Origin: Sphaerochaeta globosa str. Buddy
GTDB taxonomy: Bacteria; Spirochaetota; Spirochaetia; Sphaerochaetales; Sphaerochaetaceae
Assembly (NCBI RefSeq): GCF_000190435.1
Contig: NC_015152.1
Coordinates: 874,458 to 938,457, forward strand
DNA: 64,000 nt
Direction of reading: 5' to 3'
Positions within the stretch are counted from its first letter, which is position 1; every line of letters begins with the position of its first letter. Below are positions 1 through 64,000 of this stretch, in pieces. A model generated the notes under the pieces. The model ran no database searches, had not been told where the DNA came from, and was given only the letters and a program-made list of their open reading frames with translations. The translations under genes were made by a program, and so were the position numbers.

Positions 1-443
1 CCGGCATAGTAGTCCACCTTGATGGCAGGCACAGCCTTACGAATTTCACTGAAGTCGGCAAGAATAAAGGACCGCATGTCCCTCGGGCTTACCACATCGG
101 TGATAAACGCACCTTCAGCCTCTCCCCAGATTATTTTCTGCTTGCCAATTCGTACATCCGCTGAATCCAGATAGAAATCAAAATAGGCCTCCGACAAATC
201 AAATTGCAGGGCTTTGTTGGGATTACTGTACAACACCGGGTGGAGCGTCAGCCGACCCAGATCAGAAGTGTGTTCATACACTATGTTCACCGTTTGTTCA
301 TGAACCGGCATATCCATGTTCTCCAAGCGCACTACAGCATAGTCACGAAGCATCCCGCTGAATGTACCGTCAGCAACGAGGGCAGAGAGGCTGGCCAGGA
401 TAAGCAACAGATAGGCGATGAGTATTTTTTGTTTGTTTCTCAT
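1..443 (-). CDS. Outer-membrane beta-barrel of the MMPL export cassette (partial, 3' end outside window)
   Basis: The first 147 codons are in the window. The protein starts with a hydrophobic signal peptide ending near ALVADG and continues with alternating polar and hydrophobic beta-type segments. Stretches such as DVRIGKQKIIWGEAEG resemble the DUF1302/alginate-export-like barrels that often accompany MMPL pumps and LolA-like proteins. It lies four bases downstream of the LolA-like gene, so it is probably the last gene of the tetR-MMPL-lolA operon. The expected role is the outer-membrane partner of the exporter. Family assignment rests on context and a short N-terminus only. Confidence 0.6.
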   Translation of the reverse strand, partial: MRNKQKILIAYLLLILASLSALVADGTFSGMLRDYAVVRLENMDMPVHEQTVNIVYEHTSDLGRLTLHPVLYSNPNKALQFDLSEAYFDFYLDSADVRIGKQKIIWGEAEGAFITDVVSPRDMRSFILADFSEIRKAVPAIKVDYYA

Positions 444-446
444 GAT

Positions 447-1235
447 TTACCCCCGTGGTCCCATTTTCATTTGTCGTTCAGTGAAAAAGTTGTCACCAAA
501 GTCTTGATTGAATGCAACCTCCTTCATCTGGATGCGGGTTGAAGTCTGTTTTTTCCAATCTTTCATGGTCATATCGGTGATTACATAGATGCCGTCGACT
601 TTCTCAAACGCTTCGATGCTCAGTGTCTTTCCTAACGTACCATCTTGGGTGTAGAACTCTTTTTTCAACCCAAACCATTCTCCTTCCACAACCCACGAGA
701 GGGTACGAGGATAGTCTTCATCCCCTTTTGCAATGCTTTGAACTACTAGTGTGGATGTTCCCTGTATCAGTTCCGTTCTCAGTACTGTATGGGTATCGAG
801 ATCCGGGTGGCGGCTACCCATGTCATCATAGGTGAAGTCCGATCCCATGAACGAGTCATTCTTGCTGTCCGAAGCGATGCGCTTGACCCGTTTCAGTGCA
901 GGCAGGTAGATATATTGTGCATCAGAGCGGCCATCCTCGTAGCTTAGACTCAAAAAACTGGTGTTGCGGACATCGCTAGGCGATAAAAAAAACATCAGCT
1001 TGCTCTCTACACCCTCGCTGTCCATCCTATATTGGACAATACTCCGTTCACGAACTGATCCCTTTGCATTGGTCAGCGTCATAACCAGATTTGCCCGCAT
1101 GGTATCACCGCTGTCGCGGTAATACACTTCCTGCATAACCTGTTCACCCGTATAGCTTGTGGCGTACAGTCCCGATATCCCAAGTACCAGCGCGATGACC
1201 AGTACAATGCTTTGGTGCCGTTTTTGTTTTCTCAT
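447..1235 (-). CDS. LolA-like outer membrane lipoprotein-sorting protein
   Basis: This 262-residue protein has an N-terminal signal peptide (basic MRKQKRHQ, then a hydrophobic core to about residue 26), so it is periplasmic. The body matches the LolA-like family found beside MMPL pumps: VMTLTNAKG near residue 50, YIYLPALKRVKRIAS near 110 and the characteristic SFMGSDFTYDDM near 128. The fold is expected to hold lipid or acyl chains and carry them towards the outer membrane. Its ATG overlaps the stop codon of the upstream MMPL gene (ATGA), implying translational coupling. The beta-barrel gene follows directly. Cargo is unknown. Confidence 0.8.
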   Translation of the reverse strand: MRKQKRHQSIVLVIALVLGISGLYATSYTGEQVMQEVYYRDSGDTMRANLVMTLTNAKGSVRERSIVQYRMDSEGVESKLMFFLSPSDVRNTSFLSLSYEDGRSDAQYIYLPALKRVKRIASDSKNDSFMGSDFTYDDMGSRHPDLDTHTVLRTELIQGTSTLVVQSIAKGDEDYPRTLSWVVEGEWFGLKKEFYTQDGTLGKTLSIEAFEKVDGIYVITDMTMKDWKKQTSTRIQMKEVAFNQDFGDNFFTERQMKMGPRG

Positions 1236-3541
1236 GTGATGCTCCTCTGTGAAATTTGATTGATGCGTTTCGGAAAGAGATGATTTGAACGATCGAGATA
1301 GTGAACCAGGACAACCAAGACGGTAAGCGTGCCTATGGCACTGGTTGCCATATTCAGGATGATTAAAGCTCCTACCTGCCTATTGGGAGGGAATACGCTG
1401 AACAGCAGGATGGCGAAGCCTCCCATGACGGCAATGGCATTAAAGATAATGGCTCGACCGGTATATACCAACGTCTCCATGGTTGCTTCCTCAAGGTTTT
1501 TCCCCGCAAGACGGGTATTTGTGTAGTGCTCAAGAAAGTGGATGGCGTAATCGACTCCGATACCGATGGCGATGCTGGTGATCAACGCGGTGGCGCTGCT
1601 CAGGGGAATATTGAGAATTCCCATGACAGCAAAGTTGACTACTGCCGTGATTGCAATGGGCACAGTACCGACAATGCCGACACGTACATTACGAAACAGC
1701 AGGGCCAAGAGGACAAAGATAATGCCGAATGAGATGATCAGACTGATGATTTGCCCTTCCAACAGCAGCTCACTGAAGACAAAGGTCTTGTACCCGGTTC
1801 CTGCATACCCAATGGTGATGTCAAGCGCTGTGAAGGCCGCTTGATAGGATTCGACGGTAGCAAGTACACCCTTGAGAACAGCGGAGCTGTCACTTTTTAG
1901 TTGCACCGTGATGTTTGCCTTGGAGTAGGTATAGTCTATGACTTGTTCGAGCGTTTGTGGGTCACCGGAGAATTCGTAGAGCAAGAGATATTGGCTGATA
2001 AGTTCTTGGGAGTCAGGAATGCTATACCCGTTTTCAGTGTCCTCCTCCATGACTTGATTCATTTGCTTTATAAACGTTGCCAAAGAAAGGGTATTGCCTA
2101 CGATGGAGTCTGATTCCAGTTCGGCTTGCATCCTGTCCATGGTTTGCAACACGGTTGGGTCCTTGAAGATGTCCTCTCGTTCGGAGGAAAGTATGATATT
2201 CAAGGTGGAGGTGCCGCCAAACTTTGCATTCACATACTGGTCAGTCTCTACGATGGGACTGTCCTTTTCAAAATTTGCCAGAAAGCTTGTGTCGATCCAG
2301 ACTTTGCTGGTTCCCCAGATGCCAACGACAAGAATGATTACAGACAGTACCACAATGAATTTCGGCCGTTGCATGATTACACCATTGAGTCTGGTCATCG
2401 CAGAAGGTTTTGTCAGGTTCTGTTGTTTCTGCTTGTACTTGGGTATGCCCAAAAGATGAATGGAAGCTGGAAACAGCAAGAGTGAGAGGACCATTTCACC
2501 CAGTACTCCGATGGCGGCAAAGAGTCCAAAATACCGTACGGGGAGAACTTGGCTGCTCATCAGGGCAACAAAGCCGATGGCGGTGGTGAGTGCAGTCATG
2601 AAAATGGGTCTGATCATCTGCCTTACTGCTTCTCTTGCAAGCTCATCCTTGCCGATATTTGGAAAGTCAGTGCTCAGGTGATGGATCGTGTTGTGCATGT
2701 GGATGCCATAGGCAACTCCAATTGCTATCAACATGACTGGAATCATGGTATCCACTGCGTAAATGGGTATGTGAAAGAGTGTCATGGTGCCAAATGCGAG
2801 CAATGTCCCAAAAAGGACAATGACCATGTTCAGTACCGTGTCCCTGATAGAGCGGAGCAAGAAATAGAGCAGAAGGATCATGGTAAGAATGACCAGGGGA
2901 AACATGATGGCCATGTCTTTCGGCCCTAGTTCTGCCAGGGAGCCCTCAATAATCGGTCTTCCTGCAATTCTCAAGGTCTGTGGGCCTTCCCACTGACCAA
3001 TCCAAGTGAGCAAGTCTTTTTGCAAGGTTTTCGTGTCAGCGTCTTTGGTCAGCTCGGCAATAATGAGTGTAGCGGTACCATCCTTGCTCACATTGCGACC
3101 GTAGATCATGGGATTGGCTTCTACATCGGCCTCCAGCGTGCTGAGTGCTTTCTCACTCGTGCTTCCTGTAAAGAACGGTTCAACTTCCAGGAATCCGTCG
3201 GCACTCTGGATATTGTTGGCGGTAGTCAGAGAGATTACGTTTTCAAAAGCATCGAAGTCCTGTTGCAAGCCGTTTGTGATGGCCTCAATCTTCTCAATCG
3301 TGGCTGCGTTGTAAATTCCCCGTTTGTCTTCAAGCACGATGAGAATCGCATCTCCAATACCAAAAAGTTGCTCGGAGTCATCGCTTGCAACGAATGCAGG
3401 ATGAGTCTTTGGCATGTACTCGGTAAGGTCGGTTTCCAGACTTGCTGAATTGAAGATTGAGACAGCAAACAGGATCGAAAGCATAAGAAGTCCCAGAAGC
3501 AAAGCATAGGGGCGCTTTGCCAGAGCTAAGATGAATTTCAT
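1232..3541 (-). CDS. RND-superfamily exporter, MMPL/HAE3 type
   Basis: This 769-residue inner-membrane protein has the duplicated RND layout: one N-terminal membrane helix (about 12-30), a large periplasmic loop, a block of five helices (about 210-365), then a second helix-loop-five-helix repeat reaching the C-terminus. The segment IAIGVAYGIHMHNTIHHL, and its counterpart IAIGIGVDYAIHFLEHY in the second half, are typical of MMPL/SSD-containing transporters. These proton-driven pumps move lipids or hydrophobic compounds. GGAGG sits 5 bases before the ATG. A probable TetR operator lies just upstream, and the LolA-like gene overlaps its stop. Substrate not inferable. Confidence 0.85.
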   Translation of the reverse strand: MKFILALAKRPYALLLGLLMLSILFAVSIFNSASLETDLTEYMPKTHPAFVASDDSEQLFGIGDAILIVLEDKRGIYNAATIEKIEAITNGLQQDFDAFENVISLTTANNIQSADGFLEVEPFFTGSTSEKALSTLEADVEANPMIYGRNVSKDGTATLIIAELTKDADTKTLQKDLLTWIGQWEGPQTLRIAGRPIIEGSLAELGPKDMAIMFPLVILTMILLLYFLLRSIRDTVLNMVIVLFGTLLAFGTMTLFHIPIYAVDTMIPVMLIAIGVAYGIHMHNTIHHLSTDFPNIGKDELAREAVRQMIRPIFMTALTTAIGFVALMSSQVLPVRYFGLFAAIGVLGEMVLSLLLFPASIHLLGIPKYKQKQQNLTKPSAMTRLNGVIMQRPKFIVVLSVIILVVGIWGTSKVWIDTSFLANFEKDSPIVETDQYVNAKFGGTSTLNIILSSEREDIFKDPTVLQTMDRMQAELESDSIVGNTLSLATFIKQMNQVMEEDTENGYSIPDSQELISQYLLLYEFSGDPQTLEQVIDYTYSKANITVQLKSDSSAVLKGVLATVESYQAAFTALDITIGYAGTGYKTFVFSELLLEGQIISLIISFGIIFVLLALLFRNVRVGIVGTVPIAITAVVNFAVMGILNIPLSSATALITSIAIGIGVDYAIHFLEHYTNTRLAGKNLEEATMETLVYTGRAIIFNAIAVMGGFAILLFSVFPPNRQVGALIILNMATSAIGTLTVLVVLVHYLDRSNHLFPKRINQISQRSIT

Positions 3542-3554
3542 GTATCCTCCAAAA

Positions 3555-3570
3555 GTTAACGTTTACTTAC
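3555..3570 (-). promoter_or_regulatory. Probable TetR operator in front of the MMPL operon
   Basis: The 16-mer GTTAACGTTTACTTAC matches the site in front of tetR (4210-4225, GTTAACGATGACTAAC) at 13 of 16 positions. It has the spaced GTTA...TWAC half-sites usual for TetR-family operators. It ends 13 bases before the MMPL start codon, immediately upstream of the ribosome-binding site. A possible -35 (TTGTCT on the minus strand, 3583-3578) lies upstream, so binding here should block transcription. Confidence 0.6.
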
Positions 3571-3610
3571 TTATTGCAGACAAAGAATTGATTCCTCGTG
3601 CACTGTTCGA

Positions 3611-4192
3611 TTAACTCAAATTGAACAGAATGACCAGACTGTTCGCAATCGGGGTAGCTTGGTTGATGAGACTGGTATGCGCTTTTTGCAAGTGCCACCT
3701 GGAGACGGAAAGACGAATGGAGCCAAACGTGATGATTGCAAGTTGCTGGGGTTCAAGATCAGCTCGGCAGGATCCAGATTTGATCGCTTTCTGATAAAAC
3801 AGGACAAGACGAGACAGATTACCCTCCATAAGGGCGAGCAGTTCGCTTTGCAACTGTGGATCCACGTTAAAGGTTTCTTCCGCGAATAGCATAAGGGTGA
3901 AGGCGGAATTATGCTCCAATAAGCTGAAGAGTCCTGAAAGAAACGAAAGCAATGATTCGGAAAAGGATGCATCCGCATTGAGCAATGTTTCAAATCTGGG
4001 GGAGAGTATCTCATTGAGATGCGTGAGGATGGCTTTGAGAAGTTCATGTTTGCTTTCGAAATGGCGGTACACTGCTGCCTCACTGACGCCGATTGCCGAT
4101 GCAACATTCCTGATGGTAAGTTTTTGGATGCCCTCTGTAGCGGTGAGTTTGATAGCAGCCTCAATCAATTCCAGTTGCCTTGGTGTTTGCAT
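3611..4192 (-). CDS. TetR/AcrR family transcriptional regulator
   Basis: This 193-residue protein has an N-terminal helix-turn-helix of the TetR type: IRNVASAIGVSEAAVYRHFESKHELLKAIL at roughly residues 27-56 carries the diagnostic YRHF/KHEL pattern. The C-terminal part is helical and poorly conserved, as expected for the ligand-binding and dimer domain. GAGGAG precedes the ATG. It is encoded directly upstream of, and on the same strand as, the MMPL export operon, with 69 bases between. Matching operator-like sequences before both genes indicate autorepression and control of the pump. The inducer is unknown. Confidence 0.9.
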   Translation of the reverse strand: MQTPRQLELIEAAIKLTATEGIQKLTIRNVASAIGVSEAAVYRHFESKHELLKAILTHLNEILSPRFETLLNADASFSESLLSFLSGLFSLLEHNSAFTLMLFAEETFNVDPQLQSELLALMEGNLSRLVLFYQKAIKSGSCRADLEPQQLAIITFGSIRLSVSRWHLQKAHTSLINQATPIANSLVILFNLS

Positions 4193-4209
4193 GGCACTCT
4201 CCTCTGTAA

Positions 4210-4225
4210 GTTAACGATGACTAAC
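4210..4225 (-). promoter_or_regulatory. Probable TetR operator in front of tetR
   Basis: GTTAACGATGACTAAC has inverted half-sites GTTA and TAAC separated by eight bases, and matches the element at 3555-3570. It overlaps the -10 (TACGTT on the minus strand, 4228-4223) and expected transcription start of a tetR promoter whose -35 is TTGTCA (4251-4246, 17-base spacer). The tetR ATG is 17 bases downstream. This is the classic layout for autorepression. Confidence 0.6.
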
Positions 4226-4283
4226 GTACCTCTTTTCCATATCTTTGACAAGTAGCCATCGGACGTTTCTTGGAGAATTTTGC

Positions 4284-4312
4284 TTGCCATGCCGTCCCCG
4301 ACAAGGGATACT
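4284..4312 (+). promoter_or_regulatory. Possible promoter of the GH105-type hydrolase gene
   Basis: TTGCCA (4284-4289), a 17-base spacer and GATACT (4307-4312) form a reasonable vegetative promoter. Six bases separate the -10 from the in-frame ATG at 4319, so the transcript could be leaderless. If this promoter is used, upstream starts at 4280 (TTG) or 4289 (ATG) cannot be. Confidence 0.35.
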
Positions 4313-4318
4313 AGTACT

Positions 4319-6394
4319 ATGGACAGTGCAAAAAGTATGGCAAAAGCCAGTGAATTTCAGAGTGCAAAGGTTATTGTGGAGCGCTATCTCTCGCTGCATG
4401 CAGAAGGGTCCTATACTTATCGCCCCTTCATGAAGAAAGGTATCTACCGAGGCAAGGATTACCGCTATCATGCAGATCTGAAAGCATTGCTGCCGCAGGC
4501 TGCGCTGGGGACTTTTTCGTATATTTGGGGTACCTATGAAGCAGCAGACCAGATGAGTCTGCGTTTTGCCCTCATTCCCTACGGTCCGGTGAGAATCTAT
4601 GTAAACAATACGCTTGCCGCTCGAAGTGACATCTTCAGTGAGCGCTACCGCTCCAAGCAAATTTTTGACCTTCCTCTGCATAAAGGATTGAATGACCTGC
4701 TGTTGGTGTGTGAGAACACCAGCGGAGGGTTCGGCTGTGAGTTTGGTACCTGGGTGGGTAAACTCGATTACTACTTCCTCATGCCCTCACGTAATCCCTG
4801 TATGGAAGGTCTCTGGTATTCCGAGCCGCAGGAAGTCCCGCTTGAAAAAATTACGAGCGATACGTTGAACCAGCTTTCCTGGCTGCCTCATCTTCCTGAT
4901 TTCGCCTCTGAGCATCTGGACCTGCAGGAAGTTTTCCCCCAAGCCTCACACGATGACTGGGCTGTGGTGGCCACATCATTTTCTGTTGACAAGGACACAT
5001 GGTGCAACCTCGAATGTGATGCAGAGCTCTCCTTGGATGGGCAGTTGGTTGGAAGCTCGGTGGAAGTCTCATCCGGCGAACATACGTTGGTGCTGTATGC
5101 AAGGATAGGGAAGGGCGTGAGCATGAGTATCACGCAAGCCCAAAAAGGAACTCCCATTTCTATTCATCATCCGGTTCTTGGTTCAGAGGCTTCCTACCGC
5201 TATGCCATTTGTGGACCCTTTGCGGTACGCCCGCAGGGTTTTGCAATGCAGTTCACCAAGCCATTTTCCACCATGACCGGCCTCGATTTCTGGCACTTGG
5301 AGGGTGGCGATACCTATCTGAGGATGTACAACGACAATCCTTTGTTTGGTCATTGGAACTATCCATTGGGAGTCACGTTGTACGGTCTGGTGGAAACGGA
5401 GCGCATGTTCAAGGATTTTGACCCGGAATTGTCAGTACAGATTCATGCCTATCTGAAACGGCATATCCAAGCAAGCATCGATACCTATGACTATGCGATG
5501 TGGGATAAGGATACGCTTGGCGGTGCTACGGCGGTTCATCATTTGATGACCAGCCTCGACAGCCTCGATGACTGCGGCAGTTTTGGTTCGACGGTGCTGG
5601 AAATTGCCAAAGACCATGAGCTCTCATCGTATGAGAAGCTCATTGCGGTGGTGGGTGATCATATCTGTAGGACCCAGCCCCGCTTGGCCGATGGGACGTT
5701 CTTTCGAACCGGCCTGATGCATGAGTTCCATGAGAACACCCTGTGGGTCGATGACCTGTACATGTCCGTGCCATTTCTCTGCCGTTATGCCCGCTATGCA
5801 GCCAACGCGGAACACCTCGATGATGCCGCCCGCCAGTTCTTTGGTTTTGCCAAGTACCTCTACATGAGCGAGCAGCAGCTGATGAGTCATGTCTATGACT
5901 TTGACCGCAATATTGCCACAGGCATCCCCTGGGGCAGGGGAAACGGTTGGGCCCTCTTCAGCCTTTCGGAGCTTCTGATGGTGCTGCCTGTGACGCATCC
6001 GAAACGGACCCAGCTTATCGCTCTGTTCAGAAATCTCAGCGCCGGCTATCTGCGTCTGCAGGATGATAAGGGTATGTTCCATCAGGTGTTGAATATGAAA
6101 GAGAGCTATCAGGAGAGCAGTTGTACGGCAATGTTTGCTTGTGCCTTCTCCCGGGGTGTTCGACATGGTTGGTATGAGGATCCCCAGCCGTACCGGGATG
6201 GATGCATCAAAGCCTGTGAAGGGCTCAAAGAGATGGCCATCGATACCGATGGCCACGTCTGGGGTGTGTGCAGAGGTTCTGAGTTCTCCTGCTCCAAGCA
6301 CTATTATGCCCAGGAGCTGTTGCCCCGCCTGGATGATACCCACGGAATCGGCATCATCCTGCTCGCTTTGTGCGATCGGATGAAGCTCGACTAG
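4319..6394 (+). CDS. GH105/GH88-type unsaturated uronyl hydrolase with an N-terminal extension
   Basis: The C-terminal ~380 residues match the GH88/GH105 (YteR-like) alpha/alpha-barrel. WVDDLYMSVPFL contains the probable catalytic aspartate, and PWGRGNGWALFSLSELL is the conserved glycine-tryptophan motif. Such enzymes hydrate the 4,5-unsaturated uronic acid left by polysaccharide lyases and release it. The protein is about 690 residues against ~370 for YteR. The first ~290 residues look like beta-sandwich domains, perhaps for substrate recognition. No signal peptide, so cytoplasmic. Start is uncertain: ATG 4319 (after AAGGGA, or leaderless), ATG 4289 or TTG 4280. It converges on the ABC permease gene at 6391, and the two stop codons share one CTAG. 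Confidence 0.75.
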   Translation: MDSAKSMAKASEFQSAKVIVERYLSLHAEGSYTYRPFMKKGIYRGKDYRYHADLKALLPQAALGTFSYIWGTYEAADQMSLRFALIPYGPVRIYVNNTLAARSDIFSERYRSKQIFDLPLHKGLNDLLLVCENTSGGFGCEFGTWVGKLDYYFLMPSRNPCMEGLWYSEPQEVPLEKITSDTLNQLSWLPHLPDFASEHLDLQEVFPQASHDDWAVVATSFSVDKDTWCNLECDAELSLDGQLVGSSVEVSSGEHTLVLYARIGKGVSMSITQAQKGTPISIHHPVLGSEASYRYAICGPFAVRPQGFAMQFTKPFSTMTGLDFWHLEGGDTYLRMYNDNPLFGHWNYPLGVTLYGLVETERMFKDFDPELSVQIHAYLKRHIQASIDTYDYAMWDKDTLGGATAVHHLMTSLDSLDDCGSFGSTVLEIAKDHELSSYEKLIAVVGDHICRTQPRLADGTFFRTGLMHEFHENTLWVDDLYMSVPFLCRYARYAANAEHLDDAARQFFGFAKYLYMSEQQLMSHVYDFDRNIATGIPWGRGNGWALFSLSELLMVLPVTHPKRTQLIALFRNLSAGYLRLQDDKGMFHQVLNMKESYQESSCTAMFACAFSRGVRHGWYEDPQPYRDGCIKACEGLKEMAIDTDGHVWGVCRGSEFSCSKHYYAQELLPRLDDTHGIGIILLALCDRMKLD

Positions 6395-7239
6395 CCTTTC
6401 AGTCCGGTAGTTACCAAGCCCTGGACAATATACTTCTGGAAAATCAGGAAAATGACGAGAACCGGAAGCAGGGTAAGCGTCCCCATGGCAAAGATGGCCG
6501 ACCAGTCGGTGGAATTCATGGGGTCGCTGAACATGCGAAGAGCAAGCGAGACGGTAAACAACCGGGGCTTGTTCAAAAAGAGCAACGGACCCAAAAAATC
6601 ATCCCAACGCCAATAGAAACTGAAAATCGTACTGGTGATGACCGCAGGTTTGATCAGGGGGAACAAAATCCTGGAATAGATCATGAAGCGGTTGCAGCCG
6701 TCGATTTTTGCTGAATCGTCCAGCTCATAGGGAATCTGGCGTATGAACTGCACCATGAGGAAAATGAAGAAGGGCAGTCCTGCAAACTGGGGGATGATCA
6801 AGGGCTTGAAGCTGTTGATCCATCCGAGCTTGTGGAAAATGATGAACTGAGGGACCATGACCACCTGATACGGAACCATCATGGTCATGAACATGCAACC
6901 ATACCAGAATGTGCGTCCTCTGAAGGGCACCCGGGCAAAGCCGTAGGCAACCAGGGAAGAAGCGATCACAGATCCAATGGTAGAGAGGATGGTGTAGTAG
7001 AATGAGTTATAGAAAAAGGTGGTGAAGGTTACTGAGTTGTTGAACTTCCATCCACGGGCATAGTTCTCAAAGTGGAATGTTTTTGGGATCAGTGAAGTGG
7101 AGTTGAAAATCTCTGCATTGTCCTTGAATGAGTTGGAGACCATCCAGAGGATTGGATAGAGCATGATGAAGCCCAGCAGAATCACCACGATGTGGAAAAC
7201 CACCTGCCCGAGCATGTGTTTGATTTTATAGTTCGTCAT
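6391..7239 (-). CDS. Carbohydrate ABC transporter permease (MalG/AraQ type)
   Basis: A 282-residue inner-membrane protein with about six helices and the EAA-type loop (LDDSAKIDGCNRFMIYSRILFPLIKPA) that docks the ATPase. It is the second permease of a CUT1 sugar importer. The start was set at the ATG preceded by AGGAGG on the minus strand (7258-7248), not an in-frame upstream codon, giving a start just inside the stop region of the first permease gene and tight coupling. No ATPase is encoded in this operon; the MsmK/UgpC-type protein at 37764-38858 is a candidate. The substrate is probably an oligosaccharide, given the GH105-type neighbour. Confidence 0.88.
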   Translation of the reverse strand: MTNYKIKHMLGQVVFHIVVILLGFIMLYPILWMVSNSFKDNAEIFNSTSLIPKTFHFENYARGWKFNNSVTFTTFFYNSFYYTILSTIGSVIASSLVAYGFARVPFRGRTFWYGCMFMTMMVPYQVVMVPQFIIFHKLGWINSFKPLIIPQFAGLPFFIFLMVQFIRQIPYELDDSAKIDGCNRFMIYSRILFPLIKPAVITSTIFSFYWRWDDFLGPLLFLNKPRLFTVSLALRMFSDPMNSTDWSAIFAMGTLTLLPVLVIFLIFQKYIVQGLVTTGLKG

Positions 7240-7240
7240 C

Positions 7241-8155
7241 TTATTTGCCCTCCTTTGCTTCATAGAAGACCCAGGAGCTGGAGGTCTTGAAGACGATGCC
7301 GGTCATCACGCCGATGATGAGTACCAAGACCCATGCCATGGCGCTGCTGTAGCCCATGTTGTAGTACTTGAAAGCCCGCTGGTAGAGATACAGTGCATAT
7401 ACCAGCGTTGAGTTCAGCGGGTCTCCCGTACCACCGGAGACCACGAAGGCCTGGGTGAAGACGGTAAAGCCGTTGATCAGCTGCATGACCAGGTTGAAGA
7501 AGAGAACCGGAGTGATTTGGGGAACGGTGATATTGAGGAACTTCCTGAAAGAGCCGGCTCCATCAATGGATGCAGCTTCATACAGTTCCCTGGGAATCTG
7601 ACGCAGTCCAGCCAGGAAAATCAGCATGGACGAACCAAATTGCCAGATTGCAAGGATGATGAGCGTCCAGATTGCGGTATCGGGGTTGCCGATCCACGAA
7701 CTCTGGGTGATGATACCGATTTTTGCAAGGGCTGCGTTCAGCGCCCCATCGGCCATAAAGAGCCTGCGCCACATCACCGCTATTGCAATCGAACCACCCA
7801 CGAGGGAGGGCACATAGTAGATTGCCTGATAGAAACGTATGGCACGCGTGCCGCGGTTGAAGAGCATTGCGACAAAGAATGCGAAAATCAGACGAAGAGG
7901 GACGGATACAAACGCATAGAAGAAGGTGACTTTCAAGGATTGCCAAAAGAGGTGGTCACCTGCCATTCTCCTGAAGTTTTCCAAACCGTTGAAGACCGGC
8001 TCTCCGAGGATGTCATAGTCTGTGAATGAATAATAGAGAGAGAAGAGGATCGGTATGATGGAAAAAGCTACGAATCCAAGCAACCAAGGGCTGATGAATG
8101 CGTACCCTGCAGCATCTTCCATCAAAGCTCGGGTGCGTTTGTTGATATGCTTCAT
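7241..8155 (-). CDS. Carbohydrate ABC transporter permease (MalF/UgpA type)
   Basis: A 304-residue membrane protein with six predicted helices beginning at AGYAFISPWLLGF and the EAA motif YEAASIDGAGSFRKFLNITVPQITPV. It pairs with the MalG-type permease just downstream. AAGGAG five bases before the ATG at 8155 decides the start. It lies downstream of the binding-protein gene across a short gap that contains a strong hairpin (8187-8212). Substrate unknown; context suggests uronic-acid oligosaccharides from pectin-like polymers. Confidence 0.88.
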   Translation of the reverse strand: MKHINKRTRALMEDAAGYAFISPWLLGFVAFSIIPILFSLYYSFTDYDILGEPVFNGLENFRRMAGDHLFWQSLKVTFFYAFVSVPLRLIFAFFVAMLFNRGTRAIRFYQAIYYVPSLVGGSIAIAVMWRRLFMADGALNAALAKIGIITQSSWIGNPDTAIWTLIILAIWQFGSSMLIFLAGLRQIPRELYEAASIDGAGSFRKFLNITVPQITPVLFFNLVMQLINGFTVFTQAFVVSGGTGDPLNSTLVYALYLYQRAFKYYNMGYSSAMAWVLVLIIGVMTGIVFKTSSSWVFYEAKEGK

Positions 8156-8186
8156 GGAAACTCCTTGAACAGTGGCAAGGTATACA

Positions 8187-8212
8187 GGGAGACCTGCGTT
8201 TGCAGGCCTCCC
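8187..8212 (-). promoter_or_regulatory. Intercistronic hairpin between binding protein and permease
   Basis: On the minus-strand RNA GGGAGGCCUGC pairs with GCAGGUCUCCC across a four-base loop. The only non-Watson-Crick pair is G-U in this orientation and would be A-C on the other strand, so the structure belongs to the minus-strand transcript. No U-tract follows. Hairpins here typically protect binding-protein mRNA or reduce downstream permease expression. Confidence 0.6.
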
Positions 8213-8230
8213 ATCCATAGTGAGGGGTAG

Positions 8231-9508
8231 TTATTTGAGAATCTGGTTTCCCTGGGTCATGATCTTGGAAACACCAGCGTCCAAGCTGACGCGCTTGTAC
8301 AGGATTTCCTGGGTGACGTCACGGACCATCTTCAAAAATTCACCGGATCCGGCAGGATCGGGAGGATCAATCGGACCAGCATTCTTGGAAGCAAGGCTGA
8401 TGTAATCAAAAATCTGCTTGTTGATTGCATCGACCTTGGTAGACATATGCTCGCGTACATCATCGGGAATGGGAACGCCGCGTTCACCCATCAACACATC
8501 ATTGACAGACGTGTCATTGAGGAAGTAGTTGAGGAACTTGGCAGCAGCTTCCGGATTCTCAGCAGAAGCGGGGATTGAGAAGAACATCGAAGGCTTGAGG
8601 AAGGTTCCCTTGGCCTTGGCATTCTTGATGTTGGGCAGTAAGGCCAACTTGAGCGGGCGCTTGGCAGCAGCCTGTTGTGATACGAACTGGTTGGACCAAA
8701 TGTACTCTACCCATGAGCGGCCTTTTGCGAATTCACCTTCTTCAGGAGTAACGCTGACAAAGGCTACTTCAGGAGCGACCAACGCACCGGCTTCGAGCAG
8801 TCTGAGCTGGATTGCATAGAACTCGCGCAGGACAGTGGTGTCGGTGAAGCCCAAGCCGGTCTTTCCGTAGGTTGAGGCACCGGTTTGGCGGATCATGTTG
8901 TCGAATCCCACTTTGGGATCGGTAGTGAAGAAGGGGAGGGTTTTTACACCGGTCTTGCGATAGATTTCGAGAGCGATGCGCTCAAAATCTTCCCAAGTCC
9001 AAGTAGCACTATCGGGTTCGGCAATGCCGGCCTTAGCAAGTACTGCCGGGTCGTAGGCCAGACAGACAGCGTTGGTGCCGAGACTGATACCGTAGAGCTT
9101 GCCGTTCACCCTTCCGCCTGAGAGGAAGGATTCATTTACCTTGGACAGGTTGATGATGCCTTTCTGTACATACGGGGTGAGGTCTGCGAGCTGATTGCGG
9201 GATACCCATTGCAGCATGTATGCATAGTCGTGCTGCATCAGATCGGGAAGGCTCCCTGCCGCGGCCTGGGTGTTCATTTTGTCCCAGTATCCACCCCAAC
9301 CGGTAGTCTCGGTTTCAATCGTGATTTCTGGGTACTTGGCCATGAACAGATCTACTGCTTTCAGGGTGCGCTCATCACGGGTAGGGTTTCCCCACCAAGC
9401 GAGGCGCATGGTTGAACTTGTGCTCTCTTCGACAGCTGGCTGGGCGAAGATAAAACTCGGCACCAGAAGCATGCATACGAGGGCGATGATGAGAAGGTTC
9501 CTTTTCAT
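8231..9508 (-). CDS. Extracellular sugar-binding protein of a CUT1 ABC importer
   Basis: A 425-residue periplasmic binding protein. The signal peptide runs MKRNLLIIALVCMLLVPSFIFA with cleavage near FAQPA, and the mature region begins LAWWGNPTRDERTLKAVDLFMAKYP, the family-1 solute-binding (UgpB/MalE-like) start. C-terminal features such as ENPEAAAKFLNYFLND also fit. It delivers the sugar to the two permeases encoded downstream. AAGGAG precedes the ATG. A 15-base palindrome (9550-9564) upstream could be its operator. Ligand unknown, probably an oligosaccharide. Confidence 0.9.
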   Translation of the reverse strand: MKRNLLIIALVCMLLVPSFIFAQPAVEESTSSTMRLAWWGNPTRDERTLKAVDLFMAKYPEITIETETTGWGGYWDKMNTQAAAGSLPDLMQHDYAYMLQWVSRNQLADLTPYVQKGIINLSKVNESFLSGGRVNGKLYGISLGTNAVCLAYDPAVLAKAGIAEPDSATWTWEDFERIALEIYRKTGVKTLPFFTTDPKVGFDNMIRQTGASTYGKTGLGFTDTTVLREFYAIQLRLLEAGALVAPEVAFVSVTPEEGEFAKGRSWVEYIWSNQFVSQQAAAKRPLKLALLPNIKNAKAKGTFLKPSMFFSIPASAENPEAAAKFLNYFLNDTSVNDVLMGERGVPIPDDVREHMSTKVDAINKQIFDYISLASKNAGPIDPPDPAGSGEFLKMVRDVTQEILYKRVSLDAGVSKIMTQGNQILK

Positions 9509-9549
9509 GTTCTAACTCTCCTTTTGAATCGTTTCTGACTCTATTTTCA

Positions 9550-9564
9550 TCTGGTTGAACCAGA
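9550..9564 (-). promoter_or_regulatory. Palindrome upstream of the binding-protein gene, possible operator
   Basis: TCTGGTTGAACCAGA is a perfect inverted repeat of seven bases each side of a central G. It lies about 41 bases upstream of the binding-protein start codon, a sensible place for a LacI- or GntR-type operator. No second copy was found elsewhere in the window and no regulator gene is adjacent, so the assignment rests on symmetry and position alone. Confidence 0.35.
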
Positions 9565-9766
9565 ATCAAATGCGCTTAAGACATACGTGTAACAGTACCC
9601 TTACTCTATAGTTTGACAGGTTTTTCTGATTCCGCAATAACTGTATAGTCAATTTTTAGCACGATTTTGTCAGGATTGTGATTCAATTAAGTATTTTCTT
9701 GCAAGGAAAAGGCATAAACTACATAGGTAGTTGTTGGTGTCAGATTACGGATGTGACACAACGCAT

Positions 9767-9806
9767 AAAAAGAACCTCCAAACGATATGTTCGGAGGTTC
9801 TTGAAT
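9767..9806 (-). terminator. Terminator of the epmA-efp operon
   Basis: On the minus strand AAGAACCTCCGAAC pairs with GTTTGGAGGTTCTT around a five-base loop and is followed by TTTATG. The one mismatch becomes a G-U pair in minus-strand RNA, which fixes the direction. It lies about 17 bases past the efp stop. Confidence 0.75.
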
Positions 9807-9822
9807 CCATGAAAGAATACTG

Positions 9823-10386
9823 TTAGTTGTTTACACGCTCTAGGTATTCCTTGGTTTCCGTATTCACGCGGATTCTCTCACCTTGCTTGATGAAGATGGG
9901 AACGCGAACCTTCAGTCCGGTTTCGGTGGTGACGTACTTGGTTGCACCCTGTACGGTGTCACCCTTGACGGCTTCCTCAGCCTCTGCCACAAAAAAGACT
10001 ACCTTGGGGGGTACTTGGATTTCCAACAGCTGGGCTTCCCAGAAAGTACAGCGGTAGGTTTCTCCGTCCTTCATCAGATACTGGTAGTCGGGGAAGTTGC
10101 CCATCGGCACTTCTATCTGCTCGAAATTGTCAGTCAACATCAGGTGGAAGTTCTCCCCATCGTTGTACAGATACTGACAGTCTCGATCGACTACGGTGAT
10201 ATCCTCGGCATTGTCCTGGCTCTTCATTGTCTCTTGCAGCGTCTGGCCGGTGGAAGGGCTTTTCAGCTTCAGGCGTACGAAAGCAGAGCCTTTTCCGGGG
10301 TTTACAAATTCACGGTCGATGCACACAAAGGGCTGTCCTTTGATCAACAAGGCGGTTCCCTTATCGATTTGACCTGCTTTAATCAT
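9823..10386 (-). CDS. efp: Translation elongation factor P
   Basis: At 187 residues this is standard EF-P length. It has the N-terminal KOW-like domain with the loop NPGKGSAF (Lys32, matching the lysine of E. coli EF-P that EpmA beta-lysylates), a middle OB domain, and the C-terminal OB domain ending in GERIRVNTETKEYLERV. EF-P rescues ribosomes stalled at polyproline. The gene follows epmA by 18 bases on the same strand, with GAGG before the ATG, and a strong terminator follows. The conserved PGKG loop and adjacent EpmA indicate lysylation rather than rhamnosylation or hypusination. Confidence 0.96.
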   Translation of the reverse strand: MIKAGQIDKGTALLIKGQPFVCIDREFVNPGKGSAFVRLKLKSPSTGQTLQETMKSQDNAEDITVVDRDCQYLYNDGENFHLMLTDNFEQIEVPMGNFPDYQYLMKDGETYRCTFWEAQLLEIQVPPKVVFFVAEAEEAVKGDTVQGATKYVTTETGLKVRVPIFIKQGERIRVNTETKEYLERVNN

Positions 10387-10404
10387 GCTAATTACCTCGT
10401 ATAG

Positions 10405-11397
10405 TTACAAATTGCGCGTATTTCCACTGGTCAGCATACCAGAAAGGGGAAAAAGAATCACCCCCTCAAGGTCGCTTTTTCCCATGAGCAACATCTGCAG
10501 CCGGTCAAGTCCCATGGCAACGCCCGAACAAGGGGGCATGGCAGAGAAAACTGAGGCCAAGGAAGGGTCTACATCAGGAATCACCGTGCCGCTTTCTTCC
10601 CGCTTTTGGACAAGGCGTGCATACTCATCACGGTAGTATGCTTGGATTGTTGCCTGGTCCCGGTCCTCATCATAACAGTTTGCAACTTCCACTCCCTTTA
10701 CATACAACTCCCAGCGCCGCCTGTAGGCACCATCCTGCTGGGCCAGGCACTCAATCTGTTTGGGATAGCGTTCAAGTACCAAAGGGCTTTCTTGTGGAAG
10801 GTTGGGTTCGACGAAGGTTAAGAAAATTCGGTTGAAGGTTTCCTCCCAACTTTCAGGTTCATCTGGCAGGGTCAGTCCCAGCCTTTTTGCTTCTTGGGCA
10901 AGTGTGGCTTGTTTTTGGTGTTTGTCAAGGTCGACGCCGGCATACTGCTGCATCGCCTCGGCGACGCTGAGCCTGGCAAATGGTGGGCGTAGGTATTTTG
11001 GACTGTCTTTGGGAAGCAGGGAAGCGAACAACTCTTCGGTGATACGAATTGATTCTTCCTCATCGGCTCCCACCGTATAATACTCAAGCATGGAGAACTC
11101 AGGATTATGGATATGTCCCAGCTGCTCGCTGTTGCGGAAACAGTGGCCGATCTGATACACACTGCCCAAGCCTCGGGCGATAAGTTGTTTCATGAAAATT
11201 TCCGGTGAGGGAACCAGATACAACTCGGTGGAGGGGAGAAACGGATTTTGGAAACGCGTAGAAAAGTTTTCGATAGTGGACTCGGGAATGAGGGTGGTGC
11301 TTAAAATCGGGGTGTCGACCTCGGTGTAGTCGCGTTCATCGAAAAAGGATCGGATATTTCGGTAGAGGATACTGCGGAATTTTGCTGCTGCTTTCAT
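10405..11397 (-). CDS. epmA: EF-P beta-lysine ligase EpmA (PoxA/GenX), LysRS-like
   Basis: The protein is a class II aminoacyl-tRNA synthetase catalytic domain without the anticodon-binding domain, as in EpmA. Motif 2 is seen in YQIGHCFRNSEQLGHIHNPEFSMLEYY, and motif 3 in PPCSGVAMGLDRLQMLLMG. It attaches (beta-)lysine to EF-P, whose gene follows in the same operon. The ATG at 11397 gives 330 residues, close to the E. coli enzyme. A good AGGAGG lies 21 bases upstream, in front of a four-codon frame that overlaps this ATG. An alternative in-frame TTG at 11433 would add 12 residues. EpmB, which makes beta-lysine, is not in the window. Confidence 0.92.
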   Translation of the reverse strand: MKAAAKFRSILYRNIRSFFDERDYTEVDTPILSTTLIPESTIENFSTRFQNPFLPSTELYLVPSPEIFMKQLIARGLGSVYQIGHCFRNSEQLGHIHNPEFSMLEYYTVGADEEESIRITEELFASLLPKDSPKYLRPPFARLSVAEAMQQYAGVDLDKHQKQATLAQEAKRLGLTLPDEPESWEETFNRIFLTFVEPNLPQESPLVLERYPKQIECLAQQDGAYRRRWELYVKGVEVANCYDEDRDQATIQAYYRDEYARLVQKREESGTVIPDVDPSLASVFSAMPPCSGVAMGLDRLQMLLMGKSDLEGVILFPLSGMLTSGNTRNL

Positions 11398-11427
11398 GGC
11401 CGAATCATAGCCAAACCGCCTCCTGTG

Positions 11428-11457
11428 TTGCAAGTATCGCTATCGCTACGGTATAAT
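11428..11457 (+). promoter_or_regulatory. Promoter of mnmE, probably giving a leaderless mRNA
   Basis: TTGCAA (11428-11433), an 18-base spacer and a perfect TATAAT (11452-11457) precede mnmE. The start codon begins eight bases after the end of the -10, where transcription itself should begin. No Shine-Dalgarno sequence fits between them. Confidence 0.65.
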
Positions 11458-11464
11458 CGCGCTT

Positions 11465-12793
11465 ATGAAAGGATATGTTACTGATGACATCATCTATGCC
11501 CTTGCAACCGCCTGGGCGCAGAGTGCCCTTGCGGTGGTCAGGGTCAGTGGCCAGGGGTGCAGAAACCTGCTTAGTACCCGGTTTTCACGGCCTAAAGCCT
11601 TGATTGAGGCGGCAAATGCAACCTTGGTGCATGGCTACCTCCGCGATGGGAATGGTTCTGCCATTGATGAAGTCGTTGCTGCTGTATATACAGACGGACA
11701 CGGATACACAAAAGAAGAGTCCGTGGAATTTTCGTGTCATGGCTCGCTTGCAGTGATCAAGGAAATTCTCGCCCTTTTCAACCACCTGGGCATGCGCAGC
11801 GCAGAGGGCGGTGAATTCACGTTCCGAGCCTTCCTGCATGGCAGACTTGACCTGACCCAGGCCGAAGCCGTCGGTGAGTTGGTCTCCAGCCAAAGCCAGA
11901 TTTCACGTTCCTTGGCCTTGGGCCGGCTGGAAGGAAGCCTCCGTGGACGGATAGCTGCAATGAAAGAGCAGCTGCTTGGCATTGTTGCAGCGGTGGAAGT
12001 CCAGCTCGACTATGCTGAGGATGAGCTGGATGAATTTGTTTTCCCTCGTTCTGGGTTGGTTGACCTTATCAAACAGGTCAAGGATCTCAGTGCAACCTAC
12101 CAAATCGGCCGATTGTACAGGATGGGGGCTCGCATTGTACTCGCAGGCTCCACCAATGCAGGCAAGAGCTCGTTGTTCAACCTCCTGCTCAAGCAGGAGC
12201 GTTCCATTGTTAGCCCGGTACGGGGAACGACACGCGACTACATTGAAGCAGATTTGGATGTCCAAGGTATTCCGATTCGGCTTTATGATACCGCAGGATT
12301 GCGAGAAAGTGACGATGCCATTGAAAGCGAAGGTATCAGAAGGACCGAGCGGCTCATCGGCCAGGCCGACCTGGTAGTCTATCTGGTGGACAGTACCGAA
12401 CTCGGTCATGTTCCAAAGGAAGATGAGCGCACCTTGGTCGTCTATAACAAGAGCGACCTTGTCAAGCCACCCAAAGGCAGGATGGCCATCAGTGCACAGA
12501 CTGGCGAAGGGGTGCCGAATTTGTTGGCTGAGATAGCCAAACGATTGGCCAAGGGAAGTGTGTCCAGTGGGGATGAACAAGTGGTCATAGAATCAGAACG
12601 GCAGCATACGCTGCTTGAGAACGCCGCCCAGGCACTCCAGCGATGCTTGGTCCTTGTTGATCAGGATATACCACTGGATATAACCGCTGTTGAATTGGGA
12701 GAAGCTCTTCAGAACCTCGGAGAGCTGACGGGTGAAGTAACACCGGCTGACATTCTGCAAAAGATATTCAGCGGTTTTTGTGTAGGAAAATAA
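11465..12793 (+). CDS. mnmE: tRNA modification GTPase MnmE (TrmE)
   Basis: A 442-residue three-domain protein. The N-terminal folate-binding domain begins DDIIYALATAWAQSALAVVRVSG. The inserted G domain has GSTNAGKSSLF (P-loop), GTTRDYIE, DTAG and NKSD. The helical domain ends in the invariant C-terminal FCVGK. With MnmG it installs carboxymethylaminomethyl groups at U34 of tRNAs. The start is fixed by family alignment. mnmG begins one base after its stop. The promoter -10 lies immediately before the ATG, suggesting a leaderless transcript. Confidence 0.97.
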   Translation: MKGYVTDDIIYALATAWAQSALAVVRVSGQGCRNLLSTRFSRPKALIEAANATLVHGYLRDGNGSAIDEVVAAVYTDGHGYTKEESVEFSCHGSLAVIKEILALFNHLGMRSAEGGEFTFRAFLHGRLDLTQAEAVGELVSSQSQISRSLALGRLEGSLRGRIAAMKEQLLGIVAAVEVQLDYAEDELDEFVFPRSGLVDLIKQVKDLSATYQIGRLYRMGARIVLAGSTNAGKSSLFNLLLKQERSIVSPVRGTTRDYIEADLDVQGIPIRLYDTAGLRESDDAIESEGIRRTERLIGQADLVVYLVDSTELGHVPKEDERTLVVYNKSDLVKPPKGRMAISAQTGEGVPNLLAEIAKRLAKGSVSSGDEQVVIESERQHTLLENAAQALQRCLVLVDQDIPLDITAVELGEALQNLGELTGEVTPADILQKIFSGFCVGK

Positions 12794-12794
12794 C

Positions 12795-14606
12795 ATGGAT
12801 TATGATGCAATAGTTGTTGGGGGAGGGCATGCCGGTATTGAGGCGGGCCTTGCCCTTTCCAGAATTGGGTTTTCGACCTTGTTGATCACCCAGAATCTCG
12901 ACACCATCGGTAAGCTCTCCTGCAATCCAGCCATCGGAGGCTTGAGCAAGGGGAATCTGGTGCGTGAAGTCGATGCCCTTGGCGGGGAGATGGCTCACCT
13001 GATTGACCACTCCATGATTCAATACCGGATCCTCAACCGGCGTCGCGGGCCTGCAGTGCAGGCTCCCCGTGCCCAGGCGGACAAGTTTACCTATGCCCGT
13101 CTGGCAAAGGAAACGCTGGAAGCAGAGCATAATCTCGCCTTGTTCATGGATACGGTAGTTGATATCCTGCTCGATGATCACAACCGCCTGGTCGGGGTGG
13201 TGACCGACAGGCGTCATACCATTACCTGCAAGGTGATGGTCCTGACAACGGGAACCTTCATGGAAGGACGGATTTTCATCGGCGAGTACGATGCCTCAAA
13301 CGGTCGCCTCGATGAGCCTGCAGCCATAGGACTTGGCAGTGCATTACGCAGAAAGGGTTTTCCGGTAGGAAGAATGAAGACCGGAACCCCTGCACGGGTG
13401 AGACGCTCGAGTCTGGATTTCGATACGATGGAAGTCCAGGATGGCGAAGAGCACATGATGCCCTTCAGCTTCGATTACAACAGCGTGGATCGCCCCGCTC
13501 TTCCTTGTTACATCACCTGGACTAATGAGAATACCCACCAGATCATCAGGCAAAACATCCACCGTTCCCCGCTGTACGGTGGGAAGATCGTCGGCAAGGG
13601 GCCACGATATTGCCCTTCCATCGAAGACAAGGTGGTTCGGTTTCCCGACCGCGACCGCCATCAGATCTTTGTGGAGCCCGAAGGGGTGGGAACAGAGGAA
13701 ATGTATCTGAATGGGATTTCTTCTTCGCTTCCCGAGGATGTTCAGCATGCGTTCATTCATAGTATTGCAGGTCTTGAACATGCCCAGATTATGCGTCCCG
13801 CCTATGCTGTCGAGTACGATTTCATCGATCCGCAGGCACTCTTTCCTTCCTTGGAAAGCAAGCTGGTGGAGAATCTATTCATTGCAGGGCAGACCAACGG
13901 CACCAGCGGGTATGAGGAGGCGGCATGCCAGGGCTTGATGGCCGGCATTAATGCAGCCCAAAAGCTCAAGGGTGAGAAACCTTTGGTGCTCAGCCGCAAC
14001 GAAGCCTATACCGGTGTACTCATCGATGACCTGGTCACCATGGGAACCCAGGAACCCTATCGAATGTTCACCAGCCGTGCCGAATATCGGCTCAACCTGC
14101 GCCATGACAGTTGCGACCAAAGGCTCACCGCCAAGGGTTTTGCCGTTGGGCTGCAAAAGCAGGAAAACCTGGAGCGCCTCCAAGAAAAGCTTGCGAAGAT
14201 GGATGCGGTCAAGGATCTATTGCGTGCACGAAGGCTACAGGAAAAGAGTGCACTGCAAGCCTTGCGGATGCCTGATCTGACCATGAGTGACTTGGTTGCA
14301 TACATTCCGGAACTCAAGGCATATGAGGAACCCATTCTCTATCAGGTGGAGCTCGATGTGAAGTACGAAGGGTACATCAACCGGCAGGATCGACAGGTCA
14401 GCCGGTTTGAGAAACTGGAAAGTCTTTTGATCGACGAGAATCTGAATTATGATGCCATTGACGGCTTGAGTGCAGAGGGCAAGGAAAAGCTTAAAAAGGT
14501 TCGTCCTCTTTCAGTTGGGCAGGCGACCAGGATAAACGGGGTGCGCAACGGCGACATAGCAGTGCTCATTGTGCATCTCGACCGAGGAGGAAGGCATGAC
14601 AGGTAA
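12795..14606 (+). CDS. mnmG: tRNA uridine-5-carboxymethylaminomethyl modification enzyme MnmG (GidA)
   Basis: A 603-residue FAD enzyme with the dinucleotide fold GGGHAGIEAG at about residue 9, the GidA signature SCNPAIGGLSKGNLVREVDALGG near 35-57, a second signature near GQTNGTSGYEEAACQGL, and the C-terminal helical domain. It uses FAD, NADH and methylene-tetrahydrofolate together with MnmE to modify wobble U34. It follows mnmE by one base, and its 3' end overlaps rsmG by eleven bases, so the three genes are tightly coupled. Length is normal. Confidence 0.97.
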   Translation: MDYDAIVVGGGHAGIEAGLALSRIGFSTLLITQNLDTIGKLSCNPAIGGLSKGNLVREVDALGGEMAHLIDHSMIQYRILNRRRGPAVQAPRAQADKFTYARLAKETLEAEHNLALFMDTVVDILLDDHNRLVGVVTDRRHTITCKVMVLTTGTFMEGRIFIGEYDASNGRLDEPAAIGLGSALRRKGFPVGRMKTGTPARVRRSSLDFDTMEVQDGEEHMMPFSFDYNSVDRPALPCYITWTNENTHQIIRQNIHRSPLYGGKIVGKGPRYCPSIEDKVVRFPDRDRHQIFVEPEGVGTEEMYLNGISSSLPEDVQHAFIHSIAGLEHAQIMRPAYAVEYDFIDPQALFPSLESKLVENLFIAGQTNGTSGYEEAACQGLMAGINAAQKLKGEKPLVLSRNEAYTGVLIDDLVTMGTQEPYRMFTSRAEYRLNLRHDSCDQRLTAKGFAVGLQKQENLERLQEKLAKMDAVKDLLRARRLQEKSALQALRMPDLTMSDLVAYIPELKAYEEPILYQVELDVKYEGYINRQDRQVSRFEKLESLLIDENLNYDAIDGLSAEGKEKLKKVRPLSVGQATRINGVRNGDIAVLIVHLDRGGRHDR

Positions 14607-15255
14607 GTATCAGAAGCTGCTCGACGAGGGCCTTTCTTCCCTGTCTCTGCATCTGGACCAAGGTCAGAGAGACCAGTTGGATGCCTATATCGCTGAATTT
14701 GAGTTATTCAATCCAGTCTACAAGTTGGTGGCTGCCAGCGGTGAAGACCTGGTGATTCGCCACATTCTGGACAGCCTCAGCGGTGCACCGACGCTTGCCT
14801 CGCTTTGCGCAACATTTGCTTCCTGTAGGATTGCAGACTTTGGATCCGGGGCAGGGCTTCCCGGTATTCCTCTTGCCATAGCGTTGCCCTCGTACTCCTT
14901 TACGCTCGTGGAGCGGATGGGCAGGAGGGTCGACTTTTTACGTAATGCCTTACTTCGAGCTTCATTGCAGGATCGGGTGCGGGTTATAGACAAGGATTTG
15001 AAGGAAGTGAAGGACCAGTTCGACGTAATTACCTTCCGAGCTTTCCATCCCCTCGCCGATATTCTCGATCTCGTCGCTCCCTTGCTTGGAGAAGGTGGGT
15101 ATGTGTGTGCCTACAAGGCGCTCAAAGAACAAGTGGAAGAGGAGCTTGTCCAGGTAGAGAGAACCTGCAAAAGTACATGGAAAGCAAGGTTTGTTCCCTT
15201 GGAAGTGCCCCACCTGGAAGCAAGTCGTATGCTTTGCCTCATGCAAAAAATTTGA
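14596..15255 (+). CDS. rsmG: 16S rRNA m7G527 methyltransferase RsmG (GidB)
   Basis: A 219-residue SAM-dependent methyltransferase. FGSGAGLPGIPLAI is the SAM-binding glycine loop, preceded by FNPVYKLVAASGEDLVIRHILDSL, the family start. It methylates G527 of 16S rRNA in the small ribosomal subunit. The ATG follows GAGGAAGGC and lies inside the end of mnmG, confirming the start over an earlier in-frame codon. ftsK follows at 15304. Confidence 0.95.
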   Translation: MTGKYQKLLDEGLSSLSLHLDQGQRDQLDAYIAEFELFNPVYKLVAASGEDLVIRHILDSLSGAPTLASLCATFASCRIADFGSGAGLPGIPLAIALPSYSFTLVERMGRRVDFLRNALLRASLQDRVRVIDKDLKEVKDQFDVITFRAFHPLADILDLVAPLLGEGGYVCAYKALKEQVEEELVQVERTCKSTWKARFVPLEVPHLEASRMLCLMQKI

Positions 15256-15303
15256 TACCATTGTCCAATTGGGGTGTTTACTGATGATTGGGAGGTTGTG
15301 CTT

Positions 15304-18156
15304 GTGAAGGGAAAAAAGGGTCGTATATCGTTGCTCATCGGAATTCTGTGTCTGATCGGTACCCTTTTGGTGGCCGCTTTGGTCGTACTTCCTCTCTTTG
15401 GAGTAACGAATGCATTGTTGGTAAGAACCCATGTACTTTTAAGTCGCTTCTTTTCCTTTACGGTAGAGCCTTCACGATTCGGCCTGGTCCCCCTTGGCCT
15501 GCTTCTGCTTGTATGGACCATCATGATTTTCAGCTTTCGTTCCAAAAAAAAGTTCTCCTATATCCTTATACCCCTCACAGCCGTAATGACGTACACCTTG
15601 TACACCCTTTCCCATCTTCTGCAGGGAAGCAACAGACCGCTCTTTTCTTCTTTTCTGCAAGCCTCCTCGAGTGATCTGAGAAGCGCCTCCTTCAAGGTTG
15701 TACTGGCCTTTTTGGCTGAAACAGCCCTGTTTGTACTCTTCACCTTGCTCAGCGATGCATTGGATCGGTATCGCCTAGCCAAGCTTGAGCGGCAGGAGCG
15801 CCGAGAGCAGGCTTTGCAGCAGAAGAATGAGCAGGCTGCACAAAAACAGCAGGAAAAGGCAAAAAAGAGATCATTGTTCGGAACATTCAAGAACCATAAG
15901 AAGGAAGCAAAGGATCAGGGCGAAGAGGAAGATAGTGTCACACTGGTGAAAAAGCCGGTGGCAGTTGAAACGGTGGAGGAGGGCAATGAACTGGGACAAC
16001 AGCAGGTCAATTTCCCACCCATCGCTGAAGTGCCTTCCTTGGGCAGCCTTTCCAGGCGTAGACCTGCAATTTCCAAACCTTCGGAGAGGGAAGTAATCGA
16101 GGTTGATGAAATCCACGTTACAGGCAAAGTCAGCATCGGGGCACTCCATACCCTTACCGAAGAGAGAAAACGAAACAACGGGCTCTCATACCTTGAACGC
16201 AAGCAACTTGAACTTGAGCAGGCAAGGAAAGAAGAGAAACCCCAGCCGAAGGAGCAGGTGCAACTGTCAGGCTTTCTGCAGGGAGCTCTGGAAGCGGTAG
16301 GGAAGGCTCCCCAAAAGAAACTCGGCAGGAATGCCGAACCACGGGGCAAAGCCAAAGGCATGCTTGCAGAGGCTGTAGAGCAACAACAAACGAGGCAGGA
16401 TGAACCCGATGCTCCTGTTGGCGAGCCGGATGATAGCCACCTTAGCATTCGGGAGCGGATTCTCTCGGTGCAGTATGAGGAAAAACCCTCACAGCCTCTC
16501 TTCGCCCCTGAAAATCCCAGCCCGGTGGAAGCTTTGAAGCCTGTTACGCCTCCTTTAGTGGAGAAGCCTACCTTTGTGCAACCTACCTTCTTTGCCAGTC
16601 AGAGTACAGCCAAACCGATTAATGGTGGTTTCAGCGATGACATTCCACAACCAGTTGAAGTACTCGAGGATGAGGAAGACCTGCTCGAACCAACCAGCGG
16701 TGTTGGAGGCCTGAGTGGTAGTGCTTTGATCAATAAGGGCCGCTTAACCTATCAGTTTCCTTCAGATTCCATGCTGGTTACCTATCCAAAGGTTTCGGAT
16801 GTGATCGACGAGACCACCCTTAAACGAGGGGAAGTGCTTGTTTCAACCTTGATGCAATTCAACGTCAACGTTGAGCTGGTCAATATTGTGCGCGGTCCTA
16901 CGGTAACAATGTTTGAGTTGCTCCCCGCCCCGGGGGTGAGAGTGAATTCCATTGTCAACCTTGCGGATAATATTGCTCTCGCTTTGGCTGCCACCCAGGT
17001 ACGTATCGTTGCCCCTATTCCCGGCAAGTCCGCCGTTGGTGTGGAAATACCAAACCTTAAGCGTGATATTATCGGATTTCGGGAAATGCTTAGCTCGCTT
17101 CCCGATGGTTTTGGCATTCCGATGGTGCTGGGACGCAATCTGATGGGTGAGCCCATTGTCGTTGATGTAATCAAGGCACCCCACCTTCTGATCGCTGGAT
17201 CAACTGGGAGCGGAAAGAGTGTCTGCGTAAACTCCCTGATCTGTTCAGTGCTCTTCAGGCGCAGTCCCAAACAGGTGCGCATGATTCTTGTAGATCCGAA
17301 AATCGTTGAATTGAATATCTACAACGGTATTCCCCATCTGTTGACTCCGGTCATCACCGATGCAAAGAGAACCCTCAAGGCTCTTGATTTCTGTCTGTAT
17401 GAGATGGATAGGCGCTACAAATTGCTGCAGGGCATCAATGTACGAAATATCATCGGATACAATGAAAAGATTGAGACCAGTCGGATCGCCAGGGAGAAAC
17501 TCCCGTACATTTTGGTAGTCATCGATGAGTTTGCCGACCTGATGCACCTTGTCGGCAAGGACATGGAGAGCAAGGTCAGCCGCCTTGCAGCCATGAGCCG
17601 AGCAGTGGGAATCCATTTGGTTCTGGCTACCCAGCGTCCTTCGGTGGATGTCATCACCGGTGTTATCAAGAACAACATCCCCACCCGTATTGCTTTCGCG
17701 GTCACCAGTTCTACGGACAGCCGCATCATTCTTGATGAGCAGGGAGCTGACAAACTCCTTGGAAAAGGCGATATGCTCTATATGTCCAGCAGTAACCCGG
17801 CAGCTGAGCGCATCCAGGGTTCCTTCCTCAGCGACCATGAGGTCGAGGAAGTGGTGAAGTTCGTCTCAACCCAAGGGGTGCCGGATTTCATCGACGAATC
17901 CTTCTTCGAGGATGAGGAACAGAAAGCTTCAGAGTCGGAAAGTGAGGATGGAATCGATGCGAATGATGACGACGAGCTCATGCAGCGTGCCCTATCCATT
18001 ATTGTGGAGCGTAAGTGTGCCTCGGCATCCTACTTGCAGAGAAGATTGAAGATAGGGTACAACCGGGCTGCACGTCTGGTAGAACAGATGGAAGAGATGG
18101 GATATGTGGGACCTCCGAATGGAAGCAAGCCCCGCGAGTTGATCAAGTATCCCTGA
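15304..18156 (+). CDS. ftsK: DNA translocase FtsK/SpoIIIE
   Basis: The N-terminal ~150 residues hold about four membrane helices. A long charged linker rich in Glu, Lys, Gln and Pro (about 160-480) follows, then the RecA-like motor with Walker A GSTGSGKS (about residue 632) and Walker B YILVVIDEFADLM. The C-terminal winged-helix gamma domain (ALSIIVERKCASASYLQRRLKIGYNRAARL) reads KOPS-type polar sequences. It pumps chromosome termini through the division septum. A GTG start at 15304 is chosen because GGAGG lies eight bases upstream; this gives 950 residues. Confidence 0.93.
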   Translation: MKGKKGRISLLIGILCLIGTLLVAALVVLPLFGVTNALLVRTHVLLSRFFSFTVEPSRFGLVPLGLLLLVWTIMIFSFRSKKKFSYILIPLTAVMTYTLYTLSHLLQGSNRPLFSSFLQASSSDLRSASFKVVLAFLAETALFVLFTLLSDALDRYRLAKLERQERREQALQQKNEQAAQKQQEKAKKRSLFGTFKNHKKEAKDQGEEEDSVTLVKKPVAVETVEEGNELGQQQVNFPPIAEVPSLGSLSRRRPAISKPSEREVIEVDEIHVTGKVSIGALHTLTEERKRNNGLSYLERKQLELEQARKEEKPQPKEQVQLSGFLQGALEAVGKAPQKKLGRNAEPRGKAKGMLAEAVEQQQTRQDEPDAPVGEPDDSHLSIRERILSVQYEEKPSQPLFAPENPSPVEALKPVTPPLVEKPTFVQPTFFASQSTAKPINGGFSDDIPQPVEVLEDEEDLLEPTSGVGGLSGSALINKGRLTYQFPSDSMLVTYPKVSDVIDETTLKRGEVLVSTLMQFNVNVELVNIVRGPTVTMFELLPAPGVRVNSIVNLADNIALALAATQVRIVAPIPGKSAVGVEIPNLKRDIIGFREMLSSLPDGFGIPMVLGRNLMGEPIVVDVIKAPHLLIAGSTGSGKSVCVNSLICSVLFRRSPKQVRMILVDPKIVELNIYNGIPHLLTPVITDAKRTLKALDFCLYEMDRRYKLLQGINVRNIIGYNEKIETSRIAREKLPYILVVIDEFADLMHLVGKDMESKVSRLAAMSRAVGIHLVLATQRPSVDVITGVIKNNIPTRIAFAVTSSTDSRIILDEQGADKLLGKGDMLYMSSSNPAAERIQGSFLSDHEVEEVVKFVSTQGVPDFIDESFFEDEEQKASESESEDGIDANDDDELMQRALSIIVERKCASASYLQRRLKIGYNRAARLVEQMEEMGYVGPPNGSKPRELIKYP

Positions 18157-18168
18157 TAGGAGAAAGCG

Positions 18169-18981
18169 ATGGTAGGTGTTCACGCCATATACAATGGGAC
18201 GGTCATTCTTGCCAAGGATGCTGTTGTCGAGGTGACCCAACGGGAAGTCCAGTTTGGATTCTCTACCTATGAGGCACTACGGGTCATCAAAGGCCACGCC
18301 GTGCACCTTGAGGACCATCTGACCCGATTGGAGAATTCCTGCTTGGGCATCAAACTGGTCCACCCTTTTACAAAACAGCAAATCAGTACATGGGTGTATG
18401 ACCTGATTGAAAAGGATGCCATCCAAGAGGCGTCCTTGCGTATCCAGCTCTACGGGGGTACACAGCCGCAATTGTTTGTGTTGGCTAGTGCTTTGCTCTC
18501 CTATCCCGATACCCATTATACCCAGGGTGTCAAAGCCATTACTTTTTTGGGGGAGCGCCTCTATCCTTCCTGCAAAACCGGCAATCTGTTGCTCAATTAC
18601 ATGGCACTTGAAGAAGCCCGCAGCCAGGGTTGTTTTGAAGCCCTCTTGGTCGACCGTCACCAAAAGGTGTTGGAGGGGACGAGAAGCAATTTCTTTGCAT
18701 TCAAGGAAAAGAATCTTTATACAGCAGCAGACGAGCAGGTACTTCTGGGCATTACCCGCGATCGGGTGATCAAGGCTGCCCGTCAGTTGGGTTTCTCCGT
18801 GATTTTCGATGCGCCTGCAAAAGAGGATATCGCCGGTGGCCTCTATGATGAAGTCTTCATCAGTTCCACCAGTATGGCTGCAATGCCGCTAAGCCGGGTG
18901 GATGACCGCCTGTTCCCTGGACCCTTTGAAAAGACTCTGGCGATAACCAAGCTTGTCAGGGGCTGGGAACTCGACGATTGA
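18169..18981 (+). CDS. PLP-dependent class IV aminotransferase (IlvE / D-amino acid aminotransferase family)
   Basis: A 270-residue fold-type IV enzyme. The PLP lysine is Lys136 in SCKTGNLLLNYMALEEA, and EGTRSNFFAF carries the glutamate that binds the PLP ring nitrogen. The N-terminus YNGTVILAKDAVVEVTQREVQFGFSTYEALRV is typical. Members include branched-chain aminotransferase, D-amino acid aminotransferase and aminodeoxychorismate lyase. The short length and DAAT-like lysine region leave the substrate open. AGGAG precedes the ATG. It follows ftsK by 12 bases, and a hairpin ends the unit. Confidence 0.85.
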   Translation: MVGVHAIYNGTVILAKDAVVEVTQREVQFGFSTYEALRVIKGHAVHLEDHLTRLENSCLGIKLVHPFTKQQISTWVYDLIEKDAIQEASLRIQLYGGTQPQLFVLASALLSYPDTHYTQGVKAITFLGERLYPSCKTGNLLLNYMALEEARSQGCFEALLVDRHQKVLEGTRSNFFAFKEKNLYTAADEQVLLGITRDRVIKAARQLGFSVIFDAPAKEDIAGGLYDEVFISSTSMAAMPLSRVDDRLFPGPFEKTLAITKLVRGWELDD

Positions 18982-19029
18982 TAAACTACATCCACTGAGG
19001 TGGACAATTGTAGTAATTTCCTCTATCTT

Positions 19030-19064
19030 TAAAGAGAAGGGTCCTCCCGCGAGGTCTCTCTTTA
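19030..19064 (+). terminator. Hairpin, probable terminator after the aminotransferase gene
   Basis: TAAAGAGA pairs with TCTCTTTA around an inner CCTC-CCGC-GAGG stem. A run of T is embedded in the 3' arm rather than after it, so termination strength is uncertain. It separates the mnmE-to-aminotransferase block from the helicase gene. Confidence 0.5.
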
Positions 19065-19109
19065 TCTGTGTTACACAGCTATTTCTAGTAAAGGCGATAT
19101 ATAGTACCA

Positions 19110-20750
19110 ATGAAATTTATTGAATTACCCTTAAGTGAGCAAGTGCTCAAAGGCATTGAGGCTGCGGGTTTCACCGATTGTACGGAAGTACAAGAAAAGG
19201 TGCTTCCTATCAGTCTTTCCCATCGTGATGTCATGGCCCAGTCCAAGACTGGAAGCGGTAAAACCGCAGTGTATGTGCTGACCATCCTTCAGTCATTCGT
19301 AGAAGCCCAGAACCAGGGCAAAAGCAAGCCCAAAGCCCTGATCGTTGCCCCTACCAGAGAACTTGCCGTACAGATCGAGGAAGATACCCTCAAACTCGCT
19401 TCTGGAATGGACGACGTTTCGGTAGGGTGTTTTTTTGGCGGGGTAGGCTACGGCAAGCAGGATGAGATTCTGGAAAAAGGCTGTGACATTTTTGTTTGCA
19501 CCCCGGGTCGTATCCTCGACTACCAGAAAATGCACAAAATTGACTTCCGCCAGTTTGATATCTTCATCGTGGATGAGGCCGACCGTCTCTTCGATATGGG
19601 TTTCTATCCCGATATCCAGAAAATGTTCAGCCTCCTCAGAGCCTGCACCGATCGACAGACCATGCTTTTCTCCGCCACTTTGGGTACCAAAGTCCGCAAT
19701 CTTGCTTGGTCCTTTATGAACGAGCCGGTCGAACTTGAAGTGCAACCCGAAGAAATTACAGTAAAAGCCATTACCCAGGAACTTTTTCACATCTCCAAGG
19801 ACCAAAAGTTCGGTCTCTTTCTGAAGTTGATGAAAAAAGAGAATCCTGAGAACTGCCTGATTTTTACCAACACCAAGGCCCGCTGCATCGAAGTTGCCAA
19901 GCGCCTTTCGCTCAACGGCTATCCCACCAAATACCTGATGGGTGACCTTCCCCAGACAAAGCGCCTTCAGACCATCGAACGGATGAAGGATGGCAAGATC
20001 AAGTTCCTTGTTGCCACCGACGTTGCCGCCCGTGGTCTGCAAATCGATGACTTGCAGCTGGTAGTCAACTATGACATCCCCGATGACTTTGAGAGCTATG
20101 TGCACCGTATCGGCCGAACAGCCAGGGCTGGTAAAAGCGGGAAGTCCATCACATTGGCAGACGAAGAGTATGTATTCAATCTTGAACCCATCGAAAACTA
20201 CATCCAGATGAAAATTCCGGTTATCTGGCCCGAGGAAGGTGAACTCCCTGAGGTCGTGGATGCCAGTGCTTCCTATTCGTTCCGTGATCTGGTTAGCAAT
20301 GACGAGTACGCACCTTCATCAGCTCGACCGAGAAATGGGGCCGCCCCGAGAGGTAGAAAAGGTCCGCTTCCGCTACGAAGAGGTTCTGAACAACGTTCCG
20401 ATCGCCCCGATCGTCCCCGTCCTCCAAGACGGGCTGACGAAACTGTTGCAAGCAGACCCAGAAGAGCTGAGCAAGAGCAGGCCAGACCGACCGAGACCAG
20501 GCGCAGGCGTCCTGGTTCCAAGAGCTATGCAGAGATTCAGAATCTCTCCCTGGAAGAGAGATTGGCCTACTATAAGCAGCAGTATCAGAATGAGGGAGGT
20601 CAAAGTGGACCTTCTCAGGCTACTACACAGGTTCCTAGGACACCGGTGAAGAAGGTTGCTGCCATGACAGTAGCGAAGGAGCAGGATCAGAGTAAGAGTC
20701 CACAGAAGAAACTTGGATTTTTTGCTCGATTGTTCAGGAGGAAGAAGTAG
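19110..20750 (+). CDS. DEAD-box ATP-dependent RNA helicase (RhlE/CsdA type) with charged C-terminal tail
   Basis: Core motifs appear in order: Q motif region FTDCTEVQEKVLPI, Walker A AQSKTGSGKT, PTRELAVQ, VDEADRLFDMGF (DEAD), SAT, and HRIGRTARAG (motif VI). The core ends near residue 370. The remaining ~175 residues are low-complexity, rich in Arg, Pro, Gly and Gln, and end in FFARLFRRKK; such tails bind RNA or ribosomes. The function is RNA unwinding in ribosome assembly or mRNA decay. AAAGG is 13 bases before the ATG. The ABC exporter gene starts one base after its stop. Confidence 0.92.
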   Translation: MKFIELPLSEQVLKGIEAAGFTDCTEVQEKVLPISLSHRDVMAQSKTGSGKTAVYVLTILQSFVEAQNQGKSKPKALIVAPTRELAVQIEEDTLKLASGMDDVSVGCFFGGVGYGKQDEILEKGCDIFVCTPGRILDYQKMHKIDFRQFDIFIVDEADRLFDMGFYPDIQKMFSLLRACTDRQTMLFSATLGTKVRNLAWSFMNEPVELEVQPEEITVKAITQELFHISKDQKFGLFLKLMKKENPENCLIFTNTKARCIEVAKRLSLNGYPTKYLMGDLPQTKRLQTIERMKDGKIKFLVATDVAARGLQIDDLQLVVNYDIPDDFESYVHRIGRTARAGKSGKSITLADEEYVFNLEPIENYIQMKIPVIWPEEGELPEVVDASASYSFRDLVSNDEYAPSSARPRNGAAPRGRKGPLPLRRGSEQRSDRPDRPRPPRRADETVASRPRRAEQEQARPTETRRRRPGSKSYAEIQNLSLEERLAYYKQQYQNEGGQSGPSQATTQVPRTPVKKVAAMTVAKEQDQSKSPQKKLGFFARLFRRKK

Positions 20751-20751
20751 G

Positions 20752-22470
20752 ATGCTCAAACGGTTTGCTGCCTACTATCGCCCCTACAAGGGGCTTTTCT
20801 TTCTGGATATCGGGGTGGCAATCCTTGCATCTGCTCTGTCCATTCTGTTTCCGAGCCTGACCAGACAATTGCTTCGCGTCGAAATTCCCCAGAAGAATCT
20901 TGAGCACATGCTCATAATTTTTGCCCTGATGCTGATCATCTACATGTTGCAGGCCGTCTGCCAATACATCCGAGTCACCTGGGGTCACATCCTGGGTGTG
21001 AGGATGGAGACGGATATGCGCAGTGAGTTGTTTGCCCATTTGCAGAAACTCTCCTTCGGCTACTTCGACAGGACCAAGACCGGACATATGATGAGCCGCA
21101 TCACCAACGACCTTTTTCAGATTACCGAGATGGCCCATCATGCCCCTGAGGATTTGATCATCAGCGTGGCAACGATTGTAGGTTCATACATCCTGATGTT
21201 CAGTTACAGTGTTCCCCTGGCTTTCATCTCACTCATCCCGTTTCCTATCATAGTCTTTTACGGGGTGTATTACGGTCGGAGAATGAAGGCCACATTCCGC
21301 AAGGTACGTACCACGGTTGCCGACGTGAACAGCAATGTCGAAAACTCATTGATGGGAATCCGTGAAGTCAAATCCTTTGCAAGGGAGTCCTACCAGGAAC
21401 AAAAGTTCAATCAGGTAAACGATGTACTGCGCGACAGCAAAATGGAGCAGTACAAGGTTATGGGCCGCTATCACTCGGTTATCGGTTTCTTTAGGGATCT
21501 CTACTACTTCTGCACCATTGCCGGCGGGGCCGTCCTGATTTTCATGGGCAAGGTCGAATCCTACGATCTGGTAACTTTCATTCTGTATGTAGGGGTGGTG
21601 CTCCCTCCCATAGACCGGCTGATCAACTTCACTGAACAACTGCAGCAGGGCATGGCCAGCTTTGAACGCTTTACCCAGGTCATGGATGAGCATCCTGGCA
21701 TTACCGATGTGAAGGATGCCAAGGATTTGAAGGTAAAAGAGGGGACGGTGCGCTTCGAGCATGTCTCGTTTGCCTATGAAAACTCACCGGAGCTTATCCT
21801 CAAGGATATCGATGTTTCCATTCCCGGTGGCTCCACCATTGCCTTGGTGGGAGAGTCGGGTGCCGGCAAGAGCACCTTTGCTTCCCTGCTTCCGCGATTC
21901 TATGAACCCAAGATGGGCAGAATTCTTATCGATGGTCAGGATATCAAGCAAATCAGGCAAAATTCACTGCGTCAGCATATTGGTTTTGTACAGCAGAATA
22001 TTTTTCTCTTTGATGACACAATCCGGGAGAATCTGAAGTACGGAAAAGTGGATGCAACCGATGAACAGCTCTGGGCAGCCCTGGATGCCGCCAACCTCGG
22101 CAATTTTGTTCGTTCTCTTCCTCTCGCCTTGGATACTCAGGTGGGGGAACGGGGGACGCTGCTCAGCGGTGGACAGAAGCAACGCATCTCCATCGCCCGT
22201 GTGTTCTTGAAGAATCCTTCCATTCTAATTTTTGACGAGGCTACCAGCAGCCTTGATACCGAAAGTGAAGAGCTTATAACCGAAGCCTTTGCCCGTCTTT
22301 CGGTCGGAAGGACAGCTATTGTCATTGCCCATCGGCTGACAACGGTGAAGAATGCCGATTGCATCTTGGTCCTCGATGAGGGTACACTGGTTGAGTCTGG
22401 AACGCATGCCGAGCTGTTGGAAATGAATGGCCAGTACGCAAAACTCTATAAAACACAGGACTTTTCCTAA
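20752..22470 (+). CDS. ABC exporter, fused membrane and ATPase domains (MsbA/YknV-like)
   Basis: A 572-residue half-transporter. About six membrane helices in residues 1-310 are followed by an ATPase domain with Walker A GESGAGKST, signature LLSGGQKQR, Walker B ILIFDEATSSLD and switch histidine IAHRL. It works as a homodimer exporting lipids, drugs or peptides. AGGAGG upstream supports the ATG at 20752, one base after the helicase stop. The following gene is a PlsC-type acyltransferase, so a lipid substrate is possible but not shown. Confidence 0.88.
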   Translation: MLKRFAAYYRPYKGLFFLDIGVAILASALSILFPSLTRQLLRVEIPQKNLEHMLIIFALMLIIYMLQAVCQYIRVTWGHILGVRMETDMRSELFAHLQKLSFGYFDRTKTGHMMSRITNDLFQITEMAHHAPEDLIISVATIVGSYILMFSYSVPLAFISLIPFPIIVFYGVYYGRRMKATFRKVRTTVADVNSNVENSLMGIREVKSFARESYQEQKFNQVNDVLRDSKMEQYKVMGRYHSVIGFFRDLYYFCTIAGGAVLIFMGKVESYDLVTFILYVGVVLPPIDRLINFTEQLQQGMASFERFTQVMDEHPGITDVKDAKDLKVKEGTVRFEHVSFAYENSPELILKDIDVSIPGGSTIALVGESGAGKSTFASLLPRFYEPKMGRILIDGQDIKQIRQNSLRQHIGFVQQNIFLFDDTIRENLKYGKVDATDEQLWAALDAANLGNFVRSLPLALDTQVGERGTLLSGGQKQRISIARVFLKNPSILIFDEATSSLDTESEELITEAFARLSVGRTAIVIAHRLTTVKNADCILVLDEGTLVESGTHAELLEMNGQYAKLYKTQDFS

Positions 22471-22485
22471 CGTGGAGGAGATCGC

Positions 22486-23226
22486 ATGAGAAAAATACGC
22501 ATTGTATTTGCAGCATTGTTCATCATTCCAATTTTAATTCTCTCCTTGGTATATGCCTTCCTACCGGCTCTTTTTCTCCGACTTTTTAAGCTCAAGGATG
22601 CAGAAAATCGCCATCTTGCGCGGTGCGGTCATTTCATCGGCAACAGCATCCTCTTCTTTTTAGGGGTGACGGTGCATGTGGACGGCAAGGAGAACCTTCC
22701 GCCTACCGGTACCATCTGTTTTGTGGCCAATCACCAGAGTCTGCTCGATATTGTCGCCTTTGTTGGTCCTGCACATTTGTGGGCTACCATTCTTGCAAAG
22801 GCTGAAGTGAAGAAAATACCCATCATCAATCTTTGGTGCTATGCCCTCGGCTGCATCTTCATTGACCGTAAAAGCCCCCACGACGCCATCAAGGCCATCC
22901 TCAAGGGTGTTGAGCAGCTCAAGCAAGGGCGGAGCATGCTCGTTTTTCCTGAGGGGACGAGAAGCAAGAGCGGTCGTATCGGGGAACTGAAAAATGGGAG
23001 TCTTAAACTTGCTACCCGGTCCAAAACCGATATAGTACCCATCACCATCAAGGGTCTGCGCGCAGGGTTCGAGCATTTGAAAGGATGCAAAAGGGTGCAT
23101 GCCTATGTATCCGTTGGAAAGCCCATTCCTACCGCCGGCCTGAGCAATGAGGAAATTGCAACACTCCACGAAGTGGTCTATGGGACCATCGCCAAACGGT
23201 TTGACGAGCTTCCCGGCCAAGTTTAG
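22486..23226 (+). CDS. plsC: 1-acyl-sn-glycerol-3-phosphate acyltransferase
   Basis: A 246-residue PlsC-family protein with one N-terminal membrane helix (about 5-28), the catalytic NHQSLLD (HX4D, near residue 84) and FPEGTRSKSGRI (substrate-phosphate binding). It acylates lysophosphatidic acid at the inner membrane to form phosphatidic acid. GGAGGAG precedes the ATG. It lies between an ABC exporter and the ECF transporter genes, seven bases before the ATPase start, suggesting one long operon from 19110. Confidence 0.88.
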   Translation: MRKIRIVFAALFIIPILILSLVYAFLPALFLRLFKLKDAENRHLARCGHFIGNSILFFLGVTVHVDGKENLPPTGTICFVANHQSLLDIVAFVGPAHLWATILAKAEVKKIPIINLWCYALGCIFIDRKSPHDAIKAILKGVEQLKQGRSMLVFPEGTRSKSGRIGELKNGSLKLATRSKTDIVPITIKGLRAGFEHLKGCKRVHAYVSVGKPIPTAGLSNEEIATLHEVVYGTIAKRFDELPGQV

Positions 23227-23233
23227 GCTGCGT

Positions 23234-24658
23234 ATGCAACACGCCCTTCATATTTCCAATCTCGAATTCACCTACCGCTCCTGGAAAGAAGAGGAATGTG
23301 ACAGTTTGTTCAGCAATCTCTCCCTCAAGCTGGGCGAGGGGAGTAAAACATTGCTGCTTGCCCCATTCAACAAGGGCAAGACCACCTTGGCAAAAATTAT
23401 CTGCGGGGTGTGCCCGAAATATTTTCCAGGCAACTTGCGTGGAACCATCAGCCTGTTCGGCCGCAATCTTTCCACGCTCGAACCCTGGGACCTGCTTACG
23501 TCTTGTTCCTATGTATCCCAAAATCCTCAAGAACAGTTTGTAGCCACCTCGGTTGAGGAGGAGCTTGCATTCGGGTTGGAGTCTCTGGGACTGAGTCGCA
23601 GCGAAATGAAAGAACGCATTGATGCGGCGCTCGGGCATTGGGGACTGGAGTCGCTTCGAACCTCAAGTCAACAGGAACTCAGTGGGGGGGAGCGCAAGCG
23701 AGTATTGCTTGCAGTCCAGGAAGTGCTTCAGGCACGCCTGTGGATTCTGGATGAGGCGTTTGATGATCTGGACCAAACATGGCGTGACCAACTGAGAAAG
23801 ACCATCCAGGAGTCGGACAATACCATTTTGGTACTTGCCAGCCGCTACCTCCAGGAATTCTCGGATCTTTTTGATCAAGTGGTGCTTCTTGACCAAAAGC
23901 GCATCCATACCCCGGCTTTTGATGCATTGCTTCCCCGGTTTTCCCGTCTCTGTGGGGACGACCTTCCCAGCCCTTTGGATGGGCAGGTACTGGATTCCTG
24001 TAAAAAACACACGCTATCATGCATCGATTTACAAGCTCAGCGAAAAAGGTTGAGTACTCTGCAAGGCCAAATGTTCAGCCTGAGCGTTCCGAATTTCCAT
24101 CTGGATAGTGGGGAACTCGTTACATTGGTAGGACCGAACGGCAGCGGAAAGAGTTCGTTTTCTCGCCTGCTTTGCGGCTTGGACGATCCAATAAGCGGTG
24201 CTGTCTGTATCGATGGGCAGCCTTTCACCTCCAAGGAGCTCTCCAAGAAGGTGGGGTATTTATTCCAGAACCCTGACCTCCAAATATTCCTCCCGACTGT
24301 TGAGGAGGAACTCTCCTGGTCGTTGAAACGGCGCAAGGACTTGAAGCCCGAGGAAATGAGAAGCCGAGTCTCAGAGTGCGCCGACCTGTTCGGCCTCAAG
24401 CTCGGTGATACCCCCACTACCATGAGCTATCCACTCAGAAAAGCTCTGCAGGCAGCTGTCTACTTTCTCCTTGACCGGCCGTTCTATGTGCTGGATGAAC
24501 TCGATAGCTCGCTGACGTATAACAGCGCGCTTTCCATAATTGCTAGGCTGCGCCAGAAGGGTGCGGGCTTGTTGCTTATCACCCACGACCGTCAATTCGC
24601 CAGAGGTATCGCCCAACGCGGCTACGGCATCGGGGATGGAAGGATGGCTAGCCTATGA
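23234..24658 (+). CDS. Energy-coupling factor ATPase: two ABC domains in one chain, asymmetrically degenerate
   Basis: The 474-residue chain holds two ABC domains and supplies the ECF importer encoded downstream. Domain 1 has Walker A (43-50, NKGKT), a good signature LSGGERKR (149-156) and Glu174 in Walker B, but the switch-loop histidine is missing (VLASRY, about 200-205). Domain 2 has Walker A GPNGSGKSS (300-308), Glu422 and the switch histidine His451 (ITHD), but its signature is replaced by MSYPLRK (397-403). In the head-to-tail arrangement of ABC domains this gives one complete and one defective ATP site. The start ATG has only a weak ribosome site after the plsC stop. The ecfT start overlaps its stop (ATGA). 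Confidence 0.88.
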   Translation: MQHALHISNLEFTYRSWKEEECDSLFSNLSLKLGEGSKTLLLAPFNKGKTTLAKIICGVCPKYFPGNLRGTISLFGRNLSTLEPWDLLTSCSYVSQNPQEQFVATSVEEELAFGLESLGLSRSEMKERIDAALGHWGLESLRTSSQQELSGGERKRVLLAVQEVLQARLWILDEAFDDLDQTWRDQLRKTIQESDNTILVLASRYLQEFSDLFDQVVLLDQKRIHTPAFDALLPRFSRLCGDDLPSPLDGQVLDSCKKHTLSCIDLQAQRKRLSTLQGQMFSLSVPNFHLDSGELVTLVGPNGSGKSSFSRLLCGLDDPISGAVCIDGQPFTSKELSKKVGYLFQNPDLQIFLPTVEEELSWSLKRRKDLKPEEMRSRVSECADLFGLKLGDTPTTMSYPLRKALQAAVYFLLDRPFYVLDELDSSLTYNSALSIIARLRQKGAGLLLITHDRQFARGIAQRGYGIGDGRMASL

Positions 24659-25422
24659 CCACCAGTACCTTTGTCGCAGGAAACGGCTGGCTCTACCGCT
24701 TCGATCCGCGGGCAAAAATTCTTTTGATGCTTCTTTTGTGTGTATGGTTCTTTCTCCCCGTACACTTGGTGGGGTTGTATGTAGCCGTGGCGCTCATAAT
24801 CCTGACAACAGCGTGCAATACGGGTTTCTCCCATGCATGGAAGACCTTTCGGTCGATACTTCCCATGCTTCTGTTCATGGTGTTGTTCATGCCTTTCAAT
24901 GTCCGCGATGGGCAGGCTCTGGTGCAATTCGGCTCGTTTACCGTAGTGACCAAGGAAGGGCTTTTGCAGGCTGGTCGGCTTGCAGGACGGTTCATCGGCA
25001 TTTCCTATGTATGTACGCTGCTGTTTGCCACCACCATCATGAACGAGGTTATGCTGGCCCTCAGGTGGTATCGCCTACCGTACAAAGCAGGTTTGGTGGT
25101 GACGTTGGCTTTCACCTACATTCCTTTCATCGCCGACAGTTTCAGCCAGATAGCTGAGTCACACCGCTTGCGTGAGGCTGAAGCCGAGCAAGGTCGCAGA
25201 CTCTTGCAACGACTGAAGGATTTGGTGCCGACCTTGACTAGTGCCTTGGTGGTAGCCTTGCGCTCCATCCCCAATCTGGCTATGAGTCTGGAAATGCGTG
25301 GATTCGGGCTATCGAATCGACGCAGTCAGTATCACAACCTTGCTTCCTACCGACATCCCTTTACCCACTTTCTGCTTTCAGCTATCATCCCAGTAGTGCT
25401 TTGGTTGCTATGCAAAGCTTGA
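24655..25422 (+). CDS. ecfT: ECF transporter transmembrane (T) component
   Basis: A 255-residue membrane protein starting with the EcfT-typical RFDPRAKILLMLLLC. It has about five helices and the coupling-helix motif SLEMRGFGLSNRR near residue 220, which corresponds to the Ala-Arg-Gly motifs that bind the two ATPase domains. It overlaps the ATPase gene by four bases, and the S-component gene follows after 13 bases. With these it forms a vitamin-type importer. Confidence 0.9.
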   Translation: MTTSTFVAGNGWLYRFDPRAKILLMLLLCVWFFLPVHLVGLYVAVALIILTTACNTGFSHAWKTFRSILPMLLFMVLFMPFNVRDGQALVQFGSFTVVTKEGLLQAGRLAGRFIGISYVCTLLFATTIMNEVMLALRWYRLPYKAGLVVTLAFTYIPFIADSFSQIAESHRLREAEAEQGRRLLQRLKDLVPTLTSALVVALRSIPNLAMSLEMRGFGLSNRRSQYHNLASYRHPFTHFLLSAIIPVVLWLLCKA

Positions 25423-25435
25423 GGAGTGAATCAAC

Positions 25436-25957
25436 ATGCAACAGAACAGGAATGCTTTGAAGGTAGCCGTCGTCGCTGTACTTACTGCAGTGGTCGTCGT
25501 GTTTACCATGGTCGTTCGTATCCCGACAGCAAAGGGGTATCTCAACCTTTGTGATGTAGCAATCTGCTTCATCGCCTTTACCTTCGGTCCCTGGTCTGCT
25601 TTCATTGCAGCTGGCTTGGGAACTGCCTTGGCTGATCTGATCAGCGGGTATGCCCAGTGGGCGCCTATTTCCTTTGTGGTGCATGGGATAGAGGCTCTTT
25701 TAATCGCTCTCATCGTACGGCAGAAGGGTGACAAGGAAGCTTCGCTGATCCGTAAGTTGCTTGCAGGCTTTGTCTGTATTGCTACCGTGTCGCTCGGCTA
25801 CTTTGCACTCTCTTCCCTGTTTATCAGCACAGCCAGTGTTGCAGCCGCCGAAATTCCAGGCAACATCGCTCAAAGTGCAGTAGGGTTTGTGCTCGGTTTG
25901 GGTGTGGCCAGTGCGGTTAAGCGTGCATATCCTCCGGTACGTTCGCTTGCTTGGTAG
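25436..25957 (+). CDS. ECF transporter substrate-binding (S) component
   Basis: A 173-residue membrane protein with about five to six helices. The segment GYLNLCDVAICFIAFTFGPWSAFIAAGLGTALADLISGY and the following WAPISFVVHGIEALL match the S-component family that includes HmpT and riboflavin-type members. It determines the substrate of the ECF complex encoded upstream. No TPP, FMN or other recognisable riboswitch precedes the operon, so the substrate (thiamine precursor, another vitamin or a nucleobase) is open. It is the last gene before guaA. Confidence 0.8.
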   Translation: MQQNRNALKVAVVAVLTAVVVVFTMVVRIPTAKGYLNLCDVAICFIAFTFGPWSAFIAAGLGTALADLISGYAQWAPISFVVHGIEALLIALIVRQKGDKEASLIRKLLAGFVCIATVSLGYFALSSLFISTASVAAAEIPGNIAQSAVGFVLGLGVASAVKRAYPPVRSLAW

Positions 25958-25977
25958 CAATTCGCTTCCAATTTCGC

Positions 25978-25983
25978 TATAAT
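25978..25983 (+). promoter_or_regulatory. Candidate -10 element of guaA
   Basis: TATAAT lies 32 bases before the guaA ATG. At 17 bases upstream is TAGCAA, a weak -35. It would allow guaA to be expressed separately from the ECF genes. Confidence 0.4.
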
Positions 25984-26015
25984 CGCAACAAATCTTGAAC
26001 AAAGAGGAACGCAGC

Positions 26016-27569
26016 ATGCAACAATTCCCCCATGATACCATCGTAGTGCTCGACTTTGGAGCCCAATACAGCCAATTGATCGCGCGCAGGGTGAGGGAGA
26101 TGCACGTCTATAGCCAGATAGTCCCCTATACGACCAGTGCCGAAGCTCTTAAGGCTATGCAACCCAAAGGCATAATTTTCTCCGGTGGTCCTGCTTCAGT
26201 GAGAGCTGAAGGTTCGCCACGCCCCGACCAGGGGGTGTACTCACTGGGTATTCCCATTTTGGGTATTTGCTATGGACTGCAAGTTATGAGCATCCAGAAC
26301 GGCGGCAGTGTCGAACGGCCGGATAAACGAGAGTACGGATTTGCCGATCTGAATGTTTTGAATCCTGCATCTGCATTGCTCAAGGGGATAGGACAGAATT
26401 CTAGGCTTTGGATGAGTCATGGTGATTCTGTAAGTGCACTTCCTGCTGGGTTTGAGCACACAGGCAGTACCGAGAACTGCTCCTATACGGTTATCGAGAA
26501 CAAAGAGAAGCAATTCTACGGAGTGCAATTTCACCCTGAGGTGGTACACACTACCGAAGGCAAGACTTTCCTGGAGAATTTCGTACTAGGCATCTGCAAG
26601 GCGCAACCGAATTGGGATATGGGTTCATTCATTGCGAATGCCATTGAGGAAATTCGTACCAAGGTAGGGGACAAGCAAGTGCTTTGCGGTCTCTCCGGTG
26701 GTGTCGACTCCGCTGTGGCGGCAGTTTTGATCCACAAGGCTATCGGCGATCAGTTGGTTTGCGTATTTGTAAACAATGGTCTGCTTCGCAAGGGTGAGGC
26801 TGAGATGGTGCTCAAGCTCTTTCGGGACAACTACAAGATCAGGTTGCAGTATGCTAATGCAGAGGAGGCTTTCCTCTCTGCTTTGGCGGGTGTATCCGAG
26901 CCGGAAGCCAAACGTAAGATTATCGGCAAGGTCTTCATCGATACCTTCTACAGTGAAGCCCGCAAGGCTGGGGAGATTTCCTTCCTTGCCCAGGGAACGC
27001 TGTATCCGGATGTAATTGAGAGTAAGAGTCCCTCAGGTGGTCCTTCGGCCACGATCAAGAGCCACCACAATGTCGGTGGCCTTCCCGAGGATTTGAAGTG
27101 GGACCTGCTTGAGCCTTTGCGTGAATTGTTCAAGGATGAAGTGAGGGCCTTGGGTCGGGAACTTGGGCTGCCTGAGGTTCTGGTCACCCGCCATCCGTTC
27201 CCGGGTCCCGGCTTGGGTGTCCGTTGTGTAGGTGAAGTTACCAAAGAGCGCCTTGATACCCTGCGGGATGTCGATGCCATTTTCATCGATGAGATTCGCA
27301 AGGCAGGTTTGTACCATGATATCTGGCAGGCGCTTGCATGTCTTTTGCCTGTCAAGAGTGTAGGCGTGCAGGGCGATGAACGCACGTACGAGGAAGTATG
27401 TTCTCTCCGAGCTGTTACCAGTGAGGATGCCATGACTGCCGACTGGTTCCGGTTCCCTGCGGATGTGCTGCAGCGTGCTGCAAGCAGGATCTGCAACGAA
27501 GTTTCCGGAGTCAACAGGGTGCTCTACGATATAACGAGCAAGCCTCCCGGGACGATTGAGTGGGAGTAA
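26016..27569 (+). CDS. guaA: GMP synthase (glutamine-hydrolysing)
   Basis: A 517-residue two-part enzyme. The N-terminal class I glutamine amidotransferase has the nucleophile region GICYGLQ and the GVQFHPEV histidine. Then comes the ATP-pyrophosphatase domain with the P-loop CGLSGGVDSAVAA, and the C-terminal dimerisation domain ending PPGTIEWE. It converts XMP to GMP using glutamine and ATP. GAGG lies eight bases before the ATG at 26016, preferred over an in-frame codon seven residues earlier. A strong hairpin follows the gene. Confidence 0.97.
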   Translation: MQQFPHDTIVVLDFGAQYSQLIARRVREMHVYSQIVPYTTSAEALKAMQPKGIIFSGGPASVRAEGSPRPDQGVYSLGIPILGICYGLQVMSIQNGGSVERPDKREYGFADLNVLNPASALLKGIGQNSRLWMSHGDSVSALPAGFEHTGSTENCSYTVIENKEKQFYGVQFHPEVVHTTEGKTFLENFVLGICKAQPNWDMGSFIANAIEEIRTKVGDKQVLCGLSGGVDSAVAAVLIHKAIGDQLVCVFVNNGLLRKGEAEMVLKLFRDNYKIRLQYANAEEAFLSALAGVSEPEAKRKIIGKVFIDTFYSEARKAGEISFLAQGTLYPDVIESKSPSGGPSATIKSHHNVGGLPEDLKWDLLEPLRELFKDEVRALGRELGLPEVLVTRHPFPGPGLGVRCVGEVTKERLDTLRDVDAIFIDEIRKAGLYHDIWQALACLLPVKSVGVQGDERTYEEVCSLRAVTSEDAMTADWFRFPADVLQRAASRICNEVSGVNRVLYDITSKPPGTIEWE

Positions 27570-27643
27570 CATGATAGAGTGAGAATCCCTTGATTTTCAG
27601 GGTTTCCAGATACGAATCACTGTTGATGATTCTTGATCACGAG

Positions 27644-27680
27644 AAGGAGTAGGTGTCGATCAGATGCCTGCTCCTTATTT
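27644..27680 (+). terminator. Terminator downstream of guaA
   Basis: AAGGAGTAGG pairs with CCTGCTCCTT (one G-U in plus-strand RNA) across a 13-base loop and is followed by ATTT. It lies about 75 bases after guaA. Confidence 0.6.
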
Positions 27681-27742
27681 GGATTCTGGTCATTTTGCAT
27701 TTCCTGGAGTAAGATTATCTTGCTATTGAAAAGGGGAAATGC

Positions 27743-28204
27743 ATGAAATATTCAGGTACACTCATCGCTGTTTCGGACATGGATACGAGTAAGGAATTTT
27801 ATTTGCATGTTCTGGGCTTGAAAGTCATCGGTGATTTTGGAGCTAATGTTATGTTGGAACAGGGCATATTTTTACAGACACTCGATACTTGGAAAGATTT
27901 TATCAGAAAGGAACACGTGGTTTTATCGAATAATGCATATGAACTCTATTTTGAAGAGAATGATATGGATGCTTTTTTGGAGCATCTGGCAACATGTGAC
28001 ATTTCTTACATACATGAACCGTTGGTACATACTTGGGGCCAGCGTGTTGTCAGATTTTATGATGTAGATAACCATATTATTGAAGTTGCTGAGGAAATAG
28101 GGATGGTTGTCAGGCGGTTCATTGAACGTGGTATGACTGAAGAAGAGACTGCCATCCGGATGGAAGTGCCGATAGAGTATATTAAGAAATATTTGAAAAA
28201 ATAA
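27743..28204 (+). CDS. VOC-family (glyoxalase/bleomycin resistance fold) protein
   Basis: A 153-residue protein with one vicinal-oxygen-chelate module: TLIAVSDMDTSKEFYLHVLGLKVIGDFG at the start and VVRFYDVDNHIIEVAEEIG with a metal-binding-type glutamate near residue 117. A helical tail (ERGMTEEETAIRMEVPIEYIKKYL) is common in small Firmicutes members. Function within the fold (glyoxalase-like, lyase or resistance protein) is not assignable. The gene and the 230 bases after it are clearly richer in A and T than their neighbours, suggesting recent acquisition. It stands alone, with AAGGGGA before the ATG. Confidence 0.75.
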   Translation: MKYSGTLIAVSDMDTSKEFYLHVLGLKVIGDFGANVMLEQGIFLQTLDTWKDFIRKEHVVLSNNAYELYFEENDMDAFLEHLATCDISYIHEPLVHTWGQRVVRFYDVDNHIIEVAEEIGMVVRRFIERGMTEEETAIRMEVPIEYIKKYLKK

Positions 28205-28428
28205 GTGTGTGGGAATCAACAGCAATCAACGTACTATAAGCTCTCTCATTACCGGTTGCTCTGGTAGCTAGTTGTTTCATCTGACACACAATGAACCTCG
28301 CAACAGATGGATTTTTTAGTTTCGGCAAATCAATCTTTAATTACCACCAACACCCCAGTCCATCATTACAGCGATGAGAACTCGAGCAAAGACATAGTAT
28401 TAATTCCAGAAAGATACTGCAAAACGTA

Positions 28429-28457
28429 CGTTGACATCCAGGGTTTGGATGTCAACG
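28429..28457 (-). terminator. Terminator of the MATE transporter gene
   Basis: CGTTGACATCC and GGATGTCAACG form a perfect 11-base stem with a seven-base loop. On the minus strand it is followed by TACGTTTTGC. It starts six bases past the MATE stop codon. Confidence 0.75.
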
Positions 28458-28462
28458 CATCC

Positions 28463-29818
28463 TTATGCAGATAATGTCTTGATTTTCTTCACATACACCC
28501 TTCTGAAGAAGAAAATGGTGAGGGCAAGCGAGGATGTCTCGGCAATGATGAATGAGTACCACAGGGCATCCAAGCCGACGAAATGACCGAGCAAGTAGGC
28601 GGCAGGCAGTAAGAATATGAGCTGTCGTGTCACGCTGATGATCATGGAGATATATCCATCACCGGTTCCCTGGAACAAGGCGCCGAGTACGATGCAGAAG
28701 CCTGCAGAAATGAAGCACAGGCTGATGCGCTGCATGGCAACCACCCCGATGGCCATCATCTCATCGGTAGCATTGAAAAGCCCGAGCAGGATATGGGGAA
28801 TGAAGGTGAAAACGGCAAACCCGACGCTCATGATCGATAGCGATACAATGATGCCGACTTTGACTGCGCTGATGATGCGTTTGGGCCTTCTTGCACCATA
28901 GTTGTAGCCGATGACCGGAATCATGCCGCTGTTCAGACCGAATATCGGCATAAAAATGAACGATTGGAGACGGAAATAGATACCGAAAACTGCCACGGCA
29001 GCGGTGCCGAAACCAATGAGAATCTTATTCAGGCTGGTGTTCAGGATGGTCCCTATCGCCTGCATGATGATGGAAGGAAGCCCGACTGCGTAAATATCCT
29101 TTACCGTCTGCTTTTCGAGGCGGAACGAAGGTCGGTCCAGTTTGATTTCCTTGTTTTTCTTCACATAGTAGATGGCAAGGGCTGCCGATACATGCTGGGC
29201 GAACACGGTTGCAATCGCAGCACCCAATACACCCAAACGGGGGAAGCCGAAGAGGCCGAAGATGAGAATCGGATCGAGTATGATGTTCACGATAGCCCCG
29301 GTGCCTTGGATGATCATCGGGTGGAAGGTGTCTCCGGTGCCCTGCATAATGCGCTCGCACGTAATATCGATGAAAATGGCAAGGGAGAAGAATAGGCAGA
29401 CGGTACTGTATTGGGTTCCCATCAGAATTAATTCAGGATCGCTGGAAAAGAAGCTTATGAAAGGCTTGGTAAGGAAAAGACCGATCAGGGCAAAGAAAAT
29501 CCAGCTGAGTACCGAAAGGGTGAGCCCGTTCCCTGCAGCCTTTTTGGCTGCAGCGAGGTCTCGGGATCCTAGTTTTCTTGAGAGCAGGGAGTTGACTCCT
29601 ATCGAGGTCCCGACACTGACTGAGATAAGAAGGTTCTGTAGAGGAAAGGCCAAGGTGACTGCCGTCAAGGCTGTCTGGCTGTAGTGGGATACGAACATGC
29701 TGTCCACAATGTTGTAGAACGCTTGTACGAGCATGCTGAGCATGATGGGAAAGGACATGGACAGAATGAGAGAGGGGACTGGTTTGACCCCCATTTTATT
29801 TTCTTGCAAGGCTTGCAT
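28463..29818 (-). CDS. MATE-family multidrug/cation efflux transporter
   Basis: A 451-residue inner-membrane protein with about twelve helices. It has the MATE start VPSLILSMSFPIMLSMLVQAFYNIVDSMFV and the internal repeat near TGDTFHPMIIQGTGAIVNIILDPILIF, typical of the DinF/NorM-like branch. It exports cationic compounds using a sodium or proton gradient. AAGGAAAA precedes the ATG. The UMF1-type transporter gene lies 78 bases upstream on the same strand, and a possible promoter (TTTACT, 17 bases, TATTAC) is in that gap. Substrate unknown. Confidence 0.92.
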   Translation of the reverse strand: MQALQENKMGVKPVPSLILSMSFPIMLSMLVQAFYNIVDSMFVSHYSQTALTAVTLAFPLQNLLISVSVGTSIGVNSLLSRKLGSRDLAAAKKAAGNGLTLSVLSWIFFALIGLFLTKPFISFFSSDPELILMGTQYSTVCLFFSLAIFIDITCERIMQGTGDTFHPMIIQGTGAIVNIILDPILIFGLFGFPRLGVLGAAIATVFAQHVSAALAIYYVKKNKEIKLDRPSFRLEKQTVKDIYAVGLPSIIMQAIGTILNTSLNKILIGFGTAAVAVFGIYFRLQSFIFMPIFGLNSGMIPVIGYNYGARRPKRIISAVKVGIIVSLSIMSVGFAVFTFIPHILLGLFNATDEMMAIGVVAMQRISLCFISAGFCIVLGALFQGTGDGYISMIISVTRQLIFLLPAAYLLGHFVGLDALWYSFIIAETSSLALTIFFFRRVYVKKIKTLSA

Positions 29819-29896
29819 GGGTTTTCCTTATTCACTGATGTATCAGAGAGTGTAGTAATACCACAGCATTTATATATAGTAAAGCATCCCCGGGTT

Positions 29897-31177
29897 TTAC
29901 TGTTGCTTCAGGAATGCCTCAATCTCTTTTTGTCCCTTTTGCTCATCGACACGCCTGAGCAGAATGAATCCTATCGCAAAGAGGGCTACCAGACTCACAA
30001 TGCCTGAACGGACATTCCCGGTAAGCAGGGTGACAACACCCATCAAAAGCGGTCCGATGATGGCTGCAAACTTTCCGAGCATATTGAAGAAACCAAAGAA
30101 CTCTGCAGAACGCTGCTTGGGAATGAGACGGGTGTAATAGGATCGTGATAGTGCTTGTATGCCTCCCTGAAACAGGCCGATGATTACCGCCAGTAGATAG
30201 AAATGGAGGGGCTTGGTCATGAAATACCCAAGAATTGCTATGACGGTGTAGGCACCGATGGCAACCAACAGGGCTTTCTTTACACCAATTTTGTGGCCGA
30301 AAGCCGAGTAGAGAAGTGCGGAAGGAAAGGCAACAAACTGAGTGATCAACAGTGCAATTATCAGCGATTCGCTGGGAAAGTTGAGACTGGTTCCATAGTT
30401 CACAGCCATTCTGATGATGGTATCCACACCATCGATGTAGAGCCAATAGGCAACCAGAAAAAGAGCAATGGTTTTTAGTTGCTTGAAGCTGCGTACCGTT
30501 TTTATGGTTATACGCAAACCTTTGCGCACTGCCTGACCGACACGCAAAGCCTGTTGTGGTTTTTCTTCTTTCACAAATAGGAGCAACGGAAGGGTGAATA
30601 CGACCCACCAGATACCTACGATGACAAAACACGCCTTGATGGCGCTCTCCTGATTGGAAAAACCAAACCATGAAGGATTGAGGTACATCAGTACATTGAC
30701 CAAGAACAGCAATCCCCCTCCGATATATCCAAGGCTGTACCCAAGGGATGAGACATAATCGACTTTTTTCTCCGAGGCAACAAAGGGAAGCAACGCATCG
30801 TAGAATGTGTTGGCTCCACTGAAACCTACCACGGCCAGTGAGTAAAAGAGAACGGCCATGGGCCAATTACCAAGTTGCAGGACATACAGGCTTGCCGTCA
30901 TCACCGAGCCCAAGAGGGCAAAGAAAGCGAGCAACCGTTTTTTATAGCTTCCCCAATCTGCGATGGCACCAAGAAAAGGAGCCAGAAGGGCTACGATGAG
31001 CGACCCCAGTGAATTGGCAACACCCAAGTAAAATGTGCCTTGCTGGCTGCTGGACCCAACCGCCCAATAGGCACTGAAGAAAACAGGGAAGAAGCCCGCC
31101 ATGACTGTCGTTGCAAATGCACTGTTGGCCCAGTCGTAAAAAGCCCACGCAAAAATCGATCGTTTTGAGTCCTGCAT
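29897..31177 (-). CDS. UMF1/Atg22-like major facilitator transporter
   Basis: A 426-residue protein with about twelve membrane helices. The N-terminus FAWAFYDWANSAFATTVMAGFFPVFF is the UMF1 (Atg22-like) family start. LAPFLGAIADWGSYKKR is the MFS loop 2-3 motif, and GGIQALSRSYYTRLIPKQRSAEFFGFFN is another family hallmark. Eukaryotic Atg22 effluxes amino acids from vacuoles; bacterial substrates are largely unknown. GAGG precedes the ATG. It is divergent from aspartokinase. Confidence 0.88.
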   Translation of the reverse strand: MQDSKRSIFAWAFYDWANSAFATTVMAGFFPVFFSAYWAVGSSSQQGTFYLGVANSLGSLIVALLAPFLGAIADWGSYKKRLLAFFALLGSVMTASLYVLQLGNWPMAVLFYSLAVVGFSGANTFYDALLPFVASEKKVDYVSSLGYSLGYIGGGLLFLVNVLMYLNPSWFGFSNQESAIKACFVIVGIWWVVFTLPLLLFVKEEKPQQALRVGQAVRKGLRITIKTVRSFKQLKTIALFLVAYWLYIDGVDTIIRMAVNYGTSLNFPSESLIIALLITQFVAFPSALLYSAFGHKIGVKKALLVAIGAYTVIAILGYFMTKPLHFYLLAVIIGLFQGGIQALSRSYYTRLIPKQRSAEFFGFFNMLGKFAAIIGPLLMGVVTLLTGNVRSGIVSLVALFAIGFILLRRVDEQKGQKEIEAFLKQQ

Positions 31178-31248
31178 GAAATCCTCTTGTACGTAGAGTA
31201 GCAGTGAACAGGCTTTCTGTCATGTATTTTCTCTGTAGACACGTTCAC

Positions 31249-31277
31249 TTGCACAACAGGCTATCCTTCAATACAAT
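31249..31277 (+). promoter_or_regulatory. Promoter of the aspartokinase gene
   Basis: TTGCAC (31249-31254), 17 bases and TACAAT (31272-31277). The expected leader is about 33 bases, too short for a lysine riboswitch. In it GGG AGGTTA CCC around the ribosome site could form a small hairpin. Confidence 0.5.
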
Positions 31278-31317
31278 ACGCACTTAGATATCTCTTATAA
31301 GGTGGGAGGTTACCCCC

Positions 31318-32625
31318 ATGATCGTGTGCAAATTCGGTGGAAGCTCGGTTGCTGATGCCAAACAAATACAGAAAGTTAAATCAATTATTGATGCAGACCC
31401 AGCCAGGCAAATAGTGATAGTTTCGGCCCCCGGCAAGCGTAATAAGGACGATGAGAAGGTTACTGACATGCTCTACAACTGCAACTTGATGGTGCAGCAG
31501 GGCCAGTCCTGTCGTGAGCTGTTCAAGAAGGTCGCAAATCGCTATACCAGCATCCTCAGTGATTTGGGAATGGATCAAAAACCCTTCCTTCCCGTTCTTG
31601 ACGAAGTGCGGCAGATGATTGATGCGGGACATGGTGCCGAGTATGCTGCGAGCCGCGGCGAGTACCTCTGCGCCCGCTTGGTTGCCGCGTATTTTGGATG
31701 GACGTTTCTCGATACCGATCCGCTTATCGTCATCAAGGATGACGGGACCGTGCATGAGGACACCTACACAAATCTGAAAAAGGTTCTGAAGAAAGGCGAG
31801 AAATATATCGTCCCCGGTTTTTATGGTTGCAGTACCGAAGGGAAAGTGAAGACCTTCAGTAGAGGTGGCTCGGACATCACGGGAGCAATCCTGAGTCAGG
31901 CTTCCGAGGCCCGGGTGTATGAGAACTGGACCGACGTCAGTGGCGTATTCAGTGTTGACCCTCGGTTGGTGAAGGATGCAAAGGTCATCAAGACGATGAC
32001 CTACCGGGAAGTTCGCGAACTTGCCGGTGTTGGGGCTGGGGTTTTTCACGAAGAGGCCATTGCTCCCGTTATCGCAGCCAAGATTCCCATCAATGTAAAA
32101 AATACCAATGCCCCGTTGGATAGCGGGACGATGATTGTAAAAGATCGTGAAATTGACGGGCATCCCCTTGCAGGCGTATCGCAGAAGAGCGGCTACAGCC
32201 GTCTCACCCTACGCAAGCTGATGCTGTTCAAGAGTACCGGTATCAGGCACGCCCTGTTGACCATGCTCCATATTTTTGGAATTCGGCCTGCATTCTCTTT
32301 GTTCGGTGTAGACAGCATCGTATGGTTTTTTGAATCAACGCAGGCAAGCGATAGCGTCCTCAATGCCATGTGCGTTCGTATAAAGAGTGAATTCCAGCTT
32401 GACTTTATCGCCGTGGATCACGGACATGCGGTAGTCGGCATAGTAGGAGCTGGTGTGATGAGCGAAACTGACGTGATTGCCAAGAGTACGATTGCCTTGG
32501 CCGATGCCCGCATCAAGCTCAATTTCTTCAACTACGGATCATCAGATACCTCTATTCTACTGGGAGTGAATGCCGATCAGGCTCAAGATGCTGTGAAGTG
32601 TCTGTATCAAGCCTTGTTTGCCTGA
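31318..32625 (+). CDS. lysC: Aspartate kinase
   Basis: A 435-residue enzyme that phosphorylates aspartate in the lysine/threonine/methionine/diaminopimelate pathway. The kinase domain begins MIVCKFGGSSVADAKQI and includes TFSRGGSDITGAILSQA; two ACT domains occupy about residues 300-435. The form is monofunctional, without homoserine dehydrogenase. GGGAGG precedes the ATG. It is a single-gene unit with its own promoter and a strong terminator. Which amino acid inhibits it cannot be read from the sequence. Confidence 0.92.
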   Translation: MIVCKFGGSSVADAKQIQKVKSIIDADPARQIVIVSAPGKRNKDDEKVTDMLYNCNLMVQQGQSCRELFKKVANRYTSILSDLGMDQKPFLPVLDEVRQMIDAGHGAEYAASRGEYLCARLVAAYFGWTFLDTDPLIVIKDDGTVHEDTYTNLKKVLKKGEKYIVPGFYGCSTEGKVKTFSRGGSDITGAILSQASEARVYENWTDVSGVFSVDPRLVKDAKVIKTMTYREVRELAGVGAGVFHEEAIAPVIAAKIPINVKNTNAPLDSGTMIVKDREIDGHPLAGVSQKSGYSRLTLRKLMLFKSTGIRHALLTMLHIFGIRPAFSLFGVDSIVWFFESTQASDSVLNAMCVRIKSEFQLDFIAVDHGHAVVGIVGAGVMSETDVIAKSTIALADARIKLNFFNYGSSDTSILLGVNADQAQDAVKCLYQALFA

Positions 32626-32645
32626 TACTCCCTCTCGGAGAGCCA

Positions 32646-32679
32646 AGCAGCCTTCCTTTTACAGGAAGGCTGCTCTTTT
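32646..32679 (+). terminator. Terminator of the aspartokinase gene
   Basis: AGCAGCCTTCC and GGAAGGCTGCT make a perfect 11-base stem with a seven-base loop, followed by CTTTT. It is a clear intrinsic terminator 20 bases after the stop. Confidence 0.9.
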
Positions 32680-32834
32680 CGGTATACAATCACAAATAAA
32701 AAGAATTATAAAAACCATACCTATTTAGGAATATTAGAAAGGAATAGATAGCAATTGTTTCTTTCTGCGTTCTCGCATATGGTATGGGTACATGGACAGC
32801 TGTTCCATTCCCAATACAGAGAGAGGGTAGGCCT

Positions 32835-33344
32835 GTGTTTACCAATGCATCGCTTATGTTGGCCTTGGTCATTTTTATCGCCAGGGTGGTTGACGTATCG
32901 CTCGGTACGATTCGTCATGCCATGATTATTCGGGGAAAGCGTTTCATTACGTTTTGCATCGCCTTCTTGGAATCCTTGGTCTGGGTATTCGCCGTATCCA
33001 AGGTACTCAGCGATCTTTCAGACCCTCTGACGGCTTTTTCGTTCGCCTTGGGTTTTGCATCCGGTACCTTTGTGGGTATGACCATAGAAAACCTGCTGAA
33101 GATAGGGGACCAGGTGGTCAAGGTATTCTCAACCAATGGGAAGCAAGTTGCTTCCATGCTCAGGGATGCAGGCTTTCGGGTTACTGAGTTTGAAGGGCGC
33201 GGAAGGGACGGGCAGGTGATTCTCTTGTTTGTACAGGTACGAAGAAGAGATGCCAAGAAAGTGTCGCAGCTTGCCCGCAGTATCGATAAGAACTGCTATT
33301 TAGTCATAGAGGATATTCGCTGGAGACAGAACGCATTGTTGTAA
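32835..33344 (+). CDS. UPF0316 (DUF2179/DUF5698, YebE-like) membrane protein
   Basis: About 169 residues from the GTG at 32835, which has GAGAGGG upstream; an ATG at 32856 is the alternative. Three membrane helices (LMLALVIFIARVVDVSLGTI, FITFCIAFLESLVWVFAV, LTAFSFALGFASGTFVGMTI) are followed by a cytoplasmic DUF2179 domain (VASMLRDAGFRVTEFEGRGRDGQVILLFVQVRRR). This arrangement matches Bacillus YebE/UPF0316. Function unknown; the soluble domain resembles ones proposed to bind small ligands. The upstream 32690-32760 is strongly AT-rich. A short terminator follows. Confidence 0.8.
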   Translation: MFTNASLMLALVIFIARVVDVSLGTIRHAMIIRGKRFITFCIAFLESLVWVFAVSKVLSDLSDPLTAFSFALGFASGTFVGMTIENLLKIGDQVVKVFSTNGKQVASMLRDAGFRVTEFEGRGRDGQVILLFVQVRRRDAKKVSQLARSIDKNCYLVIEDIRWRQNALL

Positions 33345-33366
33345 TAGGGACATGAGCAAGGGAATT

Positions 33367-33382
33367 GGGGCTTTTAAGCCCC
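33367..33382 (+). terminator. Probable terminator of the UPF0316 gene
   Basis: GGGGCT and AGCCCC form a short GC-rich stem with a four-base loop. A run of six T follows about 12 bases later, so strength is uncertain. Confidence 0.5.
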
Positions 33383-33467
33383 GAATCCTTACAGGTTTTT
33401 TGCAAGGAGATTCGATGTATCGGTAAATGACCTTGTGGCTGAGGTTTTTGTAGATTAAAATTTAGAA

Positions 33468-33477
33468 GTAACGTTAC
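33468..33477. promoter_or_regulatory. GTAACGTTAC palindrome upstream of the chvE-like promoter
   Basis: This perfect 10-base palindrome lies 60 bases before the -35 element. It shares the TAACG core with the operator-like repeat at 33605-33620. The two could be bound by one LacI-type regulator forming a loop. Confidence 0.35.
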
Positions 33478-33536
33478 CGCAGGTTCTTGGCCGGCGGTTG
33501 TCTTCTTTTCTCAGAGAATCGCCTTCCTAAAAAAGC

Positions 33537-33565
33537 TTGACGGCACATTTTACCGGTGCTAGAGT
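33537..33565 (+). promoter_or_regulatory. Promoter of the multiple-sugar ABC operon
   Basis: TTGACG (33537-33542), exactly 17 bases, TAGAGT (33560-33565), with an extended TGC just before the -10. Predicted start is near 33572, leaving a leader of about 70 bases that contains the operator-like repeat. Confidence 0.65.
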
Positions 33566-33604
33566 TACGTAGACACCTTTTTTGGTGGTTTTGTTTACGT
33601 TGGT

Positions 33605-33620
33605 GCGTTATCGTTAACGC
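33605..33620 (+). promoter_or_regulatory. Operator-like inverted repeat in the leader of the multiple-sugar operon
   Basis: GCGTTATCGTTAACGC has six-base arms GCGTTA and TAACGC around TCGT, like LacI/GalR-family sites. It lies about 35 bases after the predicted transcription start and 23 before the start codon, so a bound repressor would act as a roadblock. Confidence 0.5.
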
Positions 33621-33643
33621 AAAAAACTAGAAGGAGGCTGAGT

Positions 33644-34741
33644 ATGAAAAAGTTGCTCGTAGTAGGAATGGTCCTGTTATACGCAATGACCATGGTTTTT
33701 GCAGCAGGTGCTGCCGAAAGTTCGTCAAGTAAAGGAATGATCGGTGTTGTGATGCCTACCAGGTCGGAAGAACGCTGGAATAAGGATGGCGCGGCAGTCA
33801 AGAGCGGTTTGGAAAAGCTTGGTTACAAGGTTGACTTGCAGTTCTCGGACGACGATATTCCTACCCAGGTTCGTCAGATTGAGGATTTGATTACCAAGGA
33901 TGCGAAAGTACTCGTCATCGCTTCAATTGATGGTGTTGCTTTGAGCGATGTTCTTGCGAAAGCAGCGGAAGCAAAAATTCCTGTAATCGCGTATGACCGC
34001 CTGATTATGAAGTCACCGAACGTAGATTACTATTTGTCATTCGACAACTATGCGGTCGGCCAGCAGATGGGCGATATCCTCATCAAGGGGATGAATCTGG
34101 ACAATCCTAAGAAAAAGCCGCTCTTGATCGAGCTGTTCGGTGGATCTCCCGATGACAACAACGCTTATAAGTTCTATGACGGCGCCATGGATAGGCTTAA
34201 GCCCTATTTTGCCAATGGCACTCTCAAGATCGGTTCAGGCCAACAGGGCATGGATACGGTTGGAACGTTGCGCTGGAGCAATGAATTGGCAATGTCCAGA
34301 ATGGAGAATCTTCTCTCTGCACATTACACCAACCAGACGCTCGATGGAATTCTTTCTCCCTATGATCCGATCAGTCTTTCCACACTGGAAGCTTGCAAAG
34401 CCGTCGGGTATGGTACAGCTGGCAAACCGCTGCCGGTTGTCGGCGGACAGGATTGTATTGTTGCTTCCTGCAAGTCAATTCTCGCAGGCGACCAATATGC
34501 AACCGTCCTGAAAGATACCCGCGTACTTGGTCAGGCTACCGTTGTTCTGGTAGACACGATCATGCGTGGTGAAGTTCCCCAGGGCCTGGATACCACCAGT
34601 TATAATAATGACTCCATCAAGAACGGCAAGCCGTATATCGTACCTTCCGTACTGTTGAAGTCCGTTATTGTTACCAAGGATAACTTGAAGGCTGAAGTAG
34701 TCGACACCGGCTACCACACTGCCGCTGAGGTTGGACTGTAA
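33644..34741 (+). CDS. chvE: Multiple monosaccharide-binding periplasmic protein (ChvE-like)
   Basis: A 365-residue type I periplasmic binding protein with a signal peptide (MKKLLVVGMVLLYAMTMVFA, cut near AAGAAE). VMPTRSEERWNKDGAAVKSGLEKLGYKVDLQ and LFGGSPDDNNAYKFYDGAMD match ChvE/XylF-type sugar binders. It captures monosaccharides such as galactose, arabinose, xylose or glucose for the GguA-GguB importer encoded next. AAGGAGG precedes the ATG. The operon has its own promoter and operator-like repeats; the regulator is not adjacent. The symbol follows the Agrobacterium homologue. Confidence 0.88.
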   Translation: MKKLLVVGMVLLYAMTMVFAAGAAESSSSKGMIGVVMPTRSEERWNKDGAAVKSGLEKLGYKVDLQFSDDDIPTQVRQIEDLITKDAKVLVIASIDGVALSDVLAKAAEAKIPVIAYDRLIMKSPNVDYYLSFDNYAVGQQMGDILIKGMNLDNPKKKPLLIELFGGSPDDNNAYKFYDGAMDRLKPYFANGTLKIGSGQQGMDTVGTLRWSNELAMSRMENLLSAHYTNQTLDGILSPYDPISLSTLEACKAVGYGTAGKPLPVVGGQDCIVASCKSILAGDQYATVLKDTRVLGQATVVLVDTIMRGEVPQGLDTTSYNNDSIKNGKPYIVPSVLLKSVIVTKDNLKAEVVDTGYHTAAEVGL

Positions 34742-34750
34742 CTAGCGTAT

Positions 34751-34834
34751 CCGGCTTCATTACGGAAGCCGGAATTGTATCACATGATCGCGAACCCGAT
34801 GCCATCTGCCTGCGGCTGAATTGGAATCGGGTTC
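34751..34834 (+). promoter_or_regulatory. Two intercistronic hairpins between chvE and gguA
   Basis: CCGGCTTC/GAAGCCGG (34751-34772, six-base loop) is a perfect stem. It is followed by GAACCCGAT/ATCGGGTTC (34792-34800 and 34826-34834, 25-base loop). Neither has a T-tract. They probably stabilise the binding-protein mRNA and lower expression of the ATPase and permease. Confidence 0.5.
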
Positions 34835-34858
34835 CGGTCTGTATTGTGGGGGACCTGT

Positions 34859-36406
34859 ATGCCAAACAATTCTATTCTGCTGTCCATGAAGCATATCACC
34901 AAGACTTTCCCAGGTGTGAGAGCGCTTGATGATGTAAGTCTGGATGTAAAAGAGTGTGAAATTCATGCCTTGGTTGGAGAGAATGGTGCCGGAAAGTCTA
35001 CATTGATGAAAGTACTGTCGGGTGTATATCCCTATGGTACATACGATGGAGACATCTTTTTTGAGGGCAAGCGTTGCACGTTCTCCAATATCAAGCAGAG
35101 TGAGCAAGCTGGAATCGTCATCATCCATCAGGAATTGGCGTTGAGTCCCTATCTTTCCATCGCTGAGAATATGTTCATCGGCGACGAACGTGCGAAATTC
35201 AATATCATCAACTGGGACAAGACCCGTGAAGATGCTATGAAATATATGGAGCGCGTTGGACTGAACGAGAATCCCAATCTTCCGGTGAACAGGCTGGGGG
35301 TGGGGAAGCAGCAAATGGTTGAGATTGCCAAAGCCTTGGCAAAACACGCAAAATTGCTGATTCTTGACGAGCCCACTTCCGCACTCAATGAGAAGGACAG
35401 CAAGCATCTGCTTGAGATTCTCAAGGAACTCCGTGACAAGAGTTATATTTCTTCCGTGTTGATTTCCCATAAGCTTAATGAAGTCGCCGCTGTTGCTGAC
35501 TCCATTACGATTCTCAGGGACGGCAGAACAATTGAGACGCTTGAGGTAGCCAGAACGAAGGAAAGCTTGGTGTCCATCAGTGAAGAGCGGATTATCAAGG
35601 GGATGGTCGGACGGGAAATTACTGAAATGTTCCCCAAGCGAGACAATCTCATCGGGGATATCCTGTTCGAGATCAAGGATTGGACGGTGCAAAATCCCGA
35701 TAACCCGGAGAGAAAGAAACTCGATGGCGTGAATATCAATGTGCGGGCCGGGGAGGTCGTCGGTCTGGCTGGATTGGTAGGAGCTGGACGAACTGAACTT
35801 GCCATGAGTGTGTTCGGGCGGGCGTACGGTGAGAACATCACGGGAAAAACGTTGATTGAAGGCGCAGAAGTCGATATCAGCACAATTCCCAAGGCTATTG
35901 CACACGGTGTTGCCTATGTGCCTGAAGACCGCAAGGAATTGGGACTTGTGATGATTCAGAACGTCAAAGAGAATACGACAATCGCGAAGCTGAAGAAAAT
36001 TTCCAATATGTCGGTGATCAATGAGCATGATGAGAATGTCGTGGCGGAAGATTTTTGCAAGCGGCTCAACACGAAGACGCCGACAATACTGCAGATGGCA
36101 GGAAATCTTTCAGGAGGCAACCAACAAAAAGTCGTTCTTTCAAAATGGTTGTTCACCGACCCAAGGGTCTTGCTCCTGGATGAACCCACCCGCGGAATCG
36201 ACGTTGGTGCTAAACATGAAATTTATACAATCATCAACTCGCTTGCCAACCAAGGAATGGCATGTCTTCTGATTTCCAGTGAGATGCCGGAGATTATCGG
36301 GATGTGCGATAGGATATATGTAATGAGCGAGGGCAGGATTACCGCTGAACTGTCGGGAAAGACCGCGACCCAGGAAGAGATCATGCGCAATATCCTGAAT
36401 AATTAA
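34859..36406 (+). CDS. gguA: Multiple monosaccharide ABC importer, tandem ATPase (GguA/MmsA-like)
   Basis: A 515-residue CUT2-type ATPase with two ABC domains. Domain 1 has Walker A GENGAGKST and LLILDEPTSALN. Domain 2 has the weak glycine loop AGLVGAGRTE usual in CUT2 proteins, signature LSGGNQQKVVLSKWL and Walker B LLLDEPTRGID. The second domain of CUT2 ATPases normally lacks a standard Walker A, so this is not damage. GGGGGA precedes the ATG at 34859. It powers sugar uptake with the chvE and gguB products. Confidence 0.9.
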   Translation: MPNNSILLSMKHITKTFPGVRALDDVSLDVKECEIHALVGENGAGKSTLMKVLSGVYPYGTYDGDIFFEGKRCTFSNIKQSEQAGIVIIHQELALSPYLSIAENMFIGDERAKFNIINWDKTREDAMKYMERVGLNENPNLPVNRLGVGKQQMVEIAKALAKHAKLLILDEPTSALNEKDSKHLLEILKELRDKSYISSVLISHKLNEVAAVADSITILRDGRTIETLEVARTKESLVSISEERIIKGMVGREITEMFPKRDNLIGDILFEIKDWTVQNPDNPERKKLDGVNINVRAGEVVGLAGLVGAGRTELAMSVFGRAYGENITGKTLIEGAEVDISTIPKAIAHGVAYVPEDRKELGLVMIQNVKENTTIAKLKKISNMSVINEHDENVVAEDFCKRLNTKTPTILQMAGNLSGGNQQKVVLSKWLFTDPRVLLLDEPTRGIDVGAKHEIYTIINSLANQGMACLLISSEMPEIIGMCDRIYVMSEGRITAELSGKTATQEEIMRNILNN

Positions 36407-36473
36407 GGCAGTGTTGATTGCCCCGGTGTTGGTGTGACAGAGAACTTGATGAGCATTTGATAAGGAGTGTGGG

Positions 36474-37661
36474 ATGAATGGCTTGATTGCGATTTTGAAA
36501 AAGAATGTGAGGCAGTACATGATGGTCATCGCCTTGGCTGTGGCGATGGTCGCTTTTGGACTCTTGACGGATGGTATCTTTTTCAGACCGGTAAATCTGA
36601 CGAATTTGGTACTTCAGAACAGCTATGTCCTGATTCTTGCCGTTGGCATGTTGCTGTGTACGCTGACGGGAAACGTCGACCTCTCAGTCGGCTCCATCGT
36701 CTGTTTCATCGGTGCACTCTGCGGAGTCATGATGGTGGACCTGCAGTGGAATCCGTATGTAGCGATGTTGCTTGCACTGCTTGTAGGAGCGCTGATCGGA
36801 ATGTGGCAAGGGTTCTGGATTGCATTCGTGAATGTTCCTCCCTTCATAGCCACGTTGGCTGGTATGTTGGTTTTCCGTGGTTTGGGACAGGTTATTATGA
36901 AAGGGCAGACAAAGGCTCCATTCCCCAGGGAATTCCAGTTGATGTCATCCGGATACATCCCCGATCCGTTTGGGGGAATGAAGATTGGAACTGTCCATTT
37001 TCATATCTTTACCTTGCTGATCGGTCTTCTCATTGTCGCATTGATTATTTTCAGTGAGATACAGAAACGGAAAAAACAGAAGAAATATGACTTTGACCTA
37101 CTTCCTCAGGGAATCTGGCTTGCAAAGGTGGTTTTCATAGCAACCGTGCTTGTCGCTTTCACCGTTGTTTTCGCGATATACAAAGGGTTTCCCAATATCT
37201 TGATTCTGCTGGGCATCCTTGTAATAGGGTACCAGTTTGTTGCATCCAAGACTGTCCAAGGCCGCCATATTTACGCACTCGGTGGAAATAGAAAAGCTGC
37301 AGAACTATCGGGTGTCAAGGTTAAGTGGGTGATGTTCTGGATTTATACCAATATGGCGATTTTGGCTGCGGTAGCTGCGATGGTATTCACAGCACGCTTG
37401 AACTCCGCCACTCCGAAGGCCGGACAGAACTTTGAGATGGACGCCATTGCCGCTTGTTATGTCGGCGGGTCTGCTGTATCGGGAGGAATAGGGACGGTAA
37501 TTGGAGCAGTCGTAGGGGGCTTGTTCATCGGAGTGCTGAACAACGGTATGTCAATTATCGGCATCAGTACAGACTGGCAACAAGCGATCAAGGGTTTTGT
37601 CCTTCTTTCAGCCGTTGCATTCGACCTGTATTCAAAATCAAGGTCATCGAAGATAGCATAA
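36474..37661 (+). CDS. gguB: Multiple monosaccharide ABC importer, permease (GguB/MmsB-like)
   Basis: A 395-residue CUT2 permease with about ten helices. VNLTNLVLQNSYVLILAVGMLLCTLTGNVDLSVGSIVCFIGAL is the AraH/RbsC-family signature, and GGNRKAAELSGVKV the conserved cytoplasmic coupling segment. A charged loop near residue 195 (EIQKRKKQKKYDFD) is longer than in RbsC, as is usual for GguB. AAGGAG precedes the ATG. It is the last gene of the operon and is followed by a perfect terminator. Confidence 0.9.
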   Translation: MNGLIAILKKNVRQYMMVIALAVAMVAFGLLTDGIFFRPVNLTNLVLQNSYVLILAVGMLLCTLTGNVDLSVGSIVCFIGALCGVMMVDLQWNPYVAMLLALLVGALIGMWQGFWIAFVNVPPFIATLAGMLVFRGLGQVIMKGQTKAPFPREFQLMSSGYIPDPFGGMKIGTVHFHIFTLLIGLLIVALIIFSEIQKRKKQKKYDFDLLPQGIWLAKVVFIATVLVAFTVVFAIYKGFPNILILLGILVIGYQFVASKTVQGRHIYALGGNRKAAELSGVKVKWVMFWIYTNMAILAAVAAMVFTARLNSATPKAGQNFEMDAIAACYVGGSAVSGGIGTVIGAVVGGLFIGVLNNGMSIIGISTDWQQAIKGFVLLSAVAFDLYSKSRSSKIA

Positions 37662-37682
37662 TAGTACCTAGCTGAGCCTAAT

Positions 37683-37719
37683 TTTGACCCCTGTGGATTT
37701 TCAGTTCACAGGGGTCAAA
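37683..37719 (+). terminator. Terminator of the chvE-gguA-gguB operon
   Basis: TTTGACCCCTGTG and CACAGGGGTCAAA form a perfect 13-base stem with an 11-base loop. It has A-rich and T-rich edges in both directions, so it may work on both strands. Confidence 0.85.
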
Positions 37720-37720
37720 T

Positions 37721-37745
37721 AAAAACCGGCTCATTGCTGAGCCGG
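37721..37745 (-). terminator. Terminator of the UgpC/MsmK-type ATPase gene
   Basis: On the minus strand CCGGCTCA, a four-base loop and TGAGCCGG are followed by TTTTTATTT. It is a textbook intrinsic terminator 18 bases after the stop codon. Confidence 0.9.
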
Positions 37746-37763
37746 CGATTATGAAAAGCTACC

Positions 37764-38858
37764 TTATTTGATTACCAGTTCGGTTTCAAGATCGAAGAAC
37801 TTTGCCTTTACCATGTCGGGGATCAAGGAAATCTTGGTATCCGGCTTAGGAACAAGGGTAGGTTCAATCTTACCAACAACCTGGCTTCTGGAAGTAGCCA
37901 CGAATACGTGGGTCTCACTTCCGAGAGGTTCAACAACACTGACAGAACCGTTGATGGTCTCGCCGTCCTTGGGGGTATTGCTGAAGACTACATCTTCAGG
38001 GCGGATACCGAAGGTGACAGATTTACCGACATACGGAGTCAACATCTTTTTCTGCTCTGCAGTAACCTTGAGACGGAAGGAACCTTCATTAACATAAATG
38101 TCAGAACCATCAGCTTCAACGGCAGTCTCGAGGAAGTTCATCGGAGGAGATCCAATGAAACCTGCAACGAACTTGTTCTGCGGGTTGTTGTAGAGGTCGA
38201 GAGGTCCACCAATCTGCTGGATGATGCCGAACTTCATGACGACGATTACGTCTGCCATGGTCAGAGCTTCAACCTGGTCGTGGGTGACGTAAATCATCGT
38301 GGCCTGGAGGCGGTTGTGCAGGGAGGAAATCTCTGCGCGCATCTGGACACGAAGTTTGGCGTCGAGGTTGGAGAGTGGTTCGTCAAAGAGGAATACCTTG
38401 GGCTTGCGGACAATGGCGCGTCCTACTGCAACACGCTGTCTCTGTCCACCGGAGAGAGCCTTGGGCTTTCTGTCAAGCAGTTCTTCGATCTCGAGGATCT
38501 TTGCTGCTTCACGTACACGCTGGTCAATCTCTTCCTTGGGGAACTTGCGGATTTTCAGACCGAATGCCATGTTATCATACACGGTCATGTGGGGATACAG
38601 AGCATAGTTCTGGAATACCATGGCGATGTCCCTATCCTTCGGGGGAACGTCATTTACGAGTTTCCCATCGATGTAGAGCTCACCACTGGTGATGTCTTCC
38701 AAACCTGCTACCATGCGGAGTGTTGTGGACTTACCACAACCGGAAGGTCCGACGAGGACGACAAACTGTCTGTCCTGAATGTCAATGTTGACATTGTCGA
38801 CGGCCTTTACTCCACCATCGTACACTTTGCAAAGATTCTTGAGTTGTACTGTGGCCAT
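37764..38858 (-). CDS. ABC transporter ATPase of the MalK/UgpC/MsmK type
   Basis: A 364-residue CUT1 ATPase. Walker A is GPSGCGKST (38-46), signature LSGGQRQRVAVGRAIV, Walker B VFLFDEPLSNLDAKL, switch histidine VTHDQ. A C-terminal TOBE/OB regulatory domain begins near residue 240. It energises CUT1 sugar importers from the cytoplasm. It stands alone with its own strong promoter and terminator. The two CUT1 permease sets in this window (6391-8155 and 47029-48755) lack an ATPase, so this is a plausible shared one, as MsmK is in streptococci. GGAGG precedes the ATG. Confidence 0.93.
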   Translation of the reverse strand: MATVQLKNLCKVYDGGVKAVDNVNIDIQDRQFVVLVGPSGCGKSTTLRMVAGLEDITSGELYIDGKLVNDVPPKDRDIAMVFQNYALYPHMTVYDNMAFGLKIRKFPKEEIDQRVREAAKILEIEELLDRKPKALSGGQRQRVAVGRAIVRKPKVFLFDEPLSNLDAKLRVQMRAEISSLHNRLQATMIYVTHDQVEALTMADVIVVMKFGIIQQIGGPLDLYNNPQNKFVAGFIGSPPMNFLETAVEADGSDIYVNEGSFRLKVTAEQKKMLTPYVGKSVTFGIRPEDVVFSNTPKDGETINGSVSVVEPLGSETHVFVATSRSQVVGKIEPTLVPKPDTKISLIPDMVKAKFFDLETELVIK

Positions 38859-38888
38859 AATGCCTCCAATTTATTTTATCTACCGTTC

Positions 38889-38917
38889 ACTTTACCCTAG
38901 GGGATGCCAGCTGTCAA
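38889..38917 (-). promoter_or_regulatory. Promoter of the UgpC/MsmK-type ATPase gene
   Basis: On the minus strand TTGACA (38917-38912), exactly 17 bases and TAAAGT (38894-38889): nearly consensus. It predicts a leader of about 24 bases with GGAGG. It lies between the gene and the insertion sequence, so the insertion left it intact. Confidence 0.8.
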
Positions 38918-38978
38918 ACAAAAAATGAGAAAAGTTTTTTATACAACGTAATAAATAGTTATAAAAGAAAGAAATAAT

Positions 38979-39024
38979 GGTGATATTGAGAAGTAAAAAG
39001 CATTGTTGACTACTCAATATCACC
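38979..39024. repeat. Long imperfect inverted repeat upstream of the ATPase promoter
   Basis: GGTGATATTGAG (38979-38990) and CTCAATATCACC (39013-39024) are perfect 12-base arms. The pairing extends by AGT/ACT after one A-A mismatch, leaving a loop of about 14 bases. It sits in AT-rich DNA between the promoter and the insertion sequence. It could be an old terminator, a protein-binding site or a remnant of a mobile element. Confidence 0.6.
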
Positions 39025-39044
39025 GTATTTTTTCTATCCGATTC

Positions 39045-39057
39045 TTTTAAGGAAAAA
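39045..39057. repeat. Left direct repeat flanking the insertion sequence
   Basis: TTTTAAGGAAAAA occurs here and at 40247-40259. The outer T and A bases merge with the terminal inverted repeats, so the true target duplication is 8 to 10 bases within it, in line with the 8-base duplications of the IS1595 family. Confidence 0.65.
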
Positions 39058-40250
39058 ACCCTCTTTTGCACAGTGTTGGTCGCCAACTGCAAATAGAGCG
39101 TTAGTTTGAGTATTTCTCTCTGTAACTGAGCGAAATAGGGTTTTCGAAAACCCTGTTGAGTAGAGTTTCAATCTTTTTGTACGGGTCGTTGGGAGGATTG
39201 ACAATAAAAGCAAAGAGGTTCAAGTAATCAGAGAGATTGGCTCTGTCAAAACCGGAATGCGAGTTCAGGAACTGCTTGAGCTGTCGACAGCGCTGGTTGA
39301 TTTCGTTCATTGGATTTTCCTTGTCAGGCAAGCCTTTGAGCGACTTCGAGCTATGAGCTTCACTCACCAAGTGCAGGTCTTTCACCAGACTGTCATGGCT
39401 TTTCTCTCTATCATGGACAAGGGTTGTCCCTGGCTCGATATGATGAAGGAATGCCTCCAACGTTTTCTTGGAGGATGTCTTTCCGTTCCCCTCGATGGTA
39501 CAGAAAACATGGCCGGAGAGATCGCATCCTATCCCCATGCAGATCTGGTTTCGTGATAGACCACGATACTGCAGCCCATCCTCCTTCATCTGGATATCTT
39601 CTTTCCTCAGCTTGTAGAAGGTCTCATCGATGTAAGCTTTTCCCCTGAGAACAATAGTATCTTGGTATCCCCTGAGTGTAAGGCAGAGTTTGGATGTCCA
39701 GTAATTCGTTGTTGTGTCGCTGTTTCTGTTTGATTTCGATACTGAGTTGAAGCTCTGCATCCTGAACAAGCCGAGCAGATAATCCACCCATTCGCTTATG
39801 GGTATCTTGTGGTTGTCGAATATGGTGCCCGTTGTGACCGTGAAAGTCCTTTCGCAATCCGAACACCGGTAACGTCTGACATGGTTGCTCGTGAATCCGT
39901 ATTTCTGGATCTTGAGGCTCTGGCAATACCGGCACTCCTGGGGTGCATAGGAGTTGAGAAGCTCACTTTCTTCGGTGTCCGAAATTGAGGGATGCTTCTT
40001 CTTGTAGTTGGACAGATTGATTGCATCAATGAATGATTGCAACGGGGTCGCATCGTCCTTGCCGGTCCAGGGTGTCTCCTTCCTGGATGAAGTGATATGC
40101 TTGGGCATTGTGGTAGTCCTAAGCATTGGGAGAACAATGGGCAGGGACTACCACATCTTCTGCTCCATCGCCCTCTCAATGCCTTATTACCTTACCACTA
40201 ATTTCAATATTTTGCTAACAGTTTACCAACACTGTGCAAAAGAGGGTTTT
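39055..40250 (-). mobile_element. Complete IS1595-like insertion sequence
   Basis: An element of about 1.2 kb bounded by 26-base perfectly identical terminal inverted repeats (39055-39080 and 40225-40250, starting AAAACCCTCTTTTGCAC) with one transposase gene between. Flanking direct repeats mark the insertion. Its right end is about 20 bases from the stop codon of the heparinase-like gene, and its left end is upstream of the ATPase promoter, so no visible gene is broken. Perfect ends and an intact frame suggest recent insertion. Confidence 0.85.
39101..40126 (-). CDS. Transposase with N-terminal zinc ribbon (IS1595/ISXO2-like)
   Basis: A 341-residue protein. Residues 60-85 hold a zinc ribbon (CRYC...CSDC) followed by RTFTVTTGTIFDNHKIPISEWVDYLLGLF, the arrangement seen in IS1595-type transposases. 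YIDETFYKL gives the first catalytic aspartate and TLVHDREKSHDSLV a second. The C-terminal LSDYLNLFAFIVN contains the late Asn/Asp region. It cuts and joins the element's ends. The start is either ATG 40126 or ATG 40108; the latter has AGGA eight bases upstream. The reading frame is intact. Confidence 0.75.
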   Translation of the reverse strand: MLRTTTMPKHITSSRKETPWTGKDDATPLQSFIDAINLSNYKKKHPSISDTEESELLNSYAPQECRYCQSLKIQKYGFTSNHVRRYRCSDCERTFTVTTGTIFDNHKIPISEWVDYLLGLFRMQSFNSVSKSNRNSDTTTNYWTSKLCLTLRGYQDTIVLRGKAYIDETFYKLRKEDIQMKEDGLQYRGLSRNQICMGIGCDLSGHVFCTIEGNGKTSSKKTLEAFLHHIEPGTTLVHDREKSHDSLVKDLHLVSEAHSSKSLKGLPDKENPMNEINQRCRQLKQFLNSHSGFDRANLSDYLNLFAFIVNPPNDPYKKIETLLNRVFENPISLSYREKYSN

Positions 40251-40259
40251 AAGGAAAAA
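40247..40259. repeat. Right direct repeat flanking the insertion sequence
   Basis: Second copy of TTTTAAGGAAAAA, identical to 39045-39057. Confidence 0.65.
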
Positions 40260-40269
40260 CGCAAAAAAC

Positions 40270-42066
40270 TTATTGTATCCGAAACATCAAATTCGTCTCA
40301 TAGCGTATCAGAATCCTATACAGCTTCTCGGGCCAGACTGTTCGCAACCTTGCATCAGTGATGGGAATTTCCTCAATGTCGATACTCTGGACAGGAGTTT
40401 CGAAGATCAGGATTGACTCTTCTCCCAGCATGATTGTTGTCTCTTGCACCTCGGGCTTCTGCAGGCACATCAAAGAAAGCACAGGCTTATGGGTACTTTC
40501 AACACGCTCCTCAATGACAATGTCCTTTCCTTTTCTATGCGTTACCGTACGTTGGTAGGACTGAATCCCTGCTACCTTGTCATATGCCTCAGCGAGCTGA
40601 AGAGAGATTGAAGCATACCCCTTTGTCTGTACACGCTGGATAATCTCGCTTCTATACTCCCTTCCTGCAAGCTGTTCATAGGGAGGAAAATTGGTAAGGT
40701 TGTGATAGATCGAGCGCATCGTCCAAATTCCATACCGGTCCTTGGAGAACGTCTGCTTGGTGTATGTTTCCACCCCGACATCAATCAATACAGGCTTGTT
40801 GTTCTTGAACAGCGTGAAGCTGCCGGTATCGTTATGGTTGTGGCTATCGTCATTGCCGCCGGCTTTTACCGCTAGGGCATAGGTTTCATCACGACTGATG
40901 AAAACGCCGACACTCGGATAAAAATGGTCACTTTCCTGGGGGAAGGATGGGGTAACCGGCTTCTCTGATGCATGCACAAGCTCCAAAAGGCGATAGGTGA
41001 GATTGATCTGTTCGGGGAGGTCCCTCTCTCCCTTCTCTCGTAAATTGCTTGAGGCAAGGGCAAACTGCGCAAGCCTTTCGTCCCCGACGGCCTTTGCAAA
41101 CAGATATTCTCGGATAGTGCAGCTGCCGGCAAGGGATGAGCAATCAGAGAAGTTGAAGTAGTAGGGACCCTGGGCATGCATATGACGGATATAGGAGGCA
41201 ATATTTCTGATTTTCGGTTCTTTGAAGATTTCTTGGAAGGTATTGTTGCTTACTTTGTTAAGAATTTCCAGGCCCAAGTACAAGCACAACCCGGCATGTC
41301 TATAATACTGGGCTCCCTCGCTGCAGCATCCATCGTCGCCGTAGTCCTTGAGAAAACAATCGATGCTGGTACATGCCTTGGTGGCAACCTTCAGACGGAA
41401 ATCTTGGTCGGTCGGGAGCAGGAACGTGCACAGCAGCACGTTCTGGGTACACCAAACAGTCCAATTGTTCATCGGCTCCTCACCGTTGCCCATCCACCAA
41501 AAATGCTCTGAAAGGTAGGGGGAGAATATTCGCTTCCCAATTTCATTGATGATACGCTTGGTGATCAAGGGAGAAACCTGTTCCAAGTCACCGGCAATGA
41601 GGGCATAGGTCTGTGAGAGCAACGCGCCGGTCTCGGCGCTGAACAGATCGATCACCGGCCGGCTCACATCGGCTAGAGGAAGTTGCTCGGTATCACGGAT
41701 ATAGCTGTTGTGTGCGGGAAGGCACCATGTCGTCTCCTCGCAAATAGCCCATAGTCCATCGATTATTGTAGTAAGCAGCTCCTCATCCCTTTTGATGCAG
41801 TATCCCAAAACCAAAGAGGCAAGCAGTACCCGACGCTTAAAGTAAGCAGTCTCATAGACAACCCTATTTCCCCTGCGGCTGAAGGCAAGGTAATCGGTAG
41901 CTAAAAGGGGAGGGAAGGCTTGTTTTTGTGCTGATTGCGCCCGCTTGACTACCTGCTCTGACAGGGTTTGGTTGAGTGATAGCCAATAAGCCCTATCGCC
42001 AGCCACGGGGGCGATGACATACGTATCGAGATAAGGAGGAAGGTTTTTAAGTAAGCTGGTAAGCAT
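40270..42066 (-). CDS. Heparinase II/III-family lyase, cytoplasmic
   Basis: A 598-residue protein. The N-terminal ~330 residues are alpha-helical, of the alpha/alpha-toroid type. The C-terminal beta-sandwich contains the heparinase II/III hallmark GGNDDSHNHNDTGSFTLFKNNKPVLIDVGVETYTK, then SIYHNLTNF. Such enzymes cleave uronic-acid-containing polysaccharides by beta-elimination. There is no signal peptide, so it acts on imported oligosaccharides. It starts two bases after the response-regulator stop, with GGAG before the ATG, forming a kinase-regulator-lyase operon. Exact substrate unknown; heparan, alginate or similar uronides are candidates. Confidence 0.8.
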   Translation of the reverse strand: MLTSLLKNLPPYLDTYVIAPVAGDRAYWLSLNQTLSEQVVKRAQSAQKQAFPPLLATDYLAFSRRGNRVVYETAYFKRRVLLASLVLGYCIKRDEELLTTIIDGLWAICEETTWCLPAHNSYIRDTEQLPLADVSRPVIDLFSAETGALLSQTYALIAGDLEQVSPLITKRIINEIGKRIFSPYLSEHFWWMGNGEEPMNNWTVWCTQNVLLCTFLLPTDQDFRLKVATKACTSIDCFLKDYGDDGCCSEGAQYYRHAGLCLYLGLEILNKVSNNTFQEIFKEPKIRNIASYIRHMHAQGPYYFNFSDCSSLAGSCTIREYLFAKAVGDERLAQFALASSNLREKGERDLPEQINLTYRLLELVHASEKPVTPSFPQESDHFYPSVGVFISRDETYALAVKAGGNDDSHNHNDTGSFTLFKNNKPVLIDVGVETYTKQTFSKDRYGIWTMRSIYHNLTNFPPYEQLAGREYRSEIIQRVQTKGYASISLQLAEAYDKVAGIQSYQRTVTHRKGKDIVIEERVESTHKPVLSLMCLQKPEVQETTIMLGEESILIFETPVQSIDIEEIPITDARLRTVWPEKLYRILIRYETNLMFRIQ

Positions 42067-42068
42067 GA

Positions 42069-43667
42069 TTAACTCCGTTTGCGCTGTAGGTGCTGCAAGT
42101 ATTGGCGTGGTGATATACCTTCAACCTTCTTGAACACTTTACTGAAGTAAAAAGAACTCTCAAAACCAAGTTTATCGGCGACTTCATATATTTTCAAATC
42201 GCCCTTTGCCATCATTTCCTTGGCGGCAGCAATTTTGGCACTGGTAGTATATTCCACGAAACTGCAACCACCGTACCGGGAAAAGAGGCTGCTGAGGTAG
42301 TTCTGACTGAACCCAAACAGGAGTGCGACCTCTCCTAGGTTGAGCTTTCGAGCTACATTCTCCTTTATGTACTGTTGGATGTTGGCAACCACCTTGGCCC
42401 GATAATCCTGCTTGCGTGACTGCAGCTGTTCTACCAGTCCGTGAGCCAGCTGCCTCAGGTAAGTGCTGCATTGGGCGGTGGTTGCAGAGCTGTAAATCTG
42501 CCGATATCCCCCGCTCTCGTCCGCAAAAGCGCTTTGGACCAGATTCTGGCCGTCCGGCAGCAACGTAATGGCCATGTAGAGTATGTTGCTCGCAGTCTCA
42601 ACTGCTTGCAAGGCTGAGATACATTGGTCCTGCATTTCCTTGGCAATATCCTCGATGACCTTCGCCAATTGGTCGGCATCCAACTCTTCAAAGGCACGGG
42701 TCAGACGGACCTTGAATGGACCGAGGTCGAAGCTAGAACCTTCAGTATTCTTTCGTTCCGCCATCAGGATGGTGTGTCCATCGCTTGAGGATGCCAGCAA
42801 CTGCCGTGCCGAAAGGAAGGATTCATTGATATGGTAGGGATCTTGCACCGTAAGCCCCACGGAGCAGACCAACTGCACTGAGAAATAGTTGTAGATGACC
42901 TGCAAGGTTTTCTCGAGCACTTGGCGGATGATGGTTCTGTAATGTTCCGCTTGCTCAGATGTCAAGCAGAAGGTGATGGCCAAGTGATGCAGGTCGAGAC
43001 TGGTAATGTAGGTGGTTAAATACCGGCCAAGGGTTTCCTTGAGCATTCCTACCGTACTGTAATACAAATTGACTTCCGCTTCTTCCTGCTTGGATTTGAT
43101 CTCGACATAGCAGACTGCATACCAGCTTTCGTCGAAGGAGATTTGCAACTCCTGCTTCTGTTTCTCAAAGCTTTGGCGGGAGTCGATCAGGCCATTGAAG
43201 AGGCGAACGAAGAACTTGTCTCGGAAGGATTGCATGGCACTGCGTTCGAGCAGGGGAAATGTATGGCCGCTTTCTGCTTGCAAGGTCTCAAGCAACTGCA
43301 GCGCCTTTGTTACACTCGAACGAAGACTCTGTTCAGTCAGCTCAAGCTTAACCAAATAGTCTACCGCCTGGTAGGTCAAGGCTTCTTTCACAAAGCTGAA
43401 TTCCTCATAGCTTGTCAACAATATGAACAATGGGATTCTTCCATACGTCTTAGAGCTCGCTTTCAGGACTTCCAGACCGCTTTTGATCGGCATTTTTATA
43501 TCGGTGATGACAAGGTCCGGCCTCTCTTTGGCGATGGCATCTTCCAATTGTTTGCCGTTACGGGCTACGGCTACAATCTCTATGCCCAGTTCATTCCATG
43601 AGAGCATGGATTGCAGACCTACCAATACCAACGGCTCATCGTCGGCAATGATCAGTTTTGTGGCCAT
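42069..43667 (-). CDS. YesN-type response regulator with AraC DNA-binding domain
   Basis: A 532-residue protein. The receiver domain (1-125) has the acidic pair DDE at 9-11, phosphorylation site Asp56 in LVITDIKMP, and the late LTSYEEF and VDYLVKLELTE. A long middle region is typical of YesN proteins. The C-terminal AraC-type double helix-turn-helix includes LNLGEVALLFGFSQNYLSSLFSRYGG and YEVADKLGFESSFYFSKVFKKVEGISPRQY. It should activate the sugar operons on either side when phosphorylated by the kinase. It overlaps the kinase gene by 16 bases and has AAGGAGG before the ATG. Confidence 0.93.
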   Translation of the reverse strand: MATKLIIADDEPLVLVGLQSMLSWNELGIEIVAVARNGKQLEDAIAKERPDLVITDIKMPIKSGLEVLKASSKTYGRIPLFILLTSYEEFSFVKEALTYQAVDYLVKLELTEQSLRSSVTKALQLLETLQAESGHTFPLLERSAMQSFRDKFFVRLFNGLIDSRQSFEKQKQELQISFDESWYAVCYVEIKSKQEEAEVNLYYSTVGMLKETLGRYLTTYITSLDLHHLAITFCLTSEQAEHYRTIIRQVLEKTLQVIYNYFSVQLVCSVGLTVQDPYHINESFLSARQLLASSSDGHTILMAERKNTEGSSFDLGPFKVRLTRAFEELDADQLAKVIEDIAKEMQDQCISALQAVETASNILYMAITLLPDGQNLVQSAFADESGGYRQIYSSATTAQCSTYLRQLAHGLVEQLQSRKQDYRAKVVANIQQYIKENVARKLNLGEVALLFGFSQNYLSSLFSRYGGCSFVEYTTSAKIAAAKEMMAKGDLKIYEVADKLGFESSFYFSKVFKKVEGISPRQYLQHLQRKRS

Positions 43668-45427
43668 GGCCGGCCCTCCTTGGTGCGTTTCGGCAAACGA
43701 ATTACTGCCTTAGTGTACAAACCCACCTCACTTTCGATGGATAGTCCAAAGTCACTTCCATAGGTGTACTCAATACGTTTTGCGACATTTCGGATGCCGA
43801 TTTCACGGAACATGCCTTTGGCAGGAGAGCTTGAAGTACTAAAAACTTCTGCGATGGTCTTCTCATTCATACCCACCCCGTCGTCCTTGATGACCAATGT
43901 AACGGAATGCTCATTCTCCTCATATGCAGTAAGGGTAACCGTGCCCGCTCCTCCCTTGGGTTCGATGCCATGGAAAATGGCATTCTCCACCAAGGGTTGC
44001 AGGGTGAAACGAGGTATACCAACACTAAGGAACCTTCCCTCGATAAGATTCTGCAGAACCAAGGTTCCCCCGTACCGATACTTCTGGATGACGAAGTAGT
44101 CGTCAAGCAGTGCAAGTTCCGCTTCCAAGCTGATGATCGGCTCGTCCGCCTTACTTACGTTTTTCATAAGTCTCGAAAGGCTTGTTGTCATTTCTGCAAT
44201 GCCGGGAGCCTTCTGCAACGTTGCCATCCACTTGATGGAGTTCAGGGTGTTGTACAGGAAATGGGGATTGATCTGGCTTTGGAGCATCCGATATTCCAAC
44301 TCTTGTTTCTTCTTCTCATCGGCGATGCGGCGCTCCAGCAGTGAGTCGATTCGTAATGCCAGATCATTGATTCCTTTGCCGATATCTCCCAATTCGTCGT
44401 CCCACTCGATGGATGGGTCGCTGGAGAAGTCGCTATGGGCAATAGCTTTGACTCTTTCCTGGATTTTTGCGATGGGGCGGTTGAATAGACGGTTGAGCAA
44501 TAGTGTCAGCAACAAACCGAACATCAAAACTACAACCATAATAATGGCAAGCAGGCCAAAGTACAGCGTGCGTTCGAAGCGGACCTTGCCTGAAGGCAGG
44601 CTTTGGGAGAGCGAAATATCCTGGAACCCCGTGGGACATGTTACCAACAAGTGTTTTCCGCCCTCCATCCGTACCGCATTGACCGTGGTTTGTTCCCCTG
44701 CAGTATCGAAATTCTGCTGGTCAAGCTGTGGAGTCGTGATGCGATGAAATTTGTTGTCCCTGATTTCATAGAAATATTCCCCGATGGTCAGGTAGAGTGA
44801 TGAATCCTCACTGAGGGTATAATCCTTGATCAAATCAAGAATAAGGGATGCTGAAACGGCCAGATAGAGCTGACCGGTCACTTGTGTTGAGGATGAGCGG
44901 TTGATCACCCGTCTGATCGGCAGTACTTGCTCATCCTTGAGCAGGAAGGGGTCTTCACCGATGGGGCTCCAACCGGCATTCTCTGTATAGGAAAGGGGAA
45001 GGACCTGTTGCACGTTTGAAACCGTTACCGGTTTGCTGTCACTCATGGAAAGTCCGGTATGGATGAGCTTGGTATGGTGTATGTCAGTGATGATGATCCT
45101 GCTCACATAGCTTTGGGCAAGGTTGTTCATCACCTCCTCCTTGACCCGTTCATAGGTGACCAGGGCATTCTGGGTTCCCTCGGTTTCCAGATAGGCAAGG
45201 ACTTGGGTGTTGGTAGTACTCCAGCGTACCAGTGAGTCGATGGCGATCATGCTCTCCCGGGCCTTCGCCCCGATGAACTGCAGGTTGAATTCGGTGGAGG
45301 AAATCTGACTTTGCAGAGCAAACGACCGAAAGAGGAAAAAACTGAAGGTTGCCACCAGTATGGCAAGGGTCAGGGTGAATGTTACAGTGATCAGTGTAAT
45401 TTTCCCCTTCAGGGTTTTCAGTCGCAT
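43652..45427 (-). CDS. YesM-type sensor histidine kinase
   Basis: A 591-residue kinase with two membrane helices (about 9-35 and 285-310) enclosing an extracytoplasmic sensor domain, then a HAMP domain. The His_kinase domain carries the phospho-acceptor in LQSQINPHFLYNTLNSIKWMATL, and the ATPase domain has LQPLVENAIFHGIEP and IKDDGVGMNE. It probably senses an extracytoplasmic sugar or the loaded binding protein and phosphorylates the overlapping response regulator. AAGGAGGAG precedes the ATG. It is divergent from the binding-protein operon at 45673. Confidence 0.93.
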   Translation of the reverse strand: MRLKTLKGKITLITVTFTLTLAILVATFSFFLFRSFALQSQISSTEFNLQFIGAKARESMIAIDSLVRWSTTNTQVLAYLETEGTQNALVTYERVKEEVMNNLAQSYVSRIIITDIHHTKLIHTGLSMSDSKPVTVSNVQQVLPLSYTENAGWSPIGEDPFLLKDEQVLPIRRVINRSSSTQVTGQLYLAVSASLILDLIKDYTLSEDSSLYLTIGEYFYEIRDNKFHRITTPQLDQQNFDTAGEQTTVNAVRMEGGKHLLVTCPTGFQDISLSQSLPSGKVRFERTLYFGLLAIIMVVVLMFGLLLTLLLNRLFNRPIAKIQERVKAIAHSDFSSDPSIEWDDELGDIGKGINDLALRIDSLLERRIADEKKKQELEYRMLQSQINPHFLYNTLNSIKWMATLQKAPGIAEMTTSLSRLMKNVSKADEPIISLEAELALLDDYFVIQKYRYGGTLVLQNLIEGRFLSVGIPRFTLQPLVENAIFHGIEPKGGAGTVTLTAYEENEHSVTLVIKDDGVGMNEKTIAEVFSTSSSPAKGMFREIGIRNVAKRIEYTYGSDFGLSIESEVGLYTKAVIRLPKRTKEGRPWPQN

Positions 45428-45672
45428 AGGCTCCTCCTTGCTAGAGTATGAGACCAGAGTCTTGGTTTCCGCAACCAGAAAGCAGATGGACAGGATTATC
45501 TTCGGAAAATTCTACAGGTTTGAGGATAAAAGTGCAGTATTTTCCCCTCTTGCGGAAAATTGTCGATATTTTGTGAAGCGAATTGCATAGCGTTGTGCAA
45601 AAATGGGCCGTACCCTTGATGATAGAAGCGAGGAATATCCTCAGCTTGTATGAACCGTAAGGAGGTTTATTC

Positions 45673-46959
45673 ATGAAAAAGGCACTTACAATCATTCTGG
45701 TACTCTGCCTTGTGTTCAGTTCTGTGTTCGCACAGGGAACCAAGGAAGAAGCAGCAACCACAGCAGTAGGCACGACCACTCTTAAGTGGGCATTGTGGGA
45801 TATCGCATCCACTACCTATTATGAACCGTTGATCAAGGCCTACGAAGCAAAGAACCCGAACGTCAAGATTGAGATGCTTGACCTCGGCTCTGCCGACTTT
45901 ATGACCATGTTGAGGACTCAGCTTTCCGGTGGAGACTCTTCGATCGACGTAGTCACCATCAAGGACATCCCTGGATACAACAATTTGGTCAAGGGCAATC
46001 TCTTGATGAACCTGAACGACAAAATCAAGAGTGAGAACGTCGACCTCTCCCTCTATGGCGGCACCACCGACCAGATTTCTGTCGACAGCAAGCTCTACGG
46101 CATTCCGTTCCGCAGTGACTTCTGGGTTGTTTTCTACAACAAGGATGTCTTTGACAAGGCCGGCGTAGCATATCCGGACAATGATATGACGTTTGCTGAG
46201 TACGATGCCCTTGCTCGCAAAATGACCAGCGGAACCGGAGCCGGCAAGGTATATGGCGCCCATTATCATACCTGGAGATCTGCAGTCCAGCTCTTCGGTA
46301 TCCTCGATGGCAAGAACACCATCGTCGATGGCACCTATAACTTCCTCAAGCCCTACTATGAGATGATCCTCAGCCAGCAGAAGGACGGCATTGTACAGAA
46401 TTATGCCACCCTCAGGACCTCTTCCACCCACTATAGCGGTGTCTTCTACAACAATAGCGTCGCCATGATGAACATGGGCTCCTGGTTCATCGCCACCCTC
46501 ATCAATCAGATCGACCAGGGCAAGACCGAGGTTAAGAACTGGGGTCTGGTCAAGTATCCTCATGCTGAAGGTGTTCCTGCCGGAACCACACTGGGAACCA
46601 TTACCAGCCTTGGCGTCAGCAATGCTTCCAAGAAAAAGGATGCAGCATTTGATTTTGTGAAGTTCGTCACTGGTCCCGAAGGTGCTCAGATCATCGCCAA
46701 GACCGGAACGATTCCCTCCATCAAGGATGCTGAAGTCGTAAAGATCATCGCTTCCAAGCCTGGCTTCCCCGCTGACCAGAATAGCAAGGACGCCTTGCAG
46801 GTTGCAAAGACCTATCTCGAGATGCCCTTGCACGAGAGAGCCGGCGAAATCGAGGTTGTTCTCAATCAGGTCCATGATGAGATCATGACCAACAACATCA
46901 GTGTTGATGCAGGTCTTGCAAAGTTGAACGAGCAGGTTCAGAAGATTCTGGCCAAATAA
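45673..46959 (+). CDS. Sugar-binding protein of the uronide-oligosaccharide ABC importer
   Basis: A 428-residue periplasmic binding protein. The signal peptide runs MKKALTIILVLCLVFSSVFA with cleavage before QGTKEEA. The mature part follows the family-1 pattern (LKWALWDIASTTYYEPLIKAYEAKNPNVKIEM, later KKKDAAFDFVKFVTGPEGAQ). It lies directly across from the sensor kinase and is followed by two permeases, a GH88 hydrolase and a heparinase-like lyase, so the ligand is probably an unsaturated uronic-acid oligosaccharide. AAGGAGG precedes the ATG. The 245-base gap to the kinase gene probably carries the YesN site. Confidence 0.9.
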   Translation: MKKALTIILVLCLVFSSVFAQGTKEEAATTAVGTTTLKWALWDIASTTYYEPLIKAYEAKNPNVKIEMLDLGSADFMTMLRTQLSGGDSSIDVVTIKDIPGYNNLVKGNLLMNLNDKIKSENVDLSLYGGTTDQISVDSKLYGIPFRSDFWVVFYNKDVFDKAGVAYPDNDMTFAEYDALARKMTSGTGAGKVYGAHYHTWRSAVQLFGILDGKNTIVDGTYNFLKPYYEMILSQQKDGIVQNYATLRTSSTHYSGVFYNNSVAMMNMGSWFIATLINQIDQGKTEVKNWGLVKYPHAEGVPAGTTLGTITSLGVSNASKKKDAAFDFVKFVTGPEGAQIIAKTGTIPSIKDAEVVKIIASKPGFPADQNSKDALQVAKTYLEMPLHERAGEIEVVLNQVHDEIMTNNISVDAGLAKLNEQVQKILAK

Positions 46960-46975
46960 GTTTTATGCAGTATCA

Positions 46976-47003
46976 GGTACAGGGGGCTTGTGCTCCCTGT
47001 ACC
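46976..47003 (+). promoter_or_regulatory. Intercistronic hairpin between binding protein and permease
   Basis: GGTACAGGG and CCCTGTACC form a perfect nine-base stem with a ten-base loop, without a T-tract. It occupies the same position as the hairpins at 8187-8212 and 34751-34772 in the other two sugar operons. Confidence 0.6.
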
Positions 47004-47028
47004 CTCATGGTTACGAGAGGATGGTTTC

Positions 47029-47907
47029 ATGGCCTCAAAGAAAGCTAACTTCAAAAAACAGTTGGTGGCGTATAGTTTTTTAGCTCCCAACTTCATCGGT
47101 TTTGCCATTTTTACACTGGTTCCCATTGTGTTTGCCGTTGTCTTGGCTTTTCTTCGCTGGGATGGTGCAAACCCCATTGAATGGGCAGGCTTATCCAACT
47201 TTACCGAACTGTTCGATGACGACCAGTTCAAGGCAGCACTGAAAAATACTATTGTCTACACCGCTGGTACGGTTCCCTTTACCTTGCTGGCCAGCTTATT
47301 TCTTGCGGTTATTCTCAATCAGGGAATCAAAGCCCGCAATTTTTTTCGAACGGTAAGTTTTTTCCCCTATATTGCATCGCTGGTTGCGGTTGCCGCTGTT
47401 TGGAATATGATTTTCAATCCCTCCAAAGGACCGGTCAACATGCTTTTGTATTCTCTTGGTTTTGAAAATGTCCCCGGATGGGCTGCAGACAAGGATTGGG
47501 CGATGATTACCATCATCCTTTTCAGTGTCTGGAAATATATGGGATATTACATGATTATTTACCTTGCTGGACTGCAGGGAATTAATCCGGAACTCTACGA
47601 GGCTGCAAACCTTGATGGAACAAACACCTGGCAACGATTTCGCTATGTGACTGTCCCTCAGCTCAGTGCAACGACCTTCTTTATTCTGGTGATGCTCACC
47701 ATCCAGTGCTTCAAAGTCTATGATATCGTCTACATGGTAACCCAGGCGGGTCCGGGAACGGCTACGCTGGTTCTGGTCTACGACATCTATAATAAAGCGT
47801 TCGTCAGTTGGAATCTTGGCTCCGCAAGTGCAGTAGCCATGGTGCTCTTCGCCCTCGTCCTTGCTGTCACCCTGATCCAATTCAGGGCTGAGAAGCGGAT
47901 TCGGTAG
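47029..47907 (+). CDS. Carbohydrate ABC transporter permease (MalF/UgpA type)
   Basis: A 292-residue membrane protein with six helices starting at VAYSFLAPNFIGFAIFTLVPIVF, and the EAA loop YEAANLDGTNTWQRFRYVTVPQLSATTFF. GAGAGGA eight bases before the ATG at 47029 decides the start against an earlier in-frame codon inside the hairpin region. It forms the channel with the next gene's product and imports the ligand of the preceding binding protein. No ATPase is encoded in the operon. Confidence 0.9.
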   Translation: MASKKANFKKQLVAYSFLAPNFIGFAIFTLVPIVFAVVLAFLRWDGANPIEWAGLSNFTELFDDDQFKAALKNTIVYTAGTVPFTLLASLFLAVILNQGIKARNFFRTVSFFPYIASLVAVAAVWNMIFNPSKGPVNMLLYSLGFENVPGWAADKDWAMITIILFSVWKYMGYYMIIYLAGLQGINPELYEAANLDGTNTWQRFRYVTVPQLSATTFFILVMLTIQCFKVYDIVYMVTQAGPGTATLVLVYDIYNKAFVSWNLGSASAVAMVLFALVLAVTLIQFRAEKRIR

Positions 47908-47918
47908 GGAGGTAAGGC

Positions 47919-48755
47919 ATGCAAGTACATTCCAACAAACAAAAAGTAACGATGGCTCTTTTGTACACACTCTTGGTTCTTTGCTCATTGGCGATGCTGG
48001 TACCATTCATCTGGATGCTCAGCTCCTCGCTCAAGCTTGACAAGGATGTTTTTACCTTCCCCATAGAATGGATTCCTTCCAATCCACGCTGGATTAACTA
48101 TGCAGAAATTTGGACTACCATCCCTTTGGGGCAATTTCTCAAGAACACGGTGAAGCTCACCCTTATTGTCACCTTCTTGCAGTTGTTGACTTCTTCCTTT
48201 GCAGCCTATGCTTTTGCTAAGTTGCAGTTCAAGGGTCGTGATTTTCTCTTCTTGGGATATATAGCTACCATCGCCATGCCTTGGCAGGTCTATATGGTCC
48301 CCCAGTTCATGATGATACGCTCGTTTGGCTTGAACAATACCCATTTGGCAATCATCTGCCTGCAGGCCTTCAGCGCTTTCGGTGTTTTCTTGATGAAGCA
48401 GTTTTACATGAGTGTGCCTGATGAGCTGTGTGAGGCTGCAAGAATCGATGGTATGAGCGAGTATCGGATCTGGGCTCAGATCATGCTTCCTCTCTCCAAG
48501 CCGGCTCTCTCCACCTTGACGATTTTTACCTTCGTCAATACATGGAATGACTTTCTCGGTCCCTTGTTGTATTTGACGAGGATGGAGTTGAAGACCATCC
48601 AAATCGGGTTGAGAATGTTCATCAGCCAGTACTCAAGCGAGTATGGCCTCATTATGGCGGCTAGTGTTGTCGCTCTCATTCCTGTAGTCATTGTGTTTCT
48701 TACCTTGCAGAAGTTCTTCGTCCAGGGTGTTGCAACGGCAGGGTTGAAGGGGTAG
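47919..48755 (+). CDS. Carbohydrate ABC transporter permease (MalG/AraQ type)
   Basis: A 278-residue membrane protein with six helices and the EAA loop LCEAARIDGMSEYRIWAQIMLPLSKPALS; it ends FFVQGVATAGLKG, as CUT1 MalG-like permeases do. GGGAGG precedes the ATG, 11 bases after the first permease. The GH88 gene starts two bases after its stop, so uptake and breakdown are translationally linked. Confidence 0.9.
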   Translation: MQVHSNKQKVTMALLYTLLVLCSLAMLVPFIWMLSSSLKLDKDVFTFPIEWIPSNPRWINYAEIWTTIPLGQFLKNTVKLTLIVTFLQLLTSSFAAYAFAKLQFKGRDFLFLGYIATIAMPWQVYMVPQFMMIRSFGLNNTHLAIICLQAFSAFGVFLMKQFYMSVPDELCEAARIDGMSEYRIWAQIMLPLSKPALSTLTIFTFVNTWNDFLGPLLYLTRMELKTIQIGLRMFISQYSSEYGLIMAASVVALIPVVIVFLTLQKFFVQGVATAGLKG

Positions 48756-48757
48756 CA

Positions 48758-49906
48758 ATGAGAGAAATCACAGAACAGACAGTAAAGAAGGCTCTCGATG
48801 AAGCTGCATGCCAAGTCAGAAGGAACCTGCCTTCGTTCACCTATCAATGCCAGAATCACTCATCGGTCAACAATTGGTATCCTGCAGTTGAAAACAACCA
48901 GTGGACCTGCGGATTCTGGCCGGGGGAAGTCTGTCTTGCCTATGAGCATACACAGGACCCGGTGTTTTTGCATGCAGCGCATATTCTGAGTGAAAGTTTT
49001 CTCTCAAGAATCGAGCGAAAAATTGAGGTGGACCATCACGATATGGGCTTTCTCTATACGCCCTCTTGTGTTTCCTTGTACAAGCTTGATACAAGTCTCA
49101 GGGCACGCAAGGCAGCCCTGCTTGCTGCCGACCAATTGCTTACCCGATTTCAGGAAAAGGGCTCCTTCCTGCAGGCTTGGGGACCGATGGGGGCACGGGA
49201 AAACTACCGCTTCATCATCGACTGTCTGATGAACCTGCCGTTGCTTTACTGGGCTAGTGAGCAGACTGGGGATGGAACGTACCGATCGATCGCCCTCAGG
49301 CATACCCAAACCTGTCTCGCTAACTCTTTCCGCCCCGACGGTTCGACATTTCATACCTTCTTCATGGATCCCGTGACGGGTGAGCCGGTACGAGGTGAGA
49401 CGTGCCAAGGCTATCGGGCCGACTCATCCTGGGCCCGCGGTCAGGCATGGGGAATATACGGCCTTGCAATGAGTTATCGCTATACTGCCGATTCGGTGTG
49501 CGTCGCTCAGTTTAGAAAGGCTGCCGCCTACTATCTTTCCAAGCTTCCTTCAGATTTGATCCCCTACTGGGACCTTATCTTCACCGAAGGGGATGAGCCC
49601 CGCGACTCATCCTCAGCCTCCATTGTCGCCTGCGGGTTTTTGGAGATGGCATCGTTGCTTGACGATGAGAAAGAAGCGCAGTTTTACATCGCCTGGGCCA
49701 AGGCCTTGATGCAAAGCCTGTATGATTCCTATCGCGTCACCGATCCCGGTCTTTCCAATGGCTTGGTATTACATGGTACGTATTCTAAGAAATCACCCTA
49801 TAATACCTGTACTCCCGAAGGGGTTGATGAATGCGTCTCGTGGGGTGATTATTTCTACATGGAAGCTCTGACCCGCCTAGGCGGTGATTGGGTTTCCTAC
49901 TGGTAG
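48758..49906 (+). CDS. GH88 unsaturated glucuronyl hydrolase
   Basis: A 382-residue cytoplasmic enzyme of the GH88 alpha6/alpha6-barrel family, normal length. VDHHDMGFLY (about residue 90) and FIIDCLMNLPLLYWAS (about 153) provide the two aspartates that correspond to the catalytic pair of Bacillus unsaturated glucuronyl hydrolase. YRADSSWARGQAWGIYG is the conserved glycine/tryptophan segment. It removes the 4-deoxy-unsaturated uronic acid from oligosaccharides made by lyases, by hydrating the double bond. It is encoded between the importer and a heparinase-like lyase. Confidence 0.92.
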   Translation: MREITEQTVKKALDEAACQVRRNLPSFTYQCQNHSSVNNWYPAVENNQWTCGFWPGEVCLAYEHTQDPVFLHAAHILSESFLSRIERKIEVDHHDMGFLYTPSCVSLYKLDTSLRARKAALLAADQLLTRFQEKGSFLQAWGPMGARENYRFIIDCLMNLPLLYWASEQTGDGTYRSIALRHTQTCLANSFRPDGSTFHTFFMDPVTGEPVRGETCQGYRADSSWARGQAWGIYGLAMSYRYTADSVCVAQFRKAAAYYLSKLPSDLIPYWDLIFTEGDEPRDSSSASIVACGFLEMASLLDDEKEAQFYIAWAKALMQSLYDSYRVTDPGLSNGLVLHGTYSKKSPYNTCTPEGVDECVSWGDYFYMEALTRLGGDWVSYW

Positions 49907-49915
49907 GGGGATTGG

Positions 49916-51916
49916 ATGACAAGAAGCGAATATGCAAAGCAGACAAGAATCTGCTTTCTGGATGACCGGGATGCAGTTGCCCACTATGTGAAAACGTGTG
50001 AGCAAGCTGAGCTGAAGAAAATTCTCACCGTCGCCGATGATGTAGTCAACCAATCATTTCTTTTCAATCTGCGATGGGATATGGAACGGACCTTTGAACC
50101 TGTGGTATTTACCGATGAAATCGATTGGCTTCATCAGCCCGGTGACGACAGCGAGTGGGTGTTTGCATTCAACCGGATGCGATTCTGGATTTGTCTGGGA
50201 CAGGCGTATGCCTGCACCAAGGATGAAAAGTATGCCAGAACCTTTGCGCACCAAATGTGCGACTGGGTCAAACGGGTGAAGCGCACCGATCCCTTGTGTG
50301 CAAAGGCCTGGAGGTCCATCGAGGCAGGCTTACGCATGGAATACTGGACCAAAGCCATGCAGTACTTTTTGGATAGTCCTTCAATTACGGAAGAAGTTGT
50401 TGATGTATTTCTTTGTTCAATTACTGAACATGCCCAATTTCTCTATTCGGTGTGGGACAGTTACCATCTGATGAGCAACTGGGGAGTACTGGAGAACCAT
50501 GGACTTTTTCTTGCTTCCCTTGCCATGCCGAAGAGTCAAACAAGTGATTCCTATACCAAGGAAGCGCTCAGGCGCCTTGCCTTGGAGATCCAAATACAGG
50601 TCTATGACGACGGGGTGCAGTGGGAGCAATCCCCGATGTACCACAATGAGGTCGCACATGATTTTCTGGATGTGGTGCTGATGGCCAAGCGGCTCTCGCT
50701 TCCCATCGATGACGCTATTGTGGAGAAGACTCACCTGATGTGCCTTGCCAGCATGGCTTGGCAGAAACCCGATGGGACTGAACCCTGCATGGGGGACAGC
50801 GATCGAATCGATCAGCGGGATATCGTAAGTAAAGGTGCCTATCTGTTTGGTGACGGGCGTCTCAAGGCAGCAGGCTATCCTCATCTGGATTTCGATTGCG
50901 TCTGGGATTTGGGTGCCAAGGCGATAGAAGCGTACGACCGGCTTCCCAGCACCAGAATGCAGCAAACATTGACAGTCCTCACAGAAAGCGGGAATGCAAT
51001 CGTCAGGGATAACGATACGTACTTGAGGTTCCACTGCGGCACCTTGGGAGCAGGACACGGACATAGTGACAAGCTTCATTTCGACCTGTATGCCAATGGA
51101 GAGGATATTTTCGTCGACGCAGGTAGGTTCACCTATGTCCCGAAGGCTGAGCGATATGAGTTCAAGGACAGTACCGCCCACAATACTACCACCGTAGATA
51201 GAAAGAATTTTACCGTCTGTAAGGATAGCTGGGAGTGTTCCAAGCTCTCTGCTCCCCTTGGTTTTAGGGCGGTGCAGAAGGGGCCCTATTGTGCTCTACA
51301 GGGTAGTCATCAGGGATACTTGGATGTTGGGGTACTGCCCAAACGAACCATTATCACCCTTGGTGAGGGCTTGATTCTCCTTAGTGATGCCTTCTTGAGT
51401 GTGACAGAGCATACCTATCAGAGTTATTTGCATTTCAATGCCAGTGGCAAGGTGAAATTAACAGATGATGGTACGTTCTTTGAAAGCCCGAATTCCAAGG
51501 TGCAGGTGCTAGTCTGCTCGGGAGGTGGGGTCACCCAGTTTGTCAAGGCTACCAGGATGTCATGGCATTACAACCAACTTTCTGATAATAAGACGTTGGT
51601 AAGTGAAATAGAGACGGTTGGATTCGGCTCCTTGTTCACCCTGATTTCCGTTGACAAAGCGGACCGGTTTGTTCCGGCTAAACTCTCAAAGGTTCGGGTG
51701 ATGAGCAATTTCAAGAAAATCCGCTTCGGTGATGATTGGATTGAGGCTGTCAAGGTCGAGCGTGGCAAGCAGTCCTTCACCGTCGTTGTTGCCCATCAGG
51801 AGTGGGCGACCCCCACCGATACCTTCAACGCCGATGGTTGCACCGGATTCGGTTCGGTTGTAGTCTTTGATACTGCAGCAGGGGAGAAGGAGATCGGGAC
51901 GAGATTGTTCTGCTAG
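49916..51916 (+). CDS. Heparinase II/III-family polysaccharide lyase (PL12/PL21-like), cytoplasmic
   Basis: A 666-residue protein. The N-terminal helical toroid (about 40-330) contains WRSIEAGLRMEYWTKAMQYF and SNWGVLENHGLFLASLAM, typical of the heparinase II/III N-domain. The C-terminal sandwich has GAGHGHSDKLHFDLYANGEDIFVDAGRFTYVP and TAHNTTTVDRKNF, the catalytic His/Tyr region. It eliminatively cleaves uronic-acid-linked polymers such as heparan sulfate-like chains. With no signal peptide it should work inside the cell on imported oligosaccharides, feeding the GH88 enzyme encoded 9 bases upstream. It shares only family-level similarity with the lyase at 40270-42066. Confidence 0.85.
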   Translation: MTRSEYAKQTRICFLDDRDAVAHYVKTCEQAELKKILTVADDVVNQSFLFNLRWDMERTFEPVVFTDEIDWLHQPGDDSEWVFAFNRMRFWICLGQAYACTKDEKYARTFAHQMCDWVKRVKRTDPLCAKAWRSIEAGLRMEYWTKAMQYFLDSPSITEEVVDVFLCSITEHAQFLYSVWDSYHLMSNWGVLENHGLFLASLAMPKSQTSDSYTKEALRRLALEIQIQVYDDGVQWEQSPMYHNEVAHDFLDVVLMAKRLSLPIDDAIVEKTHLMCLASMAWQKPDGTEPCMGDSDRIDQRDIVSKGAYLFGDGRLKAAGYPHLDFDCVWDLGAKAIEAYDRLPSTRMQQTLTVLTESGNAIVRDNDTYLRFHCGTLGAGHGHSDKLHFDLYANGEDIFVDAGRFTYVPKAERYEFKDSTAHNTTTVDRKNFTVCKDSWECSKLSAPLGFRAVQKGPYCALQGSHQGYLDVGVLPKRTIITLGEGLILLSDAFLSVTEHTYQSYLHFNASGKVKLTDDGTFFESPNSKVQVLVCSGGGVTQFVKATRMSWHYNQLSDNKTLVSEIETVGFGSLFTLISVDKADRFVPAKLSKVRVMSNFKKIRFGDDWIEAVKVERGKQSFTVVVAHQEWATPTDTFNADGCTGFGSVVVFDTAAGEKEIGTRLFC

Positions 51917-51979
51917 GGTTCACAACTCTGTTCTCCCATGCAACAATACCTTTGGATACCGCATGATTCGAAGGTAGCA

Positions 51980-52405
51980 ATGAGGCGAATTACAACAGCG
52001 ATTATCCTGGTATTGCTGGTTCTGTCCGGCTGTTCTCTCTTTTTGCAGGACACCTATTATTTTTATAGTATGTTTGATGGAACTGAGGACCCACCCTATG
52101 AATTCGAATTGCGTTCTACTTCCAGCGGATACACAATTTTCATGAGCAAGGGAAGGGAAGGTACAGGGTATACCCAGTCTGAGGCGCAAAGTCAAATTGT
52201 GTTGACAGATTTTTCCTTGACTTTGGATGGCGTGGCTCTTGCAACGGATGGAACCAAGTCGGTAGCCAAACTTGATGCGTATTGGCACGTGGTCCAGGAG
52301 TATGCCACCGGCCCCCTTATTAGAGGAAGGGACTACACCTTGGTAGGCACTACGAACGGCACTGATGTGAATAGATCTGAAACCATCCTCCTGCATATTC
52401 GGTAA
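51980..52405 (+). CDS. Small lipoprotein of unknown function
   Basis: About 141 residues from the ATG at 51980, which has GAAGG upstream. A lipoprotein signal peptide MRRITTAIILVLLVLSGC ends in a canonical LSGC lipobox, so it is lipid-anchored. The rest, about 120 residues, is predicted to be beta-rich with no recognised domain. An in-frame upstream start at 51938 would push the signal peptide inwards and is less likely. It follows the lyase gene on the same strand and may be in that operon or independent. Confidence 0.6.
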   Translation: MRRITTAIILVLLVLSGCSLFLQDTYYFYSMFDGTEDPPYEFELRSTSSGYTIFMSKGREGTGYTQSEAQSQIVLTDFSLTLDGVALATDGTKSVAKLDAYWHVVQEYATGPLIRGRDYTLVGTTNGTDVNRSETILLHIR

Positions 52406-52422
52406 GAAGTGAAAAGGAGTTA

Positions 52423-52451
52423 TTTACAACCCCTTGCGATTTTGCTATGAT
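52423..52451 (+). promoter_or_regulatory. Promoter of tRNA-Gly
   Basis: TTTACA (52423-52428), 17 bases and TATGAT (52446-52451). The start would fall near 52458, six bases before the mature tRNA 5' end. Confidence 0.65.
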
Positions 52452-52463
52452 GCCTAGACAGTT

Positions 52464-52535
52464 GCGCTAGTAGCACAATGGTTAGTGCTCGTGCTTCCCA
52501 AGCATGAGACGGGGGTTCGATTCCCCTCTGGCGCT
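52464..52535 (+). tRNA. tRNA-Gly(CCC)
   Basis: A full cloverleaf can be drawn: acceptor GCGCTAG pairs with CTGGCGC, D-arm GCAC/GTGC around AATGGTTA, anticodon stem CGTGC/GCATG with loop TTCCCAA (anticodon CCC), T-arm GGGGG/CCCCT with loop TTCGATT. The discriminator is T and the CCA end is not encoded. Length is 72 bases. It is a single-gene unit with its own promoter and terminator. Confidence 0.93.
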
Positions 52536-52538
52536 CTT

Positions 52539-52570
52539 ACCCCCTTGGTCTTCGGACTGAGGGGGTTTGT
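52539..52570 (+). terminator. Terminator of tRNA-Gly
   Basis: ACCCCCTTGGTC and GACTGAGGGGGT around a TTCG tetraloop, followed by TTGTTGT. Strong intrinsic terminator four bases after the tRNA. Confidence 0.85.
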
Positions 52571-52584
52571 TGTATATAGAAAGA

Positions 52585-52613
52585 CGAAGGCCGGATGCAA
52601 GACCCGGCCTTCG
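52585..52613 (-). terminator. Terminator of the encapsulin operon
   Basis: CGAAGGCCGG and CCGGCCTTCG form a perfect ten-base stem with a nine-base loop. On the minus strand it is followed by TCTTTCTATA. Confidence 0.8.
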
Positions 52614-52637
52614 AGAGCACATACTCGTGGAACCAGC

Positions 52638-53423
52638 TTATTTGAATACTACGATGGCTTTCGGCTCCAACACCCTGAAGGTGAAGGACTCGGTTGCAAA
52701 GAGGGTGACTTCCTTGGTGTCATGGGTTTCATAGCCAATGGCGAAATCCTGTCCGATGGTCAGCTCGAGATTCTCATTGTTATAGGGAACCAAGAGGGCA
52801 CCTTCAATGCTGGGAGCCAGGACAACCTTGGAGCCAAGCATTTTCTCCACCCTGTCCAAAAGGCTTTTTCCGTATGAATCCCGACTGAGCATCAGCCAGA
52901 CCTGTTTGCTTACTACCAGGGTGTAGGGTCCGTGGATGAATCCCTTCTTGAGCAGCAGAACGCCTTCGGCGATCGAGGTCAGAACATCGTTGGGCTCACT
53001 TCCCAATGTGAGCACTTTATGCTCGGACGACTCTTTCAAACCCTTGATGCCACCCTTTGCATAGCCGTTATACACGGCGTTTTCTTCAAAGAGAGCGAGC
53101 TTTTCCAACGCGGCATCGAGGTTATCGTAATCGATGTCCTTTGCACCACGGGCAAGGTTGTCCAGTTCCCACTTATTAAGAGAGAAACGGATTCTTGCTT
53201 CGGTGAGCGGCTTGGCGGTATAGGTACCGGCCTTTACTTCGCCGTCATCGACCAAGGTAAGCCTGCCTTCACTGATAACTGTGAAGTCAATGCCTTTCGG
53301 GCCATCGACATCAACGACCTTGCGGGCGGTAAGACGGGAGAGCAATACTTCCTTTGCTCGTTTTTCTATTTCACTCCATGCTTGTGCAGAGAGCGGGGCA
53401 AGTTCTCGTTTAAACATATCCAT
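52638..53423 (-). CDS. Encapsulin shell protein (family 1)
   Basis: A 261-residue HK97-fold shell protein, close to the Thermotoga maritima encapsulin length. It begins MDMFKRELAPLSAQAWSEIEKRAKEVL and contains GPKGIDFTVISEGRL, the E-loop region and YTLVVSKQVWLMLSRDSYGKSLLDRVEKMLG, ending SFTFRVLEPKAIVVF, all typical of linocin/encapsulin. It self-assembles into a protein cage that holds cargo bearing a C-terminal targeting peptide. The ATG at 53423 is chosen because GGAGG lies ten bases upstream. The cargo gene is 19 bases upstream, so cage and cargo form one operon. Confidence 0.95.
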   Translation of the reverse strand: MDMFKRELAPLSAQAWSEIEKRAKEVLLSRLTARKVVDVDGPKGIDFTVISEGRLTLVDDGEVKAGTYTAKPLTEARIRFSLNKWELDNLARGAKDIDYDNLDAALEKLALFEENAVYNGYAKGGIKGLKESSEHKVLTLGSEPNDVLTSIAEGVLLLKKGFIHGPYTLVVSKQVWLMLSRDSYGKSLLDRVEKMLGSKVVLAPSIEGALLVPYNNENLELTIGQDFAIGYETHDTKEVTLFATESFTFRVLEPKAIVVFK

Positions 53424-53442
53424 AGTCAATTATCCTCCAATG

Positions 53443-53787
53443 TTATTGCTTCAGGTCGCCGATCGATAATGTGGAAGATTGGCTTAAAGCGTCTTCTGCA
53501 CCGCCTTCTTCGACATCCAGTACCGAACCTTCGGTAAACAGATAGGTTTTCAGTTCATGATCCCATCCATCCATATTCCTTCTGAGCCATTCCAAGGTCA
53601 TCACGGCGTGTTCAATCTCTTCGTCGCGGTTATGGGCCATGATTCCTTTGAGTTCAAAATCCTTGGATGTGTTAACTCTCTGGTTGTACCAGTCAACCGC
53701 TTCAAGTTCTTCCCTGAGACTGGTGATTGCACGAGAGATATCTCTCGTTTTTTCGTCTATTGCATCAAACGGTTCAGTGTAAGCCAT
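53443..53787 (-). CDS. Encapsulated ferritin-like protein (EncFtn), encapsulin cargo
   Basis: A 114-residue two-helix ferritin-like protein. REELEAVDWYNQRV and AHNRDEEIEHAVMTLEWLRR carry Glu27, Glu57 and His60. These align with Glu32, Glu62 and His65 of Rhodospirillum rubrum EncFtn, which form the ferroxidase centre at the dimer interface. The C-terminal tail after YLFTEGS is flexible and ends in LSIGDLKQ, matching the encapsulin targeting peptide (L-x-I-G-x-L-[KR]). It oxidises Fe(II) and deposits iron in the encapsulin cage. AGGAGG precedes the ATG. Confidence 0.95.
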   Translation of the reverse strand: MAYTEPFDAIDEKTRDISRAITSLREELEAVDWYNQRVNTSKDFELKGIMAHNRDEEIEHAVMTLEWLRRNMDGWDHELKTYLFTEGSVLDVEEGGAEDALSQSSTLSIGDLKQ

Positions 53788-54081
53788 GCTATCCTCCTGT
53801 TAAGACAATGTATCAATATCTATAATACTCATATTTTTGTGAGAAAGAAAGATGCTGGATAGCAGTTTTCCAAAGGGAAATAGATTCGTCGTCTCCATCT
53901 TCCTTGTATGTAAGTCCAGGTGGATAGCACAGGAAAAAATGACGAGCCATGTGTATTGAAACTCATGGGAAAGTACCATCTTTGGCAGTGTAATGAAATA
54001 TTAGTATTTCAAATAGTGTACTAAAAGTAATAAATATATTCTTAAAGGTGTGTAAAACGTATCCTAATTAAGACAAAATCC

Positions 54082-54110
54082 TTACTGATTAAATACAAAA
54101 TTTGTATTAT
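54082..54110 (+). promoter_or_regulatory. Promoter of gntR
   Basis: TTACTG (54082-54087), exactly 17 bases and TATTAT (54105-54110). The expected leader is about 43 bases. The palindrome at 54092-54108 fills the spacer. Confidence 0.5.
54092..54108 (+). promoter_or_regulatory. Palindrome overlapping the gntR promoter, probable autoregulatory operator
   Basis: AATACAAAATTTGTATT is a perfect inverted repeat of eight bases each side of a central A. It occupies the spacer and start of the -10. GntR regulators of the HutC type usually bind such short palindromes. No copy is seen in front of fadD. Confidence 0.5.
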
Positions 54111-54159
54111 ACTTTTCATACAAACCTACTCCTAAACTTGCACTAAACGGAGGCTTTTT

Positions 54160-54897
54160 ATGGCATTGAAATTCAAATCAGTTTTTACCCAGCTTCAGAT
54201 GAAGATCATTTTTGGCGAATGGCCCGAGGGCTATAGAATTCCAACAGAAATGGAGTTGTGTGACCAATATGGAGTCTCGAGGGTTACCATTCGAAGGGCT
54301 CTCGATGGTTTGGTGACTCAAGGGTATATCTCCCGTACAAGGGGTCGTGGTTCATTTGTATTGTTCAAGCGATCAGTGGTTGGATTGGGCTATCCCCAGA
54401 TTATTGAATCCGAAACAGAGGTTGCCCCAAAGGGCATCTACAAGCTTCTGCTTAAAGAACAAGTGGTAGCATCACAAACCGACAAAGTGCAATTCAATCT
54501 TTCCGACCGTCCTGAAGACAGCATGGTATGGCACTTCAAGAGCCTGCATATTGTCGATGGCAAGCCGTCGGTACTCAGTGACTTTTATGTTGCTCCCCGA
54601 TTCGGGGCTCAGATAGCCGCGCTGGATGAGATGGGTAATGAATCCTTCTTTGAGGTGGTGAGTAAGCGATCCGGCCAACGGTGTCACTTTGTAAACGGCA
54701 AGGTGGCTGCGATAAATCCCAATGAGGAAATCTGCAATCAGCTTGGTATCGATTGTAAATCTGCAAGCCTCTGGTGTAGGGGTATGTGCGTACTCGACGA
54801 TGGGACTGTTGTCGGTCGCAGTACAAAGGTTTTCAATGGACTGATGTACGAGTTTGCAGTAGAGAGTGGGGGAAATTTCAATATTGCAAGAGTGTAA
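54160..54897 (+). CDS. GntR-family regulator, HutC subfamily (UTRA domain)
   Basis: A 245-residue protein. The N-terminal winged helix (about 7-70) contains GYRIPTEMELCDQYGVSRVTIRRALDGLVTQGYISRTRGRGSFV, a standard GntR DNA-binding domain. The C-terminal ~150 residues form a UTRA ligand-binding domain (WHFKSLHIVDGKPSVLSDFYV). It probably represses its own promoter through the palindrome at 54092-54108. The gene 115 bases downstream is an acyl-CoA synthetase, so an acyl-type ligand is possible, though most UTRA ligands are sugars or amino acids. Confidence 0.88.
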   Translation: MALKFKSVFTQLQMKIIFGEWPEGYRIPTEMELCDQYGVSRVTIRRALDGLVTQGYISRTRGRGSFVLFKRSVVGLGYPQIIESETEVAPKGIYKLLLKEQVVASQTDKVQFNLSDRPEDSMVWHFKSLHIVDGKPSVLSDFYVAPRFGAQIAALDEMGNESFFEVVSKRSGQRCHFVNGKVAAINPNEEICNQLGIDCKSASLWCRGMCVLDDGTVVGRSTKVFNGLMYEFAVESGGNFNIARV

Positions 54898-54925
54898 CAA
54901 TTGACGAATACCTGTTAATTCACGA

Positions 54926-55010
54926 TAAGCCTCTTTGATTTCCTTGTGTTTTTTTGACAACTGGAGTATACGTGTAAGTATAAGACACTTGTACATCATA
55001 AAGAGGCTTA
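54926..55010 (+). promoter_or_regulatory. Long-range inverted repeat that can hide the fadD ribosome-binding site
   Basis: TAAGCCTCTTT (54926-54936) is perfectly complementary to AAAGAGGCTTA (55000-55010). The second arm contains the AAGAGG ribosome site of the acyl-CoA synthetase gene, whose ATG is at 55013. The first arm lies upstream of that gene's own promoter. Only transcripts reading through from gntR would contain both arms. Confidence 0.5.
54954..54984 (+). promoter_or_regulatory. Candidate promoter of the acyl-CoA synthetase gene
   Basis: A perfect TTGACA (54954-54959) with TATAAG (54979-54984) at 19 bases, somewhat wide. The alternative -10 AGTATA gives 17 bases. The predicted start near 54991 excludes the upstream arm of the inverted repeat. 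Confidence 0.45.
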
Positions 55011-55012
55011 GC

Positions 55013-56935
55013 ATGCAAAGAACTATTGTTCAGATGCTGCACGATGCAGCTCAGAAATACGGGGACCGGGCATACACCAATTCAAGAGCTGATTCAGGCT
55101 GGCAGCCCAGCTCATTCAAGCAAACGGACATTCAGTCGGATTATGTTGCTGCATACTTGCTCAATCATGGATTCAAAGCCGAGCAAGCGGTCGGTATTCT
55201 CAGTGAAGGCAAGAATTCCTGGGTTACATTTGAACATGGCGTCATTAAGGCAAGAATGATCAGCGTCCCTTTGTCCATAAAGCTGACACCTGAGGAGATT
55301 GCTTTTCGCATCAACCATAGCGAGGCAGTCATCCTGGCGGTTTCTGCCAATACGTTGGGCAATGCTGCTAAGGCTCTGCCGTTCTTCGACCATCATGTGA
55401 TGTTCGTCTACCTCGATGAGCAGGATGACCGCCTGGAAAGCCAGATCAGCCAAGCAAACTGGAAGCAGGATGTGGATTACGTTCCCTACTCCACCATGCA
55501 GATGGATGGTGAGGCCCTGTTGGTAAAGCAGCCGAATCTTGTAAAGGATGTAGAGGCACAAATCAGCGAGCAGGATACTATCAACATCTGTTATACCAGT
55601 GGTACAACAGGCAATCCGAAGGGAATCATGCTCACCCATGTCAACTACTACACCAATGTGCATGATGCCATTGATCTGTTCCAGCTCCCCGATGCTCAGT
55701 TTGAGACATTGGTTGTGCTCCCAGTTGATCATAGTTTTGCGCATACCGTGGGTATTTATACGGCTTTGCTTCGGGGCATTACCCTCCATTTTGTCGATTC
55801 CCGCGGTGCCAATGCTGCAATTATCCGCAACTTCCCCAAGAACCTCGTGGAATTGAACCCCGTGTTCTTGATGACGGTTCCCTCCATTACCGGAAACTTC
55901 ATGAAGAAAATGATTCAGGGTATCCATCAAAAGGGTGCCTTTGTCGAAGGGATTTTCAACAGAGGGCTCGAAGCAGGCATGCTTCGCAATGGTGATGGCT
56001 TTCATAAGGGTGGGACGTGGATCCGCATCAAGACATGGCTGCCGTATACCTTGGCCAACTTGCTGGTATTCCCCAAGTTGCGCAAGATTTTTGGTGACAG
56101 AATGCTCTATTGTGTAGGTGGTGGTGCGTTGCTTGAGGCCAAGCAACAGCGTTTCTTTGCTGCTATCGGCATCCCTGTGTTCCAAGGCTACGGGCTTACT
56201 GAAGCCGCTCCTATCATCAGCAGCAATACTCCCCATCGCTATAAGTTCGGTACCAGCGGCATGGTTGCCAAGAGTGAAATCTGTAAAATCATGGTCGATG
56301 AGACTACCGAGGCAAAGGTAGGGCAGAGAGGCGAATTGGTCATAAAGGGCGAGAATGTCATGAAAGGCTATTTCAAGAACCCCTCTGCCAGTGCCGAGGT
56401 TCTGCGGGATGGTTGGCTTTGGACCGGCGACCTCGGGTACTATGATGAGGATGGGTTCTTGGTCGTAACCGGCCGTGCGAAGGCGCTTTTGATCAACAAG
56501 GATGGCGAGAAGTACAGTCCTGAGGAAGTTGAGGAAGTAATGGTCAACAGCCTTTCGGTCCTGAACCAGCTGATGGTGTACAATGATCATAAGATGATTA
56601 CTACTGCCTTGGTTACGTTGCAGGAGGATGTAGTTACCCATCTCATTGAGGAAAAAGGCTGCAAGACTGCTGAAGAGACTTTGGATATGCTTGTGACAGA
56701 ACTGAAGTCCTATGAATCCCAGGCTACGTCCATTCCCAACATATGGCTTCCTTCCCGGTTTGCCATCATCGAAAAACCGTTCAGTGAAGCTGATGGTTTG
56801 GTCAATTCGACGATGAAGCTGGTTCGCTACAAGACTACCGAATTCTACAAAGACAGGATTGCAGAACTGTACGAAAGTGAAGCGGCGAATAAGAAAGCCA
56901 ATATTGAAGTAATTAAGCACCTGTTCTTCAAGTAA
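55013..56935 (+). CDS. fadD: Long-chain acyl-CoA synthetase (AMP-forming)
   Basis: A 640-residue adenylate-forming enzyme. ICYTSGTTGNPKGIMLTH is the P-loop-like AMP motif, YGLTEAAPIISSN is motif A5, and WLWTGDLGYYDEDGFLVVTGRAKALLINKDGEKYSPEEVEE covers the hinge and C-terminal domain. It activates fatty acids with ATP and CoA. No beta-oxidation genes are nearby, so the acyl-CoA or acyl product may go into phospholipids. AAAGAGG precedes the ATG at 55013. Regulation may involve the upstream GntR protein and the inverted repeat covering its ribosome site. Confidence 0.9.
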   Translation: MQRTIVQMLHDAAQKYGDRAYTNSRADSGWQPSSFKQTDIQSDYVAAYLLNHGFKAEQAVGILSEGKNSWVTFEHGVIKARMISVPLSIKLTPEEIAFRINHSEAVILAVSANTLGNAAKALPFFDHHVMFVYLDEQDDRLESQISQANWKQDVDYVPYSTMQMDGEALLVKQPNLVKDVEAQISEQDTINICYTSGTTGNPKGIMLTHVNYYTNVHDAIDLFQLPDAQFETLVVLPVDHSFAHTVGIYTALLRGITLHFVDSRGANAAIIRNFPKNLVELNPVFLMTVPSITGNFMKKMIQGIHQKGAFVEGIFNRGLEAGMLRNGDGFHKGGTWIRIKTWLPYTLANLLVFPKLRKIFGDRMLYCVGGGALLEAKQQRFFAAIGIPVFQGYGLTEAAPIISSNTPHRYKFGTSGMVAKSEICKIMVDETTEAKVGQRGELVIKGENVMKGYFKNPSASAEVLRDGWLWTGDLGYYDEDGFLVVTGRAKALLINKDGEKYSPEEVEEVMVNSLSVLNQLMVYNDHKMITTALVTLQEDVVTHLIEEKGCKTAEETLDMLVTELKSYESQATSIPNIWLPSRFAIIEKPFSEADGLVNSTMKLVRYKTTEFYKDRIAELYESEAANKKANIEVIKHLFFK

Positions 56936-56969
56936 GAAAGAATCCTCGCAAAGGAAGTAAAACCGGTAT

Positions 56970-57001
56970 ACAAGCGGGGACGAGAGTCTCCGCTTGTTCT
57001 C
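56970..57001 (+). terminator. Terminator of the acyl-CoA synthetase gene
   Basis: ACAAGCGGGGAC pairs with GTCTCCGCTTGT (one G-U) around GAGA, followed by TCTCTT. It lies 35 bases after the stop. Confidence 0.75.
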
Positions 57002-57185
57002 TTGGTGGTCAATAGTAGACATTACTAAAAAAATGTGTAACGCTTTAGCTGTGAGTTAGTTTTCTAAGTACGACGATATGACATACCTAAGCATATCGCC
57101 TGATTGCTATCGAGAGATATCCTTTACTTGTATGGGTGAGGGAGTGGGAAGATAACGAATGGGTTCCCCCACAGAGGAGGGCATC

Positions 57186-58619
57186 ATGAAGAGAGTGGTC
57201 GTACTGGTTTTGTTAGTACCGATTCTAACAATTGCAATGATTTCATGTGACGCTGATATACGTTCCGACATAGCCGGTCTCATGGGCGGCTTCGGTGGAA
57301 ACGTCTATATCGACAACGAATGGGTGCAGCCCAATAAAGCTGATGCTGAGGCGGCGGTTACCGCAATTGCCTCGCTCGGTACTGCAGGGTCAACTGCAAC
57401 AACATCAAACACTGCAGCTGAAACGGTATTTGGGATAAATGGAGTTGATCTTAGCGGATTGACATCTGGAGCCACAATCTTGGCACCCCAGTCAGTTGAT
57501 GATCAAAATGCGTTGAAGAATTCAGTTGCATCGGCGCTGACTTCTCCGACACAGACCGCTACACTGATTGTAGAACTCAGTAAACCGGCAACTGCTGAAC
57601 AGAAAACTGCTGCAGCTGGCACGACTGCCGTCTTTAATGCTGTGATAACCTCATTGGCAGCCCAAGTCACAACAGACAACCCAACGCTTGGAGCAGCTAT
57701 TGCAGAGCTTTCGCTTCCTGATTTCAGTGCAACTGATGATATTACCCAGGGTGATATCCTCATCCTTCAGATGATGACGAACCTGGTCAACAATACCATC
57801 ACGCAATTGTCCGATGGGTCGGGTGGTATTGATGCTGCGACTGTAGACTCTGACACAGCCCTGGCAATTCTCGGCGATGCCTTGTTCACCGCCCAGGTTG
57901 CAGAGCAGCTCTCCGGAGCTTCAACCATCAACTTCTCAGGGGACCTGATCACAGGCCTCACGGGTTTGATGGATGACAGCGGAGATAAGAGCTCAAGAAA
58001 TGGAGGTGATGATACTGTTCCTTTGGATGATCTGAAAGATTCCATCGGGGTTAAGGTGGTCAATACTCTCATGCCCCAGATTGTTGGGATGTTTGGCATT
58101 CAGAAGTCTGAAGACACCTTTACGTATACCGCAGAGCAATATAAGAAATTCCTGCTGAATCAGAGAGCATATCTGGCATCCATGAATCATGCGATTGCAT
58201 TCTATGAGGCCGGTAACATAAGCAACTTTGAAGATGATAGGATGGATGTAGGTACGCTGATTAAGTATCTGATTGCATTCATGGTTACTACCTTCGACGA
58301 TTTCTACGACGCGGAGTCAACAACTCCGAGTTTGACGAAGCCAGAAACCTTCTTGGCGTTTGTAAATGCTAATAAGGCAATGGCTTCAGGGACCTTGGAT
58401 GAGACAACTCCCGGGACTATGACTATTCCTGGTGATTTCAAGAAGATTTTCACAGCAATGGGCACCTATTTGAGTAGTAAGCAAACAAATGATCAAATAC
58501 TTACCAATTTGGCCAACAGGGCAAAGACGCTTGTTGAGATGACTGGATTTGAAAACGCAGATTTGGATAAAATGCTCGATGACCTACCGACTACCATTGA
58601 CGAATGGTTCGAAGAGTAG
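57186..58619 (+). CDS. Probable lipoprotein of unknown function, Ala/Thr-rich
   Basis: A 477-residue protein. The signal peptide MKRVVVLVLLVPILTIAMISC ends at a cysteine with Ile-Ser before it, acceptable for the relaxed lipobox of spirochaetes. Residues about 50-270 are rich in Ala, Thr, Ser and Asp with repeated hydrophobic patterns (AATSNTAAETVFGINGVDLSGL and similar) but no recognised domain; the C-terminal half is more helical. AGAGGAGG precedes the ATG at 57186. It starts a two-gene unit with the barrel protein that begins 12 bases after its stop, so the two probably work together at the outer membrane. Confidence 0.6.
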   Translation: MKRVVVLVLLVPILTIAMISCDADIRSDIAGLMGGFGGNVYIDNEWVQPNKADAEAAVTAIASLGTAGSTATTSNTAAETVFGINGVDLSGLTSGATILAPQSVDDQNALKNSVASALTSPTQTATLIVELSKPATAEQKTAAAGTTAVFNAVITSLAAQVTTDNPTLGAAIAELSLPDFSATDDITQGDILILQMMTNLVNNTITQLSDGSGGIDAATVDSDTALAILGDALFTAQVAEQLSGASTINFSGDLITGLTGLMDDSGDKSSRNGGDDTVPLDDLKDSIGVKVVNTLMPQIVGMFGIQKSEDTFTYTAEQYKKFLLNQRAYLASMNHAIAFYEAGNISNFEDDRMDVGTLIKYLIAFMVTTFDDFYDAESTTPSLTKPETFLAFVNANKAMASGTLDETTPGTMTIPGDFKKIFTAMGTYLSSKQTNDQILTNLANRAKTLVEMTGFENADLDKMLDDLPTTIDEWFEE

Positions 58620-58631
58620 GAGGAAAACAGA

Positions 58632-59894
58632 ATGAAAAAGATTACAATACTCCTGGTTGTGTTATTGCTGTTGGTTGGGCTGTCTGGCGCATTTGCTGCG
58701 GTCAGTGTATATGATCCTGCTACCGTCGAACGATATAAGGCTGCTGGAGAATCGTTCCAAGGTACCAGCGTAAGGGTCTTGAGCATGGGCGGAGCAGGCT
58801 TGGGTGTTCGTGGGTACTACGATAGCTGGTTGATGAACCCTGCCAATGCTGCGAAAGCTGGTTTCAAGTTTTCATTCCCGGCTGTGACGGTAACTGCCTA
58901 CAACCCGGTCAAGATTCTTGAAAGCCAGATGTTTGACAAAATTGAGGATGATGATCCTGCTGGTGCAGCTGCTGAATTCCTGAAGACCATTACGCAAGGT
59001 TATGGTGATATTCTCACCACCGATCTTTCAATGGGTATGTCATTTGGTAGCTTTGCACTCTCTCTTGAGGCTCAAGAACGCTTGATGAGTTTCCAGAAGA
59101 CTGCAGACAGTTCTTCCTTGAATTTGATTGCTCAAGTAACAACTGCTGCAACCGTCGGATATGGATTCAGGATTAACCTTGCTGAAACGATGAGTATCGA
59201 CCTTGGTGTATCAGCAAAGGCAGTGTATAAAGCGTATCTCAAGGCTCAGAGCGCATCGACCATCACGTCTGCTGTAGCGGATGAGAACTTTGATCCAGCC
59301 AAGACCTTCATGAATGAGACCCCGTTGATGGCTGGGTATGCACTACCTCTCTCCGCTGGTGTCAATGTGAACCTGCCGGTAGGACTGACCGTCTCTGTCG
59401 TTGCTAAGAATTTCAATGGCAACTACACCATGAACACCTATGATTCCATGAACGACTGGGCAGAAGAAGTTCTTGGGCAACGGTTGACTGAAGATGCTGA
59501 CGACGATGCAAGTACAGCTGCCATTGAACCCGAGTGGACTATTGAAGTTCCTTGGAGACTCGATGCCGGTCTTACATGGGCTCCGAACATTGGTTCCTTG
59601 CTCAGACCGATTGTCGCAGTTGATGTTGTTGACGTCTTGGCGATGTCTGGAAAGACAGGCGAGGATCTTACCCGAGCCTTCTTTGAACAGACCCGCCTTG
59701 GAGCTTCTGTGAGACTGCTCAGCTTGTTTGATTTCCGCTATGGTTTGAATAAGGGGTATCAGTCGCTTGGTGTTGGGTTTGACCTTTTGGTCTTCCATAT
59801 CGATGCTGCATACTACACCCAAGAGTATGGTCCGAGTATCGGAGACAAGCCCATCGATGCACTCTCCCTCCGGTTCTCGCTTTTCTCTCGCTAG
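58632..59894 (+). CDS. Outer-membrane beta-barrel, FadL/TraF/PorV-like
   Basis: A 420-residue protein with a signal peptide (MKKITILLVVLLLLVGLSGAFA). The mature start SVRVLSMGGAGLGVRGYYDSWLMNPANAAKAGF resembles FadL, TraF and PorV-type barrels, where MGGAG and NPA follow the signal peptide. The remainder alternates as beta strands and ends in a short aromatic/arginine terminus (LRFSLFSR). FadL relatives import long-chain fatty acids; spirochaete members have been proposed to do so. It is co-transcribed with the lipoprotein gene upstream and ends at a terminator. Function remains a family-level guess. Confidence 0.65.
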   Translation: MKKITILLVVLLLLVGLSGAFAAVSVYDPATVERYKAAGESFQGTSVRVLSMGGAGLGVRGYYDSWLMNPANAAKAGFKFSFPAVTVTAYNPVKILESQMFDKIEDDDPAGAAAEFLKTITQGYGDILTTDLSMGMSFGSFALSLEAQERLMSFQKTADSSSLNLIAQVTTAATVGYGFRINLAETMSIDLGVSAKAVYKAYLKAQSASTITSAVADENFDPAKTFMNETPLMAGYALPLSAGVNVNLPVGLTVSVVAKNFNGNYTMNTYDSMNDWAEEVLGQRLTEDADDDASTAAIEPEWTIEVPWRLDAGLTWAPNIGSLLRPIVAVDVVDVLAMSGKTGEDLTRAFFEQTRLGASVRLLSLFDFRYGLNKGYQSLGVGFDLLVFHIDAAYYTQEYGPSIGDKPIDALSLRFSLFSR

Positions 59895-59917
59895 TATCGT
59901 TTCCTCTACTCAACTGG

Positions 59918-59944
59918 AATGCCCTCCCTGCAAAGGAGGGCATT
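59918..59944 (+). terminator. Terminator of the lipoprotein-barrel unit
   Basis: AATGCCCTCC and GGAGGGCATT form a perfect ten-base stem with a seven-base loop, followed by TCC. It lies 24 bases after the barrel stop codon. Confidence 0.75.
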
Positions 59945-60039
59945 TCCACGTCTAGGGATTGGTGTTGTTATCTAAGTAACATTCTGTGTAAATTTCCATA
60001 ATTGTGCATGTTTCGACCTATACTTTGTAACGAAACCCG

Positions 60040-60048
60040 TGTTATAGT
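60040..60048 (+). promoter_or_regulatory. Candidate extended -10 of the nhaC-like gene
   Basis: TGTTATAGT is an extended -10. No good -35 is present at 17 bases, which extended -10 promoters tolerate. The leader would be about 45 bases with GAGAGG before the ATG. Confidence 0.35.
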
Positions 60049-60099
60049 CTCGCTATATCACACATACAGGGTCTTTCACCCTATTTGAGAGAGGTCAAC

Positions 60100-61719
60100 A
60101 TGACAAGTTTTGGAATTTGGGGACTCATTCCTCCCGTTCTCACCATTACCCTTGCATTTATTACCAAGGATGTAATGGTCTCTCTGTTTCTCGGCATTTT
60201 CTCCGGAGCAATCATTGTAGCCGGCGGGAATCCCCTGGTTGCAATCATCAACCTTACCGACATGATTGCAGGTTCCCTCAACGATGGTTGGAACATCCGC
60301 ATCTTCCTCTTCTGTGCATTGCTCGGCGGCTTGGTCGGCATGCTCAGCAAGACCGGGTCCGCCCACGCCTTTGGCCGGTGGGCTGCAGAGAAGCTTCACA
60401 CGCAGAAAAGCACGCTTTTGATGACTTGGGTCTGCGGCCTCTTGATTTTCATCGACGATTATTTCAACAGTCTTGCCGTCGGAACGGTCATGCGCCCCAT
60501 TACCGACAAGAACAAGGTGTCCCGTGCTCAGCTGGCCTATATTCTCGACTCCACGGCAGCTCCTGTGTGTATCCTCGTACCCATCTCCAGCTGGGTGATC
60601 ACGGTCATGTCGATTGTAAAAGGCTCTGAAGGTTTTGAAGTACTTGGAGTAAGTGAATTCTCCTTCTTCATGCGGTCGGTACCCTATAATATCTATGCAT
60701 TGCTTACGGTATTCATGGTACTGTTCATCGTATTGTCAGGGAGAAACTTTGGTCCGATGGCCGGCAGTATCGCCTATGCAAAGGAAACCGGAAAGCTCTA
60801 CAACGAGGCGTATGGGCCCGCTCCTGGTGAAGTCGACATCGATGGCAACGAGAATGCGGCCAAAGCCAGACCCCTGGACATGCTCTTCCCCATCATTGTT
60901 CTCATTATTACCGCAGTCACATTCTTTCCGGTTACCACCTACCTTGGTGCCATCGATGGAGAGACTATTACCAGCTTGGGTGCAGCAGCCGCCTCCATGT
61001 CCGTTGGTGATGCCTTTAACAACACCGACGCATCCATGGCCCTCTTCTATGCTGTCATCTTTACGTTGGTCATTTCCTATATTTACTACATGGTCCGCAA
61101 GCTTTTCTCCATAAAGTCTGCAAGCGAAGCCATTGGTGATGGTATCAAATCGATGGTGCCCGCCCTGATCATCCTGACGATGGCATGGACTATCGGAACG
61201 GTTATCAAGAGCAGCCCCGAAGACGGCGGCCTCGGCCTTGCCTCCTTCCTCAGTGATGTCGTTGTCGGCGGTGGTTTCCCCATTGCCTTGGTGCCGGTAA
61301 TCGCTTTCGCCCTATCTGCCCTGATCGCCTTCTCAACCGGAACCTCATGGGGCACATTCGCCATCATGATCCCGATTGTAATGCCCATCGCCGTTGGTCT
61401 TGCCCAAGCAAAGGGTCTTGCTGATTCCTCACTGCTCAATGCAGCTATGATCAGCGTCAGTGCGGTGCTTGGCGGCGCGGTCTTCGGTGACCACGCATCC
61501 CCGATCTCCGACACTACCATTCTCTCCTCAACCGGTGCAGGATGCCCTCACCTTGAGCACGTAGCAACCCAGATGCCCTATGCAGTTACTGCAGCAATCT
61601 GTACGTTGGTAGGTTTCATTTTCGGTGGTATAACCCTCAATGTCTTCGTAGCTTGGTTGGCAACACTCATTTGCTTCGCCGCAGCAATGGTGTTCCTGCC
61701 CCGTTACTACAAGAAGTAA
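60100..61719 (+). CDS. Na+/H+ antiporter, NhaC family
   Basis: A 539-residue membrane protein with about twelve to fourteen helices. AFSTGTSWGTFAIMIPIVMPIAVGLA and the downstream GDHASPISDTTILSSTGAGCPHLEHVATQMPYA are the NhaC-family signatures. It expels sodium in exchange for protons at the inner membrane; some relatives instead exchange organic acids or amino acids, so substrate is inferred. GAGAGG precedes the ATG at 60100, preferred over an in-frame codon five residues earlier. It is a single-gene unit ending in a strong terminator. Confidence 0.87.
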   Translation: MTSFGIWGLIPPVLTITLAFITKDVMVSLFLGIFSGAIIVAGGNPLVAIINLTDMIAGSLNDGWNIRIFLFCALLGGLVGMLSKTGSAHAFGRWAAEKLHTQKSTLLMTWVCGLLIFIDDYFNSLAVGTVMRPITDKNKVSRAQLAYILDSTAAPVCILVPISSWVITVMSIVKGSEGFEVLGVSEFSFFMRSVPYNIYALLTVFMVLFIVLSGRNFGPMAGSIAYAKETGKLYNEAYGPAPGEVDIDGNENAAKARPLDMLFPIIVLIITAVTFFPVTTYLGAIDGETITSLGAAAASMSVGDAFNNTDASMALFYAVIFTLVISYIYYMVRKLFSIKSASEAIGDGIKSMVPALIILTMAWTIGTVIKSSPEDGGLGLASFLSDVVVGGGFPIALVPVIAFALSALIAFSTGTSWGTFAIMIPIVMPIAVGLAQAKGLADSSLLNAAMISVSAVLGGAVFGDHASPISDTTILSSTGAGCPHLEHVATQMPYAVTAAICTLVGFIFGGITLNVFVAWLATLICFAAAMVFLPRYYKK

Positions 61720-61738
61720 GGGACCGTTTCTGCTGCTT

Positions 61739-61764
61739 AGCCCGCCGTTTGGCGGGCTTTGTCT
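61739..61764 (+). terminator. Terminator of the nhaC-like gene
   Basis: AGCCCGCC, GTTT loop, GGCGGGCT, then TTGTCTT. Strong intrinsic terminator 19 bases after the stop. Confidence 0.9.
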
Positions 61765-61792
61765 TGCCCTGAGGCCGCAAGCCACTTATACT
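61764..61792 (+). promoter_or_regulatory. Promoter of manA
   Basis: TTGCCC (61764-61769), exactly 17 bases and TATACT (61787-61792). The predicted leader is about 15 bases and contains GGGGAGG. Confidence 0.55.
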
Positions 61793-61813
61793 TATATGTA
61801 TGGGGAGGACGGC

Positions 61814-63025
61814 ATGGATATAGTACAGATTCAAGGACACATCAAGGAGTACGAGTGGGGCAACAGCTCGTTCATTCCCGCACTTCTCTCCCAGGAAGAG
61901 GATACAAAGAGTAAAGCAGAGCTTTGGTTCGGGACTCATCCCAGTGGTGATGCCAAAGTCGTTGAGAATGGTGAAGCCCTTTCTACATTCCTTTCACAGG
62001 ACAGTCTTCATTGGTTCGGCCAGGAACATCTGGATTGTTTCGGTGATCAACTTCCTCTTTTGTTGAAGGTCCTGGCCATCGATCGCCCCCTATCCATACA
62101 GGTGCATCCCACCAAGGCACAAGCCGAGGATGGGTGGGCCAAGGAAGAGGCCATCAGAGCCCATCTGAGCAAGGACCTGTGGAACTATAAGGATCCCAAC
62201 CGAAAGGCCGAAGTTATTTATGCCCTTACCCCCATTACTGCCATGTGTGGGTTCAGACCGCTTGCTCAGATAATTCCTATGTTGAAACTCCTTATTCCAG
62301 ATGGGTTTGCTCTGCACTTTTCCTATTTGGAAACAGAGAAAGAATCCTCAGACAAGCTTTTGGCAAGACTCTTTGAAGAGCTCTATACGATGAAGATGGA
62401 AGATCTCTCTGTCCTGATAGAAGAGTACATTGCTTCGTTGAAAGTTCATGAGGACCTTCCGTTTGCCACCGGCGATGGTGCTTTCTTGGAAAGCAAAGGG
62501 ATTGTGCTCTCTTGCTATGGGGCCTATCCAAAAGACCCGGGGCTTTTCTGCCCCTTCCTGCTGCACGTGAAGCATCTGTATCCGGGTGAAGCCCTCTATC
62601 TCGAACCGAGGACATTGCACGCCTACGTACTGGGCAACGGCATTGAGTTGATGAGTGCCTCGGACAATGTGTTGCGCGGGGGGCTTACCAACAAGAAAGT
62701 TGATGTGAAAGAGCTGATGAAAATTTTGGAGATCAAGGGCAGAGAAGTTGAAAAAGCGCCGATGCTCATCGGCCGTTCAGGACGACTTCATGTACTTACC
62801 CCCACGGAAGAGTTCCACCTTATGGTCCTCAAGTCAGGAACCTATCATATCAATGAGAGAAGAAGTATCGAGATGTTGTTTGTTACCGAAGGACAGGCTT
62901 CCTTTGAGTCGGAAACGGAGACTCGTACGTTGGAAAAGGGAAGTTGCCATGTAGTCGCTGCATCTCTTGCTTCCTATACCTTGAAGGTTGAGGGAACGCT
63001 CTTTATCGCCGATGTTCCGCGCTAG
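61814..63025 (+). CDS. manA: Mannose-6-phosphate isomerase, class I
   Basis: A 403-residue zinc enzyme that interconverts mannose-6-phosphate and fructose-6-phosphate. The class I signature is present: LSIQVHPTKAQAE (zinc ligands Gln and His), RKAEVIYAL (Glu) and YLEPRTLHAYVLGNGIELMSASDNVLRGGLT (His and the catalytic Arg region). The C-terminal cupin is complete. GGGGAGG before the ATG at 61814 decides the start. It is a monocistronic gene with a good promoter and links imported mannose to glycolysis or cell-surface sugar synthesis. Confidence 0.93.
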   Translation: MDIVQIQGHIKEYEWGNSSFIPALLSQEEDTKSKAELWFGTHPSGDAKVVENGEALSTFLSQDSLHWFGQEHLDCFGDQLPLLLKVLAIDRPLSIQVHPTKAQAEDGWAKEEAIRAHLSKDLWNYKDPNRKAEVIYALTPITAMCGFRPLAQIIPMLKLLIPDGFALHFSYLETEKESSDKLLARLFEELYTMKMEDLSVLIEEYIASLKVHEDLPFATGDGAFLESKGIVLSCYGAYPKDPGLFCPFLLHVKHLYPGEALYLEPRTLHAYVLGNGIELMSASDNVLRGGLTNKKVDVKELMKILEIKGREVEKAPMLIGRSGRLHVLTPTEEFHLMVLKSGTYHINERRSIEMLFVTEGQASFESETETRTLEKGSCHVVAASLASYTLKVEGTLFIADVPR

Positions 63026-63046
63026 AGAACTTTTCTCAATTTAGGC

Positions 63047-63076
63047 TTGGATAGCCTGTTATTAGAATGCTATAGT
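63047..63076 (+). promoter_or_regulatory. Promoter of the UPF0597 gene, probably giving a leaderless mRNA
   Basis: TTGGAT (63047-63052), 18 bases and TATAGT (63071-63076). The ATG begins seven bases after the -10, at the expected transcription start, and no ribosome-binding site precedes it. Confidence 0.55.
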
Positions 63077-63082
63077 CCTTGT

Positions 63083-64000
63083 ATGGATAAGTATCTGAAG
63101 GTATTACGCAAAGAAATGCGCCCTGCGATGGGCTGCACAGAACCTGCAGCCTCAGCCCTTGCCGGTGCTAAGGCTGCACAGCTGTTGACTGGTTATCCTA
63201 CATCCCTGGAAGTAATTACCAGTAGGGACATGGTAAAGAATGCCATGGGAGTAGGACTGCCCAATTGCTCACTCAAAGGTATTCAAGCTGCTGTTGCACT
63301 CGGTGCCTCCGGTGGGGATGTCGAGAAAGGTTTGAGTATTCTCAGTGATCTTTGCCCAGAGCAAATTCAGCGGGCAAGTGCGTTGCCTGTTTTGCTTTCC
63401 ATCGAAACAGAGGTTCCTTCACTCTATATCAAAGTGATCGCCAAGAATGATGAAGGGTATGCGATTGCTGTCATCAGCGGTGAGCATGACCGTTTTAGTT
63501 ATCTTGAGCAGCATGGACAGGTCTTGCTCAGTTTGGCTGTCGATGCCTGTGGCTCTTCCTTGGAAGAGGAGGATGCCCAGTTTCTGGGAAATACTTCCTT
63601 GTCTGAATTGCTTGCATGGGTACAGAGTGCACCACAAGAAGCTCTGGATTTGGTCCTGGAAGCGAAAGAAACCAATATGGCGATAGCCAAGCATGCCATG
63701 GAGCATTCCTATGGGCTTTCTGTGGGGAGGATTGCTTCTGAACCCATTGGTAAGGAACCTTCAAGCCTGTCTGAAGCGTTCAGTCTTGCTTCGGCTATGG
63801 CTGCTGCAGCCAGTGATGCAAGAATGGCTGGTTGTCCGCTTCCGGTTATTATCAACAGCGGCAGCGGCAACCAGGGGATTACCCTTACGGTTCCTCTGGG
63901 GGTTGTTGGTTCCTATTTGAAGTGCAGTGATGAGAAACTGGGTAGGGCTTTATTGCTCAGTCAACTGATTGGCCTTGCCTTGACGGCGAAAAAGAATAGA
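63083..64000 (+). CDS. UPF0597 / L-cysteine desulfidase family protein (partial, runs off the window)
   Basis: The frame is open from ATG 63083 to the window end, 306 codons; the full family is about 430 residues. The N-terminal MGCTEPAASALAGAKAA carries Cys18, matching the cysteine that holds a [4Fe-4S] cluster in archaeal CdsA. NAMGVGLPNC and INSGSGNQGITLTVPLGV are further family signatures. CdsA/CyuA proteins break cysteine into pyruvate, ammonia and sulfide; related domains form L-serine dehydratase. It has its own promoter and probably no untranslated leader. Confidence 0.85.
   Translation, partial: MDKYLKVLRKEMRPAMGCTEPAASALAGAKAAQLLTGYPTSLEVITSRDMVKNAMGVGLPNCSLKGIQAAVALGASGGDVEKGLSILSDLCPEQIQRASALPVLLSIETEVPSLYIKVIAKNDEGYAIAVISGEHDRFSYLEQHGQVLLSLAVDACGSSLEEEDAQFLGNTSLSELLAWVQSAPQEALDLVLEAKETNMAIAKHAMEHSYGLSVGRIASEPIGKEPSSLSEAFSLASAMAAAASDARMAGCPLPVIINSGSGNQGITLTVPLGVVGSYLKCSDEKLGRALLLSQLIGLALTAKKNR

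Follow-up and report, generated by a model that had tools for sequence, protein, structure and literature searches.

Results

The gntR–fadD locus

The window analyzed here is a 64,000-nt stretch of the 3.32-Mb Sphaerochaeta globosa chromosome, positions 874458–938457 (G000:C1). Toward its end lie two genes on the + strand that point in the same direction and are separated by 115 nt. The first, gntR (54160–54897), encodes a GntR/UTRA regulator of the HutC type (Pfam GntR 2e-17, UTRA 6e-12) that reached none of the NCBIfam equivalog cut-offs. The second, fadD (55013–56935), encodes an AMP-binding acyl-CoA synthetase of the long-chain-fatty-acid--CoA ligase type (Pfam AMP-binding 1e-63); it matches NCBIfam PRK06187 at 2.6e-69, yet under the curated cut-off. 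Within the genus, approximately 18 genomes have a gntR orthologue adjoining fadD. On the - strand at 52638–53787, divergent from gntR, lie genes for an encapsulin shell (Linocin_M18) and an EncFtn-like encapsulated ferritin.

The fadD promoter was assigned by alignment of approximately 17 orthologous promoters. It is predicted at 54954–54981 (+ strand), with a -35 element TTGACA (54954–54959), a 16-nt spacer and an extended -10 element TGT-AAGTAT (54973–54981). An earlier note on this DNA had placed a promoter between two complementary arms upstream of fadD. A promoter at this position is conserved in the orthologues, but the -10 element TATAAG at 54979–54984, with a 19-nt spacer, fits worse than the extended -10. 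The predicted transcription start is near 54988 (54988–54991 under either choice of -10), after the first arm and before the ribosome binding site (RBS). A conserved block, CTTGTGTTTTTTTGACA (54943–54959, + strand), lies upstream of the -35 and includes it. Among the genus genomes compared this block is essentially confined to the fadD locus, and in most relatives it pairs with the RBS.

No intrinsic terminator, in the form of a GC-rich stem with a U-run, was found on the same strand in the fadD leader of the window, and no U-run follows the helix described below. Since gntR is co-directional and close upstream and the strand has no terminator-like site, RNA may read through into fadD, and gntR is proposed as its source. 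To judge from the distance, gntR ribosomes stopping at 54895–54897 would leave the left arm clear, as it is at least 23 nt away.

Complementary arms flank the fadD promoter

The left, anti-RBS arm (54921–54936, + strand) contains the perfect 11-base core TAAGCCTCTTT at 54926–54936. The right arm (55000–55015, + strand) contains the matching core AAAGAGGCTTA at 55000–55010; it comprises the Shine-Dalgarno sequence AAAGAGG (55000–55006), a spacer and the ATG (55013–55015). The wider pairing extends up to the ATG with 14/16 positions matched and two mismatches. The two cores are the sole two occurrences within 64 kb, where 0.01 are expected. This 11-base complement, reported in the earlier note, is the longest perfect upstream complement among 293 genes with Shine-Dalgarno sequences in about 464 kb of genome, a null sample that includes 20 genome stretches of 20 kb; the next longest is 9 bases. 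In 3,000 shuffles of the fadD leader the maximum was 10, never 11. Scanning the whole genome would nevertheless be expected to give approximately one match of this kind at random, which makes conservation the proper criterion.

Readthrough RNA is predicted to hide the ribosome binding site

The 181-nt fadD leader folds with -47.5 kcal/mol (z -3.3, 0/200 shuffles as good) and contains the 11-bp helix. The helix persists in a 601-nt context and in RNA folded from the gntR start, and has a probability of 0.90 when pairing is limited to 100 nt. According to the earlier note, mRNA reading through from gntR would hold both arms and hide the RBS, while mRNA from the fadD promoter would lack the first arm and have a free RBS. 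Folding agrees with both proposals. The predicted probability that the Shine-Dalgarno sequence is unpaired is 0.09 in readthrough RNA and 0.65–0.75, hence mostly free, in RNA starting at 54986–54991. Deletion of the left arm in silico gave 0.74. For the start codon the values are 0.26–0.74 versus about 0.36; because this effect is less clear, the predicted effect falls on the Shine-Dalgarno sequence.

Masking was quantified as the RBS opening energy of the long RNA minus that of the short RNA, with and without the upstream 100 nt, a measure chosen after the first folds. The predicted cost of opening the RBS is 11–17 kcal/mol in the long RNA and 2–5 kcal/mol in the short one. With a difference of 11.0 kcal/mol, fadD is at the top of 334 genes (mean 1.4, sd 2.65) and is also highest among the 53 genes with TTGACA-like promoters. 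An Rfam scan of the window at the gathering score found one tRNA only and no match to a cis-regulatory RNA family.

Masking is conserved through changed arms

The literal arms were aligned using the G000 (S. globosa) and G005 rows. They are kept only in G005, a sister species sharing the block AATTCACGATAAGCCTCT, so sequence conservation alone would point to a private feature. Masking itself is more widespread. The difference is positive in 17/17 genus loci that have both genes (2.0–12.6 kcal/mol), and the probability that the RBS pairs with the upstream part is 0.55–0.83. In the weak species G016, G015 and G006 it is 2.0, 2.9 and 3.4 kcal/mol, respectively, which is within the range of ordinary genes. 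The earlier note had named beforehand a lack of conserved complementarity as grounds against its proposal; in the relatives complementarity persists as a property even though the sequences that provide it have changed.

The masking arms differ by species and often lie in the portion of the fadD promoter ahead of its transcription start; left arms in the relatives are outside the reach of RNA from the own promoter. In the G001 type the -35 and spacer sequence CATCGGCTG pairs with TAGCTGATG, and the partner of TAGCTGATGAAGAGGAACATAATG is CTTGTGTTTTCTTGACATCGGCTG, which comprises the block before the -35, the whole of that element and a portion of the spacer. The arms of G008 and G002 are GTGTTTTCT...TTTGGT and ACCAAA...AGAGAAAACAC, and those of G015 are GGTACGGT and ACCGTATC. 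In G004, TTCC-TTGT-GTTTC-CCAT covers its own RBS and start.

Several intervals between gntR and fadD have additional features. In G004 (L018) the -35 TTGACA has decayed to CATGCCAT, whereas the upstream block TTCCTTGTGTTTC is retained and is still complementary to the RBS and start codon. In G008 (L003, 1840–1885) a local hairpin, located after gntR and before the fadD promoter, is followed by a T-rich sequence and scored as terminator-like. The same interval in G002 (L004) has an 11-bp perfect stem to which the terminator scan gave no score. Readthrough in these two species may be reduced by the intervening hairpin.

Arms and ribosome binding sites coevolve

When shuffling was confined to the sequence preceding the -35, the effect went undetected in most species, since their arm sits in the -35 and spacer. 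A chimera test was therefore devised in which the upstream part of one lineage is joined to the leader of another, with random reassignment among 10 units that are related by descent. Masking averaged 6.5 kcal/mol in native combinations and 2.9 kcal/mol in swapped ones (permutation p about 2e-4). The effect was retained without the clade of the window (p about 2e-4), without the two strongest clades, those of the window and of G001 (p 6e-4), and in six other settings of length, start and window (median p 0.0003–0.002). No effect was observed with a control coding window (p 0.68), the gntR leader (p 0.87) or the divergent EncFtn leader (p 0.78). The consistent pairing partner is the RBS window (probability of pairing, p 0.0002; UTR, p 0.012). 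Duplex tests carried out block by block were weaker (upstream region with RBS, p 0.009; -35 end and spacer with RBS, p 0.011; T-rich block, p 0.05).

These results bear on whether T/C-rich promoter DNA and a purine-rich RBS simply pair by chance or in a generic way, unselected, with the 11-bp match as the lucky extreme of approximately 3,000 genes. The shuffle rate of less than 1/3000, with about one match expected genome-wide, fits this explanation, as does the low masking of some species. Furthermore, the clade B RBS pairs with the T-rich promoter block of almost any species, foreign promoters included, so masking is partly generic pyrimidine–purine pairing. Conversely, native pairing exceeds that of lineage swaps that retain the same promoter block, the control leaders show no effect, and significance survives removal of the window's clade. 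Chance pairing as the whole explanation is therefore unlikely.

Masking in other genera and the orientation of the upstream neighbor

Elsewhere in the Sphaerochaetaceae masking amounts to 11.9 kcal/mol in G027, 7.6 in G026, 7.1 in G148, 6.9 in G142, 5.4 in G149 and 5.0 in G076. The pairing in G027 (TCTCTCCTT with AAGGAGAGA) is immediately upstream of its -35. Four genera with gntR upstream and the same gene order (G029, G139, G141 and G132) have no masking. The fadD leaders of G148 and G147 (L091 and L092), which belong to one genus, contain a strong hairpin, ACACACGCC...GGCGTGTGT, within the predicted 5' UTR.

In G022, G023 and G130 the upstream neighbor is divergent, so nothing can read into fadD. 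Here the difference is 1.0, -1.0 and -2.2 kcal/mol, respectively, and masking is absent. G022 lacks gntR, and its ferritin gene points directly away from fadD. These three divergent genomes differ from the 20 co-directional units (exact rank test, p 0.001) in a post hoc test devised after the pattern was noticed, with values entered by hand. Over the window's genome at large, neighbor orientation is without effect on the difference (1.46 versus 1.46). The absence of masking where there is no co-directional neighbor, and its retention despite changed arms, suggest that evolution maintains it.

Less probable alternatives

The repeats could instead be half-sites of an operator around the -10, bound by GntR or another regulator and acting in DNA, not as arms of an RNA. 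HutC-type regulators bind short palindromes. The sequence GTATAnnTGTnAnTA is conserved across the spacer and -10, and in G142 (L087, about 1750–1800) the fadD -10 and start region is covered by GTATCAGTGTTAATATTAACACTGATAC, a perfect palindrome of 28 bp that may be a symmetrical operator. The gntR leader has a dyad of its own, the imperfect TTTGTATTATACTTTTCATACAAA (54101–54124, + strand), which covers the predicted gntR -10, is conserved in the genus and is a candidate GntR autoregulatory operator. GntR probably controls the fadD promoter, with the GTATAnnTGTnAnTA block and the gntR dyad as candidate sites. Against operator half-sites as the origin of the arms, arm sequence and spacing vary by clade, and it is the RBS window that is consistently paired. 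The gntR helix-turn-helix is almost invariant across the genus while the arms change, so a shifting GntR specificity does not explain the changing arms, which speaks against a shifted operator. We regard a purely DNA-level dyad as rather improbable; an operator and an RNA lock may coexist.

A terminator or 3'-end structure of the gntR mRNA might overlap the fadD leader by accident. Such a structure is suggested by the separate hairpin that G008 and G002 carry after gntR and ahead of the fadD promoter, found in clade B only and terminator-like in G008. Because the window helix has no U-run, no terminator-like site was found on its strand in the window's fadD leader and the RBS itself is paired in all clades, this explanation is very improbable. 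Perfect inverted repeats flanking a promoter also recall an invertible promoter, an idea that is scarcely credible given the same orientation in all relatives compared, the single orientation in the assembly and the loss of the repeat outside one sister species. A plasmid search gave no match.

Discussion

We consider it fairly probable that selection maintains a promoter-dependent lock on the RBS that would stop readthrough from gntR from yielding acyl-CoA synthetase. Such selection would account for what was established by computation, namely the presence of the arms and their fold, the contrast between readthrough and own-promoter RNA, and the coevolution of the arms across lineages. RNA entering from gntR would be made and would be poorly translated. 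In this RNA the anti-RBS segment would emerge first, and a long hairpin would then hide the Shine-Dalgarno sequence and partly the start codon. The emerging RBS would be paired before 30S binding, or in competition with it, and leakage would give little FadD. Because the arms flank the fadD promoter, RNA initiated there is predicted to begin past the left arm and to be translatable. The purpose may be to produce FadD only when its own promoter fires and not through leakage from the regulator gene. More tentatively, and with less confidence than in the lock at this locus, we propose that the lock is selected as a property, such that arms derived from promoter sequence that the gene's own RNA does not contain turn over repeatedly throughout the family, and that the lock is missing where the upstream neighbor has ceased to point into the gene.

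If this is correct, ordinary bacterial metabolic genes are guarded against leaky readthrough by the trick that serves the lysis gene of phage T4, and the same promoter DNA doubles as a promoter when bound and as an antisense arm when transcribed. Because pairing rather than sequence is kept, Rfam-style searches would miss such locks. Leakage-proof leaders behind co-directional regulators could then be common and invisible to alignment-based RNA searches. Other regulator–target pairs can be tested by comparing RBS accessibility with and without the RNA of the upstream neighbor.

A literature search found no bacterial chromosomal precedent, which is weak evidence given the limited literature covered, and no transcriptome of this organism. 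Related systems are known. In yeast, long undecoded transcript isoforms arise from an upstream promoter and the shorter isoform is decoded; these are eukaryotic and depend on upstream ORFs and chromatin, whereas the fadD lock would depend on RBS pairing. In IS10 and IS50, RNA that originates outside the element folds back on the transposase RBS, with the terminal inverted repeats as arms. This fold-back needs a transposase and a terminal inverted repeat, whereas fadD encodes an AMP-binding ligase and is not associated with an insertion element.

The closest parallels are in phage T4, and the suggestion in the earlier note that such a switch might be undescribed is not supported, since genes e, soc, 49, I-TevI, segB and, from Aeh1, mobE are documented examples (PMC3014915, PMC2988022). 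In gene e, as in soc and 49, the long RNA initiated upstream hides the RBS, whereas RNA from a promoter close to the RBS, without the 5' arm, is translated well; the gene e structure is present in relatives and was shown experimentally (PMC3014915). Late-promoter transcripts of I-TevI, I-TevII, I-TevIII, segB and Aeh1 mobE cannot form the hairpin that hides the RBS, and the I-TevI protein also represses its late promoter (PMC2988022). By comparison with gene e and I-TevI, fadD has an arm that pairs with the Shine-Dalgarno sequence and start, an own transcript without this arm, from a predicted start, and the structure in relatives. The differences lie in the setting. Gene e is a phage late gene under temporal control, whereas fadD is a chromosomal metabolic gene behind its probable regulator, with a lock predicted by computation. 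The I-TevI group are homing endonucleases in introns and phage operons, whereas fadD has no mobile element and its candidate repressor is encoded by a separate upstream gene. The principle is thus already known; what appears to be new is its occurrence at a chromosomal metabolic gene, with arms that turn over across a whole family.
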